From contig CACMDE010000006.1 in assembly GCA_902612345.1 (NCBI GenBank), positions 1 to 64,000 of the forward strand: 64,000 bases of DNA, in the 5' to 3' direction. This stretch comes from an uncultured Pelagibacteraceae bacterium (GTDB lineage: Bacteria; Pseudomonadota; Alphaproteobacteria; Pelagibacterales; Pelagibacteraceae). Made by a program: the position numbers and the translations under genes. Numbering within the stretch: position 1 is the stretch's first letter; each line of letters starts with the position of its first letter. The notes below the pieces were generated by a model that saw only the letters and a program-made list of their open reading frames with translations, was not told the DNA's origin and did no database searches. This document shows, in pieces, positions 1 to 64,000 of this stretch.

Positions 1-300
1 TCTACTGGAATTTCTATAGCAATTCCAGATAACACAGAAGTTCAGATAAGGCCTAGATCTGGCTTAGCAATTAAAAATAATATATCTGTATTAAATACTC
101 CTGGAACAATAGATAGTGATTACCGTGGAGAGATTAAAGTTATTCTTTACAACCATGGTAATAAAGAATTTATCATAAATAATGAAGATAGAATTGCTCA
201 AATGGTATTAGTTCCTATAATCAAAGCTACTTTTGAAGAAGTGGAAAATCTTCCAGAAACTATAAGAGGTGAGGGTGGTTTTGGGTCTACAGGAAAATGA
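1..300 (+). CDS. dut: dUTP diphosphatase (dUTPase), C-terminal part
   Basis: Hydrolyses dUTP to dUMP and pyrophosphate, keeping uracil out of DNA and supplying dUMP for dTMP synthesis. The gene enters from the left edge, so the N-terminus is missing. The visible part has the trimeric dUTPase motifs in order: RPRSGLA, then a segment around [13 protein letters not shown], then DRIAQMV, and the C-terminal Gly-rich motif GEGGFGSTG that closes over the active site. The stop overlaps the next start (ATGA at 297-300), so the two genes are probably translationally coupled. Confidence 0.96.
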
Positions 301-1049
301 AAAGCTATAAAAAAAACTATATAGATAGATACTCAAGGCAAATAGTTCTAAAAAATATTGGTATAGATGGTCAAAAAAAGATTAGTTCCTCAAAAGTATT
401 TATTATAGGTGCAGGAGGGCTTGGATGTCCTATTTCAGATTTATTATGTAGAGCGGGTGTTGGCGAAATTGGAATAATTGATCATGACAAAGTTTCTTTA
501 TCTAATCTGAATAGACAAACACTCTTTAATACAAATGATGTAAATAAATATAAAGTTGATGTATTAAAAAGGAAATTAAAAGAAATAAATCCTTTAGTAA
601 AAGTAAATATATTCAAAAAGAAAATATCACAAAAAAATATAGATAAATTAATATCTAAATATGATATTATTGTAGACGCATCAGATAATTTTAATACTAA
701 ATTTTTATTAAACGAAAAATCAATCCAATACAAAAAAAAACTCATTGTTGGAGCAATTAGCAGATTTGATGGACATATCTTCACTTTTAATTTTAAAAAA
801 AATAATAGCGCATGTTTGAAATGTTTTTATCAAGATCAGCCATCTGATGAAATTTTAAATTGTGATCAAGAAGGAATTCTTGGTACAACAGCAAGTCTTG
901 TTGGGTCCTTACAGGCAAATGAAATTTTAAAAATTATTATAGGTTCTAAAAATGTCTTAGATAATTCTATTTTAATTTTAAATACATTAAATTTGAAATT
1001 TAGAATAGTAAAATTTAAAAAAATAAAAAAATGTATATGCGTATCTTAA
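297..1049 (+). CDS. ThiF/MoeB/HesA-family adenylyltransferase
   Basis: An E1-like enzyme that adenylates the C-terminal Gly-Gly of a sulfur-carrier protein (MoaD or ThiS type) for molybdopterin or thiamine synthesis. The 250-residue protein has the nucleotide loop GAGGLG at residues 38-43, the R of NLNRQ at about 73, and the ASDN motif at 128-131. A CxxC zinc half-site lies at 173-176 and the candidate catalytic Cys is C189. The second zinc half-site at the C-terminus is CxC (246/248) rather than the usual CxxC. No carrier-protein gene is adjacent, so MoeB and ThiF cannot be told apart from context. Confidence 0.9.
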
Positions 1050-1486
1050 TTTACATAATTTTTTATTTTTTTTTTATCTTTCAAATTCAAATTTCGATTG
1101 CTGAAGAATTTGTAATGCTAAAGAATAATAAAGTAAATGTTAGATATGGACCAAGTTTTGAATATCCAATTAAATATACGTATTTAAAAAAAAATCTACC
1201 TGTAAAAGTAATTGATAAAAAAGAAAATTTTAGAAGAATAATAGACCATAAACACAATAGTGGTTGGATACACACCTCACAGCTTAGAAAATCTTCTTCT
1301 GTGGTATTAGTAGAAAATCATCTTATTTTCTCTAAACCAACAAAGTTTTCTGAACCAATAGCTATAGCTGAAAAGGGTAAATTAATATTACTTAAAAAAT
1401 GTAAAGGAAATTGGTGTAAAACAAAAAATAAAAATATTTCTGGGTGGATATTATTTAACGAATTCTGGGGAAAATTACCTAATTAA
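1031..1486 (+). CDS. Exported bacterial SH3-domain protein
   Basis: A 151-residue protein with a hydrophobic N-terminal segment (about residues 4-24, ending SIAEEF) that looks like a Sec signal peptide. Two SH3-like repeats follow: one from about 27 to 85 (NVRYGPSFEYP, then SGWIHTSQL) and one from about 92 to 148 (ending ISGWILFNEFWG). Such domains usually bind peptidoglycan or other envelope partners; the specific role is unknown. It overlaps the upstream gene by 19 bases and the convergent oxygenase gene by 4, so it leaves no room for its own promoter or terminator. An alternative start is the Met at residue 3. Confidence 0.8.
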   Translation: MYMRILIYIIFYFFFIFQIQISIAEEFVMLKNNKVNVRYGPSFEYPIKYTYLKKNLPVKVIDKKENFRRIIDHKHNSGWIHTSQLRKSSSVVLVENHLIFSKPTKFSEPIAIAEKGKLILLKKCKGNWCKTKNKNISGWILFNEFWGKLPN

Positions 1487-2076
1487 TTAAAAGGATCCTC
1501 TAAAACACAAGCAACCAGGTGCACTCTTGCTTGTTCTCCTCCATTAAAAAAATTATGAAATTTTTTATTATTTGTAATTGTTGCTGTACCATCCGCGGGC
1601 ATGTGTTTAGCAATATTTTCAATTACCATCATACACCCTTTGTTTGTTACAATTGGTATATGCAATCTAGGTTCAGGATCTTTATGCCAACTTAGTGTTG
1701 ATCTTGGCTCTTTCAATAACAATCTTACTCTTCCAAGTTTAAATTTACTTTTTAAAGTCTCATATACTTCTTTAAAATATGTATCCTCGAATTCAGGAAC
1801 AAGCTCTGTGTATTTTGATTCATCGATATCTATGTCTCTAGAAACTTCTTTTCCAGTTTCATCAGCTATAGTCCAGTACTTACCACGAACATTGTTACCT
1901 TCCACTGAAGTATCATCATTTGGTATTCTATTAAGAGAAATGGCGCCAAAATGAGTAACTCCAGGAGATTTAAATTTTTTTCTCTCTAAAACTTTATCAA
2001 GATCTTCTCTAAGTCTTGATATATCAAATTTTAAACCTGGTACTTTATAAAAGTCCTCAAAACTCATTTCCGCCAT
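1483..2076 (-). CDS. 2-oxoglutarate/Fe(II)-dependent oxygenase, aspartyl/asparaginyl hydroxylase-like
   Basis: A 197-residue protein with the double-stranded beta-helix signature of a 2OG-Fe(II) oxygenase: H131-x-D133 in WHKDPEPRLHIPI, a distal His at 174 (HNFFNGG), and a basic residue for 2-oxoglutarate in ARVHLV (about 184-186). It resembles the aspartyl/asparaginyl beta-hydroxylase group, but the substrate cannot be told. The start has a good ribosome site (AAGGAAAA). It sits 11 bases downstream of katG on the same strand, so the two are almost certainly co-transcribed. That suggests, as inference only, a role in oxidative or iron stress. Confidence 0.75.
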   Translation of the reverse strand: MAEMSFEDFYKVPGLKFDISRLREDLDKVLERKKFKSPGVTHFGAISLNRIPNDDTSVEGNNVRGKYWTIADETGKEVSRDIDIDESKYTELVPEFEDTYFKEVYETLKSKFKLGRVRLLLKEPRSTLSWHKDPEPRLHIPIVTNKGCMMVIENIAKHMPADGTATITNNKKFHNFFNGGEQARVHLVACVLEDPFN

Positions 2077-2087
2077 AAGTTTTTCCT

Positions 2088-4313
<2,226 letters not shown>

Positions 4314-4325
4314 CTATTTAGACTA

Positions 4326-4354
4326 TATATAGAATCTTACCTTTAGAAAGTCAA
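4326..4354 (-). promoter_or_regulatory. Predicted sigma70-type promoter of katG
   Basis: On the minus strand, TTGACT (4349-4354) and TATATA (4326-4331) are separated by exactly 17 bases. This is one of the best -35/-10 matches in the window. A transcription start near 4318 would give a leader of about 17 bases containing the GGAGG ribosome site. The Fur-type box at 4359-4375 lies immediately upstream of the -35 element. Confidence 0.65.
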
Positions 4355-4358
4355 GTAG

Positions 4359-4375
4359 TTTAGAATGATTATAAA
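4359..4375. promoter_or_regulatory. Irr/PerR-type operator box upstream of katG
   Basis: TTTAGAATGATTATAAA is an imperfect inverted repeat. It differs by one base from TTTAGAA-N3-TTCTAAA, the alphaproteobacterial iron control element (Irr box) as I recall it, and its inner 15 bases differ by one from the PerR consensus TTATAATNATTATAA. It matches the box upstream of irr at 16 of 17 positions in opposite orientation. A further half-site TTTAGAA lies 17 bases away at 4342-4348, between the -35 and -10 elements. The box abuts the irr stop codon. Confidence 0.65.
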
Positions 4376-4795
4376 CTAGTTTTTTTTGGAGATTTTGATA
4401 GTTACTTCAATATCTTCAATTTTTTTTCCACTTGGAGGCGTGGGTGTTTTTTTTATTTCTACTTCTTGAGAATTAATATCAATTAGTTCTTTTGTTTGTT
4501 CGTCATAAAAATGATGATGTGACGATGTATTCGTGTCAAAATATGACATATCATTTCCAATACTAATTTCTTTTAAGTACCCTTTTTTTTTAAACGCATG
4601 AACTGTGTTATAAACAGTAGCTAATGAAATTTTTTGATTATATTGATTTTGAAGAATTTTAGTTAAATCGTTTACTGAAAAATGAAAAGTTTTTGATCTA
4701 TTAAATAGTATTTCGCAAATTTTAATTCTTTGTTTGGTTGGTCGCAAACCTGAATTTCTTAATTTTTCAATATAATTTGCTTCTATACTTGTCAT
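4376..4795 (-). CDS. irr: Fur-family regulator, Irr type (iron/haem response)
   Basis: A 139-residue winged-helix regulator. The DNA-binding part includes GLRPTKQRIKICEIL and the recognition helix region SLATVYNTVHAFKKKGYL. Residues SSHHHFYDE carry the His cluster typical of Irr. The CxxC zinc sites of Fur and PerR are absent, which favours Irr over PerR. The irr-fabA divergent arrangement is common in alphaproteobacteria. In that group Irr senses haem status and controls iron use and peroxide defence. Near-identical operator boxes before irr and katG suggest autoregulation and direct control of katG. The C-terminal tail is short. Confidence 0.85.
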   Translation of the reverse strand: MTSIEANYIEKLRNSGLRPTKQRIKICEILFNRSKTFHFSVNDLTKILQNQYNQKISLATVYNTVHAFKKKGYLKEISIGNDMSYFDTNTSSHHHFYDEQTKELIDINSQEVEIKKTPTPPSGKKIEDIEVTIKISKKN

Positions 4796-4797
4796 AC

Positions 4798-4814
4798 TTT
4801 ATAATTATTCTAAA
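4798..4814. promoter_or_regulatory. Irr/PerR-type operator box in the irr-fabA intergenic region
   Basis: TTTATAATTATTCTAAA is one mismatch from TTTAGAA-N3-TTCTAAA and, read in reverse, 16 of 17 identical to the katG box. It begins three bases downstream of the predicted irr -10 element, so it should cover the irr transcription start and block it. It also lies 51 bases before fabA, so an effect on the fab operon is possible. Confidence 0.65.
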
Positions 4815-4816
4815 CT

Positions 4817-4845
4817 ATAGTAATGTCATATTTGTTCGAAATCAA
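4817..4845 (-). promoter_or_regulatory. Predicted promoter of irr
   Basis: On the minus strand, TTGATT (4840-4845) and TACTAT (4817-4822) are separated by 17 bases. The predicted transcription start falls inside the operator box at 4798-4814, the classical layout for a self-repressing regulator. Confidence 0.55.
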
Positions 4846-4864
4846 GTATTAAGGTTAAACTTTT

Positions 4865-5365
4865 ATGAAAAAAAATTCCTATACCTATAATGAATTAATT
4901 AACTGCGGAGAAGGCGGGTTATTTGGTCCAGGAAATGCAAAATTACCTCTTCCACCAATGCTGATGTTTGACAGAATTACCGAAATTAGTGAAAATACAG
5001 GAAACTATAAAAAAGGGCTGGTTAAAGCAGAATTAGATATTAAAAATGATTTGTGGTTCTTTAATTGTCACTTTAAAGAGGATCCTGTAATGCCTGGATG
5101 TTTAGGTTTAGATGCTATGTGGCAGTTAGTAGGGTTTTATCTTGGCTGGCTTGGAAATCCTGGAAGAGGAAGAGCTTTGGGAGTTAGTAATGTAAAATTT
5201 ACAGGTGAGGTTCTTAAAAATGTCAAAATGGCAACTTATGAAATTGATATGAAAAGAATTCTCATAAAAGGAGAAACTACAGTAGGTCTTGCTAATGGAA
5301 TATTGTTAGCAGATGGGGAAAAAATTTATTCAGCTGAAAACTTAAAAGTGGGATTATTTAAATAA
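4865..5365 (+). CDS. fabA: 3-hydroxydecanoyl-ACP dehydratase/isomerase
   Basis: Dehydrates 3-hydroxyacyl-ACP and isomerises trans-2-decenoyl-ACP to cis-3-decenoyl-ACP, the branch point for anaerobic-type unsaturated fatty acid synthesis in the cytoplasm. The 166-residue hot-dog protein has catalytic H69 ([13 protein letters not shown]) and D83 (GLDAMWQL). It heads a three-gene operon; its stop shares a base with the fabB start (TAATG). It is divergent from irr, a conserved alphaproteobacterial arrangement. Confidence 0.97.
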
Positions 5366-6579
5366 TGAGAAGAGTTGTAATAACAGGATTAGGTATAGTT
5401 TCTTGTTTAGGAAATAATCAAGAGGAAGTTAAACAATCATTATTAAATTCGAAATCAGGTATTTCTTTTTCTGAGGAATATAAAGAACACAATCTAAAAA
5501 GTCATATTCATGGTAAACCAAAAATAAAGCTCGAAGATCATATAGATAGAAAAACTATTAGATTTATGGGGTCGGGTTCTGCATATAATTATATTGCTAT
5601 GAAAGAGGCAATTGAAGACTCTGGGTTAAATGATAAAGAAGTAAGTAATTTTAAAACTGGAATTGTAATGGGATCAGGTGGACCCTCAATTGAAAATGTT
5701 ATTTTAGCAGCTGATAAGACAAGGGCTAAAACTCCTAAATTGATGGGACCTTTTATTGTTCCAAGAACCATGGCTAGTACTGCCTCGGCAACACTTGCGG
5801 TTCCATTTAAAATAAAGGGTACTAACTATACAATGAGCTCAGCCTGTGCAACTAGTGGACATTGTATTGGAAATTCAATGGAACTTATTCAAATGGGAAA
5901 GCAAGATGTTGTTTTCGCTGGAGGTAGTGAAGAAATTCACTGGGCAATGACGGCAATGTTTGATGCGATGACAGCTTTATCATCAAAATATAATAGTACT
6001 CCTGAAAAAGCGTCAAGAGCATATGATAAAACTAGAGATGGTTTTGTTATAGCAGGAGGAGCTGGTGTATTAGTGCTTGAAGATTACGACCACGCTAAAG
6101 CTAGGGGAGCAAAAATTTATGCTGAATTGACAGGTTACGGAGCAACCTCGGATGGATATGACATGGTAGCACCATCTGGCGAAGGGGCTGTTAGGTGTAT
6201 GAAAATGGCACTTGCAACTTCAAAAAATAAAATCGATTATTTAAATACTCATGGTACCTCAACTCCAGTTGGAGATATAACTGAATTAAATGCTGTAGGT
6301 GAAACATTTGGAAAAGATATACCTAAAATAAGTTCAACAAAATCATTGTCAGGCCATCCTCTTGGAGCTGCATCAGTTCATGAAGCAATATACAGCTTAA
6401 TAATGATGAAAAATAATTTTATAACAGCTTCTGCAAACATAAATGATATGGACGAAGAGGCAAAAAAATTTCCAATTGTCAGACAAACTGAAAAAAATGT
6501 TGAATTAAATTCTGTTATGTCCAATAGTTTTGGCTTTGGTGGGACTAATGCTACTTTAATATTTGAAAAGGCAAAATAA
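5365..6579 (+). CDS. fabB: 3-oxoacyl-ACP synthase I
   Basis: The condensing enzyme that elongates the cis-unsaturated acyl chains made by FabA. The 404-residue thiolase-fold protein has nucleophile C161 in MSSACATSG, a catalytic His in [12 protein letters not shown] (about 297), the second His in LSGHPLGAA (about 332), and the C-terminal Gly-rich [11 protein letters not shown]. Pairing with FabA makes FabB more likely than FabF. It is linked to both neighbours by one-base TAATG overlaps. Confidence 0.96.
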
Positions 6580-7364
6580 TGAGCTTAATGAAGGGCAAAA
6601 AGGGACTAATAATGGGTGTTGCTAACGAAAGATCTATTGCTTGGGGTATTTCTCAAAAACTTGCTGAAGCGGGAGCTGAACTTGCATTCACTTACCTAGG
6701 TGATGCTTTAAAAAAAAGAGTAGTACCGTTAGCTGAAAAATTAAATTCAAAAGTAACATTTAGTTGTGATGTTGAAAAAAACGAAGATATTATAAAATTG
6801 TTTGAGGATATTAAATCTAGATGGGGTGAAATTGATTTTGTTGTTCATGCAATCGCTTTCTCGGATAAATCTGAACTTTCAGGGGAATATTTAAATACTA
6901 CCAGAGAAAACTTTCTAAGGAGTATGCTTGTTTCATGTTTTTCCTTTACAGAAGTTGCTAGAGAAGCGGCAAAAATAATGAAACCATATGGAAGTATGGT
7001 TACACTTACATATGAGTCAACTAAAGCTATTCCCAACTATAATGTTATGGGTGTTTGTAAATCAGCATTAGAAGCAAGTGTTAAATATTTAGCAAGAGAT
7101 TTGGGAAAGAAACAAATCAGAGTGAATGCAATTAGTGCTGGACCTATAAAAACACTTGCAGCTTCAGCTATAGGTGATGCTAAATTTTTATACAAATGGA
7201 ATGAGGACCATTCCTTCTTAAAAAGAAATGTAGACATACATGATGTAGGAAATTCAGCTTTATATCTATTAAGTGAATTAGCAGGAGGTGTAACAGGTGA
7301 AATTCATTATGTAGATGCAGGATATAATAAAGTTGGTATGCCAGATCCAAAAAACTTTAGTTAG
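6579..7364 (+). CDS. fabI: Enoyl-ACP reductase (NADH)
   Basis: Reduces trans-2-enoyl-ACP in the last step of each fatty-acid elongation cycle. The 261-residue short-chain dehydrogenase has the FabI-type nucleotide site GVANERSIAWGI (13-24) in place of GxxxGxG, and the catalytic Y154 and K161 (NYNVMGVCK). The C-terminus GxxHYVDAGYN is typical of FabI. It is the last gene of the fabA-fabB-fabI operon and ends six bases from the convergent methyltransferase gene; I see no terminator hairpin between them. Confidence 0.96.
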   Translation: MSLMKGKKGLIMGVANERSIAWGISQKLAEAGAELAFTYLGDALKKRVVPLAEKLNSKVTFSCDVEKNEDIIKLFEDIKSRWGEIDFVVHAIAFSDKSELSGEYLNTTRENFLRSMLVSCFSFTEVAREAAKIMKPYGSMVTLTYESTKAIPNYNVMGVCKSALEASVKYLARDLGKKQIRVNAISAGPIKTLAASAIGDAKFLYKWNEDHSFLKRNVDIHDVGNSALYLLSELAGGVTGEIHYVDAGYNKVGMPDPKNFS

Positions 7365-7370
7365 TTTGAT

Positions 7371-8231
7371 CTAAATTTTTTTACAATCAACTACCATAGC
7401 TGAAGCTAACAAATACCCTCTCCAATCTGATGGATCTTCCATTTTCCAAGAATTTTTTCTATAATAAATTTTATCAAAGTTTTCAAATAAAGGTGGAAGA
7501 GGGTGATAGTGATAAAAATACAAATTTTCAACAATAAAACCTAATTTTTTCATTTCAGTATTTATCGTAAGTGGATTATGAGGTTTGTGATTAACAACAC
7601 CTTTTTCGTCAATATTTTTAAATTTATATTTTCTTCTGTCAGAAAAGTTTTTAGTCAAGCTTATATATTTTTGTTTCCACTCTTTTTTGAGATACTTTAG
7701 TTCGTATAAATCATCTAAGAATTTTTTAGTATAGTTATTTAAAGTCGCTATATCGAATAATCTATTTCTTGCTGAAAAAATAATTCTACCATTTCGTTTA
7801 AGTTTTTTTTTCTGATTCAAAATTGTTTTTTTAAAATTTTTAGAATAGTAAAATGCACCCATGCCTAAAATACAATCTACTGAACTATTTTTTACTTTTT
7901 TCGGATTTTCAAAATCATCGTAAAATATTAAATCAGATGAAAATTTATTTTCCTTAAGATTTTCTTTTGCCTTAATAACCATGTTTTTTGCCTTATCATA
8001 TCCTCTTATATTAAAACCTTTTTTTTTAATATAGATCAATGGCATTCCTGCGCCACAGCCAGCATCTATAATATTTTTTGGTTTATGTTTTTTTAGAAGA
8101 TTTACAAATATTTCTAATCTTTTTACATTTGCAGGATATCTTATATCTAATCTAAATTTTTTGTACATTTCAGCATATTCATCAACTGAATATTTACTGT
8201 TAAAATGCTTGAAGGCTTTTGTTTTTTTCAT
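7371..8231 (-). CDS. Class I SAM-dependent methyltransferase
   Basis: A methyltransferase of unknown substrate. The SAM-binding motif I is IIDAGCGAGMPL, followed by an acidic motif around GYDKAKNM and motif IV near DCILGMGAFYY. I place the start at the Met of MKKTKAFKHF, giving 286 residues, because the upstream extension in this frame would run back into pnp. With this start the gene begins ten bases after the pnp stop and probably ends the nusA-infB-rbfA-rpsO-pnp transcript. The C-terminal half is very Lys/Asn/Tyr-rich, and I do not recognise a subfamily. Confidence 0.8.
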   Translation of the reverse strand: MKKTKAFKHFNSKYSVDEYAEMYKKFRLDIRYPANVKRLEIFVNLLKKHKPKNIIDAGCGAGMPLIYIKKKGFNIRGYDKAKNMVIKAKENLKENKFSSDLIFYDDFENPKKVKNSSVDCILGMGAFYYSKNFKKTILNQKKKLKRNGRIIFSARNRLFDIATLNNYTKKFLDDLYELKYLKKEWKQKYISLTKNFSDRRKYKFKNIDEKGVVNHKPHNPLTINTEMKKLGFIVENLYFYHYHPLPPLFENFDKIYYRKNSWKMEDPSDWRGYLLASAMVVDCKKI

Positions 8232-8241
8232 TTTGTATAGG

Positions 8242-10314
8242 TTATGTTGAGGCTTGTTTAATCGAAAGTTTAACTTTACCTCTATCAAAACCAATTACTT
8301 TTACTTTTACCTCATCTCCTTCTTTAACTACATCAGTAACTTTAGCTACTCTTTTATCGGCAAGTTCTGAAATATGTACAAGACCATCTTGTTTTCCTAG
8401 AAAATTTACAAATGCACCAAACTCCATAATTTTCATAACTTTGCCATTATAGATTTTATTCATCTCTGGTTTTGCTGTTAAATCTTTAATCATTTGCATT
8501 GCTTTATTTCTCGACTCTTCGTCTGGTGCAGCTACAGTAACTACCCCCTCGTCATTGATGTCAACTTTAGCACTAGAAAGTTCAACGATTTCTCTTATTG
8601 TTGCTCCGCCTTTTCCAATAACAGTTGCGATATCTTTTTTATCTACTGTTATTTTTTCCATTTTTGGCGTGTGCTTACCAACATTATCTCTTGATTTAGA
8701 AATAGCTTTATTCATTTCACCTAAAATATGAATACGTCCATCTTTGGCTTGTTTTAAAGCCTGTTCCATGATTTCAAATGTTATACCAGTTATTTTGATA
8801 TCCATCTGAAGTGATGTTATTCCTTCTTTGGTTCCAGCAACTTTAAAATCCATATCGCCTAAATGATCTTCGTCGCCAAGAATGTCTGATAAAACACTAA
8901 AGTCATCTCCCTCTTTAATTAATCCCATAGCAATACCTGCAACTGGTTCTTTTATAGGGACGCCCGCATCCATTAATGCTAAAGAAGTTCCGCAAACGGT
9001 TGCCATTGAAGATGAACCATTAGACTCTGTTATTTCTGAAACTATTCTAAAAGTATATGGAAAAATTTCTTTAGGCGGTAAAGATGAGTTTATTGCTCTC
9101 CAAGCAAGTTTTCCATGCCCAATTTCTCTTCTTCCAGTTCCAATTCTTCCAGTTTCTCCAACTGAGAATGGTGGAAAATTATAATGAAGCATAAATCTTT
9201 CTTTTTGCAAACCATCTAAACTCTCAATTTTTTGCTCATCATCTGATGTGCCAAGTGTAGTTGTTACAATTGCTTGTGTTTCTCCTCTTGTAAACAACGC
9301 TGAGCCATGAACTCTTGGTAAAATTCCCACTTCACAAACTATTGGTCTTACATCTGACAAGCCTCTTCCGTCTATACGGTTTTTATTCTTTAAAATATCA
9401 GTTCTTACAATTATTTTTTCTAAATTTTTAAGTTCAGAATTTACATCCAGATCTGTTATCTCTTCCTTTTCCTCATAAAGTTTCTTTGCTTTGTCTGTTA
9501 TTTCAGAGATCATATTTGATCTTTCTTGTTTATCTCTTATAGAAAAAGCTTTCTTCAATTCTTCTGAAAACTCAGACTCTAATTTCTTTTTTACTTCAGA
9601 AAGATCTTTTTTCTCTACGACCCAATCTGTTTTTTTACATTCTTTTGCCAAGTCCTCAATCATTTGAATCACAGGAACAAATCCCTCATGACCAAACTTA
9701 ACCGCATTTAACATTTCTTCCTCTGTTAACCCTCTAGCTTCAGACTCTACCATTAAAACTGCGTCTTTAGTTCCAGCAACTACTAGATCTAACTTAGAGT
9801 TTTTAAGCTCAATCTTTGAAGGATTTAAAATATATTTTCCATCAATAAAGCCTACTCTAGATGCTCCCACAGGTCCTAAAAAAGGCATTCCAGATATTGC
9901 AAGTGCAGCTGATGAAGCAATAATTGATAAAATATCAGCTTCATTCTCTTTATCATAAGAGATGACTGTTGGAAGAACTTGAACTTCGTTCTTAAATTCA
10001 TCTGGGAACAATGGTCGTATAGGTCTATCAATAAGTCTTGAAATTAATGTTTCACTCTCAGTTGGTCTCGCCTCCCTTTTAAAATATCCACCAGGAATTT
10101 TCCCTGCTGCATAATATTTTTCTTGATAATTTACTGATAGAGGAAAATAATCTATTTCTGGATTTACCTTTTTTGCCCCAACTGCTGTTGCTAAAACAAC
10201 AGTTTCTCCACATTGTGCAATTATTGCACCGTCTGCTTGTCTTGCTATTTTTCCTGTTTCTAAACTTATTTTTTTTCCTGCTACTTCTATTTCTTTTTTT
10301 ATTATCTTAAACAT
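8242..10314 (-). CDS. pnp: Polyribonucleotide nucleotidyltransferase (PNPase)
   Basis: A phosphorolytic 3'-5' exoribonuclease of mRNA turnover, normally trimeric. The 690-residue protein has two RNase PH-like domains (about 1-215 and 300-535; [21 protein letters not shown] lies in the second), a KH domain (about 550-610, [12 protein letters not shown]), and an S1 domain (about 620-688, [17 protein letters not shown]). It lies one base from the rpsO stop, the classic rpsO-pnp pair. Confidence 0.98.
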
Positions 10315-10563
10315 TTACTTCCTTAAATTTAATTTCGAAATTACTAATTTATATGACTCCATATTATTCCTCTTCAAATAGTCTAATAATTTCTTTCTTT
10401 TATTTACCGCTTTAATTAGTCCAACAGAAGAGTGTTTATCTTTTTTAAACTTTTTAATATGTTCAGATAAATTCTCTATTTTTGCTGTTAGCTGTGATAT
10501 TTGTACTTCTGATGAGCCAGTATCTTTATCATGTCTTGCTACTTCTTTCATTTTTTTCTCCAT
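10315..10563 (-). CDS. rpsO: 30S ribosomal protein S15
   Basis: Binds 16S rRNA helices 20-22 early in 30S assembly. The 82-residue protein has [25 protein letters not shown] and [12 protein letters not shown]. It is about seven residues shorter at the N-terminus than the usual 89. No in-frame ATG lies between this start and an upstream stop, so the short form appears genuine. truB, which normally separates rbfA and rpsO, is absent. Confidence 0.97.
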
Positions 10564-10576
10564 TACTACATTTCTT

Positions 10577-10942
10577 TTATTTTTGTGTTTTTCTAATTAA
10601 ATTTTCAATCTTCTCAGCATAGTCAAATGAGTCATCATTAACAAAAAAAAGTTTTGGTAAAAATTTTACCATTATTTTTTTCGATAAAACTTTTCTAATT
10701 ACAAATGAAAATTCTTTTAATTTATCTATTACTTTTTCAGTATCCTTGCCGCCCAGAGGTATTACAAAAATTTTTGCAGTTTTCAAATCTGGACTCATTC
10801 TTACTTCAGTTACAGTTATAGATTTTGTATCTATCTCAGAGATTTTTGCCTCTTCTCTTAAGAAAATCATACTCAAAGCCTGTTTAATCATCTCACCAAC
10901 TCTCAATTGTCTTTGCGATACAGGTTTCCCTAATTTACTCAT
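10577..10942 (-). CDS. rbfA: 30S ribosome-binding factor A
   Basis: A KH-type assembly factor that binds the immature 30S subunit near the 5' end of 16S rRNA. The 121-residue protein starts [19 protein letters not shown] and contains [22 protein letters not shown], both characteristic. It overlaps infB by four bases (ATGA type), which suggests coupled translation, and is followed directly by rpsO. Confidence 0.95.
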
Positions 10943-13158
10943 GATAATATTTGCCTCTCTATTGAGTTAGATCTATAAGCTTCTATAATATCTTTTATTT
11001 TAAAATCATTAAATTCTTTAAGAGATATACCGCATTCTAAACCCTCATTTACTTGTTTAACTTGGTTTTTTTCTCTAAATATAGATCCAATTTTTCCATT
11101 AAAGATTATGTTGCCATCTCTTATTATCCTAGCATAAGAGTCTTGATTTATCTCTCCTTTTAAAATTTTTGACCCAGCAACTTTTCCAACTTTTGAAACT
11201 TTAAATATATCCAAAACTTCTGCAGTGCCTAAAATTTCCTCACTTATTTCTGGTGATAACAATCCAGACATTTGGTTTTTAATAAAATCAATCAACTCAT
11301 AAATTATATTAAAGTTTTCTATCTTAATATTTTCTTTTTCAGCAAGCTTTTTAGCTTCTTTACTTGGTTTAACATTGAAAGCGATAACTAAAGCATTGGA
11401 TGCTTTTGCGAGTGTTATATCTGTTTCAGTGACCATTCCTATATCAGAAAGTAATATTTTTGTTTTCACTTCATCATGTTTAATATTTGAAATGGCAAAC
11501 TTAATAGCTTCAGACGAACCATGTACATCAGATTTAATTATAATATTTAGTTCTTCAGAAGTTTTTTTAGAAAAAGCATTATCATTAGTAGCGAAAGTTA
11601 AATTTTTTAATCCTTCTCTAGCTTCGTTAACTCTAGCCTCTGAAAGATTTTTTGCTTCTTTTTCTGTATGCAGTACAACAAAATCATCTCCTGCATTAGA
11701 TGCTCCATTTATTCCTAAAATTTCTACTGGAGTAGAAGGGGATGCTAATTGAATGTGCTGACCCTGATCGTTTATAATAGCTCGCACTTTCCCCCATTTT
11801 TTTCCGCTAACAAAATAATCACCTTTTTTTAAATTCCCAGATGTCACAATTATGTTTACTACTGGTCCTCGACCAACATCTATTTTTGATTCTAAAACTA
11901 TTCCTTTTGCTTCACTTTCATGATCTGACTTAAGATCTAAGAGTTCTGCTTGTAAAATTATTGATTCAATTAACTTATCTATATTATCTTTTGTTTTTGT
12001 AGATATCTCAATTGTTAAAGTATCCCCTGATAAATCTTCGGCTATTAACTCGTGCTCTAATAATTGATTTTTAATTTTTTTAGGGTCTGCCTCAGGCAAA
12101 TCGCATTTATTAATTGCAACAACGATAGGAACATTTGCAGCTTTTGCATGTTTTATTGACTCAATAGTTTGTGGCTTCACTCCATCATCTGCAGCAATAA
12201 CAAGTACTACTATATCTGTTAACTTTGATCCTCTAGATCTCATCTCAGTAAAAGCAGCATGACCAGGTGTATCGATGAAAGTTATTTTTTTTGAATCCTT
12301 TACGATTTGATAAGCACCTAGATGCTGGGTAATGCCCCCATGCTCACCATCTACAACATTAGCCTGCCTTAAAACATCTAATAATGATGTTTTTCCATGA
12401 TCGACATGTCCCATTACTGTAACAATAGGGGGTCTTGGTCTTAAATTATCATGTTTACTTTCTTTAATTTTTTTAATTATATCCTCTGCTTTTTCTTCTT
12501 TAATCGGGGTATGCCCGAATTCTTTAACTAAATATTCTGCTGTGTCTGAATCTATTGTATGATTAATTGTTGCCTGAACACCCATTGTCATTAAATGTTT
12601 TATAAGATTACTAGATTGTTCACTCATTCTGTTTGCTAATTCTCTAATAGTTATGACTTCAGTAATTGAAACACTTCTTTTAACTGGCTTATATTCTTGT
12701 TTGTCTTCTTTTGTCTGTATCCTATTTTCTTTTAGTCTTGCTCTCCTTAAAGACGCCATACTTCTACTTCTTCCTTCTGCACCATCTTCATCACTCAAAG
12801 CTCTAGAAATAGTAAGTTTTAACTCCCTTTTTTTTATATTTCCTTTTTCTTTATTCTCCTTATTGGCTTCACCTTTTAATCTTTTTGTTGCTCTTTGTTC
12901 AGCAAGCTTTCTTTTTTCAAAATCAGATATATCTTTTTTAGGAAAAAAACTTTGGCTTGGTTTTTTAAGATCTATTCTAGATCTTGCTTTAGAAAAACCT
13001 TCACCAGCTGAATTTGTTCTATGAAATTTTTTTTTCTGAAATTGTTTATTCTTGTTAACTATAAATGTACTTTTTGGGTTAGATCTAGCTTTTTCAATAT
13101 TAGTAATAGTTTTTTTTGTATTCCCTGATATGGATAATTTTAATTTTTTTTTGTCCAT
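10939..13158 (-). CDS. infB: Translation initiation factor IF-2
   Basis: A GTPase that recruits initiator fMet-tRNA to the 30S subunit and promotes subunit joining. The 739-residue protein has a basic, low-complexity N-terminal region (1-160), an IF2N segment (about 160-215), the G domain with G1 GHVDHGKT, G3 DTPGHAAF and G4 NKCD, then domains II-IV. It is shorter than E. coli IF-2 because the N-terminal region is reduced. ylxR, usually between nusA and infB in alphaproteobacteria, is missing; only ten bases separate them. Confidence 0.98.
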   Translation of the reverse strand: MDKKKLKLSISGNTKKTITNIEKARSNPKSTFIVNKNKQFQKKKFHRTNSAGEGFSKARSRIDLKKPSQSFFPKKDISDFEKRKLAEQRATKRLKGEANKENKEKGNIKKRELKLTISRALSDEDGAEGRSRSMASLRRARLKENRIQTKEDKQEYKPVKRSVSITEVITIRELANRMSEQSSNLIKHLMTMGVQATINHTIDSDTAEYLVKEFGHTPIKEEKAEDIIKKIKESKHDNLRPRPPIVTVMGHVDHGKTSLLDVLRQANVVDGEHGGITQHLGAYQIVKDSKKITFIDTPGHAAFTEMRSRGSKLTDIVVLVIAADDGVKPQTIESIKHAKAANVPIVVAINKCDLPEADPKKIKNQLLEHELIAEDLSGDTLTIEISTKTKDNIDKLIESIILQAELLDLKSDHESEAKGIVLESKIDVGRGPVVNIIVTSGNLKKGDYFVSGKKWGKVRAIINDQGQHIQLASPSTPVEILGINGASNAGDDFVVLHTEKEAKNLSEARVNEAREGLKNLTFATNDNAFSKKTSEELNIIIKSDVHGSSEAIKFAISNIKHDEVKTKILLSDIGMVTETDITLAKASNALVIAFNVKPSKEAKKLAEKENIKIENFNIIYELIDFIKNQMSGLLSPEISEEILGTAEVLDIFKVSKVGKVAGSKILKGEINQDSYARIIRDGNIIFNGKIGSIFREKNQVKQVNEGLECGISLKEFNDFKIKDIIEAYRSNSIERQILS

Positions 13159-13168
13159 GAATCATCTC

Positions 13169-14722
13169 TCAATCTTTATAAACTATATTTCTTGCTGACA
13201 TAATTAAGCTATCTGCTTCCTGTCTTGTTAATGCAAAATCTTCCAAATAGCCTTTTATTTTAACCTTCTCTCCATTTATTACATCAAATGTTCCGGTTAA
13301 CTCATCTGAGGCTAGATCTGCAAAATCATTTAAAGTGAGGATTTTTTGCTCCCCTAGAGTTACAAGCATTCCTGGAGTTAGACCAGGTAGTTCTATTAAA
13401 TTATTTTCTAGACCTAAATCTTTAACTTTTTTTGAAATTTCTTCTTGATCTTTTATATAAAATTCTTTTGCTCTATCAATTAATTCTTTTGCAGTTTCCT
13501 CTTCTATACCTTCTATTTTAATTAAATTTTCGATATTACTATCCTTTATATCGTCTATTGATGAAAAACCTTCAGCTACCAATAGTTGACCCAAAGTTTC
13601 ATCTAAATCCAAATTTTTAACAAAATTTTCTGTTTTTTCCTTAAATTCCATCTGCCTTCTTTCAGAGTCTTCCTGATCAGTTAAAATATTAATTTCATGA
13701 TTTAATAGTTTTGTTGCCAAACGAACATTTTGACCTCTTCTTCCAATTGCTTTACTTAAATTTTCATCAGTTAAAATTACATCAATTTTTTTTTGCTCTA
13801 CATCAACATTTACTCTAAGTATTTCAGCTGGAGATAATGAACTTGCAGCTACCATAGCTAAATCCTCAGACCAATTGACTATATCAATTTTTTCACCTTG
13901 AAGTTCGTTTACCACTGCTTGTACTCTACTTCCACGCATACCAACGCATGCACCCACCGGGTCTAATGAGCTATCTTTAGCTTTTACACAAATTTTTGCT
14001 CTACTCCCAGGATCTCTTGCTGATGATATAATTTCAATTAAACCATCATAAATTTCGGGCACTTCTAAAGTAAAAAGTTTTTCCATAAATTTTGGGTGAG
14101 CCCTAGATAAAAATATTTGCTGTCCTCTTTGCTCTCTTCTAACATCTAGACAATAAGCTTTTACTCTATCTCCAGCTTTTATATTTTCTCTTGGTATCAT
14201 TTCACTTTTTTGAATTATTCCTTCTGCCTTTCCTAAGTCAACTATTATATTTCCAAATTCTAGTCTTTTTACAATACCACTTAAAATCGTATCTTTCTTA
14301 TCTATAAAATCATTAAATTGTCTTTCTCTTTCTGCCTCACGCACATTGGAACTAATTACCTGTTTAGCTGTTTGCGCAGCAATTCTTCCAAAATCAAAGT
14401 AAGGAAGTGTTTGTAATATTTCGTCTCCTATTGTCTTGTCTTTATTTTTTTCATCTATCAACACTGCATCTTCTAGGCTGATCTCTGTGTTATTATTTTC
14501 AGGTTTTTCTGTTATTATGAGTTTTCTGTAAATCTCTATATCTCCATTATCTCTATTGATATTGACTACTATATTGTTTTCTTGACCAAATTTCGATCTA
14601 GCCGCTTTTGCAATGCCTGTTTCCATTGAATTTATAATCAATTCTTTATCAATTGATTTCTCCAATGCTACAGCTTCAGCTATTCTTAGTAGTTCAAGTT
14701 TATCTGATCTTCTATTTAACAT
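13169..14722 (-). CDS. nusA: Transcription termination/antitermination factor NusA
   Basis: Binds RNA polymerase and nascent RNA, promoting hairpin pausing, intrinsic termination and antitermination. From the start at MLNRRSDKLELL the protein has 517 residues. It has the polymerase-binding N-domain, an S1 domain (SGIVKRLEFGNIIVDLGKAEG), two KH domains (VGMRGSRVQAVV and IGRRGQNVRLA), and two C-terminal helix-hairpin repeats. An open frame extends 45 bases further upstream but would start inside an RNA hairpin; the chosen ATG has GGAGA just before it. rimP, the usual upstream partner, is absent. Confidence 0.97.
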   Translation of the reverse strand: MLNRRSDKLELLRIAEAVALEKSIDKELIINSMETGIAKAARSKFGQENNIVVNINRDNGDIEIYRKLIITEKPENNNTEISLEDAVLIDEKNKDKTIGDEILQTLPYFDFGRIAAQTAKQVISSNVREAERERQFNDFIDKKDTILSGIVKRLEFGNIIVDLGKAEGIIQKSEMIPRENIKAGDRVKAYCLDVRREQRGQQIFLSRAHPKFMEKLFTLEVPEIYDGLIEIISSARDPGSRAKICVKAKDSSLDPVGACVGMRGSRVQAVVNELQGEKIDIVNWSEDLAMVAASSLSPAEILRVNVDVEQKKIDVILTDENLSKAIGRRGQNVRLATKLLNHEINILTDQEDSERRQMEFKEKTENFVKNLDLDETLGQLLVAEGFSSIDDIKDSNIENLIKIEGIEEETAKELIDRAKEFYIKDQEEISKKVKDLGLENNLIELPGLTPGMLVTLGEQKILTLNDFADLASDELTGTFDVINGEKVKIKGYLEDFALTRQEADSLIMSARNIVYKD

Positions 14723-14730
14723 TTTTCTCC

Positions 14731-14755
14731 AAAAAAAAATGGGCCGAAGCCCATT
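14731..14755 (-). terminator. Intrinsic terminator between metK and nusA (possible nusA attenuator)
   Basis: Read on the minus strand, the stem ATGGGC/GCCCAT closes a TTCG tetraloop and is followed by nine T residues. It is a textbook Rho-independent terminator. It lies 58 bases after the metK stop and eight bases before the nusA start codon, inside the likely nusA leader. It can end metK transcripts and could also attenuate nusA. Confidence 0.9.
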
Positions 14756-14779
14756 CTGAAATTTCAATAATGTGATGCA

Positions 14780-14807
14780 AATATAGGTATTTTTTTTATA
14801 TTTTCAA
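14780..14807 (-). promoter_or_regulatory. Candidate nusA promoter upstream of the hairpin
   Basis: On the minus strand, TTGAAA (14802-14807) and TATATT (14780-14785) are separated by 16 bases. A start near 14773 would place the whole hairpin at 14731-14755 in a roughly 50-base nusA leader. AT-rich sequence gives many weak matches, so this is only a candidate. Confidence 0.4.
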
Positions 14808-14813
14808 CTTTAT

Positions 14814-15983
14814 TTACTTGCTGAAAACGTCAGCTTTATCTGTTTTTTCCCACGAAAATGAACCATTTTCCTCTGAGTCTCTTCCAAAATGTCCGTATGC
14901 AGCTGTTTTTTCATAGATTGGTTTATTTAGTCCAAGCATTTCTCTAATACCTCTTGGACTTAGGTCAAAATTTTCATTTATTAATTTCTCTACATGTCTA
15001 TTTTTTTCTTCGTCATTATCAAAAAGATCTACATAAATTGATAAAGGTTTTGAGACACCAATTGCATAAGCTAATTGAATAAGACATTTGTCTGCAATGT
15101 TAGATGCAACTACATTTTTAGCCAAATATCTAGAAGCATAAGCTGCGGATCTGTCTACTTTTGTAGGATCTTTTCCTGAAAATGCTCCTCCACCATGTGG
15201 AGCTGCACCACCATAAGTATCAACAATGATTTTTCTTCCAGTTAATCCACTATCACCGTCTGGACCACCTATTACAAAATTTCCTGTTGGATTTACATAA
15301 ATTTCTTTTTCATCTAATCCACTTAAAAGTGATTTTGGTATTGCTTTTTCTATGTAGGGTTTAACTAATTCTCTAACTTTTGATTGGTTAACGTCGGCTG
15401 AATGTTGGGTAGAAATTACAACGGATTTGACATTAGCAGGTACTCCATCTTTGTATTCAATAGTAATTTGGCTTTTTGAGTCTGGCTCAATATTTTTTAG
15501 TTTTCCAGATTTTCTATCTTCAGCCATTAATCTCAAAATTTTATGAGAATAATGTATTGGTGCTGGCATTAATACATCTGTTTCTTTGCAAGCATATCCA
15601 AACATTATTCCTTGATCACCCGCTCCCTCATCTTTGTTACCTGATGCATCTACACCCATTGCAATATCAGCTGACTGGGAATGAAGATGACTTTCAATTT
15701 TCGTAGCCTCTTTCCACGTAAAGCCCTCTTGATCGTAGCCAATATCTTTTATACATTCACGTACTTTTTGAATCAATTTTTCTTTTTTAATTTCAGGTCC
15801 TCTAATCTCTCCAGCGAGAACGACCTTATTTGTAGTTGTTAATGTCTCACACGCAACCCTTGACTGAGGTTCGAGACCCAAGTAGGAGTCTACAACCATA
15901 TCGGATATTCTGTCACAGACTTTATCTGGGTGACCTTCAGATACCGACTCACTAGTAAAAAGATAATTTTTTAAATTATTCAT
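14814..15983 (-). CDS. metK: S-adenosylmethionine synthetase
   Basis: Makes SAM from methionine and ATP. The 389-residue protein has the ATP site near [18 protein letters not shown], the [10 protein letters not shown] loop, and the phosphate-binding segment [19 protein letters not shown]. It overlaps the end of lnt by eight bases, so it has no separate leader and no room for a SAM riboswitch. It is followed by a strong terminator. trmB and rimP, which usually come next in alphaproteobacteria, are not here. Confidence 0.98.
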
Positions 15984-17526
15984 TTCTCAGTTTTTTAAAT
16001 GAAAAAATTATAAAAATATATAATAAAATAACAATAAAATAGATTTTATTTCCATATGTGGAAAAAAGTGTTTTGTTTGTTTTCACGATTTTTTTAATTG
16101 ATATTACACCCTCATTACTGGTGTTTAACATATCTATTATTCTACCAGATGGATCTACAATTGCTGAAATACCGTTATTGGCAGATCTCAATGTATACTT
16201 ACCGTACTCTACAGATCTAAAAATACTATGTGCAAAATGTTGAGATGGACCAATTGAATTACCAAACCAGCCGTCTTCCGATATATTTACAATAAAATTA
16301 TAATTATTATCTAAAGATAATTTACCTGAATATATTATTTCATAACATATCAGAGGTAAAATTTTAATTTTTTCACTTTTGTTAAAATTAAATAATTTTC
16401 TTTTTGAGCTTGCCGAATAGGACTGGTAATTATTAGTCAAGGTTTTCAACCCTACTTTTGATAAAATATTTTCTAGAGGAAGAAATTCGCCAAAAGGAAC
16501 TAATTTATTTTTATGATAATTAAATATAATATTAGCTTTGTTGTCAATTACAGATAAAGAATTATAAAATTTAATTTTTCCATTTTCAATTTTTTGATCA
16601 TTTATTCCAAATAAAATAATATGATTTTCTGAAAATGATTTTTTAATCAAATAATCAAATTCGTTTTTAAGTTCTTCTAAATTTGTGTTTGGTATTATCC
16701 CCTCTGGCCAGATAAATAAGGTGTTATCATTTTTTTTTGGACTACTTAATTCAATTAACTTTATTAGAGTTTCTTCAACATCAATATTTAAATAAAATCT
16801 TTCAATTGGAATTTTTGTAGACAATATTTTAATCTCTACGGGTAGATTTGTGGCCTTTAAATTATTAATAACGTTTACTTTAATACTACCATATAAATAA
16901 ATTGATAACGTTAATATTGATATAAGAAAAACTCCTACTATGTCATGTTTCTTTTTATTTAAAAACAAAATTGATGGGATAGAAAAGATTGTTATTAATA
17001 TTGTGTTAAATGCATAAACTCCAATTAGAGAAATAATTTGAATAAAATTTATGTTTTCTGAAAAGGAATAGGCAAAAAGATTCCAGGGGAAACCAGATAA
17101 GATTGTACCCCTTATAAATTCAAAGAATCCCAATATTAAAGAAAATAATAATATATTTAAAATAATGCTTTTTTTATCTAATAGTAATTTAAAAATTAAA
17201 AAAGCTAGTGCATAAAATAAACTTAAGAAAGCAGGTATTAATATAATAGCAACAGGAATTAAAAATTTAAAATTGTTGTCATATAATAATGACAACGGAA
17301 TCCAATATAAGTTTGATACGAAATAGCCAAAACCAAAAATATAACCATAAATAAAAAAATAGTTTGAGTTTTTATTCTGATTTTTAAATAAGAATATAAA
17401 TAAAGAACTAAATGTAATAAAATTAATTAACCAATAATTATAAGGTGGCAAACTAAATGAAGTTACTATTCCTAAAATAAGAATATATAAAAATTCTGTA
17501 TAAGTTTTATATTGATTAATTTTCAA
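15976..17526 (-). CDS. lnt: Apolipoprotein N-acyltransferase
   Basis: An inner-membrane enzyme that adds the third acyl chain to lipoproteins. The 516-residue protein has about six N-terminal membrane segments (1-215), then a periplasmic nitrilase-fold domain with the catalytic triad visible as E in [10 protein letters not shown] in [13 protein letters not shown] and C in PLICYEIIY, and a final C-terminal membrane helix. The neighbours are ybeY and metK. The hemolysin-like corC gene that often lies between ybeY and lnt is missing. Confidence 0.94.
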
Positions 17527-17527
17527 T

Positions 17528-17986
17528 TTAACCTTTTACTCTTTTGAAAATTTCATGCTCAACTAAATTCATTACTTCATAATCTTTGTCGGATTTATGT
17601 TGAAAGTGTAAAAGATGAAGAAAACCATGAATAAATATTTTAATAAAACCATTTTTAAAATTATTTAAATTTTTTTTTTTAAATTCTCCATCACTTATTA
17701 CAATATCTCCCAAATAAAACTTTGTATATTTTGAGTTTTTTTTTAAGGTTTTTTTATCAAGGAAAGGAAAGGACAATATGTCAGTCGGTTTATTTTTTTT
17801 TCTAAATTTTTTATTTAATAGCTTTGTTTTATTATTATCTGTTAATAAAACTGTAATAAAAACTTTTTGGTTGGGAAACTTGTAAGGATGTGGAAGTCTT
17901 TTTAATATTTTTTTGATTCGCTGCTTAGGATTTTGGATTATTTTTTTCCAATTCTTAGACTCAACTAGAACCTCTGCCTCAATCAT
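17528..17986 (-). CDS. ybeY: Endoribonuclease/rRNA maturation factor YbeY
   Basis: A metal-dependent endoribonuclease for 16S rRNA 3'-end maturation and ribosome quality control. The metal site is seen as three His in HGFLHLLHFQHKSD. I start it at MIEAEVLVESKNW (152 residues) rather than ten codons earlier. That start overlaps the ybeZ stop by eight bases in the same AATGATTGA arrangement used elsewhere in the window, and it matches where YbeY proteins usually begin. Confidence 0.92.
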   Translation of the reverse strand: MIEAEVLVESKNWKKIIQNPKQRIKKILKRLPHPYKFPNQKVFITVLLTDNNKTKLLNKKFRKKNKPTDILSFPFLDKKTLKKNSKYTKFYLGDIVISDGEFKKKNLNNFKNGFIKIFIHGFLHLLHFQHKSDKDYEVMNLVEHEIFKRVKG

Positions 17987-18986
17987 TACTTTGTTTTGAT
18001 GAATATGCTTTAACAATTTTTGATACTAATGGATGTCTAACAACATCTTTATGATCAAAATCAACTATCGATATTTCATTCAAATGACCAAGTATTTTTT
18101 TAGACCTATCAAGACCAGATAGATTTTTATTAGGTAAATCTATTTGTGAAGGATCTCCATTTATTACTATTTTTGAATTCTCTCCAATTCTAGTTAAAAA
18201 CATTTTAATTTGTGTATCTGTTGCATTTTGTGCTTCATCTAAAATCGCAAATGAATTTTTTAAGGTCCTACCTCTCATAAAGGCAAGTGGTGCGATTTCT
18301 ATATCTCCTACTTCAATTTTTTTTTGAATTTTTTCAAAATCTAAAAGATCGTACAATGAATCATATAGAGGTCGAAGATACGGGTCAACTTTCTCCCTCA
18401 TATCACCTGGTAAAAATCCTAATCTCTCACCTGCTTCAACTGCAGGTCTAGATAAAATTATTCTTTCAATTTTTTTATCTAATAACATTGTTAAAGCAAC
18501 AGCGACTGCCAAAAATGTTTTGCCTGTTCCAGCGGGACCTGAAGATATTACTACATCACTATTACTTAAAGCTTTAACATATTTTTTTTGCTTTTCTGAC
18601 CTCGGAATTACAGACTTTTTTGGTGTTTTTATTATATAGTTTATATTTTCTTTAGGATTATTTTTTTCGTCTATCATAAATTTATTAATCGATGAAATTA
18701 TATCTTTTTTTTCAATTGTTCCATTAGTTATATATTGATCATATAAAAAACTAATAGCATTTTTGATAATTTCATTTTTATTTTGATCATTTTTTAAAAT
18801 TATTGAATTGCCTCTTGAATAAATAGAAGTATTTGTTATTTTTTCTAACTCTTTAATATTATTATTAAATTCTCCAACTACACCTAGTAAGTCTTCGTTT
18901 TTTGAAAAAATTATACTAATTGTATTATTTTCTGAGTATACGAAATTCAAATCTGATTTAATTTTTTTTGAAAGTGAATTTTTCAA
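17979..18986 (-). CDS. ybeZ: PhoH-like ATPase YbeZ
   Basis: An ATPase that partners YbeY in rRNA processing. The 335-residue protein has a small N-terminal KH-like region (about 1-110) and a PhoH domain with Walker A GPAGTGKTFLA and Walker B FAILDEAQNA. It lies between miaB and ybeY, a widely conserved order. Confidence 0.95.
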   Translation of the reverse strand: MKNSLSKKIKSDLNFVYSENNTISIIFSKNEDLLGVVGEFNNNIKELEKITNTSIYSRGNSIILKNDQNKNEIIKNAISFLYDQYITNGTIEKKDIISSINKFMIDEKNNPKENINYIIKTPKKSVIPRSEKQKKYVKALSNSDVVISSGPAGTGKTFLAVAVALTMLLDKKIERIILSRPAVEAGERLGFLPGDMREKVDPYLRPLYDSLYDLLDFEKIQKKIEVGDIEIAPLAFMRGRTLKNSFAILDEAQNATDTQIKMFLTRIGENSKIVINGDPSQIDLPNKNLSGLDRSKKILGHLNEISIVDFDHKDVVRHPLVSKIVKAYSSKQSND

Positions 18987-18987
18987 G

Positions 18988-20319
18988 TTATGCAGCTTTC
19001 ATTTTATCTTTTTTTTTTCCAAATAGAGAGTTTTGGTTACTATTTTCTATATTTACTTTAATTATTTTTCCAATATCACTCTTGTATCCTTCAAAAATAA
19101 CTGAATTAAAATATTCGTTTCTACCAAAATACTTATTCTGATCTTTTATTTTATTTTCTACTAGAACATTTATTTCCTGTCGCTCAAGAGATTTGTTATG
19201 ATTAATTTGATTTTGAAATAAGTTGTGTTGTAATTCAATTAATCTTTCTTTTGAAACGCTCTGATCTAATTCTTGTTGTTTATACGCAGTAGTTCCTGGT
19301 CGTGGACTAAAAATGAATGAAAAAGAATTTATGAACTTTATATACTTCACAAGTTCTAATGTTTGCTCAAAGTCTGTTTTTTCTTCTCCAGGATAACCTA
19401 TGATGAAGTCACTAGATATCTTAATTAAAGGATTAATGTTCATTAATTTTTTGTGGATATCCAAATAATCCTCTACTTTGTGTTTTCTATTCATCAGTTT
19501 TAATATTTTGTTAGACCCTGATTGAATAGGTAGATGAATAAATGGCATTAATTTTTTATTAGAAGAATAACACTCGATTAAATCATCAGTCATGTCAACT
19601 GGATGAGATGTTGTATATCTTATTCTTTTTAATTCGGAATATTTTTCTAATTCATTTAACAAACTTGAAATTCTAAACTCTCTATTGTTTTCGAAAAAAT
19701 TATAAGCGTTAACATTTTGACCTAATAAAGTTATCTCCTTAGCTCCATTTTTTATCAACTCCTCTGCCTCATTGATTACTGTTTTAAATGGTCTAGAGCA
19801 TTCAGGGCCTCTAGTATAAGGCACTACACAGAAGTGACAAAATTTATCGCAACCTTCTTGAATTGTTAGAAAAGATGATACTTTACTCTCTGAATTTTTT
19901 ATTTTTCCTAGTAAATCAAATTTTGCAATTGTATCAAATTCGGTTTCGTCTTCTTTTTGATTTACATTAAAATTTTTTAAAATTTTACTTAACTTATGGT
20001 AAGATTGTGGTCCAACCACTGCATCAATATATGGCTCTCTTTTTAAAATTTCCTGATTTTCAGCCTGAGCGACACAACCTGTTATCATCATAATAGGTTT
20101 TTTTTTATTAGCATATATTTCTTTAATTCTACCAACCTCATGAAAAACTTTCTCTTTAGCTTTATCTCTGATGTGACAGGTATTAATTATATAACAATCT
20201 ACATTTTTTTGATCTTCTGATTTTTCAAAGCCGACATCTTTAACGATATCGTATATTCTATTACTATCATAAACATTCATTTGGCATCCGAATGTTTTGA
20301 TAAAAATTTTTTTTTTCAC
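18988..20319 (-). CDS. miaB: tRNA-2-methylthio-N6-dimethylallyladenosine synthase
   Basis: A radical-SAM methylthiotransferase that converts i6A37 to ms2i6A37 in tRNAs reading U-starting codons. The 443-residue protein has an N-terminal UPF0004 domain with three cluster Cys (FGCQMN, NTCHIRDKA, TGCVAQ), the radical-SAM motif CDKFCHFC, and a C-terminal TRAM region (about 375-435). Its start overlaps the fur stop by four bases. Confidence 0.97.
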   Translation of the reverse strand: MKKKIFIKTFGCQMNVYDSNRIYDIVKDVGFEKSEDQKNVDCYIINTCHIRDKAKEKVFHEVGRIKEIYANKKKPIMMITGCVAQAENQEILKREPYIDAVVGPQSYHKLSKILKNFNVNQKEDETEFDTIAKFDLLGKIKNSESKVSSFLTIQEGCDKFCHFCVVPYTRGPECSRPFKTVINEAEELIKNGAKEITLLGQNVNAYNFFENNREFRISSLLNELEKYSELKRIRYTTSHPVDMTDDLIECYSSNKKLMPFIHLPIQSGSNKILKLMNRKHKVEDYLDIHKKLMNINPLIKISSDFIIGYPGEEKTDFEQTLELVKYIKFINSFSFIFSPRPGTTAYKQQELDQSVSKERLIELQHNLFQNQINHNKSLERQEINVLVENKIKDQNKYFGRNEYFNSVIFEGYKSDIGKIIKVNIENSNQNSLFGKKKDKMKAA

Positions 20320-20726
20320 TTATTTTTTTTTACTCCATAAAGCTCAAGCTTATGATCTACAAGTTCATAACCGTATTTTTCGGCAACTTTTTTTTGAAGT
20401 TTTTCAATTTCTTCATCAACAAACTCTATTATCTCTCCAGTTTTGACATCTATTAAATGATCGTGATGACTTTCACTTAATTCCTCATATCTAGCCTTTC
20501 CACCTTTGAAATCATGTTTAGCTACTATTCCAGACTCCTCAAAAAGTTTTACAGTTCTATAAACTGTTGCAATACTTATTTTTGAGTCAATTTTTGATAC
20601 TCGAGTATATAATTCATCTACGTCAGGGTGATCAGTTGCTTCAGACATAATTTTAGCAATTATTTTTCTTTGCTCAGTAAGTTTTACCCCTTTGGCAATA
20701 CATTTTTGTTCTATAGTCTCATTCAT
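20316..20726 (-). CDS. fur: Fur-family metalloregulator (Fur/Mur)
   Basis: A 136-residue dimeric repressor. It has the N-terminal winged helix (GVKLTEQRKIIAKIM, SIATVYRTVKLFEESG) and a dimerisation domain with SESHHDHLIDVKTGEIIEF metal ligands. The CxxC structural zinc pair of classical Fur is absent, as in many alphaproteobacterial Fur/Mur proteins, so iron and manganese sensing cannot be told apart. It is embedded in the tsaB-fur-miaB run and is a different paralogue from the irr gene. Confidence 0.92.
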   Translation of the reverse strand: MNETIEQKCIAKGVKLTEQRKIIAKIMSEATDHPDVDELYTRVSKIDSKISIATVYRTVKLFEESGIVAKHDFKGGKARYEELSESHHDHLIDVKTGEIIEFVDEEIEKLQKKVAEKYGYELVDHKLELYGVKKNK

Positions 20727-20734
20727 AATAATAA

Positions 20735-21112
20735 TTAATTTAAATATTTTGGTTGAATAAAATTTTTTGTCAACCTCCCTTCTTTAAGTAACTTAAACAA
20801 AATATTGTAGTTATTATTGATAATTTGAGTAGTATAATAACCATAGATATTAATATTTCTTGAAATTTTAATTGCTTTAACAATACTAATTGCTGATCTA
20901 ATGCTCGTATATTTTCCTGGGCCTTGATTTATGAAAATATTACTAATTTTCGATAATTCGATATGGTTTTCACTGAGAAAATTAAAAACTATGTTAACTA
21001 GTTCATCAAAATTTTCTCTACAGTTATCATGGTTAATATTATATTCTTTATCATCACTTATGATTTTTAAAAAAATGTTCTCTCCAGCAGTATCTATAAT
21101 TAAATTGGTCAT
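20735..21112 (-). CDS. tsaB: TsaB-like tRNA t6A biosynthesis protein, much shortened
   Basis: TsaB is the scaffold partner of TsaD in making N6-threonylcarbamoyladenosine at tRNA position 37. This protein has only 125 residues against roughly 220 in the family. The N-terminal ASKHA lobe is recognisable (LIIDTAG, NQGPGKYTSIRSAISIVKAI, YGYYTTQI). A C-terminal signature resembling the normal end (FIQPKYL) follows almost at once, so the second lobe seems deleted internally rather than truncated. Its position next to fur, as in other alphaproteobacteria, supports the identity. rimI, normally next, is missing. Confidence 0.75.
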   Translation of the reverse strand: MTNLIIDTAGENIFLKIISDDKEYNINHDNCRENFDELVNIVFNFLSENHIELSKISNIFINQGPGKYTSIRSAISIVKAIKISRNINIYGYYTTQIINNNYNILFKLLKEGRLTKNFIQPKYLN

Positions 21113-22124
21113 AATTTTTTTAACTCAATTTGAAATAGCATATTCAGCTGAAAATTATAATAAATATTTTGCAAATGAAAAAGGTATAGTTTCTATAATG
21201 TATCATAGATTCAATGAGTCAAGATATCCTTCAACTAATATTCAAATGGATATTTTTAAGAAACATATTAATATTATTAAAAATGCAGGATATAATTTTT
21301 TAAATCCTAGTTTACTTCCAAAAATATTTTTTGAGGAAAAATCTGAGAAAACTTTTTTATTAACAATTGATGATGGATATCTTTCGTTTTATGAGCACGC
21401 ATGGCCATACCTGAAAGATAATAAAATACCTTTTTTAATTTTTATATCTACTGAAGCAGTGGGTAAAAAAGGTTATATGAATTGGCAACAAATTAAAGAA
21501 ATTGAAAAAAACGAATTTGTATTTATAGGCAACCATTCACATTCTCATGACTATTTGATAAATTTCAGCTTTGAAGAATTCAAGAAAGATATTAATAAAT
21601 CTATCGATATTTTTAAAACTAACCTGGGTTATAATTCTATTTTTTTTTCTTATCCATTTGGAGAGTGGAATTCAAAACAAAAAAAATTTATCAGTGAACA
21701 CTTTGATTTTGCATTTGGTCAACACTCAGGTGTAATCGACCTAAATAAAGACCAGTATGAGTTACCTAGATTTCCAATAAATGAAAAATATGGAGATTTA
21801 GATAGATTTAATTTTTTAGTAGACTTGTTACCTTTCCAATATAAAGAAGTGATACCAGAAGAAAAAATGATAGAAAATAACAACCTGCCAGAAATGAAAG
21901 TCAAATTCTTTTCAGAGCAGAAAATTGATAATGTTAATTGTTTTTCAAATGAGGGAAGTGGTTGGGATTCTTCAAATTTAGAAATTGAAAATAATATTTT
22001 AAAAATTAAATTTAGGGATAAGTTTAATACAAGAAGAGGAAGAATTAATTGTTCCATTCAAGACGATCAAGGATGGAGATGGTTTGGGGTCCAATTTGTC
22101 TTAAAACATATAAAAGATAATTAA
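21060..22124 (+). CDS. Exported polysaccharide deacetylase-family protein
   Basis: A NodB-homology carbohydrate esterase. Numbered from the chosen start, it has the metal/catalytic motif TIDDG (DDG about 104-106), HSHSH (159-163) and YPFGEWN. A hydrophobic segment ending FEIAYSA just before ENYN looks like a signal peptide. The start is uncertain. ATG at 21060 gives a KK-led signal peptide but overlaps tsaB's 5' end by 53 bases head-to-head; ATG 21075 and TTG 21105 are alternatives. The C-terminal about 120 residues form a separate region I do not recognise. The likely substrate is an envelope or extracellular glycan. Confidence 0.75.
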   Translation: MIFKKMFSPAVSIIKLVIIFLTQFEIAYSAENYNKYFANEKGIVSIMYHRFNESRYPSTNIQMDIFKKHINIIKNAGYNFLNPSLLPKIFFEEKSEKTFLLTIDDGYLSFYEHAWPYLKDNKIPFLIFISTEAVGKKGYMNWQQIKEIEKNEFVFIGNHSHSHDYLINFSFEEFKKDINKSIDIFKTNLGYNSIFFSYPFGEWNSKQKKFISEHFDFAFGQHSGVIDLNKDQYELPRFPINEKYGDLDRFNFLVDLLPFQYKEVIPEEKMIENNNLPEMKVKFFSEQKIDNVNCFSNEGSGWDSSNLEIENNILKIKFRDKFNTRRGRINCSIQDDQGWRWFGVQFVLKHIKDN

Positions 22125-23275
22125 ATTAAATTTTTTACAGCTTCACTATTTGGAAGAATTTTTACATCATCAAAATCAGTCAAAGAATTTTGCTCAATAA
22201 TTTTCTTTAAAACAGTTGTGTATTCTTTGCCTGTCTCTGCATATCGATCTAAATGATCAACTAATTCAAGACTATTTAATTTACCAACATTATCTCTCTG
22301 AATTGCTCTAACATATCTCATTTTCCTATAAGACTTATGGGTATTTAAATTCCTTGCATATGCTCTAACGGAAGATTTTAATACATTGAACATCATTACC
22401 TTATGAGTTGTTCCAACGTCTGCAGCAGCTGGCTTTATTCCTTTATCAGTATAAGTCCATTGTCCAAATAATGCATTTCCTTCTAAAGCAAATCTTGATG
22501 TTCCCCAGCCAGTTTCTTTCGCTGCTTGGGCGATAGCCATAGACGGAGGTATTATGTCCATTCTTCTTTTAAGAGTTGGGATATCTTTGTTTGTAACTCC
22601 ATATTGTTTGAATTTTTTGTTTAACCATTCATTATCAGATGAAGAATTGTTATTTTTATTCAAAATCGCAAAGAGTTTTTTTCTATCAAGAAGAATTTTG
22701 TTATTTTCTTCAAGCACTAAAGGTAAAACTATTTGTATAAATAGGTCTTTTCTTTTTTTTGTACTTTGAATTTCTTTCAATTCATAAGGTAATTTGCCTA
22801 TTTCAACAGGTTTTGCAATTTTGTTTTTCCTTACGTCGCTTAATTTATAGTTTGTGTCTTCAAAAAGTTGATATAAAACTGATGCTTTCAATCTCACACC
22901 TGTCTCTAAAGAGTCTTCCTCAGAAACTTCGCCGTATAATTCTTGATAAACTAAATCTTGGTCCGTGAAATTACTATCTTGATCAATTTTTTGATCATCC
23001 AGTATTTTGCCCTCCAAAACTTGCGTAAGCTTTTGACTTGATGAATTTTCAATCTCAGGGTTTGATTTAAGTGATTTACTAATAAGTTTGTAAGATGGAG
23101 GCAATATATAGAAAAAGGAAATAATTAATATAGAAGCAAGTGAAATATGGTATAGATTTTTAAGGCTTGATTGTTTTTTTACAGACGACCTTCTGAACAT
23201 TACAAAACCTTTCTTAGAAATTATTCTTCTTAAAGATTTAATGTCCATATTTTTTATTCTAACATTTTTTAGCAT
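22121..23275 (-). CDS. Bax-like glucosaminidase, membrane anchored
   Basis: A predicted peptidoglycan hydrolase. The 384-residue protein has one membrane segment at about residues 42-61, a low-complexity linker, and a C-terminal glucosaminidase/Bax domain (about 240-375) with PPSMAIAQAAKETGWGTSR, whose Glu is the expected catalytic acid, followed by GNALFGQW. The start is unsure: the Met at residue 26 (position 23200) has a better ribosome site (AAAGG). It follows the Nfu gene by five bases and converges with the deacetylase with a 4-base overlap. Confidence 0.8.
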   Translation of the reverse strand: MLKNVRIKNMDIKSLRRIISKKGFVMFRRSSVKKQSSLKNLYHISLASILIISFFYILPPSYKLISKSLKSNPEIENSSSQKLTQVLEGKILDDQKIDQDSNFTDQDLVYQELYGEVSEEDSLETGVRLKASVLYQLFEDTNYKLSDVRKNKIAKPVEIGKLPYELKEIQSTKKRKDLFIQIVLPLVLEENNKILLDRKKLFAILNKNNNSSSDNEWLNKKFKQYGVTNKDIPTLKRRMDIIPPSMAIAQAAKETGWGTSRFALEGNALFGQWTYTDKGIKPAAADVGTTHKVMMFNVLKSSVRAYARNLNTHKSYRKMRYVRAIQRDNVGKLNSLELVDHLDRYAETGKEYTTVLKKIIEQNSLTDFDDVKILPNSEAVKNLI

Positions 23276-23280
23276 AAAAA

Positions 23281-23832
23281 CTAATTATTAACTGGAACAA
23301 CTTCTATTACTTCTGGAATATAGTGTTTAAGTAAATTCTCAACACCTTTTTTTAACGTCATAGTTGAACTTGGACAACCCGAACAACTTCCTTGCATTTC
23401 AACAAACACTTTTCCATTTTTATATTCTTTAAACTTAATATCCCCACCATCACTGGCAACTGCTGGTCTGATTTTTGTCTCTAAAATTTTTATTATTTTT
23501 TTCTCAATCTCATTTAGACTTTCATCATTTTTACTTGTCTCAGATGATCTTTCATAAACAAATTTTTTTCCGCTAGAGTAATACTCGTTAATGAATGAAA
23601 TAATTATGTGTTTTATATCTTCCCAATTTTTTTCTGGATTTTTATTAACTGATAAAAAATCGTCTGAAATAAAAATACCAGTTACACCATTTACGGATAA
23701 TATATTCCTAATAAGCTCGTTTGAAGTTTGTGCTTTTTCAGTGAATTCTACAGGTCCAGATAGAGAAACCTTTTCACCTGGTAAAAATTTTAGTGAATTT
23801 GGATTTGGTGTATTTAAAGTTTGTACAAACAT
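23281..23832 (-). CDS. Nfu-type iron-sulfur cluster carrier
   Basis: Delivers Fe-S clusters to target apoproteins. The 183-residue protein has the Nfu N-terminal domain (TPNPNSLKFLPG, then NGVTGIFISDDFLSVNK) and a C-terminal NifU-like domain with the cluster-binding CxxC in MQGSCSGCPSSTMTLKKGVE. This two-domain form is typical of alphaproteobacteria and mitochondria. It lies between trpS and the envelope hydrolase; in related genomes it lies next to tsaB. Confidence 0.94.
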   Translation of the reverse strand: MFVQTLNTPNPNSLKFLPGEKVSLSGPVEFTEKAQTSNELIRNILSVNGVTGIFISDDFLSVNKNPEKNWEDIKHIIISFINEYYSSGKKFVYERSSETSKNDESLNEIEKKIIKILETKIRPAVASDGGDIKFKEYKNGKVFVEMQGSCSGCPSSTMTLKKGVENLLKHYIPEVIEVVPVNN

Positions 23833-23879
23833 TACTTTTATATAGTTAGAAATATTAATTTTTAAAGATTAAATTAATG

Positions 23880-24881
23880 CTAAAAACCAACGATTTTTTT
23901 TAAATTTTCAATTTTTTTAGATGCTATTGCGTCAGCTTTTTCGGCACCATCTTTTAATACTTTATCTATAAACAATTGATCATTTAACAATTTATTTATC
24001 TCAAAAGAAATTGGTGATATCCTATCTACAATTAAACTTGCTAACTTTTTTTTAAATTCAGAAAAATTTTTTCCTGAAAATTCATTTATTGTATTGCTTA
24101 AATTTTGATCGCTTAAACTAGAATAAATACCTAATAAATTTGCTGCCTCGGGTCTATTAGATAACCCATTTTCATTATCGGGAAGAGGTTCTGCGTCTGT
24201 TTTCGCTTTTTTTATTTTATTTAAAATTTGGTCACTACTATCATTTAAATTGATTCTACTAAATTCTGATGGATCTGATTTACTCATTTTTTTTGTTCCA
24301 TCTTTTAAACTCATAATTCTTGAAAAATTTTTTTGTATTAAAGGTTCTGGTGTAACAAAGAAATCTGGTGAATTAAAATCTAAATTAAATTTTTCTGCAA
24401 TATCTCTTGTTAATTCCAAATGTTGTTTCTGGTCCTCACCAACTGGTACATGTGTTGCATCGTAAAGCAATATATCTGCTGCCATAAGTATTGGATAAAT
24501 ATATAAACCTATGCTCGCTTTTTCTTTATCTTTACCTGCCTTTTCTTTAAATTGTGTCATACGGTTTAGCCATCCCATTCTTGCAATACAGCCAAGAATC
24601 CAAGACCCTTCTGAATGAGCCGAAACTAAAGATTGATTGAAAATTATACTTTTTTTATAATCTAAACCACTAGCAATGAATGCAGCTGCTGTTTCTCTGA
24701 TATTTTTTTTTAAATCTTTTGCGTTTTGCTTTAGTGTAATTGCATGAAGATCTACAACACAATATATGCAATAATTATCTGGATCATTTTGTAGACTTAC
24801 AAAGTTTTTTATAGCTCCAATATAATTACCCAAATGAAGATTTCCAGTTGGTTGAACTCCAGAAAAAATTTTTTTGCTCAT
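23880..24881 (-). CDS. trpS: Tryptophanyl-tRNA synthetase
   Basis: Class I aminoacyl-tRNA synthetase charging tRNA-Trp. The 333-residue protein has the HIGH-type motif in [12 protein letters not shown] near the N-terminus and KMSKSDPS in the second half. It starts four bases after the murJ stop. Confidence 0.98.
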
Positions 24882-24885
24882 AATT

Positions 24886-26415
24886 TTAATACTTTAATTT
24901 AATATCAGAATATTTAAATGTTTTTGTTAGTAATGATATTAAAATATAAATTAAAATAGTTATAAGAACCAAGATAATTATGGTAAATAATTTTAATTCA
25001 CTTCCATAAATTAGATATTTCTCCAATAAATTTAGAAAAAAATTAAATATATAGATCGAAATTCCAGAAACTATTAAAATCTTCAGATTTGAAGTATTTA
25101 AAATATTTTTAAAATGAAAATAGTTATTTATATTTAATTTAATAAATAATAATAAAGCGTTTATCCAAGATGATATACTTGTTGCTATTGGTATAATTAT
25201 AAAACCAACATCATCAAAAAATAAAACACTTATTGAGATATTAATTATTACTGAAACTAAGGAATAATAAAATGGAGTTTTAGTATCGTTTCTTGCAAAT
25301 AAAAAAGTTGAAAAAACTTTAATTATTGCAAAAGCTGGAAGTCCTAACGCAAAATAATATAAAGCATTTGCTGAATTTGAAACACTAATTGTGTCAAAAG
25401 CTCCATAACCAAATAATGCAGATGTAATTTCTTTTGAACCAACTATTAAGGCCATAGAAGCTGGCAAACTTAAGAATAAACATAGCTCAAATGATTTATT
25501 TTGAATAAAGCTAATTTTTACCTTATTTCCTAGTTTTATATTTCGGCTTAAGTTAGGTAAAATAACAGTTCCAATCGCAATTCCAGCTATAGCAAGATTT
25601 ATCTGGTAAATTCTGTCAGCATAATAAAGATATGAAACAGCACTTGCTTGAAATGATGCAATTATTGTCCCTACAAGAATATTTATTTGTGTAACACCTG
25701 AGGAAAAAATTCCAGGTAAAAATTTATTAAAAAATATTTTAATTTTATTTGTTATTTTGAGTTTAAAATCAAGTGTTGGTAAGAAATATTTTTTTGCAAA
25801 AAAATATACAAAAATTAGCTGTATTAATCCCGCTATTGATACACCATATGATAAATATATAACTAAATTATCATCTGAATTTTTTTCTAAATAAATAGTA
25901 AATATTAAAATTAAATTTAAAATAATTGGAGCAGCTGCAGCTACGCCAAATTTATTATGTGAATTTAGTATTGCGGAAAAAAATGAGGCTAAACTTATAA
26001 AAAGTAAAAAAGGGAAAGTTATACGTGTTAATAAAATGGTTAATTCTAATTTACTTTGATCTTCGTAAAAGCCAGGAGCAATTAAATAAACAAAGCCAGG
26101 CATTAAAACTTCAACCAATGTAACCAAAACAAGAAGTCCCAACATTAAAAAGTTAAACACATCATTAGCAAAGTTTTTGGCTTTTGTTTTTCCGCTTATT
26201 AATTCAGATGAATAATTTGGAACAAATGCAGCGTTAAAAGAACCTTCTGCGAAAAGTCTTCTAAAAGTATTTGGAATCCTAAAAGCAACGAAAAATGCGT
26301 CAGCAATAGGACCTGACCCCAGATAAATTGCGATTAAAACATCTCTTATATATCCTAAAAGTCTGCTGATAATAATAAAGAAACTAAATGTACCTGTTGA
26401 CTTAATTAAGTTCAT
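24886..26415 (-). CDS. murJ: Lipid II flippase MurJ
   Basis: Flips the peptidoglycan precursor lipid II to the periplasmic face. The 509-residue polytopic protein has about 14 hydrophobic segments and the family motif [15 protein letters not shown] near residue 52, which carries the functionally important Arg. It heads the murJ-trpS-nfu run and is divergent from maeB, with 50 bases between them. Confidence 0.95.
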
Positions 26416-26465
26416 AAATCATATTAGTCTTAATTTAGCTCTATTTGTATATCTAATTAATTCAA

Positions 26466-28748
26466 ATGAAAAAAAATAAGATTGAACATTATACAACCAA
26501 AGAAGCTTTGGATTTCCATACATCAGGAAAACCAGGCAAAATTGAGATTACAGCGTCTAAACCAATGACAACTAAAAGAGATTTGGCACTCGCATATTCG
26601 CCTGGAGTTGCGTCCCCTGTGCTAGAAATCAGTAAAAATCCTAACTTAGCATATGATTACACGTCCAAGGGAAATTTAGTAGCAGTCATAAGTAACGGTT
26701 CTGCAATTTTAGGTTTGGGAAATTTAGGGGCGGCCGCATCAAAACCTGTTATGGAAGGTAAAGCAGTTCTATTTAAAAGGTTCGCGGATATTGATTCAAT
26801 AGACATTGAAGTTGATAGTAAAAATAATGATGAGATAATCAGTACAGTGAAAAATATATCTTCTACATTTGGAGGTATAAATCTTGAAGATATAGCGGCA
26901 CCTGATTGTTTTATTATTGAAAAAAAACTAAAAGAGATTGTAGATATACCCATATTTCATGATGATCAACATGGAACTGCAATTATAACTACTGCTGCAT
27001 TAATTAATGCTTTAGATATAACTGGAAAATCAATCAAAAAAGTTAAAGTAGTTGTTAATGGAGCTGGAGCTTCTGCTTTAGCATGCACAGAACTATTCAA
27101 AAAAACTGGTATTAAAAACGAAAACCTAATTATGTGTGACCGTAAAGGCGTAATTTACAAAGGTAGAGAAAAGTTAGATCAGTGGAAATCTAAGCATGCA
27201 ATAAATACAAAATTTCGAACTTTGAAAGAAGCAATAAAGGGAGCCGATGTATTTTTAGGATTATCAGCAAAAGATGCATTAACACAAACGATGGTAAAAT
27301 CTATGGCAAAAAATCCTATAATTTTTGCTTGTGCTAACCCTGATCCTGAAATTAGTCCCGAAAGAATAGAAGAAGTCAGGTTAGACGCAATTATTGCTAC
27401 TGGAAGATCAGACTATCCAAATCAAGTAAATAATCTTATTGGCTTTCCATATATTTTTAGAGGTGCGCTGGATGTTAGAGCAAAAACAATTAATGAAGAG
27501 ATGAAAGTGGCAGCCGCTCATGCTATAGCGAATCTTGCTAGAGAGAGAGTGCCAGATGAAGTAGCTTCAGTAATGGGTGGCGTAAGGCCAACATATGGTA
27601 AAGAATATATTATTCCTTCTACCTTTGATCCGAGGCTAATAAGTGTAATCCCTGTGGCTGTTGCAAAAGCAGCTATAAAGACTGGCGTTGCAAGAAAAAA
27701 AATTACAGATTTTAATTTGTACGCAGAACAATTAAAAAATAGACTGGATCCATCCGTAACTGTTATGCAAGGAATAAATTCTTTAATAAGAAAAAAACAA
27801 AAAAAAGTTGTTTTTGCAGATGGCGAAGATGAAAATAATCTAAAGGCAGCAATAGCTTTCAAAAATAGCGGTTTGGGAATTCCTATACTGGTTGCAAAAA
27901 AAGAGCTGGTTAAAAAGAAACTAAAAGAAATAGGTTATAATGAAAATCTTAATATAGAAATTGTAAATTCTACCGATAATGAGAAAAGAAATAAATACAC
28001 CAAATTTTTGTTTAAAAAATTACAAAGAGAACAAGGGTTATTGGAAAGAGATTGTGATAAATTAATTAGAAATGACAGAGTTATATGGTCTACATGCATG
28101 GTTTCATGTGGAGATGCAGATGCAATGGTAACTGGTAACACTAGGAGATATTCAGCTTCGCTTGAAAAGGTTTCAACAGTAGTAAATGCGAGACCTGGGG
28201 AAATTATTTTTGGTATCAACTTAGTTGTTAATAGGGGAAAAACTGTTTTAATTGCTGATACTGCAGTAAATGAATGGCCAAATTCAGAACAACTTGCAAA
28301 TATTGCAATATCTTCATCAAGGATAGCTAGACTATTTGGTATGGACCCAAGGGTTGCATTTCTGTCTCATTCTACTTTTGGTCAGCCAACTACTGATAGA
28401 ACTCTAAAAGTTAAAGAGGCTGTAGAAATTTTAGATAAAAAGAAAGTAGATTTTAAATATGATGGAGAAATGCAGCCAGATGTAGCTCTTGAAGAAATTT
28501 TCAAAGAACTTTACCCATTTTCTGAAATTGTTGGAAATGCAAATATTTTAATTATGCCAGGATTACATGCTTCAGCTATATCTTTTAAATTAATTAAATC
28601 AATGAGTAGAGCAAAAGTGATTGGACCACTTCTTATAGGTTTAGCTGAACCTATAGAAATAGCACCTCTAAGAACTTCCACTTCTGAAATATTAAATCTT
28701 GCCTCAGTAGCAGCTTATTCAGCAGAAATTATTGATTATAAAAAATAA
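26466..28748 (+). CDS. maeB: NADP-dependent malic enzyme with phosphotransacetylase-like C-terminal domain
   Basis: Oxidatively decarboxylates malate to pyruvate with reduction of NADP. The 760-residue protein has a malic enzyme domain (about 1-420), including AYSPGVASP, HDDQHGTAI and VNGAGASALAC, fused to a PTA/PTB-like domain (about 435-757). The C-terminal domain is usually regulatory, sensing acetyl-CoA, rather than catalytic. It is a single-gene unit converging on the BON lipoprotein gene with no gap. Confidence 0.96.
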   Translation: MKKNKIEHYTTKEALDFHTSGKPGKIEITASKPMTTKRDLALAYSPGVASPVLEISKNPNLAYDYTSKGNLVAVISNGSAILGLGNLGAAASKPVMEGKAVLFKRFADIDSIDIEVDSKNNDEIISTVKNISSTFGGINLEDIAAPDCFIIEKKLKEIVDIPIFHDDQHGTAIITTAALINALDITGKSIKKVKVVVNGAGASALACTELFKKTGIKNENLIMCDRKGVIYKGREKLDQWKSKHAINTKFRTLKEAIKGADVFLGLSAKDALTQTMVKSMAKNPIIFACANPDPEISPERIEEVRLDAIIATGRSDYPNQVNNLIGFPYIFRGALDVRAKTINEEMKVAAAHAIANLARERVPDEVASVMGGVRPTYGKEYIIPSTFDPRLISVIPVAVAKAAIKTGVARKKITDFNLYAEQLKNRLDPSVTVMQGINSLIRKKQKKVVFADGEDENNLKAAIAFKNSGLGIPILVAKKELVKKKLKEIGYNENLNIEIVNSTDNEKRNKYTKFLFKKLQREQGLLERDCDKLIRNDRVIWSTCMVSCGDADAMVTGNTRRYSASLEKVSTVVNARPGEIIFGINLVVNRGKTVLIADTAVNEWPNSEQLANIAISSSRIARLFGMDPRVAFLSHSTFGQPTTDRTLKVKEAVEILDKKKVDFKYDGEMQPDVALEEIFKELYPFSEIVGNANILIMPGLHASAISFKLIKSMSRAKVIGPLLIGLAEPIEIAPLRTSTSEILNLASVAAYSAEIIDYKK

Positions 28749-29342
28749 TTAATTTTTTTGTATCCTTAAGTCTTCAACTAACAAAATACTTGCAATCACA
28801 TCTTCTACATCCAGTATCTGTTTAGCTTCATCAATTACTTCGTCTCTCTCTTCTATAGTTTCTGCGATACCATAAATATAAATCTTCTTTTTATACGTAT
28901 CTATATTGTAATTAACAGCTTTAGTTTTTTTATTAAATATTAAAGCTGATTTAAGTTGAGATGTTATTAATAAATCTTTTGCAGAACGTTTAAAGTTAAA
29001 CTCGTCTTTTATTTTAAGGTCATTTTTTACAGATCTAGCTCCTTTAATTTCCCAAGCTAGTTTGGTTATATTCAATTTTTCTTCAACTTTGTCAACTTTA
29101 CCTGTGATAAAAATTCTTCCATCTATTATTTTTGTTCTCACATTTAAAAGGTAACTTTTGTTTGTAGATAATAGTTTTGCATCTAAATTTTTATCCATAA
29201 TCGAGTCATCAATTTGAGTTCCAACAGTCCTTGGGTCCATTGCAACTGTAACACCTGTTCCAAATATCCCAGTTGAGGATGTCCCAACGCATGATGTCAA
29301 ATATATTAGAATTAAAAGTATAAATAAAAATTTAATTTTCAT
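28749..29342 (-). CDS. BON-domain outer-membrane lipoprotein (DolP/YraP-like)
   Basis: A predicted lipoprotein starting MKIKFLFILLILIYLTSC, with lipobox LTSC and the acylated Cys at residue 18. Two BON domains follow (about 50-115 and 125-190), as in E. coli DolP (YraP), which helps maintain outer-membrane integrity. I chose this start, 24 codons inside a longer frame, because it begins the signal peptide; it overlaps the rsmI stop by 11 bases. The neighbourhood rsmI plus LpoA-like plus BON mirrors the E. coli yraL-lpoA-yraP group. Confidence 0.85.
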   Translation of the reverse strand: MKIKFLFILLILIYLTSCVGTSSTGIFGTGVTVAMDPRTVGTQIDDSIMDKNLDAKLLSTNKSYLLNVRTKIIDGRIFITGKVDKVEEKLNITKLAWEIKGARSVKNDLKIKDEFNFKRSAKDLLITSQLKSALIFNKKTKAVNYNIDTYKKKIYIYGIAETIEERDEVIDEAKQILDVEDVIASILLVEDLRIQKN

Positions 29343-30183
29343 TTTTGATTTCAAGACAATAATTATAAATTTTTGATTTTGAAATATTTTTTTCTTGAGA
29401 AAACATGCGAACAATATCTTTTACCGATTTAATATTAATGAACTTTTTGATTTTTTTTTTATCTGATTCGTTTAAATCTTTTTCATTATCTTTTTTTTTT
29501 TCAGAAATTATAACTGTAACTTCACCCCTCGGATTAAATAATAATTTATCAACTTCAGATATTTTACCTCTATAAAAACTTTCATGGAGTTTAGTTAACT
29601 CACGACATATTAAAACTTCTCTATCAATAAAAAATTTTTTTAACAATTCAAATTTTTTTTTCAATTTTTTCGCTGATACAAAAAAAATAATTGAACATTT
29701 AAGATCTTTAAAAAATTTAAATTCTTTATTAACTGAGTTATCTGTATCAGATAAAAATCCGTGAAAATAAAACTTATCCGAAAAACCTGAAATTGATATT
29801 GATGTAGTGATGGCTGAGACACCAGGTATAGGAATAATGGTGATATTTTCCTGTACGCAGCGTTTTACTAATATTCTACCAGGATCAGAAATGGTAGGTG
29901 TTCCAGCATCTGAAATTAATGAAATAATTTGATCTTCTTTCAAATAGTCAATAATTTTTTCTAAATTTTTTTTTTCATTAAATTTATGATAAGAAAGAAT
30001 TTTTTTATTAATTTTATAATTAGTTAATAACTTTTTAGAGACTCTAGTATCCTCGCAAAGTATAATATCAGATTGGCTCAATACATCTAGAGCTCTTAAT
30101 GTAATGTCTTTCAGATTTCCTATAGGAGTTGAGACTAAATATAAACCATTCTTAATCTTATTTTTGTCTTCTTTTAGTGCCAT
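29332..30183 (-). CDS. rsmI: 16S rRNA (cytidine-1402 2'-O)-methyltransferase
   Basis: Methylates the ribose of C1402 in the 30S decoding centre. The 283-residue tetrapyrrole-methylase-fold protein has LYLVSTPIGNLKDIT and SDAGTPTISDPG. The C-terminal third is Lys-rich and includes the small RsmI helical domain. It is divergent from the LpoA-like gene with 27 bases between them. Confidence 0.96.
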   Translation of the reverse strand: MALKEDKNKIKNGLYLVSTPIGNLKDITLRALDVLSQSDIILCEDTRVSKKLLTNYKINKKILSYHKFNEKKNLEKIIDYLKEDQIISLISDAGTPTISDPGRILVKRCVQENITIIPIPGVSAITTSISISGFSDKFYFHGFLSDTDNSVNKEFKFFKDLKCSIIFFVSAKKLKKKFELLKKFFIDREVLICRELTKLHESFYRGKISEVDKLLFNPRGEVTVIISEKKKDNEKDLNESDKKKIKKFINIKSVKDIVRMFSQEKNISKSKIYNYCLEIKNEN

Positions 30184-30210
30184 ATCCTAGGCTATAATAT
30201 TTACAATAAA

Positions 30211-31362
30211 ATGAAATATCTAATAAAATTTTATACAATAATTATATTTTCAATTATCTTTAGCTTAAATTCATCTGCAGCTGAAAAAATCAAAATTGGC
30301 CTCGTTATACCTTTGTCAGGAGAAAATAAAGATCTTGGTCAGAGCATATTAAAGTCTGTAAGGCTTGCTATAAATGATATTAATGATAGTAAAATTTTAA
30401 TAGTACCAAAGGATAATCAAAATAATCCAGATCGTACATTTGAAGTCTCTAAAGAACTCTACGATGAGGGTATCAAAATAATTATTGGTCCCATTTTTAA
30501 AAAAAATACTCTAAAATTAAATAAATTAAATGATGATTTAATATTTTTGTCATTTACCAATAAGATTGATAAATCAGATAAAAATATTATTAGTACAGGA
30601 GTTAACTCAATTTCTCAATTTAATGCGATTAAAAAATTTCAGACATTAAATAAACTTGAAAGAAGCTTCTTGTTTTCCCCCAATACTGAGATTCTTAAGG
30701 AAATTAAGATAGGTTTAAAAAAATCTAAAATAAAATTAAAAGATAAATTTTTTTATGATCCAGATCCAACTTTAATCACGAAACAGATTGAGGATGTTAC
30801 AAGATATAGAGTTAGAAAACAAAATTTGGAAGATGAAATTAAAAGAATTGAAGACTCAGATGAGATTAATAAAGAAAAAAAATTAGCACAACTCGCAAAG
30901 CTAGATACTATAGGTGGTATTAATTTTGACTCGGTAATTATAGCCGATTTTGAGGAAGACTTAAAAAGTGTTGCCACATCTTTAATATACACAGACATAC
31001 CACCGACTAGAGTTACATATATTACATTAAATCAATGGTTTGATAAAAGCTTGTTAAATGAAACTATGATACAGCCAATTTATTTTCCATCAGTAAATTA
31101 CGAAAATTATATTAATTACCTCAATAAATATAATAACAATTTTCAAAGTAATTCAAATCAAATAGCATTTTTAAGTTACGATGTAACAGGTCTAGTTTAT
31201 TATCTACTTTTCAAAAATAACTTTAGTGTAGATAGTAAAATTTTTTACAAAAAAAATTCTTTTAAAGGAAAAACAGGTATATTTGAAATCGATAAAAATA
31301 TTATAACACATCAGCTCAATTTTTATGTAATTGAAAAAAAGAAAATTAAAAAAATTTTTTAA
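30211..31362 (+). CDS. Periplasmic binding-fold protein, LpoA-like (penicillin-binding protein activator family)
   Basis: A 383-residue exported protein with an N-terminal signal peptide (about 1-23, ending SSAAEK). No lipobox Cys is seen. The rest has the type 1 periplasmic-binding fold (IKIGLVIPLSGENKDLGQSI, IIIGPIFKKNT, FLSYDVTGLVYYL). Beside rsmI this fold usually marks LpoA/LppC-type activators of peptidoglycan synthases. A branched-chain amino-acid binding protein is the alternative, but no ABC transporter genes are adjacent. A charged helical insert sits at about residues 205-230. The 3' end overlaps convergent rdgB by 17 bases. Confidence 0.75.
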   Translation: MKYLIKFYTIIIFSIIFSLNSSAAEKIKIGLVIPLSGENKDLGQSILKSVRLAINDINDSKILIVPKDNQNNPDRTFEVSKELYDEGIKIIIGPIFKKNTLKLNKLNDDLIFLSFTNKIDKSDKNIISTGVNSISQFNAIKKFQTLNKLERSFLFSPNTEILKEIKIGLKKSKIKLKDKFFYDPDPTLITKQIEDVTRYRVRKQNLEDEIKRIEDSDEINKEKKLAQLAKLDTIGGINFDSVIIADFEEDLKSVATSLIYTDIPPTRVTYITLNQWFDKSLLNETMIQPIYFPSVNYENYINYLNKYNNNFQSNSNQIAFLSYDVTGLVYYLLFKNNFSVDSKIFYKKNSFKGKTGIFEIDKNIITHQLNFYVIEKKKIKKIF

Positions 31363-31945
31363 TTTTTTTAAAAGCTTTGTATCTGTGATCTATTTTAGAT
31401 TTTTTTTTAAATAACATCTGACCAAATGTAATTTTATAACCATTAGGAACAAAAATTGGATCATATCCAAAACCATTTACTCCTTTTGGTTTTGGTGAAA
31501 TAAAACCCTCTACCATTCCTTGGGATTGATAATATTTGTTATTAGGCCAAAAAATCGTCAAGGCACATATAAACCTACATTTTATATTTTTATTTTTATT
31601 AATTTTCTTTTTTTTAAGTTCCCTGTATACTTTTCTTATTGCTAGATTAAAATCTGATTTACGACCAGCCCATCGAGCTGAATATATACCAGGTAATTTT
31701 CCCAAAATATCAATTTCAAGTCCAGAGTCGTCAGCTAAACAAACTTCATTAGTTTTTTTAGAATAATATTTTGCTTTAATTAGTGAATTTTCCAAAAATG
31801 AGCGTCCGGTTTCTTTAGGGCTTTTAATTTTTAACCTTTTAGGTGTATGTAAAATAATATTTTTAGGTATCAATTTCCTAATTTCTCTCACTTTTCCTTG
31901 ATTATTTGACCCTAAAATCAATTTATTAATTTTTTTTTTATACAT
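31346..31945 (-). CDS. rdgB: XTP/dITP diphosphohydrolase (RdgB/HAM1)
   Basis: Hydrolyses non-canonical purine triphosphates (dITP, XTP), keeping them out of DNA and RNA. The 199-residue protein has LILGSNNQGKVREI, the ADDSGLEIDILGKLPGIYSARWAG motif region and GFGYDPIFVP, all diagnostic. It is divergent from grpE with only 35 bases between start codons. Confidence 0.97.
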   Translation of the reverse strand: MYKKKINKLILGSNNQGKVREIRKLIPKNIILHTPKRLKIKSPKETGRSFLENSLIKAKYYSKKTNEVCLADDSGLEIDILGKLPGIYSARWAGRKSDFNLAIRKVYRELKKKKINKNKNIKCRFICALTIFWPNNKYYQSQGMVEGFISPKPKGVNGFGYDPIFVPNGYKITFGQMLFKKKSKIDHRYKAFKKIKKFF

Positions 31946-31980
31946 CTAGAAATTGTGAATTTTCTTACCATATACCGTTA

Positions 31981-32604
31981 ATGGAAAAAGAAAAGGTTGA
32001 AGAGCAAAATAATTCTAAAATTGAAGATTCATCAAATAAAGAAGATACCATCCAATCCTCTACAAAAGATGATGCTGATAATACTGAAAAAAGTCCAGAA
32101 GATAAAGTTTCTGATTTAGAGGAAAAGCTAGTTCGACAGTATGCTGAAATGGAAAATCAAAGGAGAAGGTATGAAAAAGAAAAAGACGATGCTTTTGAAT
32201 ATGGTGGATTTGCTTTAGCTAAAGAAACATTAAATTTAATCGATAACTTGGAAAGATCAAAAGTGACACTAGAAAATGACGAAGACTTAAAAAATTCAGA
32301 AGGTTTTGATAAAATTGTTAGTCACCTAGACATTATTTATAAAGACATGATATCAATACTTAAAAAAAATAATATTGTTGCCATTGAATGCATCGGAAAA
32401 AAACTTGATCCAAATCTTCATCAAGCAATGATGGAGATTGATGATGAGAATAAAGAAAATGGAATAATTTTACAGGAAATTCAAAAAGGCTTTATGATGA
32501 AAGATAGGCTGCTAAGACCATCTTTAGTTGGTGTAGCAAAAAAAACACATAAAAATGAGCAAATTCCTGATGAAAATAAGGAAAAAAATGATGAAAAAAA
32601 GTAA
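31981..32604 (+). CDS. grpE: Nucleotide exchange factor GrpE
   Basis: Releases ADP from DnaK. The 207-residue protein has an acidic, disordered N-terminus (about 1-45), a long coiled coil (DLEEKLVRQYAEMENQRRRYEKE) and a C-terminal beta domain (LDPNLHQAMMEI, GFMMKDRLLRPSLVGVA). It heads grpE-dnaK-dnaJ. hrcA, which often precedes grpE, is absent. Confidence 0.96.
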   Translation: MEKEKVEEQNNSKIEDSSNKEDTIQSSTKDDADNTEKSPEDKVSDLEEKLVRQYAEMENQRRRYEKEKDDAFEYGGFALAKETLNLIDNLERSKVTLENDEDLKNSEGFDKIVSHLDIIYKDMISILKKNNIVAIECIGKKLDPNLHQAMMEIDDENKENGIILQEIQKGFMMKDRLLRPSLVGVAKKTHKNEQIPDENKEKNDEKK

Positions 32605-32612
32605 GCAAATCC

Positions 32613-32641
32613 CTTGTAGATGGAAAAAATGAACATATATG
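32613..32641 (+). promoter_or_regulatory. Candidate heat-shock (RpoH-type) promoter of dnaK
   Basis: CTTG (32613-32616) and CATATATG (32634-32641) are separated by 17 bases, resembling the alphaproteobacterial RpoH form CTTG-N17-CYTAT as I recall it. The predicted start lies about 10 bases before the dnaK ATG, overlapping the GGAG ribosome site, which is unusually short and lowers confidence. Confidence 0.3.
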
Positions 32642-32657
32642 AGATGGAGAAAAAAAC

Positions 32658-34577
32658 ATGAGTAAAGTAATTGGAATAGACCTTGGAACAACAAACTCTT
32701 GCGTAGCCATAATGGATGGCACACAAGCTAAAGTTTTAGAAAATGCCGAAGGAGCGAGAACCACTCCCTCTGTTGTAGCTTTCAGTGACGAAGATGAAAA
32801 GTTAGTTGGTCAACCTGCAAAAAGGCAGGCTGTAACCAATCCAGAAAATACAATTTTTGCAGTAAAAAGATTGATAGGTAGAAATTTCGAAGATCCGACA
32901 GTAAAAAAAGATATTGAAACAGCTCCATACAAAATTATTAAGGCAGACAATAATGATGCTTGGATTGAAGCTAAAGGTAACAAATATTCGCCATCTCAAA
33001 TATCAGCATTCGTTTTACAGAAAATGAAAGAAACAGCTGAAAAATATTTAGGTCAAGCTGTAAGCAAAGCTGTAATTACTGTACCAGCCTATTTCAATGA
33101 TGCTCAAAGACAAGCAACTAAAGATGCGGGCAAGATAGCTGGCCTAGAAGTTTTAAGAATTATAAATGAGCCAACTGCTGCATCACTAGCATATGGTTTA
33201 GATAAAAAAACAAATAAAAAAATAGCTGTTTACGATTTAGGTGGGGGAACATTTGACGTGTCTATTCTAGAGTTAGGTGATGGAGTTTTTGAAGTTAAAT
33301 CTACGAATGGTGATACCTTTTTAGGTGGAGAAGATTTTGATAACACTATTGTAAATTATTTGTTAAGTGAATTTAAAAAAGAAAGTGGTATAGATTTAAA
33401 ATCAGATAAACTTGCATTACAAAGACTGAAGGAAGCTGCTGAAAAAGCAAAAATAGAATTATCTTCAGCAACTCAAACTGAAATAAACCTTCCATTTATT
33501 ACTGCGGATAAAACAGGGCCAAAACATATCAATCTAAAAATGACTAGAGCCAAACTTGAAGCTTTAGTTGAAGATTTAATATCAAGAACACTACCTCCAT
33601 GTAAAACAGCTCTGAAAGATGCTGGACTATCAGCAAGCGAAATTGATGAAATTATTCTAGTTGGTGGTATGACTAGAATGCCTAAAGTTATTGAAGAAGT
33701 TAAAAGTTTCTTTGGAAAAGATCCAAACAAATCTGTAAATCCTGACGAAGTTGTTGCTATGGGAGCAGCAATACAAGCAGGTGTTTTACAAGGAGATGTT
33801 AAAGATGTACTTTTACTAGATGTAACACCTCTATCTTTAGGTATTGAAACATTGGGAGGTGTATCTACAAAACTGATTGATAAAAACACAACTATTCCAA
33901 CAAAAAAAAGCCAGGTATTTTCAACTGCAGAAGATAACCAGCCAGCTGTATCAATAAGAGTTTTGCAAGGTGAAAGGGAAATGGCTTCAGATAATAAATT
34001 GCTAGGAAATTTTGAACTAGTTGGAATAGCTCCCGCACCAAGAGGTGTTCCACAGATTGAGGTTACATTTGATATAGATGCTAATGGAATTGTAAATGTT
34101 TCAGCTAAGGATAAGGGAACAGGAAAAGAACAAAAAATACAAATTCAAGCTTCCGGTGGTTTAAGTGATGAAGAAATTAATAAAATGGTGAAAGAAGCAG
34201 AGGCCAATAAAGATGCAGATAAGAAAAAAAGAGAAGCTGTTGATGTTAGAAATCAAGCTGATACTCTTCTCCATTCAACAGAAAAAAATCTTAAAGAACA
34301 TGGATCTAAAGTTTCAGATGCCGAAAAAAAAGCAATTGAAGATGGATCAGCTAATTTAAGAAATGCTTTAAAAGGAACAGACGTAGAAGAAATTAAAAAG
34401 AAAACTCAAGATCTTGTTCAAGCATCAATGAAGCTGGGTGAAGCAATATATAAATCTCAACAAAGTGCTAAACCTGAAGATAAAAAAGATACAAATAAAG
34501 AGGATAAAAAAGATGACAATGTTGTTGATGCTGATTTTGAGGAAGTAAAAGACGAGAATAAAGAAAAAAGCGCTTAA
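32658..34577 (+). CDS. dnaK: Chaperone DnaK (Hsp70)
   Basis: The central ATP-dependent Hsp70 chaperone. The 639-residue protein has the ATPase domain (1-380; [23 protein letters not shown]), the substrate-binding domain (about 390-505), a helical lid, and the conserved C-terminal tail [11 protein letters not shown]. The ribosome site GGAG lies eight bases before the ATG. It works with GrpE and DnaJ, encoded on either side. Confidence 0.99.
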
Positions 34578-34603
34578 AACAACTATTTGTCTATAATTTA
34601 TTT

Positions 34604-35731
34604 ATGGCAAAAAGAGACTATTACGAAGTTTTAGGTGTTAATAAATCAGCTTCTGCAGATCAAATTAAATCAGCCTATAGAAAATTAGCAGTAAAATATC
34701 ATCCAGATAAAAATCCAGATGACAAATCTGCAGAGGAAAAATTTAAAGAGGCTTCTGAAGCTTACCATGTCCTATCAAACTCGGAGAGAAAACAAAGTTA
34801 TGATAATTTTGGTCATGCTGCTTTTGAGAATGGAGGTAGAGGACAGGGTGGCTTTTCCAATTTTGACTTCTCAGAACACTTTTCAGATATTTTTGAGGAT
34901 TTTTTTGGAGAAGGTTTTGGCGGAGGTCGAAGAAGAGGAAGGAGAGCTAATTATAGAGGCTCTGACTTAAGATATGATTTATCAATTTCTTTGGAAGAAG
35001 CCTATAAAGGTAAAAAGCAAGATATCAAATTTTCTACATCTGAAAAATGCAATACTTGTAGTGGAAGTGGATCCAAACCTGGTCATGACGCAGGATCGTG
35101 CTCAATGTGTGGAGGACGAGGGCAAGTAAGATCTAGCCAAGGTTTTTTTACAGTACAACAAACCTGTCCTCAATGTGGTGGTGCTGGTGAAGAAATAACT
35201 CATCCATGTACAAGTTGTGGGGGACAAGGAAAAAAACAAGCAACTAAAAGATTGTCAGTGACAATACCAAAGGGTGTTGACGACGGTACGCGAATTAGAC
35301 TTTCAGGAAAAGGTGAAGCTGGTTCAAGAGGTGCTGGTAGTGGAGATTTGTATTTGTTTATAAATATCCATTCACACGAATTATTTAAAAGATCAGATGA
35401 AAACTTATTCTTTGAATTCCCTATATCTATAGCTGATGCAGCTCTTGGAACTTCAATTGAAATTCCTACAATTGATGGAAGTAAAGCAAAAATTAAAATA
35501 CCAGCAGGTACACAATCAGGTAAACAATTTAGATTAAGAGAAAAAGGAATGCCCCATATGAGAGGCGGTGGATATGGAGATCTTTATGTTCAGGTAAATA
35601 CAGAGGTTCCAGTTAATTTAAATAATGAGCAAAAAGAATTACTTGAAAAATTCAGAGTTATTGAAAATGATAAATCTAATCCAAGTATTAAAAAATTCTT
35701 TCAAAAAGCCAAAAGTTTCTGGAAAAACTAG
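34604..35731 (+). CDS. dnaJ: Chaperone DnaJ (Hsp40, type A)
   Basis: Delivers substrates to DnaK and stimulates its ATPase. The 375-residue protein has a J-domain with HPD in YHPDKNP, a Gly/Phe-rich linker (about 75-110), four zinc repeats ([32 protein letters not shown]), and the C-terminal substrate domains. It follows dnaK by 26 bases. Confidence 0.99.
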
Positions 35732-35769
35732 ACTAATTTATATAGTCTATTCATAATTAACTCTATTAA

Positions 35770-36543
35770 ATGAAAAAAATTAAATTAGCGATAACTGGAT
35801 GTATGGGTAGAATGGGACAGCAGATAATAAAATCTGCTAAATCAAATAGGAATTTTATAGTTACTGTTCTTACTGAAAATAGATTAATAAATAAAAAAAT
35901 TAATGGAATAAATATTACCTTAAATGATGAGAAAGCATTTAAAAAAGCTGATGTTATAATTGATTTTACAATTCCTAAATGCACATTTGAAGTTTTAAAA
36001 ATTGCATCAAAACTGAAAAAAAAAGTTGTTATAGGAACAACTGGTTTCACTAAAAAAGAAGAGAATTTAATTAAAAAATACTCGAGAAAAATACCTATTT
36101 TAAAAGCAGGAAATATGAGCTTGGGTATCAATCTCCTAATGTATTTAACAGAAATTGCGTCTGCTTCGCTTGGAAATAATTACCTAAGTAAAGTTTTTGA
36201 GGTACATCATAGACACAAAAAAGATCATCCATCAGGTACCGCCCTAATGTTAGGAAAAGGGATTGCGGTTGGTAAAAACAAGGATTTTTACAAACTTATG
36301 GGAAAAAAGTATTTAAATAAAAAATCTTTTCCATATGGAAAAAAAATTAATTTCAATTCAATAAGAAAAGGCGAAATAATTGGAGAGCATGAAGTAAAAT
36401 TCTCTAGTGGTAAAGAAATAATTACTCTAAATCATGAAGCATTTGATAGAGCTCTTTATTCTGAGGGAGCCTTAACAGCTGCTAAATGGTTAAGTAAAAA
36501 AAAAACAGGTTTTTATTCAATGCGTAACCTTTTAAATTTTTAA
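35770..36543 (+). CDS. dapB: 4-hydroxy-tetrahydrodipicolinate reductase
   Basis: The second committed enzyme of the lysine/meso-diaminopimelate pathway, feeding peptidoglycan synthesis. The 257-residue protein has the nucleotide loop GCMGRMGQ near the N-terminus and the substrate motif HHRHKKDHPSGTA. That motif has His where most family members have Ala before PSGTA. Two bases separate it from nth. Confidence 0.96.
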   Translation: MKKIKLAITGCMGRMGQQIIKSAKSNRNFIVTVLTENRLINKKINGINITLNDEKAFKKADVIIDFTIPKCTFEVLKIASKLKKKVVIGTTGFTKKEENLIKKYSRKIPILKAGNMSLGINLLMYLTEIASASLGNNYLSKVFEVHHRHKKDHPSGTALMLGKGIAVGKNKDFYKLMGKKYLNKKSFPYGKKINFNSIRKGEIIGEHEVKFSSGKEIITLNHEAFDRALYSEGALTAAKWLSKKKTGFYSMRNLLNF

Positions 36544-36545
36544 TA

Positions 36546-37199
36546 ATGGATGAAGCTCAGAGAGCAAGAATTGTTCTTAAAAATTTAAATAAGATTTATC
36601 CAAAAACTCCTATTCCTCTAAAGCATAGAAACATATTTACATTATTAATATCTGTTCTTCTATCTGCACAATGCACAGATGTGAATGTGAACAACGTAAC
36701 AAAAGATATATATCCAAAATATAATAAACCTGATCACTTTGTTAAGCTTGGTAGAAAAAAGATTGAGAAATTAATAAGGAGTATAGGAATCTTTAGAATA
36801 AAAGCTAAAAGTGTTTATAATCTATCAAAAACTTTAGTAGAAAAATATAATGGGAAAGTACCAAAAACTTTTGAAGAACTAGAAGAGTTGCCGGGGGTAG
36901 GACATAAAACTGCTAGTGTAGTTATGTCTCAAGGGTTTGGATATCCAGCGTTTCCAGTAGACACACATATTCATAGACTTGCTCAACGATGGGGGCTTAC
37001 TAATGGAAAAGATGTGATTCAAACAGAAAAAGATTTAAAACGTTTATTTCCAAAAAAATATTGGAATAAACTTCACCTTCAAATTATTTATTACGGAAGA
37101 GAATTCTGTAAGGCAAGGGAATGTTATGGAATATCTTGTAAAATTTGTACTAGTTGTTATCCTAATAGAAAAAAACCAATGAAAACTAAGAAAGCTTAA
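36546..37199 (+). CDS. nth: Endonuclease III (DNA glycosylase/AP lyase)
   Basis: Removes oxidised pyrimidines and nicks abasic sites. The 217-residue protein has the helix-hairpin-helix with catalytic Lys (ELPGVGHKTA, K121) and catalytic Asp (FPVDTHIHR, D139). The C-terminal cluster region has five Cys (188, 193, 198, 201, 204). Their spacing does not match the usual C-x6-C-x2-C-x5-C, so the 4Fe-4S loop may be altered. It sits tightly between dapB and the PfkB gene. Confidence 0.95.
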   Translation: MDEAQRARIVLKNLNKIYPKTPIPLKHRNIFTLLISVLLSAQCTDVNVNNVTKDIYPKYNKPDHFVKLGRKKIEKLIRSIGIFRIKAKSVYNLSKTLVEKYNGKVPKTFEELEELPGVGHKTASVVMSQGFGYPAFPVDTHIHRLAQRWGLTNGKDVIQTEKDLKRLFPKKYWNKLHLQIIYYGREFCKARECYGISCKICTSCYPNRKKPMKTKKA

Positions 37200-37201
37200 T
37201 T

Positions 37202-38131
37202 ATGAAAATTTTAGGAATAGGAAATGCAATTGTTGATGTTATTTGTAAGGTTGACGATAGTTTTATCTCTCAACATGGATTAACAAAAAGTACGATGAAA
37301 TTAATTTTTGATGAAACTGAATTTAAAAAACTATTAACAAATTTAAAAATCGAAAAAACTGTTTCTGGAGGGTCGGTTGCTAACTCTATAGTAGGTATAT
37401 CTCAGCTAGGGAATAAAGTTGGTTTTATTGGTAAAGTTTCTGATGACGAATTTGGAAGTAAATATGAAGAGGGTTTAAAAAAAGAGAATGTAGAATATTT
37501 TTATTCTAGAAAGAAAGAGGAATTGCCAACTGGTACGTGCTTAATATTAATTACTCCAGACTCAGAAAGAACCATGTGCACATTTTTAGGAACAGCAGGA
37601 AAAATAAATGAAAATGATGTTAATACTGATGCAATAAAACAAAGTGAATTAATATTTTTAGAGGGTTACCTATGGGATGAAGGTGATCCTAAAAAAGCAT
37701 TTGATAAAGCCATTAGTAATGCAAACAAAGTTGCTATGTCACTTTCCGATCAATTTTGTGTGGATAGACATAAACCCCATTTTCTACAACTAGTAAAAAA
37801 TAAATTAGATATAACTTTTGCTAACGAGCAAGAAATAACATCACTAATTGACGCTAAAAATTTTAAAGAAGTAATAAGTTTTGCAAAACAATTAAATAAA
37901 TTAATGGTTATTACTAGAGGTGAAAAAGGTGCCATTGCAGTTCATCGTGAAGAAGCTGTTGAATGTGATGTGCGTCAAAACCTTAACATTGTAGATCTTA
38001 CAGGCGCAGGTGATCTTTTTGCCGCTGGATTTCTACATGGATATGTGAATAACTTATCAATCAAACAAAGTCTTGAAAAAGGCACTGAAATGTCATCTAA
38101 AATTATTCAACAAATAGGCGCGAGGATTTAG
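37202..38131 (+). CDS. PfkB-family sugar/nucleoside kinase (adenosine kinase-like)
   Basis: A ribokinase-fold kinase. The 309-residue protein has SGGSVANSIVGISQLG (PfkB signature 1 region), the GKVSDDEFG turn, and the anion-hole/catalytic motif NIVDLTGAGDLFAAGF with Asp as base. Similar alphaproteobacterial proteins are usually labelled adenosine kinase, but the substrate cannot be settled here. It follows nth by two bases, and its 3' end overlaps the ArfA-like gene on the other strand by 29 bases. Confidence 0.88.
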   Translation: MKILGIGNAIVDVICKVDDSFISQHGLTKSTMKLIFDETEFKKLLTNLKIEKTVSGGSVANSIVGISQLGNKVGFIGKVSDDEFGSKYEEGLKKENVEYFYSRKKEELPTGTCLILITPDSERTMCTFLGTAGKINENDVNTDAIKQSELIFLEGYLWDEGDPKKAFDKAISNANKVAMSLSDQFCVDRHKPHFLQLVKNKLDITFANEQEITSLIDAKNFKEVISFAKQLNKLMVITRGEKGAIAVHREEAVECDVRQNLNIVDLTGAGDLFAAGFLHGYVNNLSIKQSLEKGTEMSSKIIQQIGARI

Positions 38132-38234
38132 TTTTTTTCCTTTTGAAGCTTCCTTTGCCTTTTTTTGGTTTTACTTTTTTCTGACTAAATTTCTTTGATA
38201 AAAGATCTTTTGCGATAAAGTTTCTTTTTTTCAT
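38103..38234 (-). CDS. arfA: ArfA-like alternative ribosome-rescue factor (43 residues)
   Basis: A very small, highly basic protein starting MKKRNFIAKDLL. Its core KPKKGKGSFKRK matches the E. coli ArfA core KNKKGKGSYMRK. ArfA binds ribosomes stalled without a stop codon and recruits RF2 to release the peptide. The ATG overlaps the TGA of the upstream winged-helix gene (ATGA, 38231-38234), so translational coupling supports it being real. It ends with RLFVE and a stop inside the 3' end of the PfkB gene. E. coli ArfA is about 55-72 residues, so this is a minimal form. The assignment rests on one short motif plus size, charge and coupling. Confidence 0.72.
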   Translation of the reverse strand: MKKRNFIAKDLLSKKFSQKKVKPKKGKGSFKRKKTKSSRLFVE

Positions 38235-38797
38235 TTGGAAACCTCATAGCCATCTTTTGTATTCAAAATAAAATTATTATCACCGAAAGCTTCCATAATT
38301 TTTTTTCTTAATCGATAAATATGAGTTTCTACAGTGTGTGTCTCTAGATCACCAGATTGCTTCCAAACATTTTTTTGTAATTCTACACTTGAACATCCAA
38401 TTGTAGATTTATTGAGATAAATTAACAAATTTATTTCTCTTTCAGTTAATTTTAAAGAAACTTTTTCTTTAGAAATTATTCTTGAATTAGTATCTATTGT
38501 ATAAATGCCTATGTTAATATTGGATTTTATTTCATAGTTACTTTTTGACAAAAAAACATTTATCTGCTGTAGTAAGTTTTTAAGTTTGAAAGTCTTATTG
38601 TAATAAATAAAGTTTTTATAATTTCCTTTTAAATCAGGGGAAATAATTAATACTTCAGGGTTTTCATTTATATAAGCCTTAAAATCTCGATTATTTTCAT
38701 TAAAATTAATCAAATTAAAATTTAATTCCGATTTAATCTCATTTAATATTTCATATAATATAGGCAACTTTAATAAAGCAACATTAAATATATTCAT
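38231..38797 (-). CDS. Atypical response regulator with OmpR/PhoB-type winged helix
   Basis: A 188-residue regulator. The C-terminal half (about 100-186) is a clear OmpR-type winged helix: LTEREINLLIYL, ELQKNVW, ETHTVETHIYRLRKKI, LNTKDGYEV. The N-terminal half keeps the outline of a receiver domain, including KTFKLKNLL, which resembles the KPF-helix 5 region. It is short, and the expected phospho-acceptor Asp position reads PEVLIIS, without Asp. It probably works without phosphorylation. No sensor kinase gene is adjacent. It is coupled to the ArfA-like gene and divergent from an L,D-transpeptidase with one base between the start codons. Confidence 0.78.
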   Translation of the reverse strand: MNIFNVALLKLPILYEILNEIKSELNFNLINFNENNRDFKAYINENPEVLIISPDLKGNYKNFIYYNKTFKLKNLLQQINVFLSKSNYEIKSNINIGIYTIDTNSRIISKEKVSLKLTEREINLLIYLNKSTIGCSSVELQKNVWKQSGDLETHTVETHIYRLRKKIMEAFGDNNFILNTKDGYEVSK

Positions 38798-38798
38798 A

Positions 38799-39293
38799 AT
38801 GATAATTAGATTAAATAAAAATATTATTAGTATAGATCAATTTAAACTAAAATGTTCGATAGGAAAAGCTGGAATTGGAAAAAAAATAAAAGAAGGTGAT
38901 AAAATTACTCCAAAAGGAGGTTATTATTTAGACAAATTGTATTACAGAAAAGATAGAATAAAAAATTTAAGAACGAAATTAAATTTAAAAATTATAAAGA
39001 AAAATATGGGGTGGTCAGATGATCCTAATTCAAGTAATTATAATCAACCATTTACGATTAAAAAAAAATATAAATATTCTCATGAAAAACTTTACATAAA
39101 AGACCATAAATATGATTTGATTATTCCGATTAAGTATAACTTCAATAAACCAATTAAAAATAAGGGAAGTGCTATCTTTTTTCATTTGACAAAAAATTAT
39201 AAACCTACTGCGGGATGTATTGCATTAAAAAAAAAAGATTTTTTAGTTATGTTAAATTTAATTGATAAAAAAACAAAAATTTTAATATCTTAG
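38799..39293 (+). CDS. L,D-transpeptidase (YkuD) domain protein
   Basis: The 164-residue protein has the YkuD catalytic signature FFHLTKNYKPTAGCIALKKKDF, with His and nucleophilic Cys. Such enzymes make 3-3 peptidoglycan crosslinks or attach proteins to the wall. No signal peptide or membrane segment is visible, as in a group of short YkuD proteins of unclear export. Its start is one base from the divergent regulator's start, and its stop overlaps yggS by four bases on the opposite strand. Confidence 0.85.
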   Translation: MIIRLNKNIISIDQFKLKCSIGKAGIGKKIKEGDKITPKGGYYLDKLYYRKDRIKNLRTKLNLKIIKKNMGWSDDPNSSNYNQPFTIKKKYKYSHEKLYIKDHKYDLIIPIKYNFNKPIKNKGSAIFFHLTKNYKPTAGCIALKKKDFLVMLNLIDKKTKILIS

Positions 39294-39952
39294 TTTCTGT
39301 CTCCAAATATTTTTGTTCCTATTCTTAAAAATGAAGTCTTAAAGCTTATGGCATCCATATAATCATTTGACATACCTATACTTAAATCTTTAAAGTTAAA
39401 TTCATTGTTTCTATTTTTAATTAAAGAGAAATATTTTGATGCATCCTCATTTTCAGGTGGTAAACACATAAGGCCTATCACGTCTAAATTAATTTTATTA
39501 CATTCATCTACTAAATGTTTTAATTCATTTAATTTGATACCTGATTTTTGAACTTCATTTCCAATATTAACCTGTAAAAAGATTTTTATTTTTTTATTTT
39601 GTTTTTTTTCTTCATCTGAAATTTTTTTTGCTAATTTGACTGAGTCTACTGAATGTATAAAATCAAATATGCTTACTGCCTGCTTAACTTTATTCGATTG
39701 TAATTTACCAATCATGTGAAGTTTAATATCCTTTTTATTTTCTTTGATATCTCTCCATTTTTCTAAAGCTTCTTGAACTTTATTTTCCCCAAAGTGTTGA
39801 TGGCCATAATCAATCAAAGGCAGAATATTTTCCATTTGAAATGTTTTAGAAACAGCAATTATCTGTGGATTGTAGTTTGAAAAATTTAATTCTTTAATCT
39901 TTTTCTTAACATTATCGTATAAATCTATTATGTTTTTGACACTTTGATGCAT
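39290..39952 (-). CDS. yggS: YggS-type pyridoxal-phosphate homeostasis protein
   Basis: A PLP-binding, alanine racemase-like protein that buffers PLP and keeps amino-acid metabolism balanced. The 220-residue protein has the PLP Lys in IIAVSKTF, HFGENKVQEA, HMIGKLQSNK, FLQVNIGNE, GLMCLPP and LSIGMSNDY. Its ATG lies directly back-to-back with the ATG of the thiE-like gene in the palindrome ATGCAT (39947-39952), so both proteins start Met-His. Confidence 0.93.
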   Translation of the reverse strand: MHQSVKNIIDLYDNVKKKIKELNFSNYNPQIIAVSKTFQMENILPLIDYGHQHFGENKVQEALEKWRDIKENKKDIKLHMIGKLQSNKVKQAVSIFDFIHSVDSVKLAKKISDEEKKQNKKIKIFLQVNIGNEVQKSGIKLNELKHLVDECNKINLDVIGLMCLPPENEDASKYFSLIKNRNNEFNFKDLSIGMSNDYMDAISFKTSFLRIGTKIFGDRN

Positions 39953-40492
39953 AAATCACAATTAAAAAAATATTATTTTATCGATGATTTTAATCCTATT
40001 CATTTAAAGGATCTAGACAAAAATATTATATTAATTTGGAGACCTAAAAATATTAGTGAAGACAAGAAAACAATTTATAAACTTGCTGATTTTTGCAAAA
40101 AACGTAGGATAGAATTAATCTTATCAAATAACGTAAAATTAGCATTAAAATTAAACTTAAACGGTGCCTATATTTCAGCGTATAATAAAGATTTTAGATT
40201 TAATAGTTTTAAATTTAAAAAGGACTTCAAATTAATAGGATCAGCACATAACTTAACAGAAGTTTCAATTAAAAAGCTTCAAAATGTAAAGGAAATTTTC
40301 ATTTCTCCCATATTTAAAAATAAAAAAAGATCTGCTTTGGGTATCCACAAAGCTAGATTTTTTTTTGAAGATAAAAGTTACGACAAAATAGCTCTTGGCG
40401 GCATAAATAATATAAATATTAAATTAGTCCTATTAAGCAAATTTATTGGTGTAGCGGGAATTAATTTATTTAAAAAAAAAGGCCCCAAATAA
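39947..40492 (+). CDS. ThiE/TenI-like thiamine phosphate synthase family protein
   Basis: A TIM-barrel protein of the thiamine phosphate synthase family, which joins the pyrimidine and thiazole parts of thiamine. With the start at ATG 39947 it has 181 residues. IGSAHNLTE, FISPIFKNKKRSALG and ALGGINNINI match the family, but the usual GPV/TTTK phosphate loop is only partly kept, so TenI-like or divergent function is possible. Its last codons and stop lie inside the terminator hairpin at 40479-40503. Confidence 0.75.
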   Translation: MHKSQLKKYYFIDDFNPIHLKDLDKNIILIWRPKNISEDKKTIYKLADFCKKRRIELILSNNVKLALKLNLNGAYISAYNKDFRFNSFKFKKDFKLIGSAHNLTEVSIKKLQNVKEIFISPIFKNKKRSALGIHKARFFFEDKSYDKIALGGINNINIKLVLLSKFIGVAGINLFKKKGPK

Positions 40493-40503
40493 ATTGGGGC
40501 CTT
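40472..40503 (-). terminator. Intrinsic terminator of the porin gene, overlapping the thiE-like stop
   Basis: A perfect 10-bp stem, AAGGCCCCAA/TTGGGGCCTT (40479-40488 with 40494-40503), has a five-base loop. On the minus strand it runs into nine T residues (the A run at 40472-40480), so it terminates the porin transcript 26 bases past its stop. On the plus strand the tail is weaker, but the hairpin may also stop the thiE-like transcript. The thiE-like stop codon (40490-40492) is inside the loop. Confidence 0.92.
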
Positions 40504-40528
40504 AAATCTTTTATGATCTTTTCTTAAC

Positions 40529-41467
40529 TTAGAATGACCAAGAAACGTCTATAGCTTTTGTTTCATCGTCAGCACCTGAAGAATATCCTTCGTTGTCTGA
40601 TTTTGAAATATGGGCTTTAATTTTCATATTACCCATTGTGTATGAAGCTTGTACAGAGTCAGTTTCTTCATCTACTGATGATGTAGCTTTATCAGATGTT
40701 GAGCTGTCATACGATACAGTTAAGTTTTCATTTACTGCAAATGAAATACCATAGTGTCTTGCATCGTGGTCAGCACCACCAGCTGAGTCTAGGTCTTGGT
40801 TATAATCTGTATAACCAATAGTCAATCCACCCATTACGTAACTAGCTGATAATGAAGTCTCTTCAGTACCAACAGCTTGTGAAGGGTTAAGATCTGATCT
40901 ACCAGCAGATAATGTTAGTCCATCTGCTAAGCCAGCATATTTAACGTTAATAGATGTATCAGTACCACCAGTTGCTCCTGGAGATGATCCAGCAGAAATA
41001 TCAAATCCTGCTACAGATACTGTATAACCTAAGTTGATTATGCTTCCACCACCCGATGCTAATCCATCAGCAACGTGTCTTCCAGTTGGAGTAGCAGATC
41101 CCGCTAAAGAGTATCCAGCTGATCCATATGCATTTGGTACTAATGATGCAGGCGTACCTTGTGCACCTGAAGATTGGAAGTAAACTGTACCGCTATCACC
41201 CATGTTAATAGATAATGTTCTGTCGTCATAAGTACCAGCGTCGATTTCAATCGATGAAGTAACAGTCCAACCCTGATCAGTTTCACCTGAACCAGAGAAG
41301 TTTAAACTGTCACCAGTTGTAAATCTAGCTCCAGTAGTTTCTGTTGTATCGTCAGTCGCGTAATTAACAGAAACACTACCTGAAACAGACATTTCAACAG
41401 ATTGAGCAGTAGTTGCTGCTAAAGTACCAGCAAGTGCTGTCAAACCCATAGTTTTTAGTTTGTTCAT
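40529..41467 (-). CDS. Major outer-membrane porin
   Basis: A 312-residue secreted beta-barrel protein. It has a signal peptide (about 1-23, ending TTAQS), alternating hydrophobic/polar strands rich in Gly, Ser, Thr and Asp, no cysteine that I can find, and a terminal Phe (DVSWSF), the outer-membrane assembly signal. Base and codon use is clearly richer in GC and in preferred codons than its neighbours, which fits very high expression. It has a strong ribosome site (AAGGAG, 41473-41478) and its own strong terminator, so it is an independent single-gene unit. Confidence 0.88.
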   Translation of the reverse strand: MNKLKTMGLTALAGTLAATTAQSVEMSVSGSVSVNYATDDTTETTGARFTTGDSLNFSGSGETDQGWTVTSSIEIDAGTYDDRTLSINMGDSGTVYFQSSGAQGTPASLVPNAYGSAGYSLAGSATPTGRHVADGLASGGGSIINLGYTVSVAGFDISAGSSPGATGGTDTSINVKYAGLADGLTLSAGRSDLNPSQAVGTEETSLSASYVMGGLTIGYTDYNQDLDSAGGADHDARHYGISFAVNENLTVSYDSSTSDKATSSVDEETDSVQASYTMGNMKIKAHISKSDNEGYSSGADDETKAIDVSWSF

Positions 41468-41481
41468 TGTTTCTCCTTGTT

Positions 41482-41499
41482 ATTATAATTAATTATAAT
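41482..41499. repeat. 18-bp perfect palindrome in the porin 5' leader region
   Basis: ATTATAATTAATTATAAT is self-complementary and lies 14 bases upstream of the porin start, just behind the ribosome site. It could be a regulator site or an RNA hairpin controlling access to the ribosome site. In sequence this AT-rich it may also be chance. The rest of the 209-base gap (41468-41676) shows no convincing gene, and I found no good -35/-10 pair for the porin. Confidence 0.35.
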
Positions 41500-41676
41500 T
41501 GTCGTAATTATTACCAAATATAATGATTTTTAGTCTGAATATTTCTATTATTAATCAAAATTTTATTGTAGTGTTGCATAAATACATCAAAAAATTTGTT
41601 GAATTATGTAGCTTTTTTTAGCATTTGAACTATTTTTTTAATATATTTTCATGATAAATAATAAATTGCAAAATTG

Positions 41677-42267
41677 ATGATACTTTATAAGAAATTTAAC
41701 TCTTTTTTAATTTTTGTAAGCATTTTCTTATTTCTATCCTCATGTGGTGCCTTTCAATATAGGCCGGTGGATGCGAGAGAATATCCAGCTGATCCAAGTT
41801 TAAGAGTTAAAAAAAATATTGAAGAAGGTAGAGGTGTAAGGCTTATGGGGGGTTTAAACAAAGGTGGAAAATTTGATTTTGCAAGTTCTAATCCATTATG
41901 GAAAGCAACTTTAGACACTATTGATTTCATGCCATTGATAAGTGCTAACTATAGTGGAGGTATCGTTGTAACAGATTGGTATTCTGAGGGTGGTGACGCT
42001 AATAATGCAATAAAAATTTCAATAAGATTCGAAAGTAACGAAATTAGAACAGACGCATTAAACATAAAAGTTTTTTATAGAACTTGTGATCAAAATATGA
42101 ATTGCCAAATCAATGAAAATAAAGGGAAAATCACTGAAGAATTAAGGGTAAACATATTGAAGAAGGCAGCTAAATATGAAAAAGAATTAATATCTAAAAA
42201 TAAGAAATTAAGACCTTACATAATGACAGAACCTGGAGATGGAGATAAGGGTAAAAAAAACAATTGA
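41677..42267 (+). CDS. DUF3576-family lipoprotein
   Basis: A predicted lipoprotein with an N-terminal signal and lipobox LSSC. It contains the DUF3576 pattern NPLWKATLDTIDFMPLISANYSGGIVVTDWY and ends with a Lys-rich tail. I use ATG 41677; the TTG one codon earlier is less likely. The family regularly precedes leuS in alphaproteobacteria, as here. Its function is unknown; the link with leuS-lptE suggests an envelope role. Confidence 0.88.
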   Translation: MILYKKFNSFLIFVSIFLFLSSCGAFQYRPVDAREYPADPSLRVKKNIEEGRGVRLMGGLNKGGKFDFASSNPLWKATLDTIDFMPLISANYSGGIVVTDWYSEGGDANNAIKISIRFESNEIRTDALNIKVFYRTCDQNMNCQINENKGKITEELRVNILKKAAKYEKELISKNKKLRPYIMTEPGDGDKGKKNN

Positions 42268-42273
42268 TGCTCC

Positions 42274-44808
42274 GTGGAAAGATATAACTTTAAATTAATA
42301 GAAAGTAAATGGCAGAATCTTTGGGAAAAAAACCAATCTTTCAAAACCAAAATAGATAAAAATAAAAAAAAATTTTACTGTTTGGAAATGTTTCCTTACC
42401 CGTCCGGTAAAATACATATGGGACATGTAAGAAATTATACAATCGGAGATGTATTATCTAGATTTAAAATATTAAAAGGTTTTAATGTGCTGCATCCAAT
42501 GGGATGGGACTCATTTGGTATGCCAGCAGAAAATGCTGCGAAACAAAACAAGCAGGATCCAAAAATATGGACTGAAAATAATATTCAGACTATGAAGAAG
42601 CAGCTTAAACAACTAGGTCTATCAATTGATTGGGACAGAGAAATTTCAACTTGCTCGGAAGAATATTACAAACATCAGCAAAAATTTTTTATTGATATGT
42701 ATAAGAAAGGATTGGTTTATAAAAAAGAAAATTATGTAAATTGGGATCCAGTTGATGAAACGGTACTTGCAAACGAACAAGTTATAGATGGAAAAGGTTG
42801 GAGGTCAGGTGCTACAGTTGAACGAAAAAAACTTAGTCAGTGGTTTTTTAATATTTCAAAGTTTGCAGATGAACTCCAAAATGAATTAGATAATTTAGAT
42901 CAATGGCCAAATAAAGTTAAGGTTATGCAGAAAAATTGGATCGGTAAATCTTTTGGATGTGAAATAGACTTTCAGATTAAAGGTAATTCTAAAATTGAAA
43001 AAATCACATGTTTTACCACTAGACCAGATACTCTTTTTGGATTTTCCTTTTTGGCTTTATCTGTAGACCATCCATTATCTAATTTCTTTGAGGATGATCC
43101 AAAGTTTAAAGAATTTAAATTAGAATGTTCGAAAACAGGAACGACAGAAGAGTCCATTGCTAACGCAGAAAAGGTTGGCTTTAAGACCAATTTATTTGCA
43201 AAAAACCCTCTAGATGAGAGTCATACGGTTCCTGTTTATTTTGCAAACTTTGTATTGATGGATTATGGTTTTGGTGCAGTTTTTGGATGTCCTGCACACG
43301 ATCAGAGAGATTTTGATTTTGCAAAGAAATATAATTTGGAAATTAAAACTGTTGTAAAACCTTTTGATGAAAAAGATACCTTTAAAGTAGAAAGTGAAGC
43401 TTTTAGTGGATCTGGAGTAATAATTAATTCCGAATTTCTAAATGGTCTTAAAGTTCCAGAAGAATCTGTGGTAAAAACAATTGAAATTTTAGAAGAAAAA
43501 AAACTAGGTAAAAAAAAAATTAATTTTAGATTAAAAGATTGGGGAATATCAAGACAAAGATATTGGGGTTGTCCAATTCCAGTAGTTTACGACAATGAAG
43601 GAATGCCTCATACAGTTCCTGAAGATAAGTTACCTGTAAAGCTGCCTTCAAAAATAAACTTAAATGCAAAAGGAAATCCATTATCTAGCGTGGATGATTG
43701 GAAAAATATCGAATTTGATGGAAAAAAATTCTTGAGAGAAACTGATACCTTGGATACTTTTGTCGATTCGTCTTGGTATTTTCTGAGGTTTTGTTCACCT
43801 CAAAATAAAGACAGACCTTTCGAAATAGAGGATATAAACTACTGGATGCCCGTTGACCAATATATAGGTGGTGTGGAGCATGCAATACTTCACCTTTTGT
43901 ATTCAAGATTCTTTATGAGGGCTATTGGGTACAAAGATAATAAATTTAATTTTAAAGAACCATTTAAAGGATTATTTACTCAAGGAATGGTTTGTCATGA
44001 AACATATAAAGATAAAAATAATAATTGGAGAGGCCCAGACGAAGTTATATCTGATGATGGAAAGAATTACTATTTGAAGAGTGATAAATCAAATAAAATT
44101 GTTGTTGGACCATCAGAGTCCATGTCGAAATCAAAAAAAAATACTATTGATCCAGAAAAAATAATTGAATTATATGGAGCTGACTCTGTAAGATTATTTA
44201 TACTTTCGGACAGTCCTCCAGAAAAAGATGTTCAGTGGTCGGAGCAAGGGATCATGTCTTCATATAAGTTTATTCAAAAATTATTTTTATTAGATCAGAA
44301 AATAAAAACAATTAACAAAAAAACTAAAAAAAAATCATCAATAGAACTTTCAAAATTTATTAATCAATTTTTAAACAAAATTGAAAAAAATTTATCTAAT
44401 TTTCATTATAACGTAATAATTGCAAATATACACGAAGCTTACTCCCATTGGATTAAGTTAATTAAAGATGAAGAAAATTATGATAATTTAATAAAAGAGT
44501 ATTCAAAATTTTTAATTTCAATTTCACCTGTATTACCACATCTTACAAGCGAGTGCTTAGATGAACTAAATATAAAGAATTTAGAATGGCCTAAAATAGA
44601 CGAAAAATATCTAATAGAGGAAAATGTTAAGATTGTTGTACAATTTAATGGTAAAAAAAGGGGAACTTTAGATGCAAAAAAAGATATTCAAGAAGAAGAT
44701 TTAATTAAAAATATAGTTAAAAGTAAAGATTTTGATAAATACTTAAAAGGTAATAAGATTAAAAGACATGTTTATATTAAAAATAGATTAATTAATTTTT
44801 TAATTTGA
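42274..44808 (+). CDS. leuS: Leucyl-tRNA synthetase
   Basis: Class Ia aminoacyl-tRNA synthetase with editing. The 844-residue protein has the HIGH-type motif in [14 protein letters not shown], the CP1 editing domain (about 225-415; TTRPDTLFG), the MSKSKKN motif near residue 615, and an anticodon-binding domain. The start codon is GTG at 42274, six bases after the preceding stop; no ATG fits. The stop overlaps the lptE start by one base (TGATG). Confidence 0.98.
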
Positions 44809-45272
44809 TGAAAAAAAATATAAAAACCATATTTGCTTTCTTTTGTATAATATTACTTAACAACTGTGGATATACTCCACTTTTGGATTCTAAAAGAATA
44901 AATTTTTACATAAATGATTTAAACATTAGTGGAGATAGACAATTGGTGAATTTATTATCAAATAAACTTGAAAAGTTTAAAAATTATAAAGAAAAAGCCA
45001 AAGAATTTAATTTGGATATTTCCAACAGTTATGAAAAAGTATTGGTAAATAAAGATAATTCAGGAAATCCAAAAAATTATAACGTCATAATTACAACAAA
45101 TGTAAATATATTTGAAAAAAATAAAGCCAAAATCGAAAAAACTTTTGTAAGGAAAAAATCATTAGAGGCACAGGATAGAAAAATTAAAGAGAAAGAAATG
45201 GAGAAAAAATTTAAAAAAGATTTAGCTGACCTAATAAGTGAGGATATTGTTTTTTTCTTAATGTCTCAATAG
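44808..45272 (+). CDS. lptE: LPS-assembly lipoprotein LptE-like
   Basis: LptE plugs the LptD barrel that inserts lipopolysaccharide into the outer membrane. The 154-residue protein has a short signal and a lipobox ending NNC, followed by GYTPLL, the typical start of mature LptE. The body is divergent and Lys-rich, as usual for this family. Its position between leuS and holA is the conserved place for lptE. Confidence 0.85.
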   Translation: MKKNIKTIFAFFCIILLNNCGYTPLLDSKRINFYINDLNISGDRQLVNLLSNKLEKFKNYKEKAKEFNLDISNSYEKVLVNKDNSGNPKNYNVIITTNVNIFEKNKAKIEKTFVRKKSLEAQDRKIKEKEMEKKFKKDLADLISEDIVFFLMSQ

Positions 45273-45275
45273 TCA

Positions 45276-46265
45276 ATGATAATTAAATCATACAAATTAG
45301 CTGACATAAATAATTTAAAATCAAATCTTTTTTTATTTTATGGAGAAAATGAAGGTCAAAAGGATGAAGCTATTTCGGAATATTTTTTGAAGAGTTTTAA
45401 AGGAGAGGTGGTCAAATATGATGAAAATCAAATAATAGAAAACAAAAATAATTTCTTTGATACGTGCTATAATGAATCTTTATTTGAAAACTCTAAAGTA
45501 ATTATAATATTAAGAGTTACATCAAAATTATATGAAATAGTTAAAGAATTAATTTCTAAAAGGATTTATAATAAAAAAATTATTTTTAATTCAAAAGCTT
45601 TAGATAAAAATTCTAAGATTAGACAACTTTTTGAAAAGGAGGATTACCTTGTTTGTACTCCATTTTATCTTGAAGAAAACTATTCACTATACAAAATTGC
45701 TAGTCAATTTTTTAGGAACAATAAAATCTCTATTTCTAATGAAAATATCAATTTGATAATTGAAAATTGTTCAGGAGATAGAAAAAATTTACAAAATGAG
45801 ATGAATAAAATCTTAAATTACTGTTCAAATAAAAATAAAATTAATAAAGATGAGATTACTAAATTAATTAATCTATATGAAAGAGAAAATTTTTTTGAAT
45901 TAGTTGATAATTGTTTAGCTCAAAATCATAAAAAAGTTCTCAAAATAATTAATAATAATTCATACGATAAAAATGACTCTATGATTATTATTAGATCATT
46001 AATTACAAGGATAAAAAGATTAATACTATTGCAAAAGAACTTTTTGGTGTCACAAGACATAAATAAAACAATTGATGGATTTAGACCACCAATATTCTGG
46101 AAAGACAAAGAAATTGTAAAAAGACAGATAGATATTTGGACATCAAAAGATATTTATAAACTATTAGATGAAGTAACTTTTCTAGAGGTTAAATTTAAGA
46201 AAAATTATGATTTATCAAATAATCTGATTTTCGATTTTATACTAAATACCTCAACTAATAATTAG
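45276..46265 (+). CDS. holA: DNA polymerase III delta subunit
   Basis: Opens the beta clamp within the clamp loader. The 329-residue protein has the AAA+-like delta fold: FLFYGENEGQKDEA at the N-terminus and a C-terminal helical domain, with low overall conservation as usual. It follows lptE by three bases and converges with parB with an 11-base overlap. Confidence 0.9.
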   Translation: MIIKSYKLADINNLKSNLFLFYGENEGQKDEAISEYFLKSFKGEVVKYDENQIIENKNNFFDTCYNESLFENSKVIIILRVTSKLYEIVKELISKRIYNKKIIFNSKALDKNSKIRQLFEKEDYLVCTPFYLEENYSLYKIASQFFRNNKISISNENINLIIENCSGDRKNLQNEMNKILNYCSNKNKINKDEITKLINLYERENFFELVDNCLAQNHKKVLKIINNNSYDKNDSMIIIRSLITRIKRLILLQKNFLVSQDINKTIDGFRPPIFWKDKEIVKRQIDIWTSKDIYKLLDEVTFLEVKFKKNYDLSNNLIFDFILNTSTNN

Positions 46266-47097
46266 CTTTTATCACCATTACAATTCTATCCAACTGATCT
46301 GAGTTATTATATTCAAAAGATAAAGTTCCTTTATTATTTTTCTTATGGTGAATTTTAGCTTGTAATCCAGTTTTTTCCTGTAAACTTCTTTCTAAAGCTT
46401 TAATATTACTATCATTGCTAATCACTTTAAATTTTCTCGGAGATTTATATATCCTAACCAACTGTTCAGATTGCCTAACTGATAATTTTTTATCAATTAT
46501 TTTTTTTGCAATTTTTGAACAATTTTCTAAACCTACTAGTATTTTTGCATGACCTTGAGATAACCTTTGTTCCTCAATTAATTTAATAACGTCAGTTGGT
46601 AAACTAAGCAATCTGAGACAATTTGTAATGTGAGCTCTACTTTTTCCTATGAATTTAGCAACTTTCTCTTGGTCATAATTAAACTCATCTATAAGCCTTT
46701 TATAACCATTTGCCTCTTCAATTGGATTTAAATCATCTCTTTGAACGTTTTCCACTATTGCAAACTCCAATGATTTTAGATCATCTGCTTTTATTTCAAC
46801 TATAGGTACTTCGTGTAATCCAGCATTTTGAGCTGCTTGCCATCTTCTTTCACCCGCAATAATTTCATATTTATCCGATTGCTTTCTTACAATAATTGGC
46901 TGAATAATACCTCTTTCTCTTATAGAGTTTGTTAATTCATCCATTTGATTTTTGTTAAAATTTTTTCTTGGTTGAAATTTATTTCTTATAATAGAGCTTA
47001 TTGATACTTTGTTAGATTGGGGCGAAGGACTTGTATCCCCTATTAGCGATGATAATCCTCTTCCTAATCCTTTCTTTAATTTAAATGTATTTGTCAT
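46255..47097 (-). CDS. parB: Chromosome-partitioning protein ParB
   Basis: A CTP-dependent clamp that loads at parS and segregates the origin with ParA. The 280-residue protein starts KKGLGRGLSSLIGD, has the CTPase motifs (AGERRWQAA and ENVQRDDLNPIEEA), the HTH around EKVAKFIGKSRAHITNCLRLL, and a C-terminal dimer domain. Its start overlaps the parA stop by four bases. Its expected target, a perfect parS, lies in rsmG at 48464-48479. Confidence 0.98.
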   Translation of the reverse strand: MTNTFKLKKGLGRGLSSLIGDTSPSPQSNKVSISSIIRNKFQPRKNFNKNQMDELTNSIRERGIIQPIIVRKQSDKYEIIAGERRWQAAQNAGLHEVPIVEIKADDLKSLEFAIVENVQRDDLNPIEEANGYKRLIDEFNYDQEKVAKFIGKSRAHITNCLRLLSLPTDVIKLIEEQRLSQGHAKILVGLENCSKIAKKIIDKKLSVRQSEQLVRIYKSPRKFKVISNDSNIKALERSLQEKTGLQAKIHHKKNNKGTLSFEYNNSDQLDRIVMVIKANY

Positions 47098-47894
47098 GCT
47101 GCGGTCTCCATTATTTTTTCTTGGTTTATAAATTCATCAGTGAAATTAAAATATGATTTACTCCCAGGACATGATTTATCATAAAACAGAACTGGCATTC
47201 CATGAGATGGCGCTTCAGATAATCTAACATTTCTAGGCACTACGGTTTGATAAACTTTATCTTTAAAATAATCTCTAGCTTCTCTTTCTACCTGTCCTGA
47301 CAGTTTATTTCTTTTATCATACATGGTTAACAATATACCTCTTATCGAAAGGTCTGTGTTAAGATTATTTTTTATTCTTTCAATTGTTTTCATTAGTTGC
47401 GTAACACCCTCTAAGGCAAAAAATTCTGTTTGAAGTGGAACCAAAAGTGAATTGGATGCTACTAGAGCCATAATTGTAAGAAGACTTAACGATGGTGGGC
47501 AATCTATTAATATATGGCTATAAATCCCTCCAGAATCATTTATATAAGCCATTATTTGCTCCTTTAAAATAAAGGCTCTTCTATTGTCTCTAGCTGTTTC
47601 AACCTCTAATCCTGATAGATCCACATTAGATGTTATTAAGTCAAGATTATCAAAATTAGTTTTTTCAATTACATCAGATATTTTTTGCGTACCGTTTAAG
47701 ACGCTATATATCGATTTTTCAGAATTTTCTAAATTTGATAATCCTAATCCTGTAGTAGCATTGCCTTGTGGATCTAAATCAATTACTAAAACTTTTTTTC
47801 CCTGTAAGCTTAAGCCTGCTGCAAGATTTATTACTGTAGTAGTTTTACCCACGCCTCCTTTTTGATTTATTATAGCAACAATTTTTTCTCTCAT
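47094..47894 (-). CDS. parA: Chromosome-partitioning ATPase ParA
   Basis: A deviant Walker-type ATPase that moves ParB-bound origins. The 266-residue protein has KGGVGKTTTVINLA (about 12-25), DLDPQGNAT and HILIDCPPSLS. It overlaps rsmG and parB by four bases each, giving a tightly coupled mnmG-rsmG-parA-parB transcript. Confidence 0.98.
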   Translation of the reverse strand: MREKIVAIINQKGGVGKTTTVINLAAGLSLQGKKVLVIDLDPQGNATTGLGLSNLENSEKSIYSVLNGTQKISDVIEKTNFDNLDLITSNVDLSGLEVETARDNRRAFILKEQIMAYINDSGGIYSHILIDCPPSLSLLTIMALVASNSLLVPLQTEFFALEGVTQLMKTIERIKNNLNTDLSIRGILLTMYDKRNKLSGQVEREARDYFKDKVYQTVVPRNVRLSEAPSHGMPVLFYDKSCPGSKSYFNFTDEFINQEKIMETAA

Positions 47895-48526
47895 TTTTTT
47901 TCCAAATTTTTAATTTTTAAAATTAATGAATCTTTGTTCGTTATACTTTTTTTCACCTCATACTGAATATTCCATTTCATTGAAGTTTGCTCCACAATTT
48001 CTCTTCCACTTTTTCCTAAAAATAAAATTACCTCATTAAAAAATTTAAAATTATTTTTAATTAAGTCTAAGATGACTGGTAGAGGTTTAAAGGCTCTAGC
48101 CACGATGATGTCTGAACTTAAATTTTTTTCGGTAAAGATATCTTTTTGGTAAACTTCGACATTCAAATTAAATTTACTTGTTACCTCTTTTAAAAAGTTG
48201 CTTTTGTGGAAACTTTTTTCATAAAGTTTAAATTTCATATCTGATTTTTTATGCTTCATTATTATTGCTAATACAATTCCAGGAAGGCCTGAGCCAGAGC
48301 CTATATCTGTACAAACTGATGCATTTAAATCAATAAAATCAATTATTTGTGCGCTGTCGATTATATGTCTTTCTTTGGATACTTTTTCTGTATCTTTGCT
48401 AATTAAATTAATATTTTTGTTTTTTTCTAAAATTGTTTGACGAAATTGCTCCAATTCTGGAAATGTTTCACGTGAAACATTCAGTGGTTCCAAACAGGAA
48501 TAATTTAAAAAATTCGAATCAATCAA
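47891..48526 (-). CDS. rsmG: 16S rRNA (guanine-527 N7)-methyltransferase
   Basis: Methylates G527 in 16S rRNA. The 211-residue protein has the SAM motif [15 protein letters not shown] and the IVARAFKPL segment. The N-terminal residues NVSRETF are encoded by the parS palindrome, which explains why this stretch is so conserved in the family. It overlaps mnmG and parA by four bases each. Confidence 0.97.
48464..48479. promoter_or_regulatory. parS: parS centromere site, perfect 16-bp palindrome
   Basis: TGTTTCACGTGAAACA matches the bacterial consensus parS exactly. It lies inside rsmG, about 7.1 kb from the predicted origin and about 1.4 kb from parB. This is the ParB nucleation site. By eye I found no second full-length copy in the window. 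Confidence 0.97.
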
Positions 48527-50394
48527 GCTATATGCTTAATAGACTTTCTTTTGACATGAGACAACAAAATATAAACAGCTGCAGGTGTAATTCCATCAAT
48601 TCTAAGAGCTTGGCCTAAGGTTTTTGGTCTAATTTGCTTAAATTTTGCTTTAACTTCGTTAGATAATCCAGATAAATTACTATAATTAATATTTTCTGGA
48701 ATAATAAGATTTTCATCTCTTTTAAAAGCTAGAATATCAGCGTTTTGCCTTACAAGATATCCTTTATAATGGGCATTTATTTCAGCCTGATCATCAATTT
48801 CTCTTGAAAATAGAGGAATTTCAGACCAAATTTCACGAATTTTTTTCATATTTACACCTTTTTGACTTAATATCTGAGATGCATTTCTCATAACACCATC
48901 TTTAGCTATGCTTATACCATGTTTAGAAGCCTTCGATGGGCTGATTTTAAGATTGTGAAGTAACTTATCCATTTTTTTAAGTTTCAATGATTTTTCCCTA
49001 AAAATTCTTGACCTGTAATCAGTAACTAAACCAATTTTAATACCTTTGTCAGTTAATCTTAAATCAGCGTTATCTGCTCTTAAGCTCAACCTGTACTCGG
49101 CTCTAGAAGTAAACATTCGATAGGGCTCTGCAACGCCTTTGGTCACTAGATCATCGATCATTACTCCTATGTAAGCCTCAGATCTATTTAGTATGAATGG
49201 CTCTAAAGACTTTACAGATAAAGCAGCATTAATACCTGCAATCAACCCTTGCGCAGCAGCTTCTTCATATCCTGTTGTTCCATTTATCTGACCTGCAAGA
49301 TAAAGATTTCTAATTTTTTTGGTCTCAAGAGTTAAAAATAACTCTCTAGGATCAATAAAGTCATATTCTATTGCATATCCAGCCCTGATAATTTTTACAT
49401 TCTCTAAACCGTTGATTTTACTACACATTTCTTGTTGTACTTCATATGGTAGAGATGTGGATATTCCGTTAGGATAAACAGTATAATCTTCAAGGCCTTC
49501 TGGCTCTAGAAAGATCTGATGCCTTTGTTTATCAGAAAATTTAACAATTTTATCCTCTATAGATGGACAATACCTTGGTCCTAAACTTTTTATGTTGCCA
49601 GAATACATTGCACTCTTCTTTAAATTTTTTGAAATTATTTTATGGACAGCATCATTAGTATAAGTCATCCTGCATGAAACTTGTCTATTAAAATTTTTAG
49701 AGGTAAGAAAAGAAAAAAAATAAGGATTATCATCCGCAAACTGCTCTTCAAGATTTTCATAATTTATTGTTCTTGAGTCTAATCTAGGAGGTGTGCCTGT
49801 CTTTAGTCTTCCTATTTTGAAATTATAATTTTTTAGCTGCTCGCTTAAACCTGTCGTTGGTTTTTCATTAAACCTACCAGCGGGGGTTTGATCTTCTCCA
49901 ATATGAATGACGCCATTTAAAAACGTACCTGTTGTGAGAATTAACTTGCTAGATAAAATTTTATTTCCACTTTTTGTTATGAATCCGTTTACGGCATTTT
50001 TTTCAAATATAAAGTTTATTACAGGATCTGAAAAAATCGTTAAATTACAGTAGTTTACAAGTTTTTTTTGCATGTATTTTTTATATAGCGATCTGTCACT
50101 TTGTGTTCTTGGACCTCTTACTGCTGGTCCTCTACTTCTATTTAATAGTCTAAATTGAATGCCTGATTTATCCGCAACTTCAGCCATTACTCCATCTAGC
50201 GCATCTATTTCTCTTACTAGATGACCTTTTCCTAAGCCTCCTATTGCTGGATTGCAAGACATCTCACCGATAGTCTCAAAATTGTGTGTGAATAAAGCGG
50301 TATTTACTCCCAATCTTGCTGCTGCCGCTGCAGCCTCACAACCGGCGTGACCACCACCTATAACAACTACATCAAATGATAATTCTTTTTTCAT
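48523..50394 (-). CDS. mnmG: tRNA uridine-34 5-carboxymethylaminomethyl modification enzyme MnmG (GidA)
   Basis: An FAD enzyme that, with MnmE, modifies wobble U34. The 623-residue protein has the FAD motif [13 protein letters not shown] at the N-terminus, [10 protein letters not shown]-type [16 protein letters not shown], and the C-terminal helical domain ending with [15 protein letters not shown]. It overlaps rsmG by four bases. Confidence 0.98.
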
Positions 50395-50441
50395 ACATTT
50401 AATTTATTACTGATTTAATATTTTACAAGCTATGAGAAGTC

Positions 50442-51773
50442 TTATTTACCAATACAAAAATTTTCAAAGATAGATCCGAGTATTTCTTCAACATCCACTT
50501 TTCCAACAATAGTACCAAGGTGTCTTATAGATAATCTTAAGTCCTCAGCTGCTAAATCGAATTCTTGTTTATTTTTTTTATCTAAAAAAACCTGCAAATG
50601 TTTATAACATTCCTTTAAATGTAATCTGTGTCTCGATCTGGTTATTATAACATCATTAGTTCTTAAAAATTGTTTTTTGAGTTTTGATTTAATGGCTTCA
50701 ATTAGTTTATCTAAATTAATGTCGTCTTTAATTGAAATAATTAATGGTTTAATTTTAAAGTTAATATTTTTTAAGTGGTCTGTACCTAAATCTGATTTGT
50801 TTATTGCCAGAATAGATTTATGGTGTAATTTTTCATTAAAAAACCCTTTAAAATCAAGCTTTTTTGGGTCTAATAAAATGATATTCAAATCTGCATCTTC
50901 AGCTCTATTTATTGCCAACTTTACGCCCTTTGCTTCAATCTCATCACTTGATTTTCTTATGCCCGCAGTGTCTGAAATTATAACTGGCATCCCCCCAAGA
51001 TTTAAATGGGTTTCAATAACATCTCTGGTAGTGCCTGCCATTTCTGAAACTATGGCTACTTCCCTTTTTGAAAGATAATTTAGGAGACTAGACTTTCCCA
51101 CATTTGGTGGTCCTATAATTGAAATTTTAAAACCTTCTCTAATTATCTCTCCAGTATTATCATCATCTAATGTGGCTTTTATTTCATTTTTTACATTTTC
51201 ACATCTGGCCTTAATATTTTTAGAAACATTTTCTGGTATATCTTCATCTGGGAAATCTATCTTTGCCTCAATATCAGACAAAATTTTGATTAATTCCTCC
51301 CTCCAAAAATTGAATTTTTTTGAGCTATCACCAGTCATAATTCTTAAAGCTTGTTTTCTTTGAAGTTCTGTTTCTGCTGCTATTAAGTCACCAATACTTT
51401 CGGCTTTTAATAGATTTATTTTATTATTTTGAAAAGCAATTTTAGTAAATTCGCCTGGATCTGCTAACCTACAATTTTCAAATTCCTCAAGTACATTTAA
51501 TATTTCTTGCACTACAGCTTTGCTGCCGTGGACATGTAATTCTGCCATATCTTCTCCTGTGTAGCTATTTGGGCTTCTAAAATATAATACAAGACCTTCA
51601 TCTATCAGCTCCCCATTTTTTGGATTTGTGATTTTTCTTAAAGTTGCCTCCCTTATTTTAGGTGGACTACACTTAGTTAAAGATGAAATAATTTGATCAG
51701 TTTTAGTCCCTGAAATTCTTATCACAGCTATTCCAGAAATACCTGGGCCTGATGATAGTGCATAAATTGTCAT
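50442..51773 (-). CDS. mnmE: tRNA modification GTPase MnmE (TrmE)
   Basis: The GTPase partner of MnmG. The 443-residue protein has the formyl-THF-binding N-domain (1-115), a helical domain, a G domain with G1 GPPNVGKSS (221-229) and DTAGIR, and the essential C-terminal CIGK with Cys at 440. It lies 47 bases upstream of mnmG on the same strand. Confidence 0.98.
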   Translation of the reverse strand: MTIYALSSGPGISGIAVIRISGTKTDQIISSLTKCSPPKIREATLRKITNPKNGELIDEGLVLYFRSPNSYTGEDMAELHVHGSKAVVQEILNVLEEFENCRLADPGEFTKIAFQNNKINLLKAESIGDLIAAETELQRKQALRIMTGDSSKKFNFWREELIKILSDIEAKIDFPDEDIPENVSKNIKARCENVKNEIKATLDDDNTGEIIREGFKISIIGPPNVGKSSLLNYLSKREVAIVSEMAGTTRDVIETHLNLGGMPVIISDTAGIRKSSDEIEAKGVKLAINRAEDADLNIILLDPKKLDFKGFFNEKLHHKSILAINKSDLGTDHLKNINFKIKPLIISIKDDINLDKLIEAIKSKLKKQFLRTNDVIITRSRHRLHLKECYKHLQVFLDKKNKQEFDLAAEDLRLSIRHLGTIVGKVDVEEILGSIFENFCIGK

Positions 51774-51811
51774 TGATAATTGACTATATCAGGAAATATA
51801 AAAAATAAACT

Positions 51812-53083
51812 CTAAGATGGTTTATTCATTGAATTGAAAAATTCCGCATTATTCTTGGTATTTTTCAATTTAGAATTTAAAAATTCTATTGCATCCATTG
51901 AGCCCATAGGAGCTATTATTCTTCTTAAAACATTCATTTTTTGAAGATCATTCTTATCAAATATAAGTTCTTCTCTCCTAGTTCCAGATTTAGTAATATC
52001 AATTGCTGGAAATATTCTTTTTTCAGATATTTTCCTATCTAATATTGTTTCACTGTTACCTGTGCCTTTAAACTCCTCGAAAATAACCTCGTCCATTCTG
52101 CTTCCAGTATCGATCAATGCAGTTGCGATTATTGTAAGTGATCCGCCTTCTTCAATGTTTCTAGCTGCTCCAAAAAATCTTTTTGGCCTTTGAAGTGCGT
52201 TTGCATCTACACCGCCTGTCAAAACTTTACCAGAACTTGGAACAACCGCATTATAGGCTCTACCTAGTCTAGTTATTGAGTCTAAAAGAATTACAACATC
52301 TTTTTTATGCTCCGTTAATCTTTTTGCTTTTTCTATAACAATTTCAGCTACGGCCACATGTCTCTGAGCAGGTTCATCAAAAGTTGAACTTATTACCTCT
52401 CCCTTAACAGTTCTTTGCATATCGGTAACTTCCTCGGGTCTTTCATCAATTAACAATACCATGAGATAACATTCTGGATGATTGGCAGTTATTGCATTTG
52501 CAATGCTTTGTAAAATCATTGTTTTACCAGCTTTAGGAGGAGATATTATTAAGGATCTTTGACCTTTTCCAATTGGACTAACAAGATCTATTAATCTTGG
52601 AGTTAAGTCAGGTTTCTTTTCAATTTTATTCTTTTCGCTTTCCATTATTAACTGACTATTCGGATAAAGCGGAGTTAAATTATCAAATGCAATTTTATGC
52701 CTTGTCTTTTCTGGCTCTTCAAAATTAATCTTACTAACTTGTAGTAATGCAAAATACCTTTCTCCATCCTTTGGAGCCCTCACAGGGCCTTCAACTGTAT
52801 CTCCTGTCCTTAAACCAAATCTTCTTATTTGACTTGGGCTTACATATATATCGTCTGGACCAGGTAGATAGTTTGACTCCATAGCTCTCAAAAATCCAAA
52901 ACCATCTTGTAATAATTGCAGAACACCTGCGCCAGTAATTTCTTCTCCTTTTTCAGCGTGTTTTTTTAAAATAGAAAAAAGTATTTCTTGTCTTCTTAAA
53001 GTGCTTGCATTTTCTATGCCAAGCTTTTCAGCATCATCGATAAGCTGCTCTGATGTTTTTCCTTTTAATTCTTGAATGTTCAT
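51812..53083 (-). CDS. rho: Transcription termination factor Rho
   Basis: A hexameric RNA helicase for factor-dependent termination. The 423-residue protein has an N-terminal helical region, the cold-shock RNA-binding domain (about 52-120; GFGFLR), Walker A SPPKAGKT (181-188), and the Q- and R-loop region. Clear hairpin terminators are rare in this window, so Rho probably ends most transcripts here. Confidence 0.99.
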
Positions 53084-53136
53084 GGGGATTTTGTTTAGAT
53101 AAACTTAGTATAGTAATAATTTGAAAAAATACAAGT

Positions 53137-53571
53137 CTATAAAGGTTTAATAATTACAATAAATACTATCAATATAAGCAATACGGTAGGAACTTCATTT
53201 ATATATCTATAAAATTTAGAGGATTTTGTATTCGTCTTATTTTTTAGACTTGCAAGACATTTTCCTAGATATTCATGATAAATAGTCAAAACTATCACTA
53301 ATATTAATTTGAGTTGCAGCCAAAAACTATAAAGAACATCTGTCCCATTTAGGTAAATTAATATAATTCCAAATATCCATGAAAGCACCATTGCGGGCCT
53401 CATTATGTAATTATAAAGACGTTTTTCCATTACTACAAAAATATCTGTGGTTTCTTTTTTTTCAAAATTCTCGACATGATATACAAAAATCCTTGGTAGA
53501 TAGAGAAGGCCTGCCATCCAAGAAATTGCAGATATCAAATGAAGAGATTTTATAACTAAATATAAGTTCAT
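53137..53571 (-). CDS. hemJ: Protoporphyrinogen IX oxidase HemJ
   Basis: A membrane enzyme that oxidises protoporphyrinogen IX to protoporphyrin IX, the step before ferrochelatase. The 144-residue protein has four hydrophobic segments and the conserved N-terminal SLHLISAISWMAGLLYLPRIFVYH, with two likely haem-binding His. It lies one base from hemH, so hemE-hemH-hemJ covers late haem synthesis. Confidence 0.93.
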   Translation of the reverse strand: MNLYLVIKSLHLISAISWMAGLLYLPRIFVYHVENFEKKETTDIFVVMEKRLYNYIMRPAMVLSWIFGIILIYLNGTDVLYSFWLQLKLILVIVLTIYHEYLGKCLASLKNKTNTKSSKFYRYINEVPTVLLILIVFIVIIKPL

Positions 53572-53572
53572 T

Positions 53573-54565
53573 CTAAAAATTTTTTTTTATAAGATGTTCT
53601 AAAAGATCAATATGATCATTATTATCATTTAGGCATGGTATAAATTCAAATTCAATCCCACCTGCTTTTTCAAAACTTTCTTTTCCTTGAATTGAAATTT
53701 CTTCTAATGTCTCAACGCAATCAGATGCAAATCCTGGGGATATTACTAAAATATTTTTTTTACCTTCTTTGGGCAATCTTTCTAAAGTTTTATCTGTATA
53801 TGGTTGAAGCCATTCTTGTGGGCCAAAACGCGATTGAAACGTTGTAATTATTTCAACTTTTTTAAATTTTTCTGAAATTAACCTTGTAGTTTTTTGACAG
53901 TAACAATGATAAGGATCACCTTTATCAAAATACTTCTTTGGTATTCCATGGTAAGAGGCTACTAGTAGATCTGGTGTCCAGTCTATTTCCTGCATTTTTT
54001 TATTTATACTATTTACAATCGCATCTATATAGAGCGGTTCAGACTCATAATGAGGAATAATCTTAATAGCTGGCTGCCATCTCATTTTCATAAGTGATCT
54101 AAAAACTTCATCACATACTGTTGCGGTAGTTGGAGATGCATACTGAGGATATAAAGGAAAAATAATTAATTTTTCGCATCCGTCTTTTTGCATTTTCTCT
54201 ATTTTACTTTTAATGCTTGGGTTTCCATACCTCATGGCAAAATCCACAATAAAATTTCCGCTTTTCATTTTATTATTAAGTTTTTCTGCTTGTCTTTCTG
54301 TATAAAATCTTAATGGAGACTTGTTAACATCTTTCATCCATATTTCCTTGTAAGCTTTAGCTGTTTTAGAAGGTCTAAAAGTTAATATAAACAAGTTTAA
54401 TATTATTTGCCAGACAGCTGGATTAACTTCGATTACTCTTCTGTCAGACAAGAATTCCTTTAAATAAGAGCGGATATCCCACCAACCTGTAGAATCTGGT
54501 GTTCCAAGATTAATTAATAATACTCCCGTCTTTCCATAATTGACTGTTGGGTGATCAATTTTCAT
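53573..54565 (-). CDS. hemH: Ferrochelatase
   Basis: Inserts ferrous iron into protoporphyrin IX. The 330-residue protein has GVLLINLGTPDS, the catalytic His in ASYHGIPKKYF, and the DPYHCYCQKT segment. Its start overlaps the hemE stop by four bases. Confidence 0.97.
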   Translation of the reverse strand: MKIDHPTVNYGKTGVLLINLGTPDSTGWWDIRSYLKEFLSDRRVIEVNPAVWQIILNLFILTFRPSKTAKAYKEIWMKDVNKSPLRFYTERQAEKLNNKMKSGNFIVDFAMRYGNPSIKSKIEKMQKDGCEKLIIFPLYPQYASPTTATVCDEVFRSLMKMRWQPAIKIIPHYESEPLYIDAIVNSINKKMQEIDWTPDLLVASYHGIPKKYFDKGDPYHCYCQKTTRLISEKFKKVEIITTFQSRFGPQEWLQPYTDKTLERLPKEGKKNILVISPGFASDCVETLEEISIQGKESFEKAGGIEFEFIPCLNDNNDHIDLLEHLIKKNF

Positions 54566-55560
54566 TTAAATTCTTTCACAAAATTTACTAACGCTTTCAC
54601 ATTTTCTGGATCAGTTTTTGGCATAATTCCATGACCTAAATTAAAAATATATTTGTGATTTTTAAATGCGTCTAAATATTTTTTTGCATCTTTGTACATA
54701 TCGTTTCTGTCTAACAATAAGCTGTTTGGATCCATGCCTCCCTGAATTGGTATTTCAATTTGTTCAGAGATTTTATAAGGATCCACTTTATAATCAATAT
54801 TAATTGCATCCGGTTTAACTATATCGCAAAATTTTTTATATGATTCGATAGATCTAGGAAAACATATTACCTTCACACCTAAGTTTTTGGTATATTCTAC
54901 TATTTCCAATGTCGGCTCATATAAATATTTATATAATTTGTTTTCATCTAAAAGGCCGGCCCAACTATCAAAAATTTGTATTATTGTAGACCCATTTTCA
55001 ATTTGTTTTTTTATATGAAGTTTTTGTGTGTCTACAATTTTTTTAATTAATTTATCTTGATCAGACAATTGATATATTTCTTCTGATAGATTTTTAGGTG
55101 ATTTTTTATTAAACATATAAAGCAGTATTGTCCATGTACCACCAACGAAACCAATTAAATCTTTTTTTCTTACAATTTGTTCATTAGAAGTTATTTTTAC
55201 AAGTTCATAAACTGGTTTCAATTTTTTTATAATATCTTCATGTGTGGTCTTTAGAATATTTTTAATATTTAAGGTTCCAAGCCTAGGGCCAAAATTTTTC
55301 TCAAATACAACTTCTTGATCTAATGCATAAGGTATTAAAAGAATATCAGAAAAAATTATTGCTGCGTCTAATTCAAACCTTTTTAGAGGTTGAAGAGTTA
55401 TTTCTTTAGCAAGTTTTGAATTTAAACAAAGATTAATGAAATTAGTATTTTTAAATCTAATGTCCCTAAACTCTGGAAGATACCTTCCAGCTTGCCTCAT
55501 AAACCAAACTGGTACAGAGCTCGTCTTTTTGTTATTAATACAATCTTTTAGTATACCCAT
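54562..55560 (-). CDS. hemE: Uroporphyrinogen decarboxylase
   Basis: Converts uroporphyrinogen III to coproporphyrinogen III. The 332-residue protein has the signature PVWFMRQAGRYLPE and the catalytic Asp in IIFSDILLIP. It is the first gene left of the predicted origin and is read away from it, as in Caulobacter and other alphaproteobacteria. Confidence 0.98.
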   Translation of the reverse strand: MGILKDCINNKKTSSVPVWFMRQAGRYLPEFRDIRFKNTNFINLCLNSKLAKEITLQPLKRFELDAAIIFSDILLIPYALDQEVVFEKNFGPRLGTLNIKNILKTTHEDIIKKLKPVYELVKITSNEQIVRKKDLIGFVGGTWTILLYMFNKKSPKNLSEEIYQLSDQDKLIKKIVDTQKLHIKKQIENGSTIIQIFDSWAGLLDENKLYKYLYEPTLEIVEYTKNLGVKVICFPRSIESYKKFCDIVKPDAINIDYKVDPYKISEQIEIPIQGGMDPNSLLLDRNDMYKDAKKYLDAFKNHKYIFNLGHGIMPKTDPENVKALVNFVKEFK

Positions 55561-55833
55561 AATAAAATATAATAGATTCTTAGTAGTTTTATATTATTAT
55601 CTTGTGAATTAGTTTAATTAAAAATCATACACACTTTTACACATTATTTTCCACAATAAAGATGCTTTAAATTTTATATTTTTATGGAATTTATGATTAA
55701 AATTAACAATTTTTTAAAGTATTAATATATTTTTTTCACATGTTTAAATGTGTTAATAACTATTTATAGAAAACAACAATTTTAACTTATTTAAAAATTA
55801 GGACTAATTTGTTTAATAAAGTAAATTCTATAC
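55561..55833. other. oriC: Predicted chromosomal replication origin (oriC)
   Basis: The longest intergenic region in the window, lying between divergent hemE and ppsR, the arrangement known at the Caulobacter origin. It holds six single-mismatch DnaA boxes: 55603-55611, 55625-55633, 55635-55643, 55647-55655, 55732-55740 and 55751-55759. Three of these sit in tandem one helical turn apart. An almost pure A/T stretch from about 55665 to 55736 would serve as an unwinding element. Genes on both sides are transcribed outwards. Confidence 0.85.
55625..55655 (+). promoter_or_regulatory. Tandem cluster of three DnaA boxes
   Basis: TCATACACA (55625-55633), TTTTACACA (55635-55643) and TTTTCCACA (55647-55655) face the same way at 10- and 12-base spacing. 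Each is one mismatch from TTATNCACA. The helical phasing fits a cooperative DnaA filament next to the A/T-rich region on its right. Confidence 0.7.
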
Positions 55834-56658
55834 ATGAATAATACACATAATATTTATTTAATTTCAGATTCAACAGGAGAAACTCTTGAGAGAATTTTTG
55901 TGGCTCTAAAGGCACAATTTGAAAATTTTGATCACAACTTGTTCCATTTTTCTTTTACGAGAACTGAAAATCAAATAATGAATATTTTGGAAGAAGCAAA
56001 AAAAAAAGAAGAAACAATTATTTTATATACAATTGTTGATAATAAATTGGCTAAATTTTTATCACAAGAGGCTAATAAAAAAAATATCCCATGTTTTGGT
56101 ATTCTAGGGGATTTGATACTAAATTTTTCAAAGTTATTAAATCAAAAAGCAACTAATATTCCTAGTGGACAACACGCTTTAAACGAGGAGTACTATAAAA
56201 GGATAGAGGCAATTCAGTTTACAATGAATCATGATGATGGAAATGCAATTTCAGACGTTGAAAAATCAGATATAATTTTATTAGGAGTAAGCAGAACAAG
56301 CAAGACCCCAACTTCTATCTATTTAGCAAACAGGGGTTTTAAAACATCAAATATACCCCTTGTAAATGATAACTCAATACCTGATAAGCTTAAAAAAAAT
56401 CCAAAAATTTCTTGCATAATTGGCCTTGTTGCAGAGGCAAATAGATTACATGATGTTAGAAAAAATAGACTAACAACGATCAAAGAAAATGAAAATATAA
56501 ATTACACAAGCATAAATAAAATTCAAAATGAATTGGATAGTTCAAAAAAAGCTTTTCAAAAGTACCAGTGGCCCACTATAGATGTAACAAGAAAATCAGT
56601 AGAAGAAACAGCGGCATCAATAATAAAAATTCATGAAATATACTCAGCAAAAAAATGA
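55834..56658 (+). CDS. Pyruvate,water dikinase/phosphate dikinase regulatory protein (DUF299)
   Basis: A bifunctional kinase/pyrophosphorylase that switches PEP synthase or pyruvate phosphate dikinase on and off through a Thr. The 274-residue protein has the P-loop GVSRTSKTPTS (151-161), the N-terminal ISDSTGET, and a C-terminal RKSVEETAA motif. It is the first gene right of the origin, as in Caulobacter and Rickettsia. Its end overlaps maf by 26 bases. Confidence 0.94.
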   Translation: MNNTHNIYLISDSTGETLERIFVALKAQFENFDHNLFHFSFTRTENQIMNILEEAKKKEETIILYTIVDNKLAKFLSQEANKKNIPCFGILGDLILNFSKLLNQKATNIPSGQHALNEEYYKRIEAIQFTMNHDDGNAISDVEKSDIILLGVSRTSKTPTSIYLANRGFKTSNIPLVNDNSIPDKLKKNPKISCIIGLVAEANRLHDVRKNRLTTIKENENINYTSINKIQNELDSSKKAFQKYQWPTIDVTRKSVEETAASIIKIHEIYSAKK

Positions 56659-57235
56659 AATAATACTAGCCTCTAAGAGCAAAGTAAGAAAAGAAATATT
56701 AGAAAGGAATAGTATAAGTTGCAAAGTAATAACATCAAATATAGACGAAGAACCAATCAAACAAAGCCTTATTAATCAAGGCGCATCACCAGAATTAGTA
56801 AGCAAAAATCTGGCTGAAATTAAAGCAACAAAGGTAAGTTTATTAAATGAAGATTCAATAGTTTTGGGCGCTGACAGCGTAATTGACATAGAAAATAAAA
56901 TTTTATCTAAACCAAAAAATAGGGAAGAGGCCCTTGAAAACCTTAAGAAACTAAATGGAAAGGAACATTATTTAATTAGCTCTGTTACAATAGCAAAAAA
57001 TGGATCCATGATTTGGAATTATACTGATAAAGCCAAATTAACTATGAAAAAATTTAATTTAGATCAACTGGTAGATTATTTATCTAAAATATCAGATAAT
57101 GCGCTTTATTCTTATAATGTTTATCAAATAGAAGGAGAGGGAAGAAATTTATTTTCAAATATCGATGGCGATAGAGAGACAATTATGGGCTTGCCGGTAA
57201 AGAAAATCAAAGAATATTTAAAAGAAATAAAATGA
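56633..57235 (+). CDS. maf: Maf-family nucleoside triphosphate pyrophosphatase
   Basis: Hydrolyses modified or non-canonical nucleotides (dTTP/UTP or m7GTP class) and has been linked to septum control. The 200-residue protein has the Maf motif IILASKSKVRKEIL, the IVLGADSVI loop and a central KPKNREEA segment. No alternative start removes the 26-base overlap with the upstream gene. Its stop overlaps aroE (ATGA). Confidence 0.93.
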   Translation: MKYTQQKNEIILASKSKVRKEILERNSISCKVITSNIDEEPIKQSLINQGASPELVSKNLAEIKATKVSLLNEDSIVLGADSVIDIENKILSKPKNREEALENLKKLNGKEHYLISSVTIAKNGSMIWNYTDKAKLTMKKFNLDQLVDYLSKISDNALYSYNVYQIEGEGRNLFSNIDGDRETIMGLPVKKIKEYLKEIK

Positions 57236-58029
57236 AAAATTATTTAGTAATTGGCAATCCGGTACAACACTCCATCTCGCCAAAAATTCATAATTATTGG
57301 TTTAAAGAAAACAATGTGGAAGGAATTTACAAGAAGAAAGCCCTCTTAGAAAAAGATTTAAAGAATTTTGTTGAGCAAATAAAGAGCAAAGAAATAACAG
57401 GAGCAAATGTTACAGTGCCCTTCAAGCAGAAAATTATAAAGTATATGGAGGAACTAACACCTGAAGCTCAATTGGCAAATTCTGTGAATACGATTTTTTT
57501 GTCAAATAAAAAAGTTGTTGGACACAATACAGATATTGATGGATTTTATTTGTCAATTAATTTAAAAAAAATAGACCTTAAAAATAAAGAGGCGCTAATA
57601 CTTGGGTCTGGCGGAGTGACACCTTCAATTATAATAGCCTTGAAAAAACTAGGTTTAAAAAAAATAACAATTAGTAACCGAACCAAAGAAAAAGCTATTG
57701 AATTAAAAGACAAACATGAGTCTGTGCATGTATTAGACTGGGGTAAAACGGTGAAATCAGATGTTGTGATTAATTCGACGAGTATAGGTTTAAATGAAAG
57801 TGATAATTTAAAAATAGATTTTGATGTATTCGATACCGACACTCTCTTTTATGATGTAATTTACAGCCCAAAAGAGACAAACTTTTTAAAAGAAGCAGAC
57901 AAAAGAGGATTTAGAACACAAAATGGGTTTCTCATGTTTATTTATCAAGCAGCAGAGGCGTTTAAAAAATGGCATAATATACTGCCAAAAATTGATGAAA
58001 AACTATTTGATATTTTAGAAAATGATTAG
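57232..58029 (+). CDS. aroE: Shikimate dehydrogenase
   Basis: Reduces 3-dehydroshikimate in aromatic amino-acid synthesis. The 265-residue protein has the catalytic Lys 65 in ANVTVPFKQK, D101 in HNTDIDGF, the nucleotide loop LGSGGV, and NRTKEKA, where the Arg favours NADPH. Its end overlaps coaE by eight bases. Confidence 0.97.
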   Translation: MKNYLVIGNPVQHSISPKIHNYWFKENNVEGIYKKKALLEKDLKNFVEQIKSKEITGANVTVPFKQKIIKYMEELTPEAQLANSVNTIFLSNKKVVGHNTDIDGFYLSINLKKIDLKNKEALILGSGGVTPSIIIALKKLGLKKITISNRTKEKAIELKDKHESVHVLDWGKTVKSDVVINSTSIGLNESDNLKIDFDVFDTDTLFYDVIYSPKETNFLKEADKRGFRTQNGFLMFIYQAAEAFKKWHNILPKIDEKLFDILEND

Positions 58030-58588
58030 AATAGCCCTAGTAGGTGAAATTGGAAGCGGCAAAACATTTGTAAGCAAATGTTTTAGTTATCCAGTATTTA
58101 ATGCAGATGATGAAGTAAATAAAATTTACAAAAATAACAAAAAGTGTTTTAGAAAATTAAAAAAAAAATTTCCTAAAAATATTAGAAAATTCCCAATTCA
58201 AAAGTCAGAATTAAAAAAAATAATAAATAAAAAAAATATCAAAATTTTATCTCGAATAATTCATCCATATGTTAGGAATGGTCTAAATAAATTCCTAATA
58301 AAAAATAGAAAAAAAAAATATGTAGTTTTAGATATACCTCTGTTAATAGAAAATAAGTTAAACTTAAGATCTGATATTTTAATTTTTATAAAAACTTCAA
58401 AAAAAATGATAAATAGAAGATTAAAAAAAAGGGGCAATTACAACGAAAAAATTATGAAAATAATAAAATCAGAACAACTGAATAAAAATCAAAAAAGAAA
58501 ATTTTGTAACTTTGTAATTGAAAACGATCATGGTAAAAATAATATTATAAAGCAAATCAAAAATATAAAAAAAAGTTTTAATGATTGA
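58022..58588 (+). CDS. coaE: Dephospho-CoA kinase
   Basis: Phosphorylates dephospho-CoA in the last step of CoA synthesis. The 188-residue protein has the P-loop GEIGSGKT (8-15), the FNADDEV motif and YVVLDIPLLIEN. It is very Lys-rich. It overlaps both aroE and dnaQ by eight bases using the same Asn-Asp-stop arrangement. Confidence 0.93.
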   Translation: MIRIALVGEIGSGKTFVSKCFSYPVFNADDEVNKIYKNNKKCFRKLKKKFPKNIRKFPIQKSELKKIINKKNIKILSRIIHPYVRNGLNKFLIKNRKKKYVVLDIPLLIENKLNLRSDILIFIKTSKKMINRRLKKRGNYNEKIMKIIKSEQLNKNQKRKFCNFVIENDHGKNNIIKQIKNIKKSFND

Positions 58589-59249
58589 AGTAATCTTAGA
58601 CACTGAAACAACTGGCCTATCAGTAACTGATGGACATAGAATAGTAGAAATTGGATGTATTGAAATAAATAATTTAATCCCAACAAAAAAAAAATTTCAT
58701 TGTTATCTTAATCCAGAAAGAAAAGTTTCAGAACAAGCTTTTAAAGTCCACGGCTATACAGATGAATTTTTATCAAAACAAAAAAAATTTTCTGATATAG
58801 TTGATGATTTCTTAATATTTATAAAAGACAAGAGATTAGTAATTCATAATGCTGAATTTGATATCTCACATTTAAATAATGAACTTGCTTTATTAGGTAA
58901 GAGCAAAATTCAGGAAGAGATAATTGATACTTTACAAATAGCTAGGGATAAATTTCCAGGATCAGGAAATAGTTTAGATATGTTGTGTAAAAAGTATAAT
59001 ATAGATAACTCAAGAAGAGAAAAACATACAGCAATAATAGACTGTGAATTATTATCCAAAGTTTATATAAACTTACTCGATCAAAAAGAACCATCATTTG
59101 AGTTAAATAACGAAGAAAGCTCCCATATGGTAAATCATATTGAATATAATAAAGAATATTTTAAAAAAATTATTAAACCAACCGAAGATGAGGTCAAATT
59201 GCATAACAATTTTCTTAAACGGGAAATAAAAAAAAATAATTTTAATTAA
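58581..59249 (+). CDS. dnaQ: DNA polymerase III epsilon subunit (3'-5' exonuclease)
   Basis: The proofreading exonuclease of the replicative polymerase. The 222-residue DEDDh protein has Exo I VILDTETTGL (D7, E9), Exo II LVIHNAEFDISHLN, and Exo III with His/Asp in RREKHTAIIDCELLSKVY. It ends the ppsR-maf-aroE-coaE-dnaQ run and converges with secB with an 8-base overlap. Confidence 0.97.
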   Translation: MIEVILDTETTGLSVTDGHRIVEIGCIEINNLIPTKKKFHCYLNPERKVSEQAFKVHGYTDEFLSKQKKFSDIVDDFLIFIKDKRLVIHNAEFDISHLNNELALLGKSKIQEEIIDTLQIARDKFPGSGNSLDMLCKKYNIDNSRREKHTAIIDCELLSKVYINLLDQKEPSFELNNEESSHMVNHIEYNKEYFKKIIKPTEDEVKLHNNFLKREIKKNNFN

Positions 59250-59676
59250 ATCTTTCGGTATAAAGCTTATCGAAATCTACCTTTTTTTCAAACTTTAACT
59301 CTGGATAACCAGCTTTTTTGATTAATCCTAAAAAAATTCCTTCTATTTTTGGATATATTTTTTTTTGTAAATCGCAAAGAACTATTTTGCTAATAATATT
59401 TTTGTCTTTTATATTTTTATCAATACTAATGACTGACGAATATTTAATTTCAAAATGAGCTTTTTCAATATTATCCTTCTTATCTTGTAAAGTTAATTTT
59501 GTTGTTACTTCTAAAGCTTTATTTTTTAAGATACTTGATGAAATATCTATATCCATTATATAATTTGATAAATTTTTTCTTACGAATGTAAGTGTAGATG
59601 CGCTAGGAGTTTCAATAGAAAGATCCTTTATGTATTCTAATATAATATTATATCCATGGTTGTTATTTTTCATCAT
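59242..59676 (-). CDS. secB: Protein-export chaperone SecB
   Basis: A tetrameric chaperone that keeps preproteins unfolded for SecA. The 144-residue protein has YIKDLSIETPSA near the N-terminus and the family pattern of alternating strands. The C-terminal Gly/Pro-rich core is replaced by a short IEGIFLGLIKKAGYP segment. It overlaps fxsA by 14 bases; the Met at residue 2 is an alternative start. Confidence 0.92.
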   Translation of the reverse strand: MMKNNNHGYNIILEYIKDLSIETPSASTLTFVRKNLSNYIMDIDISSSILKNKALEVTTKLTLQDKKDNIEKAHFEIKYSSVISIDKNIKDKNIISKIVLCDLQKKIYPKIEGIFLGLIKKAGYPELKFEKKVDFDKLYTERFN

Positions 59677-60085
59677 CTAAGTCTTTAAATTCTCCTTCAA
59701 TGTATTGATTATTTTTACTTTTATAATTTTTTTGGCCATTTTGTTTATAAGAATATTTTTTAAAAATCAGTTTTCTTGTTGGGGGAAAAATGATTAAAAA
59801 CCCGAACAAATCTGTGGCAAAACCAGGTATAATTAAAAATATAGCACCGACCGCAATTAGGGCTCCAGACAAAAGCTCATAAATTGGCAATTGTTCTTTT
59901 ATCATTTTTCTGATCCCTTGATTTAAGGTATTTAAACCTTGTGCTCTCGCATAATAGATTCCTATGAATGCTGTAAAAAATATGAGTAAAACAGTATTTA
60001 AAGCTCCAATAGAGGCTCCAATTTTGATAAATAAATAAATCTCAATTGCCGGAATAATAATTAAAGCTAATAAAAGTGAGTTCAT
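59663..60085 (-). CDS. FxsA-family membrane protein
   Basis: A 140-residue cytoplasmic-membrane protein with three or four hydrophobic segments. It has family features EIYLFIKIGASIGALNT, ARAQGL and LIIPGFATDLFGFLIIFPPTR. E. coli FxsA affects phage T7 exclusion when overproduced, but the natural role is unknown. The polar C-terminus is Asn/Lys-rich. It is co-transcribed with secB, as commonly seen in alphaproteobacteria. Confidence 0.9.
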   Translation of the reverse strand: MNSLLLALIIIPAIEIYLFIKIGASIGALNTVLLIFFTAFIGIYYARAQGLNTLNQGIRKMIKEQLPIYELLSGALIAVGAIFLIIPGFATDLFGFLIIFPPTRKLIFKKYSYKQNGQKNYKSKNNQYIEGEFKDLDDEK

Positions 60086-60113
60086 TTGTCTTTTTATTTA
60101 TAAATTTAGATCA

Positions 60114-60142
60114 TTGAAAAAGATCAACTTAGTAAATATTAT
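60114..60142 (+). promoter_or_regulatory. Predicted promoter of the Tim44-like gene
   Basis: TTGAAA (60114-60119) and TATTAT (60137-60142) are separated by 17 bases in the 75-base divergent gap between fxsA and the Tim44-like gene. The predicted start is about 12 bases before the ATG. Confidence 0.5.
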
Positions 60143-60160
60143 AATTATATAGAAATTACA

Positions 60161-60748
60161 ATGAATTATAGTTTTGAATACATAGACATTATTTTGCTTG
60201 CAATGATAGCTGGTTTTATTTTCTTAAGATTAAGAGGAATTCTTGGGAAGAAGACTGGTCATGAAGAAGATATGGCCTCTAGTTTCGCTCACGATTTTGA
60301 ATTTAAAAAAACATCTATAAAAAAAGAAGTATACGAGTTTGACGATGGAGCAAAAAAAGAATTCCTTAATGGTGCAAAAATTGCTTATGAAACAATAATA
60401 ACCTCTTTTGCAAGTGGGAAGATAAGTGAAATTAAGTCATTAATAAATAAAGATATCTATCACTCATTTAATGAGGCAATTAAAGAAAGATCTGTCAAGC
60501 AACTTAAGAATGAGACTACCTTTATTGGAATTAATTCAGCAGAAATTAAAGATCATGAGCAGAACAATGATTTATTAGAAGTTAGTGTGAATTTCGTAAG
60601 CGAAATAATAACATGCATTAAGGATAAAGATAATAAGATTGTTTCAGGTGATCCCCAAAAAGTTAAAAGAGTAAATGACACATGGAAATTTTCTAGAAAC
60701 ATTCGATCCCAAAATCCTAATTGGCAATTAATTCAAACAGAAGCTTAA
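60161..60748 (+). CDS. Tim44-like domain protein (TimA)
   Basis: A 195-residue protein with a single N-terminal membrane helix (about 8-24) followed by a Tim44-like domain (about 65-190; FLNGAKIAYETIITSFASGKISEIKSLI, then VNDTWKFSRN). Alphaproteobacterial members are relatives of mitochondrial Tim44 and attach to the inner membrane; the exact bacterial role is unclear. mltA, which often follows, is absent here and an Smr gene comes next. Confidence 0.9.
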   Translation: MNYSFEYIDIILLAMIAGFIFLRLRGILGKKTGHEEDMASSFAHDFEFKKTSIKKEVYEFDDGAKKEFLNGAKIAYETIITSFASGKISEIKSLINKDIYHSFNEAIKERSVKQLKNETTFIGINSAEIKDHEQNNDLLEVSVNFVSEIITCIKDKDNKIVSGDPQKVKRVNDTWKFSRNIRSQNPNWQLIQTEA

Positions 60749-61162
60749 TTGAGCAAAATATCAGATAGAGATAAAAAAGTATGGGAAAAATTTATTACTT
60801 CAAAAGAAAAGGTAATAGATAAAGAGCACATTATTGAGAGAAAAAAAATATTACATTCGGAAAAAACAATAGATTTACACGGCTACACCCTTGATAACGC
60901 AAACTTAGAAATAGAAAAATTTATTTTAGATTGTTTTGAGAATCGTGTAAAAAAAATAAATATTATCACAGGAAAAGGAAACAGATCTAAAAATAAAGAA
61001 GATCTTTATCAATCTAAACAATTGAGTATACTAAAATATTCTGTACCTAATTTTATTAAAAAAAATAAAAACTTGATGGAAAAAATTTTAATAATTGATC
61101 TCGATTCAGTAAATAATCCAAATAAAGGAAACTTTGATATTATTTTAAAAAAAAATGATTAA
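60749..61162 (+). CDS. Smr-domain protein
   Basis: A 137-residue protein with the Smr (MutS2-related) domain: TIDLHGYTLDNANLEIEKFI and NIITGKGNRS, which carry the catalytic-type DxH and the GKG loop. Such proteins are nucleases or RNA-binding proteins; stand-alone Smr proteins have been linked to cleaving mRNA on collided ribosomes. The start is TTG directly after the preceding stop, and no ATG is available nearby. Its end overlaps the next gene by eight bases. Confidence 0.9.
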   Translation: MSKISDRDKKVWEKFITSKEKVIDKEHIIERKKILHSEKTIDLHGYTLDNANLEIEKFILDCFENRVKKINIITGKGNRSKNKEDLYQSKQLSILKYSVPNFIKKNKNLMEKILIIDLDSVNNPNKGNFDIILKKND

Positions 61163-61712
61163 AAAAAAATTATTAAAATTTAGAGCAAAAGCAAGAATTA
61201 GGAAAGGTAAAAATGTATTAAATAAAAATATTAAAAATTTTTTTGATTGGATAAAAGGTGCAGAAATAGTTGAGCTAAAAAAATGTGAAACAGAGAAAGA
61301 TCCAGTAAGACCAGAACTAGATAATGAATTTAGAACTAGCTATGGTAGGAAAATTTACGGCGTTAGGTATAAAGATGAAATTCATGCTGTTATGTGTTTT
61401 GCTTTCACTAATAAAATTCCAACATCTGTAAATGAATTAGATTTATTTAGTAGGGATGCTTTTTTACAAAGTGCAACAAGAGACCAAAATGTTGGAAAGA
61501 TTGCAATAGCGTATACTGTCTGGTCTAATAAAAAAGGAGGAGGTAAACTAATAGTCAAAGAAGTTTTTAAAAAGATTAAAAAATCAAATCATCTTAACAG
61601 ACTGGTAACCCTTTCTCCCTTAACCGATATGGCAAGAAATTTTCATTTGAATAATGGTGCTGAGGAGATACAAGTTAACGAGGAGACACAAAATTTCGAA
61701 TACAAACTATAG
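61155..61712 (+). CDS. GNAT acetyltransferase-like protein
   Basis: A 185-residue protein I do not recognise with certainty. The C-terminal half resembles a GNAT fold: [26 protein letters not shown] would be the acetyl-CoA-binding turn with GGGK in place of the usual Q/RxxGxG/A, and [20 protein letters not shown] matches the final strand-helix. The first 50 residues are highly basic. It is coupled to the Smr gene and converges with hslU with a 6-base overlap. Confidence 0.55.
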
Positions 61713-63074
61713 AATAAATTTTGATAAATCTGTATCTTTTATAAGTTCGCCAATATGTTTTTTTATATAAGCTGAGTCTACAGTAATTGTTTCACCAGCT
61801 TTATCTGTTGCTGTAAAACTTATCTCATCCAAAATTCTTTCAATGATTGTATGAAGTCTTCTAGCCCCTATATTTTCAACTGTGTTATTGACCTCACTTG
61901 CTATACTAGCAATAAGATCTATTCCATCATCAGTAAACTTAAGTTCAACATTTTCAGTTTGAAGTAAAGCTTTATACTGTTTAATTAAACTATTATCTGG
62001 TTCTTTTAAAATTCTTTTAAAATCATCACTATTTAATGCATCAAGCTCTACCCTTATTGGTAATCTTCCTTGTAGCTCAGGTAATAAATCAGAAGGTTTT
62101 GCAAGTTGGAATGCCCCAGAAGCAATAAATAATATATGATCAGTTTTTATAGGCCCGTATTTTGTATTTACTGATGTGCCCTCAATCAGTGGAAGAAGAT
62201 CTCTTTGAACACCTTCCCTTGATACATCACCTCCTACACGATCTGTTCTTGCTGAGATTTTATCTATTTCGTCTAAGAAAACTATTCCATTGTTTTCGGT
62301 CGAGTGCTTTGCAGATTTAATAATTTTATCCTCTTCGATAAGTTTATCAGACTCCTCATTAATTAATATTTCATGGGATTCTTTAACTGACATTTTCTTC
62401 TTTTTAGGTTTTTGACCTAAGGATTTACCTAATGCATCTGAAATATTTATCATTCCAATATTTGCCCCAGGCATCCCAGGAATTTCAAAAGATGGTACTT
62501 GACTATTTTCACTAATAGCAATTTCAATCTCGTTATCATCAAGATCACCACTTCTTAATCTTTTTCTAAAACTTTCTCTTGTCGCAACACTTGCATTATT
62601 ACCTACTAAGGCATCTAGAACTCTTTCCTCTGCAAGTTTTTGCGCTTTAGCATGAACTTCCTTCCTTTTTTTTGATCTTTCCATTGCAATAGCAATTTCG
62701 ATTAAATCTCTGATTATTTGTTCCACATCTCTTCCAACATAACCAACTTCTGTAAATCTAGTAGCTTCAACTTTTACAAAAGGAGCTTCCGCTAGTTTTG
62801 ATAATCGTCTAGAAATTTCTGTTTTACCAACTCCAGTTGGACCCATCATAAGTATATTTTTAGGAAGAACTTCATCTTTCATTTCCCCTTCAATGGCTTG
62901 TCTTCTCCATCTATTTCTAAGCGCTATAGCAACAGCTCTTTTTGCCTTATCTTGCCCAACAACAAATCTGTCTAACTCAGAAACAATCTCTCTAGGGGAT
63001 AAAGAGTCTGAAAGTTGATTTTTATTTCCCTTTTTATCTTTTGGAATTAAGGTCGTTACGTTTGATTTGTCCAT
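61707..63074 (-). CDS. hslU: HslU ATPase of the HslUV protease
   Basis: The AAA+ unfoldase that feeds HslV. The 455-residue protein has [34 protein letters not shown], Walker [10 protein letters not shown], the pore motif GYVGRDVE, Walker [11 protein letters not shown], and the I-domain insert (about 110-240). It ends with a short hydrophobic tail DLSKFIL that docks into HslV. It overlaps hslV by one base (TAATG). Confidence 0.98.
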
Positions 63075-63589
63075 TATATTTTTTCAATTGAAATATTATT
63101 GTTTGTAAAAACACAAATTTCAGCAGCTGTTTCAACTGCCTTTTTTGCAACATCTTCAGCTGTCATATCTGTATTCATAAGAACTTTTGCAGCTGCTAAA
63201 GCATAATTTCCACCAGACCCGATTCCTATCACATCACCCTCTGGCTCTAAGACATCTCCAGTACCAGAAATTATATAACTGTTTTCTTTATCTGCTACAG
63301 CCATTAAAGCCTCTAATCTTCTTAAATATTTATCTGTTCGCCAATCTTTTGCTAGCTCAACAGCTGCCCTTGCTAAGTTGCCAGCATGTTTTTCTAATTT
63401 AGACTCTAATCTTTCAAATAATGTTAAAGCATCTGCTGTAGAACCTGCAAATCCTGCAATCACATTTCTTTTCTCAATCTTTCTAACTTTATTTGCAGTT
63501 TTCTTAATTACAGTATTTCCCATACTGACCTGGCCATCACCAGCCACAACTACTTGATTTTTTTTTCTTACCAGTGCTATTGTTGTCAT
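63074..63589 (-). CDS. hslV: HslV peptidase of the HslUV protease
   Basis: An N-terminal-nucleophile threonine protease. The 171-residue protein starts [22 protein letters not shown]; after Met removal Thr becomes the nucleophile. It has the [17 protein letters not shown] segment typical of the family. It is the first gene of hslVU and divergent from hisB, as in many alphaproteobacteria. No ribosome site is evident. Confidence 0.98.
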
Positions 63590-63594
63590 GTCAC

Positions 63595-63624
63595 ATAGGT
63601 GGATACTAATTTTTATAGTTCAAG
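63595..63624 (-). promoter_or_regulatory. Candidate heat-shock (RpoH) promoter of hslVU
   Basis: On the minus strand, CTTGAA (63619-63624) and CCACCTAT (63595-63602) are 16 bases apart, close to the RpoH pattern CTTGAAA-N11-16-CCCCAT. The predicted start would fall at or next to the hslV ATG, so the message would be leaderless or nearly so, which agrees with the absence of a ribosome site. Confidence 0.4.
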
Positions 63625-63640
63625 TACCAAATTAGAAATA

Positions 63641-63669
63641 TTGATATCGGCAAATAATCTATATATACG
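63641..63669 (+). promoter_or_regulatory. Candidate promoter of hisB
   Basis: TTGATA (63641-63646) and TATACG (63664-63669) are separated by 17 bases, 11 bases before the hisB start. A 15-base-spaced TATATA (63662-63667) is an alternative -10. Confidence 0.4.
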
Positions 63670-63680
63670 TATATTTTATA

Positions 63681-64000
63681 ATGAAACGTAAAGCTAAAAT
63701 TAGACGAAAAACAAAAGAGACATCAATAAATGTTGAGGTGAATATTGATGGCAAAGGTAAATATAAAATTGACACAGGTATAGGATTTTTAAATCATATG
63801 CTTGAACAATTATCCAAGCACTCTTTGATTGATTTAAATGTAAAAGCAAAAGGTGATACACATATTGATCTACACCACACCACAGAGGATGTAGGGATTG
63901 CCATTGGAGAATGTATTAAAAAGGCTTCTAATAAATTCAAAGGAATTAAAAGATACGCTCACGCAATGATTCCAATGGACGAAACTCTTTCCAGAGTTGC
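63681..64000 (+). CDS. hisB: Imidazoleglycerol-phosphate dehydratase, N-terminal part
   Basis: Catalyses the sixth step of histidine synthesis, a manganese-dependent dehydration. The visible 106 residues include the metal-binding motifs [14 protein letters not shown] and [17 protein letters not shown]. The gene runs off the right edge. hslUV-hisB is a usual alphaproteobacterial neighbourhood, with hisH and hisA expected next. Confidence 0.97.

What the first reader, a model, noticed from the sequence alone, without database searches (positions are those of the whole stretch)
55561..55833. Replication origin in the hemE-ppsR gap
Gene order on both sides (parAB-rsmG-mnmG-mnmE-rho-hem genes on one, ppsR-maf-aroE-coaE-dnaQ on the other) equals that around the Caulobacter origin. 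All genes nearby are transcribed outwards, the gap is the largest in the window, and it contains six single-mismatch DnaA boxes. By my rough base-composition estimate fewer than one would be expected by chance.
Basis: partly seen in the sequence, partly recalled or inferred. Interest (0 to 1): 0.72.

Follow-up and report, generated by a model that had tools for sequence, protein, structure and literature searches.

The report
SAR11 chromosome replication origin
The stretch between the genes hemE and ppsR is very probably where this ocean bacterium (SAR11 group) starts copying its chromosome; the place is the usual one for its class, but it carries an unusual, precisely spaced set of binding sites for the starter protein DnaA that about 100 related species share.

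Summary
The window is one contig of a SAR11 (Pelagibacteraceae) genome. The 273-bp, 15% GC gap 55561-55833 lies between divergent hemE and ppsR (COG1806), the published boundary genes of the Caulobacter and Rickettsia origins. It is the largest gap in the window. It holds exactly six TTWTNCACA matches with at most one mismatch.

Comparison supports the origin reading strongly. In 105 distinct SAR11 gaps the length is kept (266-289 bp), and DnaA-box-like 9-mers recur at fixed offsets and orientations. A two-box signature is found 39 times in 101 genomes, 35 of them in this gap. parS lies 7 kb away, also in two complete relatives. Coding-strand-corrected GC skew flips across the gap in both (pooled p = 3e-4).

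The unusual part is the sites: most read TTATNAACA, with A instead of C at position 6, and SAR11 DnaA has an altered recognition-helix cap (SNRDHTT for GGRDHTT). CtrA sites are not conserved and no CtrA was found. Verdict: a known kind of origin with a lineage-specific box variant. Initiation itself is not shown experimentally.

The parts
55561..55833 (.). putative oriC: whole hemE-ppsR intergenic gap, 15% GC
   Evidence: length 266-289 bp in 105 distinct SAR11 gaps
55603..55611 (-). DnaA box 1, TAATTCACA here; TTATTCACA in 60 of 105 relatives (anchor box)
   Evidence: at most one mismatch in 100 of 105 gaps
55625..55633 (+). DnaA box 2, TCATACACA, 22 bp from box 1
   Evidence: a box with at most one mismatch at +22 in 82 of 100 gaps
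55635..55643 (+). DnaA box 2b, TTTTACACA, 32 bp from box 1
55647..55655 (+). DnaA box 3, TTTTCCACA, 44 bp from box 1
   Evidence: at most one mismatch at +44 in 87 of 100 gaps
55656..55731 (.). AT-rich middle, candidate DNA-unwinding element (inferred)
   Evidence: 100-bp stretch from 55668 is the sixth least stable in the window; sequence poorly conserved except around ATTAACAAT and TATTAATATA
55732..55740 (+). DnaA box 4, TTTTTCACA
55751..55759 (-). DnaA box 5, TTATTAACA (A at position 6)
   Evidence: exact box in this zone in 82 of 105 gaps, A at position 6 in 77 of them
55732..55759 (.). most conserved block in the close clade, inverted repeat CACAT-GTTTAA-ATGTG joining boxes 4 and 5
   Evidence: TGTTTAAATGTGTTAATAA invariant in nine close relatives
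54562..55560 (-). hemE, left boundary gene
   Evidence: TIGR01464, 290 bits, a little under the curated cut-off of 303
55834..56658 (+). ppsR (COG1806), right boundary gene
   Evidence: NF003742, above cut-off
48464..48479 (.). parS, TGTTTCACGTGAAACA, inside the rsmG reading frame (NVSRET)
   Evidence: same distance, about 7 kb, from the gap in two complete relatives
46255..47894 (-). parB and parA

Best explanation
The gap is the chromosomal origin (oriC) of this SAR11 bacterium. DnaA would bind first to the conserved left boxes (55603-, 55625+, 55635+, 55647+), which are 22, 32 and 44 bp from the first and so on about the same face of the helix, and to the inverted pair at 55732+ and 55751-. 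ATP-DnaA would then spread into the AT-rich middle (about 55656-55731), open it, and load the replicative helicase in both directions. ParB on parS 7 kb away would segregate the new origins. Shown: boundary genes, box array, its conservation and uniqueness, parS, skew switch. Inferred: DnaA binding, place of unwinding, order of events. Regulation would rest on DnaA nucleotide state (an HdaA-like protein is present) and not on CtrA.
For: Boundary genes equal those of the Caulobacter and Rickettsia origins (PMC1914354), and neighbouring divergent hemE/ppsR is found in 25 of 29 other Alphaproteobacteria inspected. Gap length conserved. 105 gaps: TTATNCACA 84 against 4 expected, TTATNAACA 248 against 15; reversed patterns 2 and 5. 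Fixed offsets +22 and +44 with 0 hits at control offsets. Two-box signature in 101 genomes: 39 hits, 35 in this gap by comparison, 1 hit for the reversed control. Densest box cluster in 693 kb of window, samples and dnaA loci is this gap in the two complete relatives and, with the looser pattern, the second densest is the window's gap. parS. Corrected GC3 skew: G012 -0.054 to 0.001, p = 0.012; G082 -0.076 to 0.037, p = 0.004.
Against: No experiment. Skew was sampled (about 30% and 13% of two relatives), is weak, and does not resolve better than tens of kb; raw GC skew fits positions up to 80 kb (G012) or 200 kb (G082) away slightly better. The 105 gaps are related, so counts are not independent. 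The TTATNAACA form was taken from the same alignment in which it was counted. A same-family genome (G183) has moved hemE away from ppsR, so the boundary is not universal in SAR11.
Confidence: 0.93

Rival explanations
1. The gap is only a shared promoter region of two divergent genes, conserved for transcription control (perhaps by DnaA), and the origin is elsewhere.
For: Divergent hemE and ppsR need promoters; seven promoter-like pairs are found, though 5.3 are expected by chance. TTTATAC or a close form just before ppsR is kept in the close clade.
Against: Phased box array nearly unique in the genomes, parS nearby, skew switch, and the same gene pair bounds known origins. Both roles can coexist.
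Confidence: 0.04
2. The origin lies at dnaA, about 60 kb away, as in many other bacteria.
For: dnaA is within 55-65 kb of the gap in both complete relatives, too close for the sampled skew to separate.
Against: No box cluster near dnaA in L135 or L136; parS sits 7 kb from the gap, not near dnaA.
Confidence: 0.02
3. The boxes are a chance product of very AT-rich DNA.
For: Six sites with one mismatch allowed are only three times the chance number.
Against: 20-fold and 16-fold excess over shuffles in 105 gaps, fixed spacing with empty controls.
Confidence: 0.01

Closest known systems
Caulobacter crescentus Cori
   Same: Between hemE and COG1806, more AT-rich than the genome, DnaA boxes of more than one class
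   Different: Cori is 404 bp with CtrA sites, an IHF site, two G-boxes and weak W-boxes (PMC1914354, PMC4468827); here 273 bp, no conserved CtrA or IHF site, and boxes mostly of the TTATNAACA form
Rickettsia prowazekii origin
   Same: hemE-RP001 (COG1806) gap, 82.6% AT
   Different: 384 bp; CtrA sites proposed there (PMC1914354, PMC4468827), not conserved here
Epsilonproteobacterial DnaA-DnaA box pairs
   Same: Class-specific box core together with changed recognition-helix residues in DnaA (PMC5043019)
   Different: There the core is TTCAC with T at position 5, and origins are bipartite around dnaA; here the change is at position 6 and the origin is far from dnaA

Membership tests
hemE-COG1806 type alphaproteobacterial origin | Divergent hemE and COG1806 (ppsR) as boundaries | tested here: met
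hemE-COG1806 type alphaproteobacterial origin | Cluster of DnaA boxes unique in the genome | tested here: met
   whole genomes tested with the two-box signature, density only in samples
hemE-COG1806 type alphaproteobacterial origin | Higher AT content than the genome | tested here: met
   15% GC against 29% for the window
hemE-COG1806 type alphaproteobacterial origin | CtrA sites TTAA-N7-TTAA | tested here: not met
   One in the window (55703) but not kept in most close relatives; 44 against 30 expected in 105 gaps. No OmpR-type regulator of G012 reaches the CtrA model's cut-off. PMC4468827 says CtrA sites are not seen in most other alphaproteobacterial origins, so this is not a strict requirement
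hemE-COG1806 type alphaproteobacterial origin | IHF site WATCAANNNNTTR | tested here: not met
   None in the window gap; 10 against 8.9 expected in 105 gaps
Bacterial chromosomal origin | GC skew sign switch | tested here: met
   In two complete relatives, corrected for coding strand, coarse; not testable in this fragmented genome
Bacterial chromosomal origin | parS sites near the origin | tested here: met
Bacterial chromosomal origin | DnaA binding, unwinding and start of replication | not testable with these tools
   Needs experiment

The most novel reading that the evidence does not exclude
SAR11 DnaA has shifted its sequence preference: a changed N-cap of the recognition helix (SNRDHTT, or TG, GD or a deletion in other AT-rich lineages, instead of GGRDHTT) goes with A instead of C at position 6 of most origin boxes, leaving one canonical anchor box and several TTATNAACA boxes on one face of the helix. 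This would be a co-evolved initiator-site pair.
Probability: 0.3. Interest if true: 0.55.

Novelty: new member of a known kind. Interest (0 to 1): 0.33.

Why it matters
SAR11 is among the most abundant groups of cells in the ocean, and growth estimates from read depth need a correctly placed origin. The gap gives a recognisable anchor (hemE-ppsR plus the two-box signature) that works on fragmented genomes. If the box variant is real DnaA specificity, it gives a compact natural case of initiator and origin changing together, with control that apparently does without CtrA.

Tried and rejected
tRNA or other RNA genes in the window: none found. The single TTAA-N7-TTAA site as a CtrA site: not conserved. 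GANTC methylation sites as an origin feature: one in the window gap, 3 against 14 expected in 105 gaps, no clear meaning. The dif site as an independent mark of the terminus: Pelagibacter is reported to lack dif/Xer (PMC2731167). A 583-bp gap at 28749 as the largest gap: it holds an open frame. A paper on SAR11 methylation reports an origin-to-terminus gradient but places the origin by GC skew only (PMC9516812). No paper naming TTATTAACA as a SAR11 DnaA box was found.

Full report
What was claimed and whether it is there. The gap 55561-55833 is real: hemE begins at 55560 on the minus strand and ppsR starts at 55834 on the plus strand. It is 273 bp with 15% GC against 29% for the window. Gene names on both sides were confirmed with NCBIfam; hemE scores slightly under its curated cut-off but has no competing assignment. 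The gap is the largest in the window once a missed 223-aa frame at 28749-29420 is counted. Six sites match TTWTNCACA with at most one mismatch, exactly as reported, but about 1.9 are expected from the gap's own composition (P = 0.02), not fewer than one. The three exact matches are the stronger fact: 0.09 expected, none of 1000 samples reached three.

Which organism. Related loci are all Pelagibacteraceae or Pelagibacter (SAR11), PpsR identity up to 89%. The window is the start of contig C6 of a 34-contig assembly of 1.07 Mb, 83% complete, so its own chromosome-wide skew cannot be drawn.

Known boundary. The origins of C. crescentus and R. prowazekii lie between hemE and COG1806, the ppsR family (PMC1914354). 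Here 26 of 30 class-level loci, this window's own included, show divergent neighbouring hemE and ppsR. The sister-genus genome G183 is an exception: hemE has moved and rho now faces ppsR, with three TTATAAACA sites in that gap.

Conservation. In 105 distinct gaps from SAR11 species the length is 266-289 bp. TTATNCACA occurs 84 times (4 expected from shuffles) and TTATNAACA 248 times, in all 105 gaps (15 expected); the same patterns read backwards give 2 and 5. The sites keep position and orientation: box 1 (minus) in 100 of 105 with at most one mismatch; boxes at +22 in 82 and +44 in 87 of 100; box 5 (minus, 78-100 bp before ppsR) in 100 of 105; box 6 (10-25 bp before ppsR) in 80 of 105. Control offsets gave none. 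In the window the boxes are at +22, +32, +44, +129 and +148 from box 1. Multiples of about 11 bp put the left boxes on one face of the helix. Box 6 is not seen in the window's close clade. Among nine close relatives the longest invariant stretch is TGTTTAAATGTGTTAATAA at the right pair. These species are related, so the counts describe conservation and are not independent trials.

Uniqueness. The signature TGTGAATWA-N13-TNWTNMACA was scanned over 101 whole genomes: 39 hits, 35 of which fall in the hemE-ppsR gap when compared by hand with the coordinates; two others lie elsewhere and two are in genomes where the gap was not located. The reversed control had one hit. In 693 kb made of the window, stretches of two complete relatives and their dnaA loci, the densest TTATNMACA clusters are these gaps in G082 and G012; the window's gap has the second densest cluster with TTWTNMACA.

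Position on the chromosome. An exact parS lies at 48464-48479, inside rsmG, and a parS lies about 7 kb from the gap also in G012 (one mismatch) and G082. dnaA lies about 60 kb away in both. Skew was measured on spaced samples of these complete genomes. Third-codon GC skew averaged over genes of both strands, so that gene orientation cancels, goes from -0.054 to 0.001 in G012 and from -0.076 to 0.037 in G082 across the gap; one-sided rank tests p = 0.012 and 0.004, pooled 0.0003. Raw GC and AT skew favour nearby or, in G082, more distant split points slightly over the gap, so skew supports the region and not the exact site.

Regulators. HdaA-like proteins and GcrA are present; a CcrM homolog in SAR11 is reported (PMC3973325). 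Among the OmpR-type regulators of G012 none reaches the CtrA model's cut-off. CtrA and IHF consensus sites are not conserved in the gap. CtrA control as in Caulobacter is therefore unlikely here.

The unusual part. Most SAR11 boxes have A at position 6, except box 1, where 60 of 68 exact cases are TTATTCACA. In AT-rich (gap GC under 0.40) Alphaproteobacteria, the twelve hemE-adjacent origins whose DnaA has GG or GN all have more C6 than A6 boxes; five lineages with another cap (SAR11 SN, G183 TG, G161 GD, G151 and G150 with one residue fewer) have more A6. This grouping was made after seeing the data, two of the five are ppsR-upstream regions without hemE, and the A6 lineages are mostly the most AT-rich ones. 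It is a lead, not a result. In Epsilonproteobacteria a C to A change at position 6 is reported as rare but tolerated, and changed helix-5 residues are thought to alter box preference (PMC5043019), so both a real shift and simple weak boxes remain possible.

Conclusion. Origin: very likely. Kind: known. Variant features: a short gap, a phased array, A6 boxes and no CtrA input, of which the A6 boxes are the part worth testing.

Noticed in passing
48464-48479: Exact parS palindrome embedded in the rsmG coding sequence (NVSRET); a parS at the same distance from the gap in two complete relatives.
   Followed up: yes
38231-38797: Short OmpR-type DNA-binding protein without a recognisable receiver domain, with counterparts in G012, G082 and G183; function unknown, no NCBIfam match for the G012 copy.
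   Followed up: partly
main-clade SAR11 gaps such as L014 and L020, mid-gap: Strongly conserved TGAAGCTTT in 42 of 105 gaps (0.1 expected), absent from the window's clade; unknown binding factor.
   Followed up: no
L181 1400-3807: In the sister-genus genome G183 hemE has moved about 580 kb away and rho faces ppsR; the 353-bp gap has three TTATAAACA sites, so the origin may have kept only one boundary gene.
   Followed up: partly
gaps of 105 SAR11 species: GANTC (CcrM site) is scarcer than composition predicts, 3 against 14.
   Followed up: partly
28749-29343: Probable small lipoprotein gene (looks like a BON-domain protein by eye) on the minus strand, easily missed by simple ORF filters.
   Followed up: no
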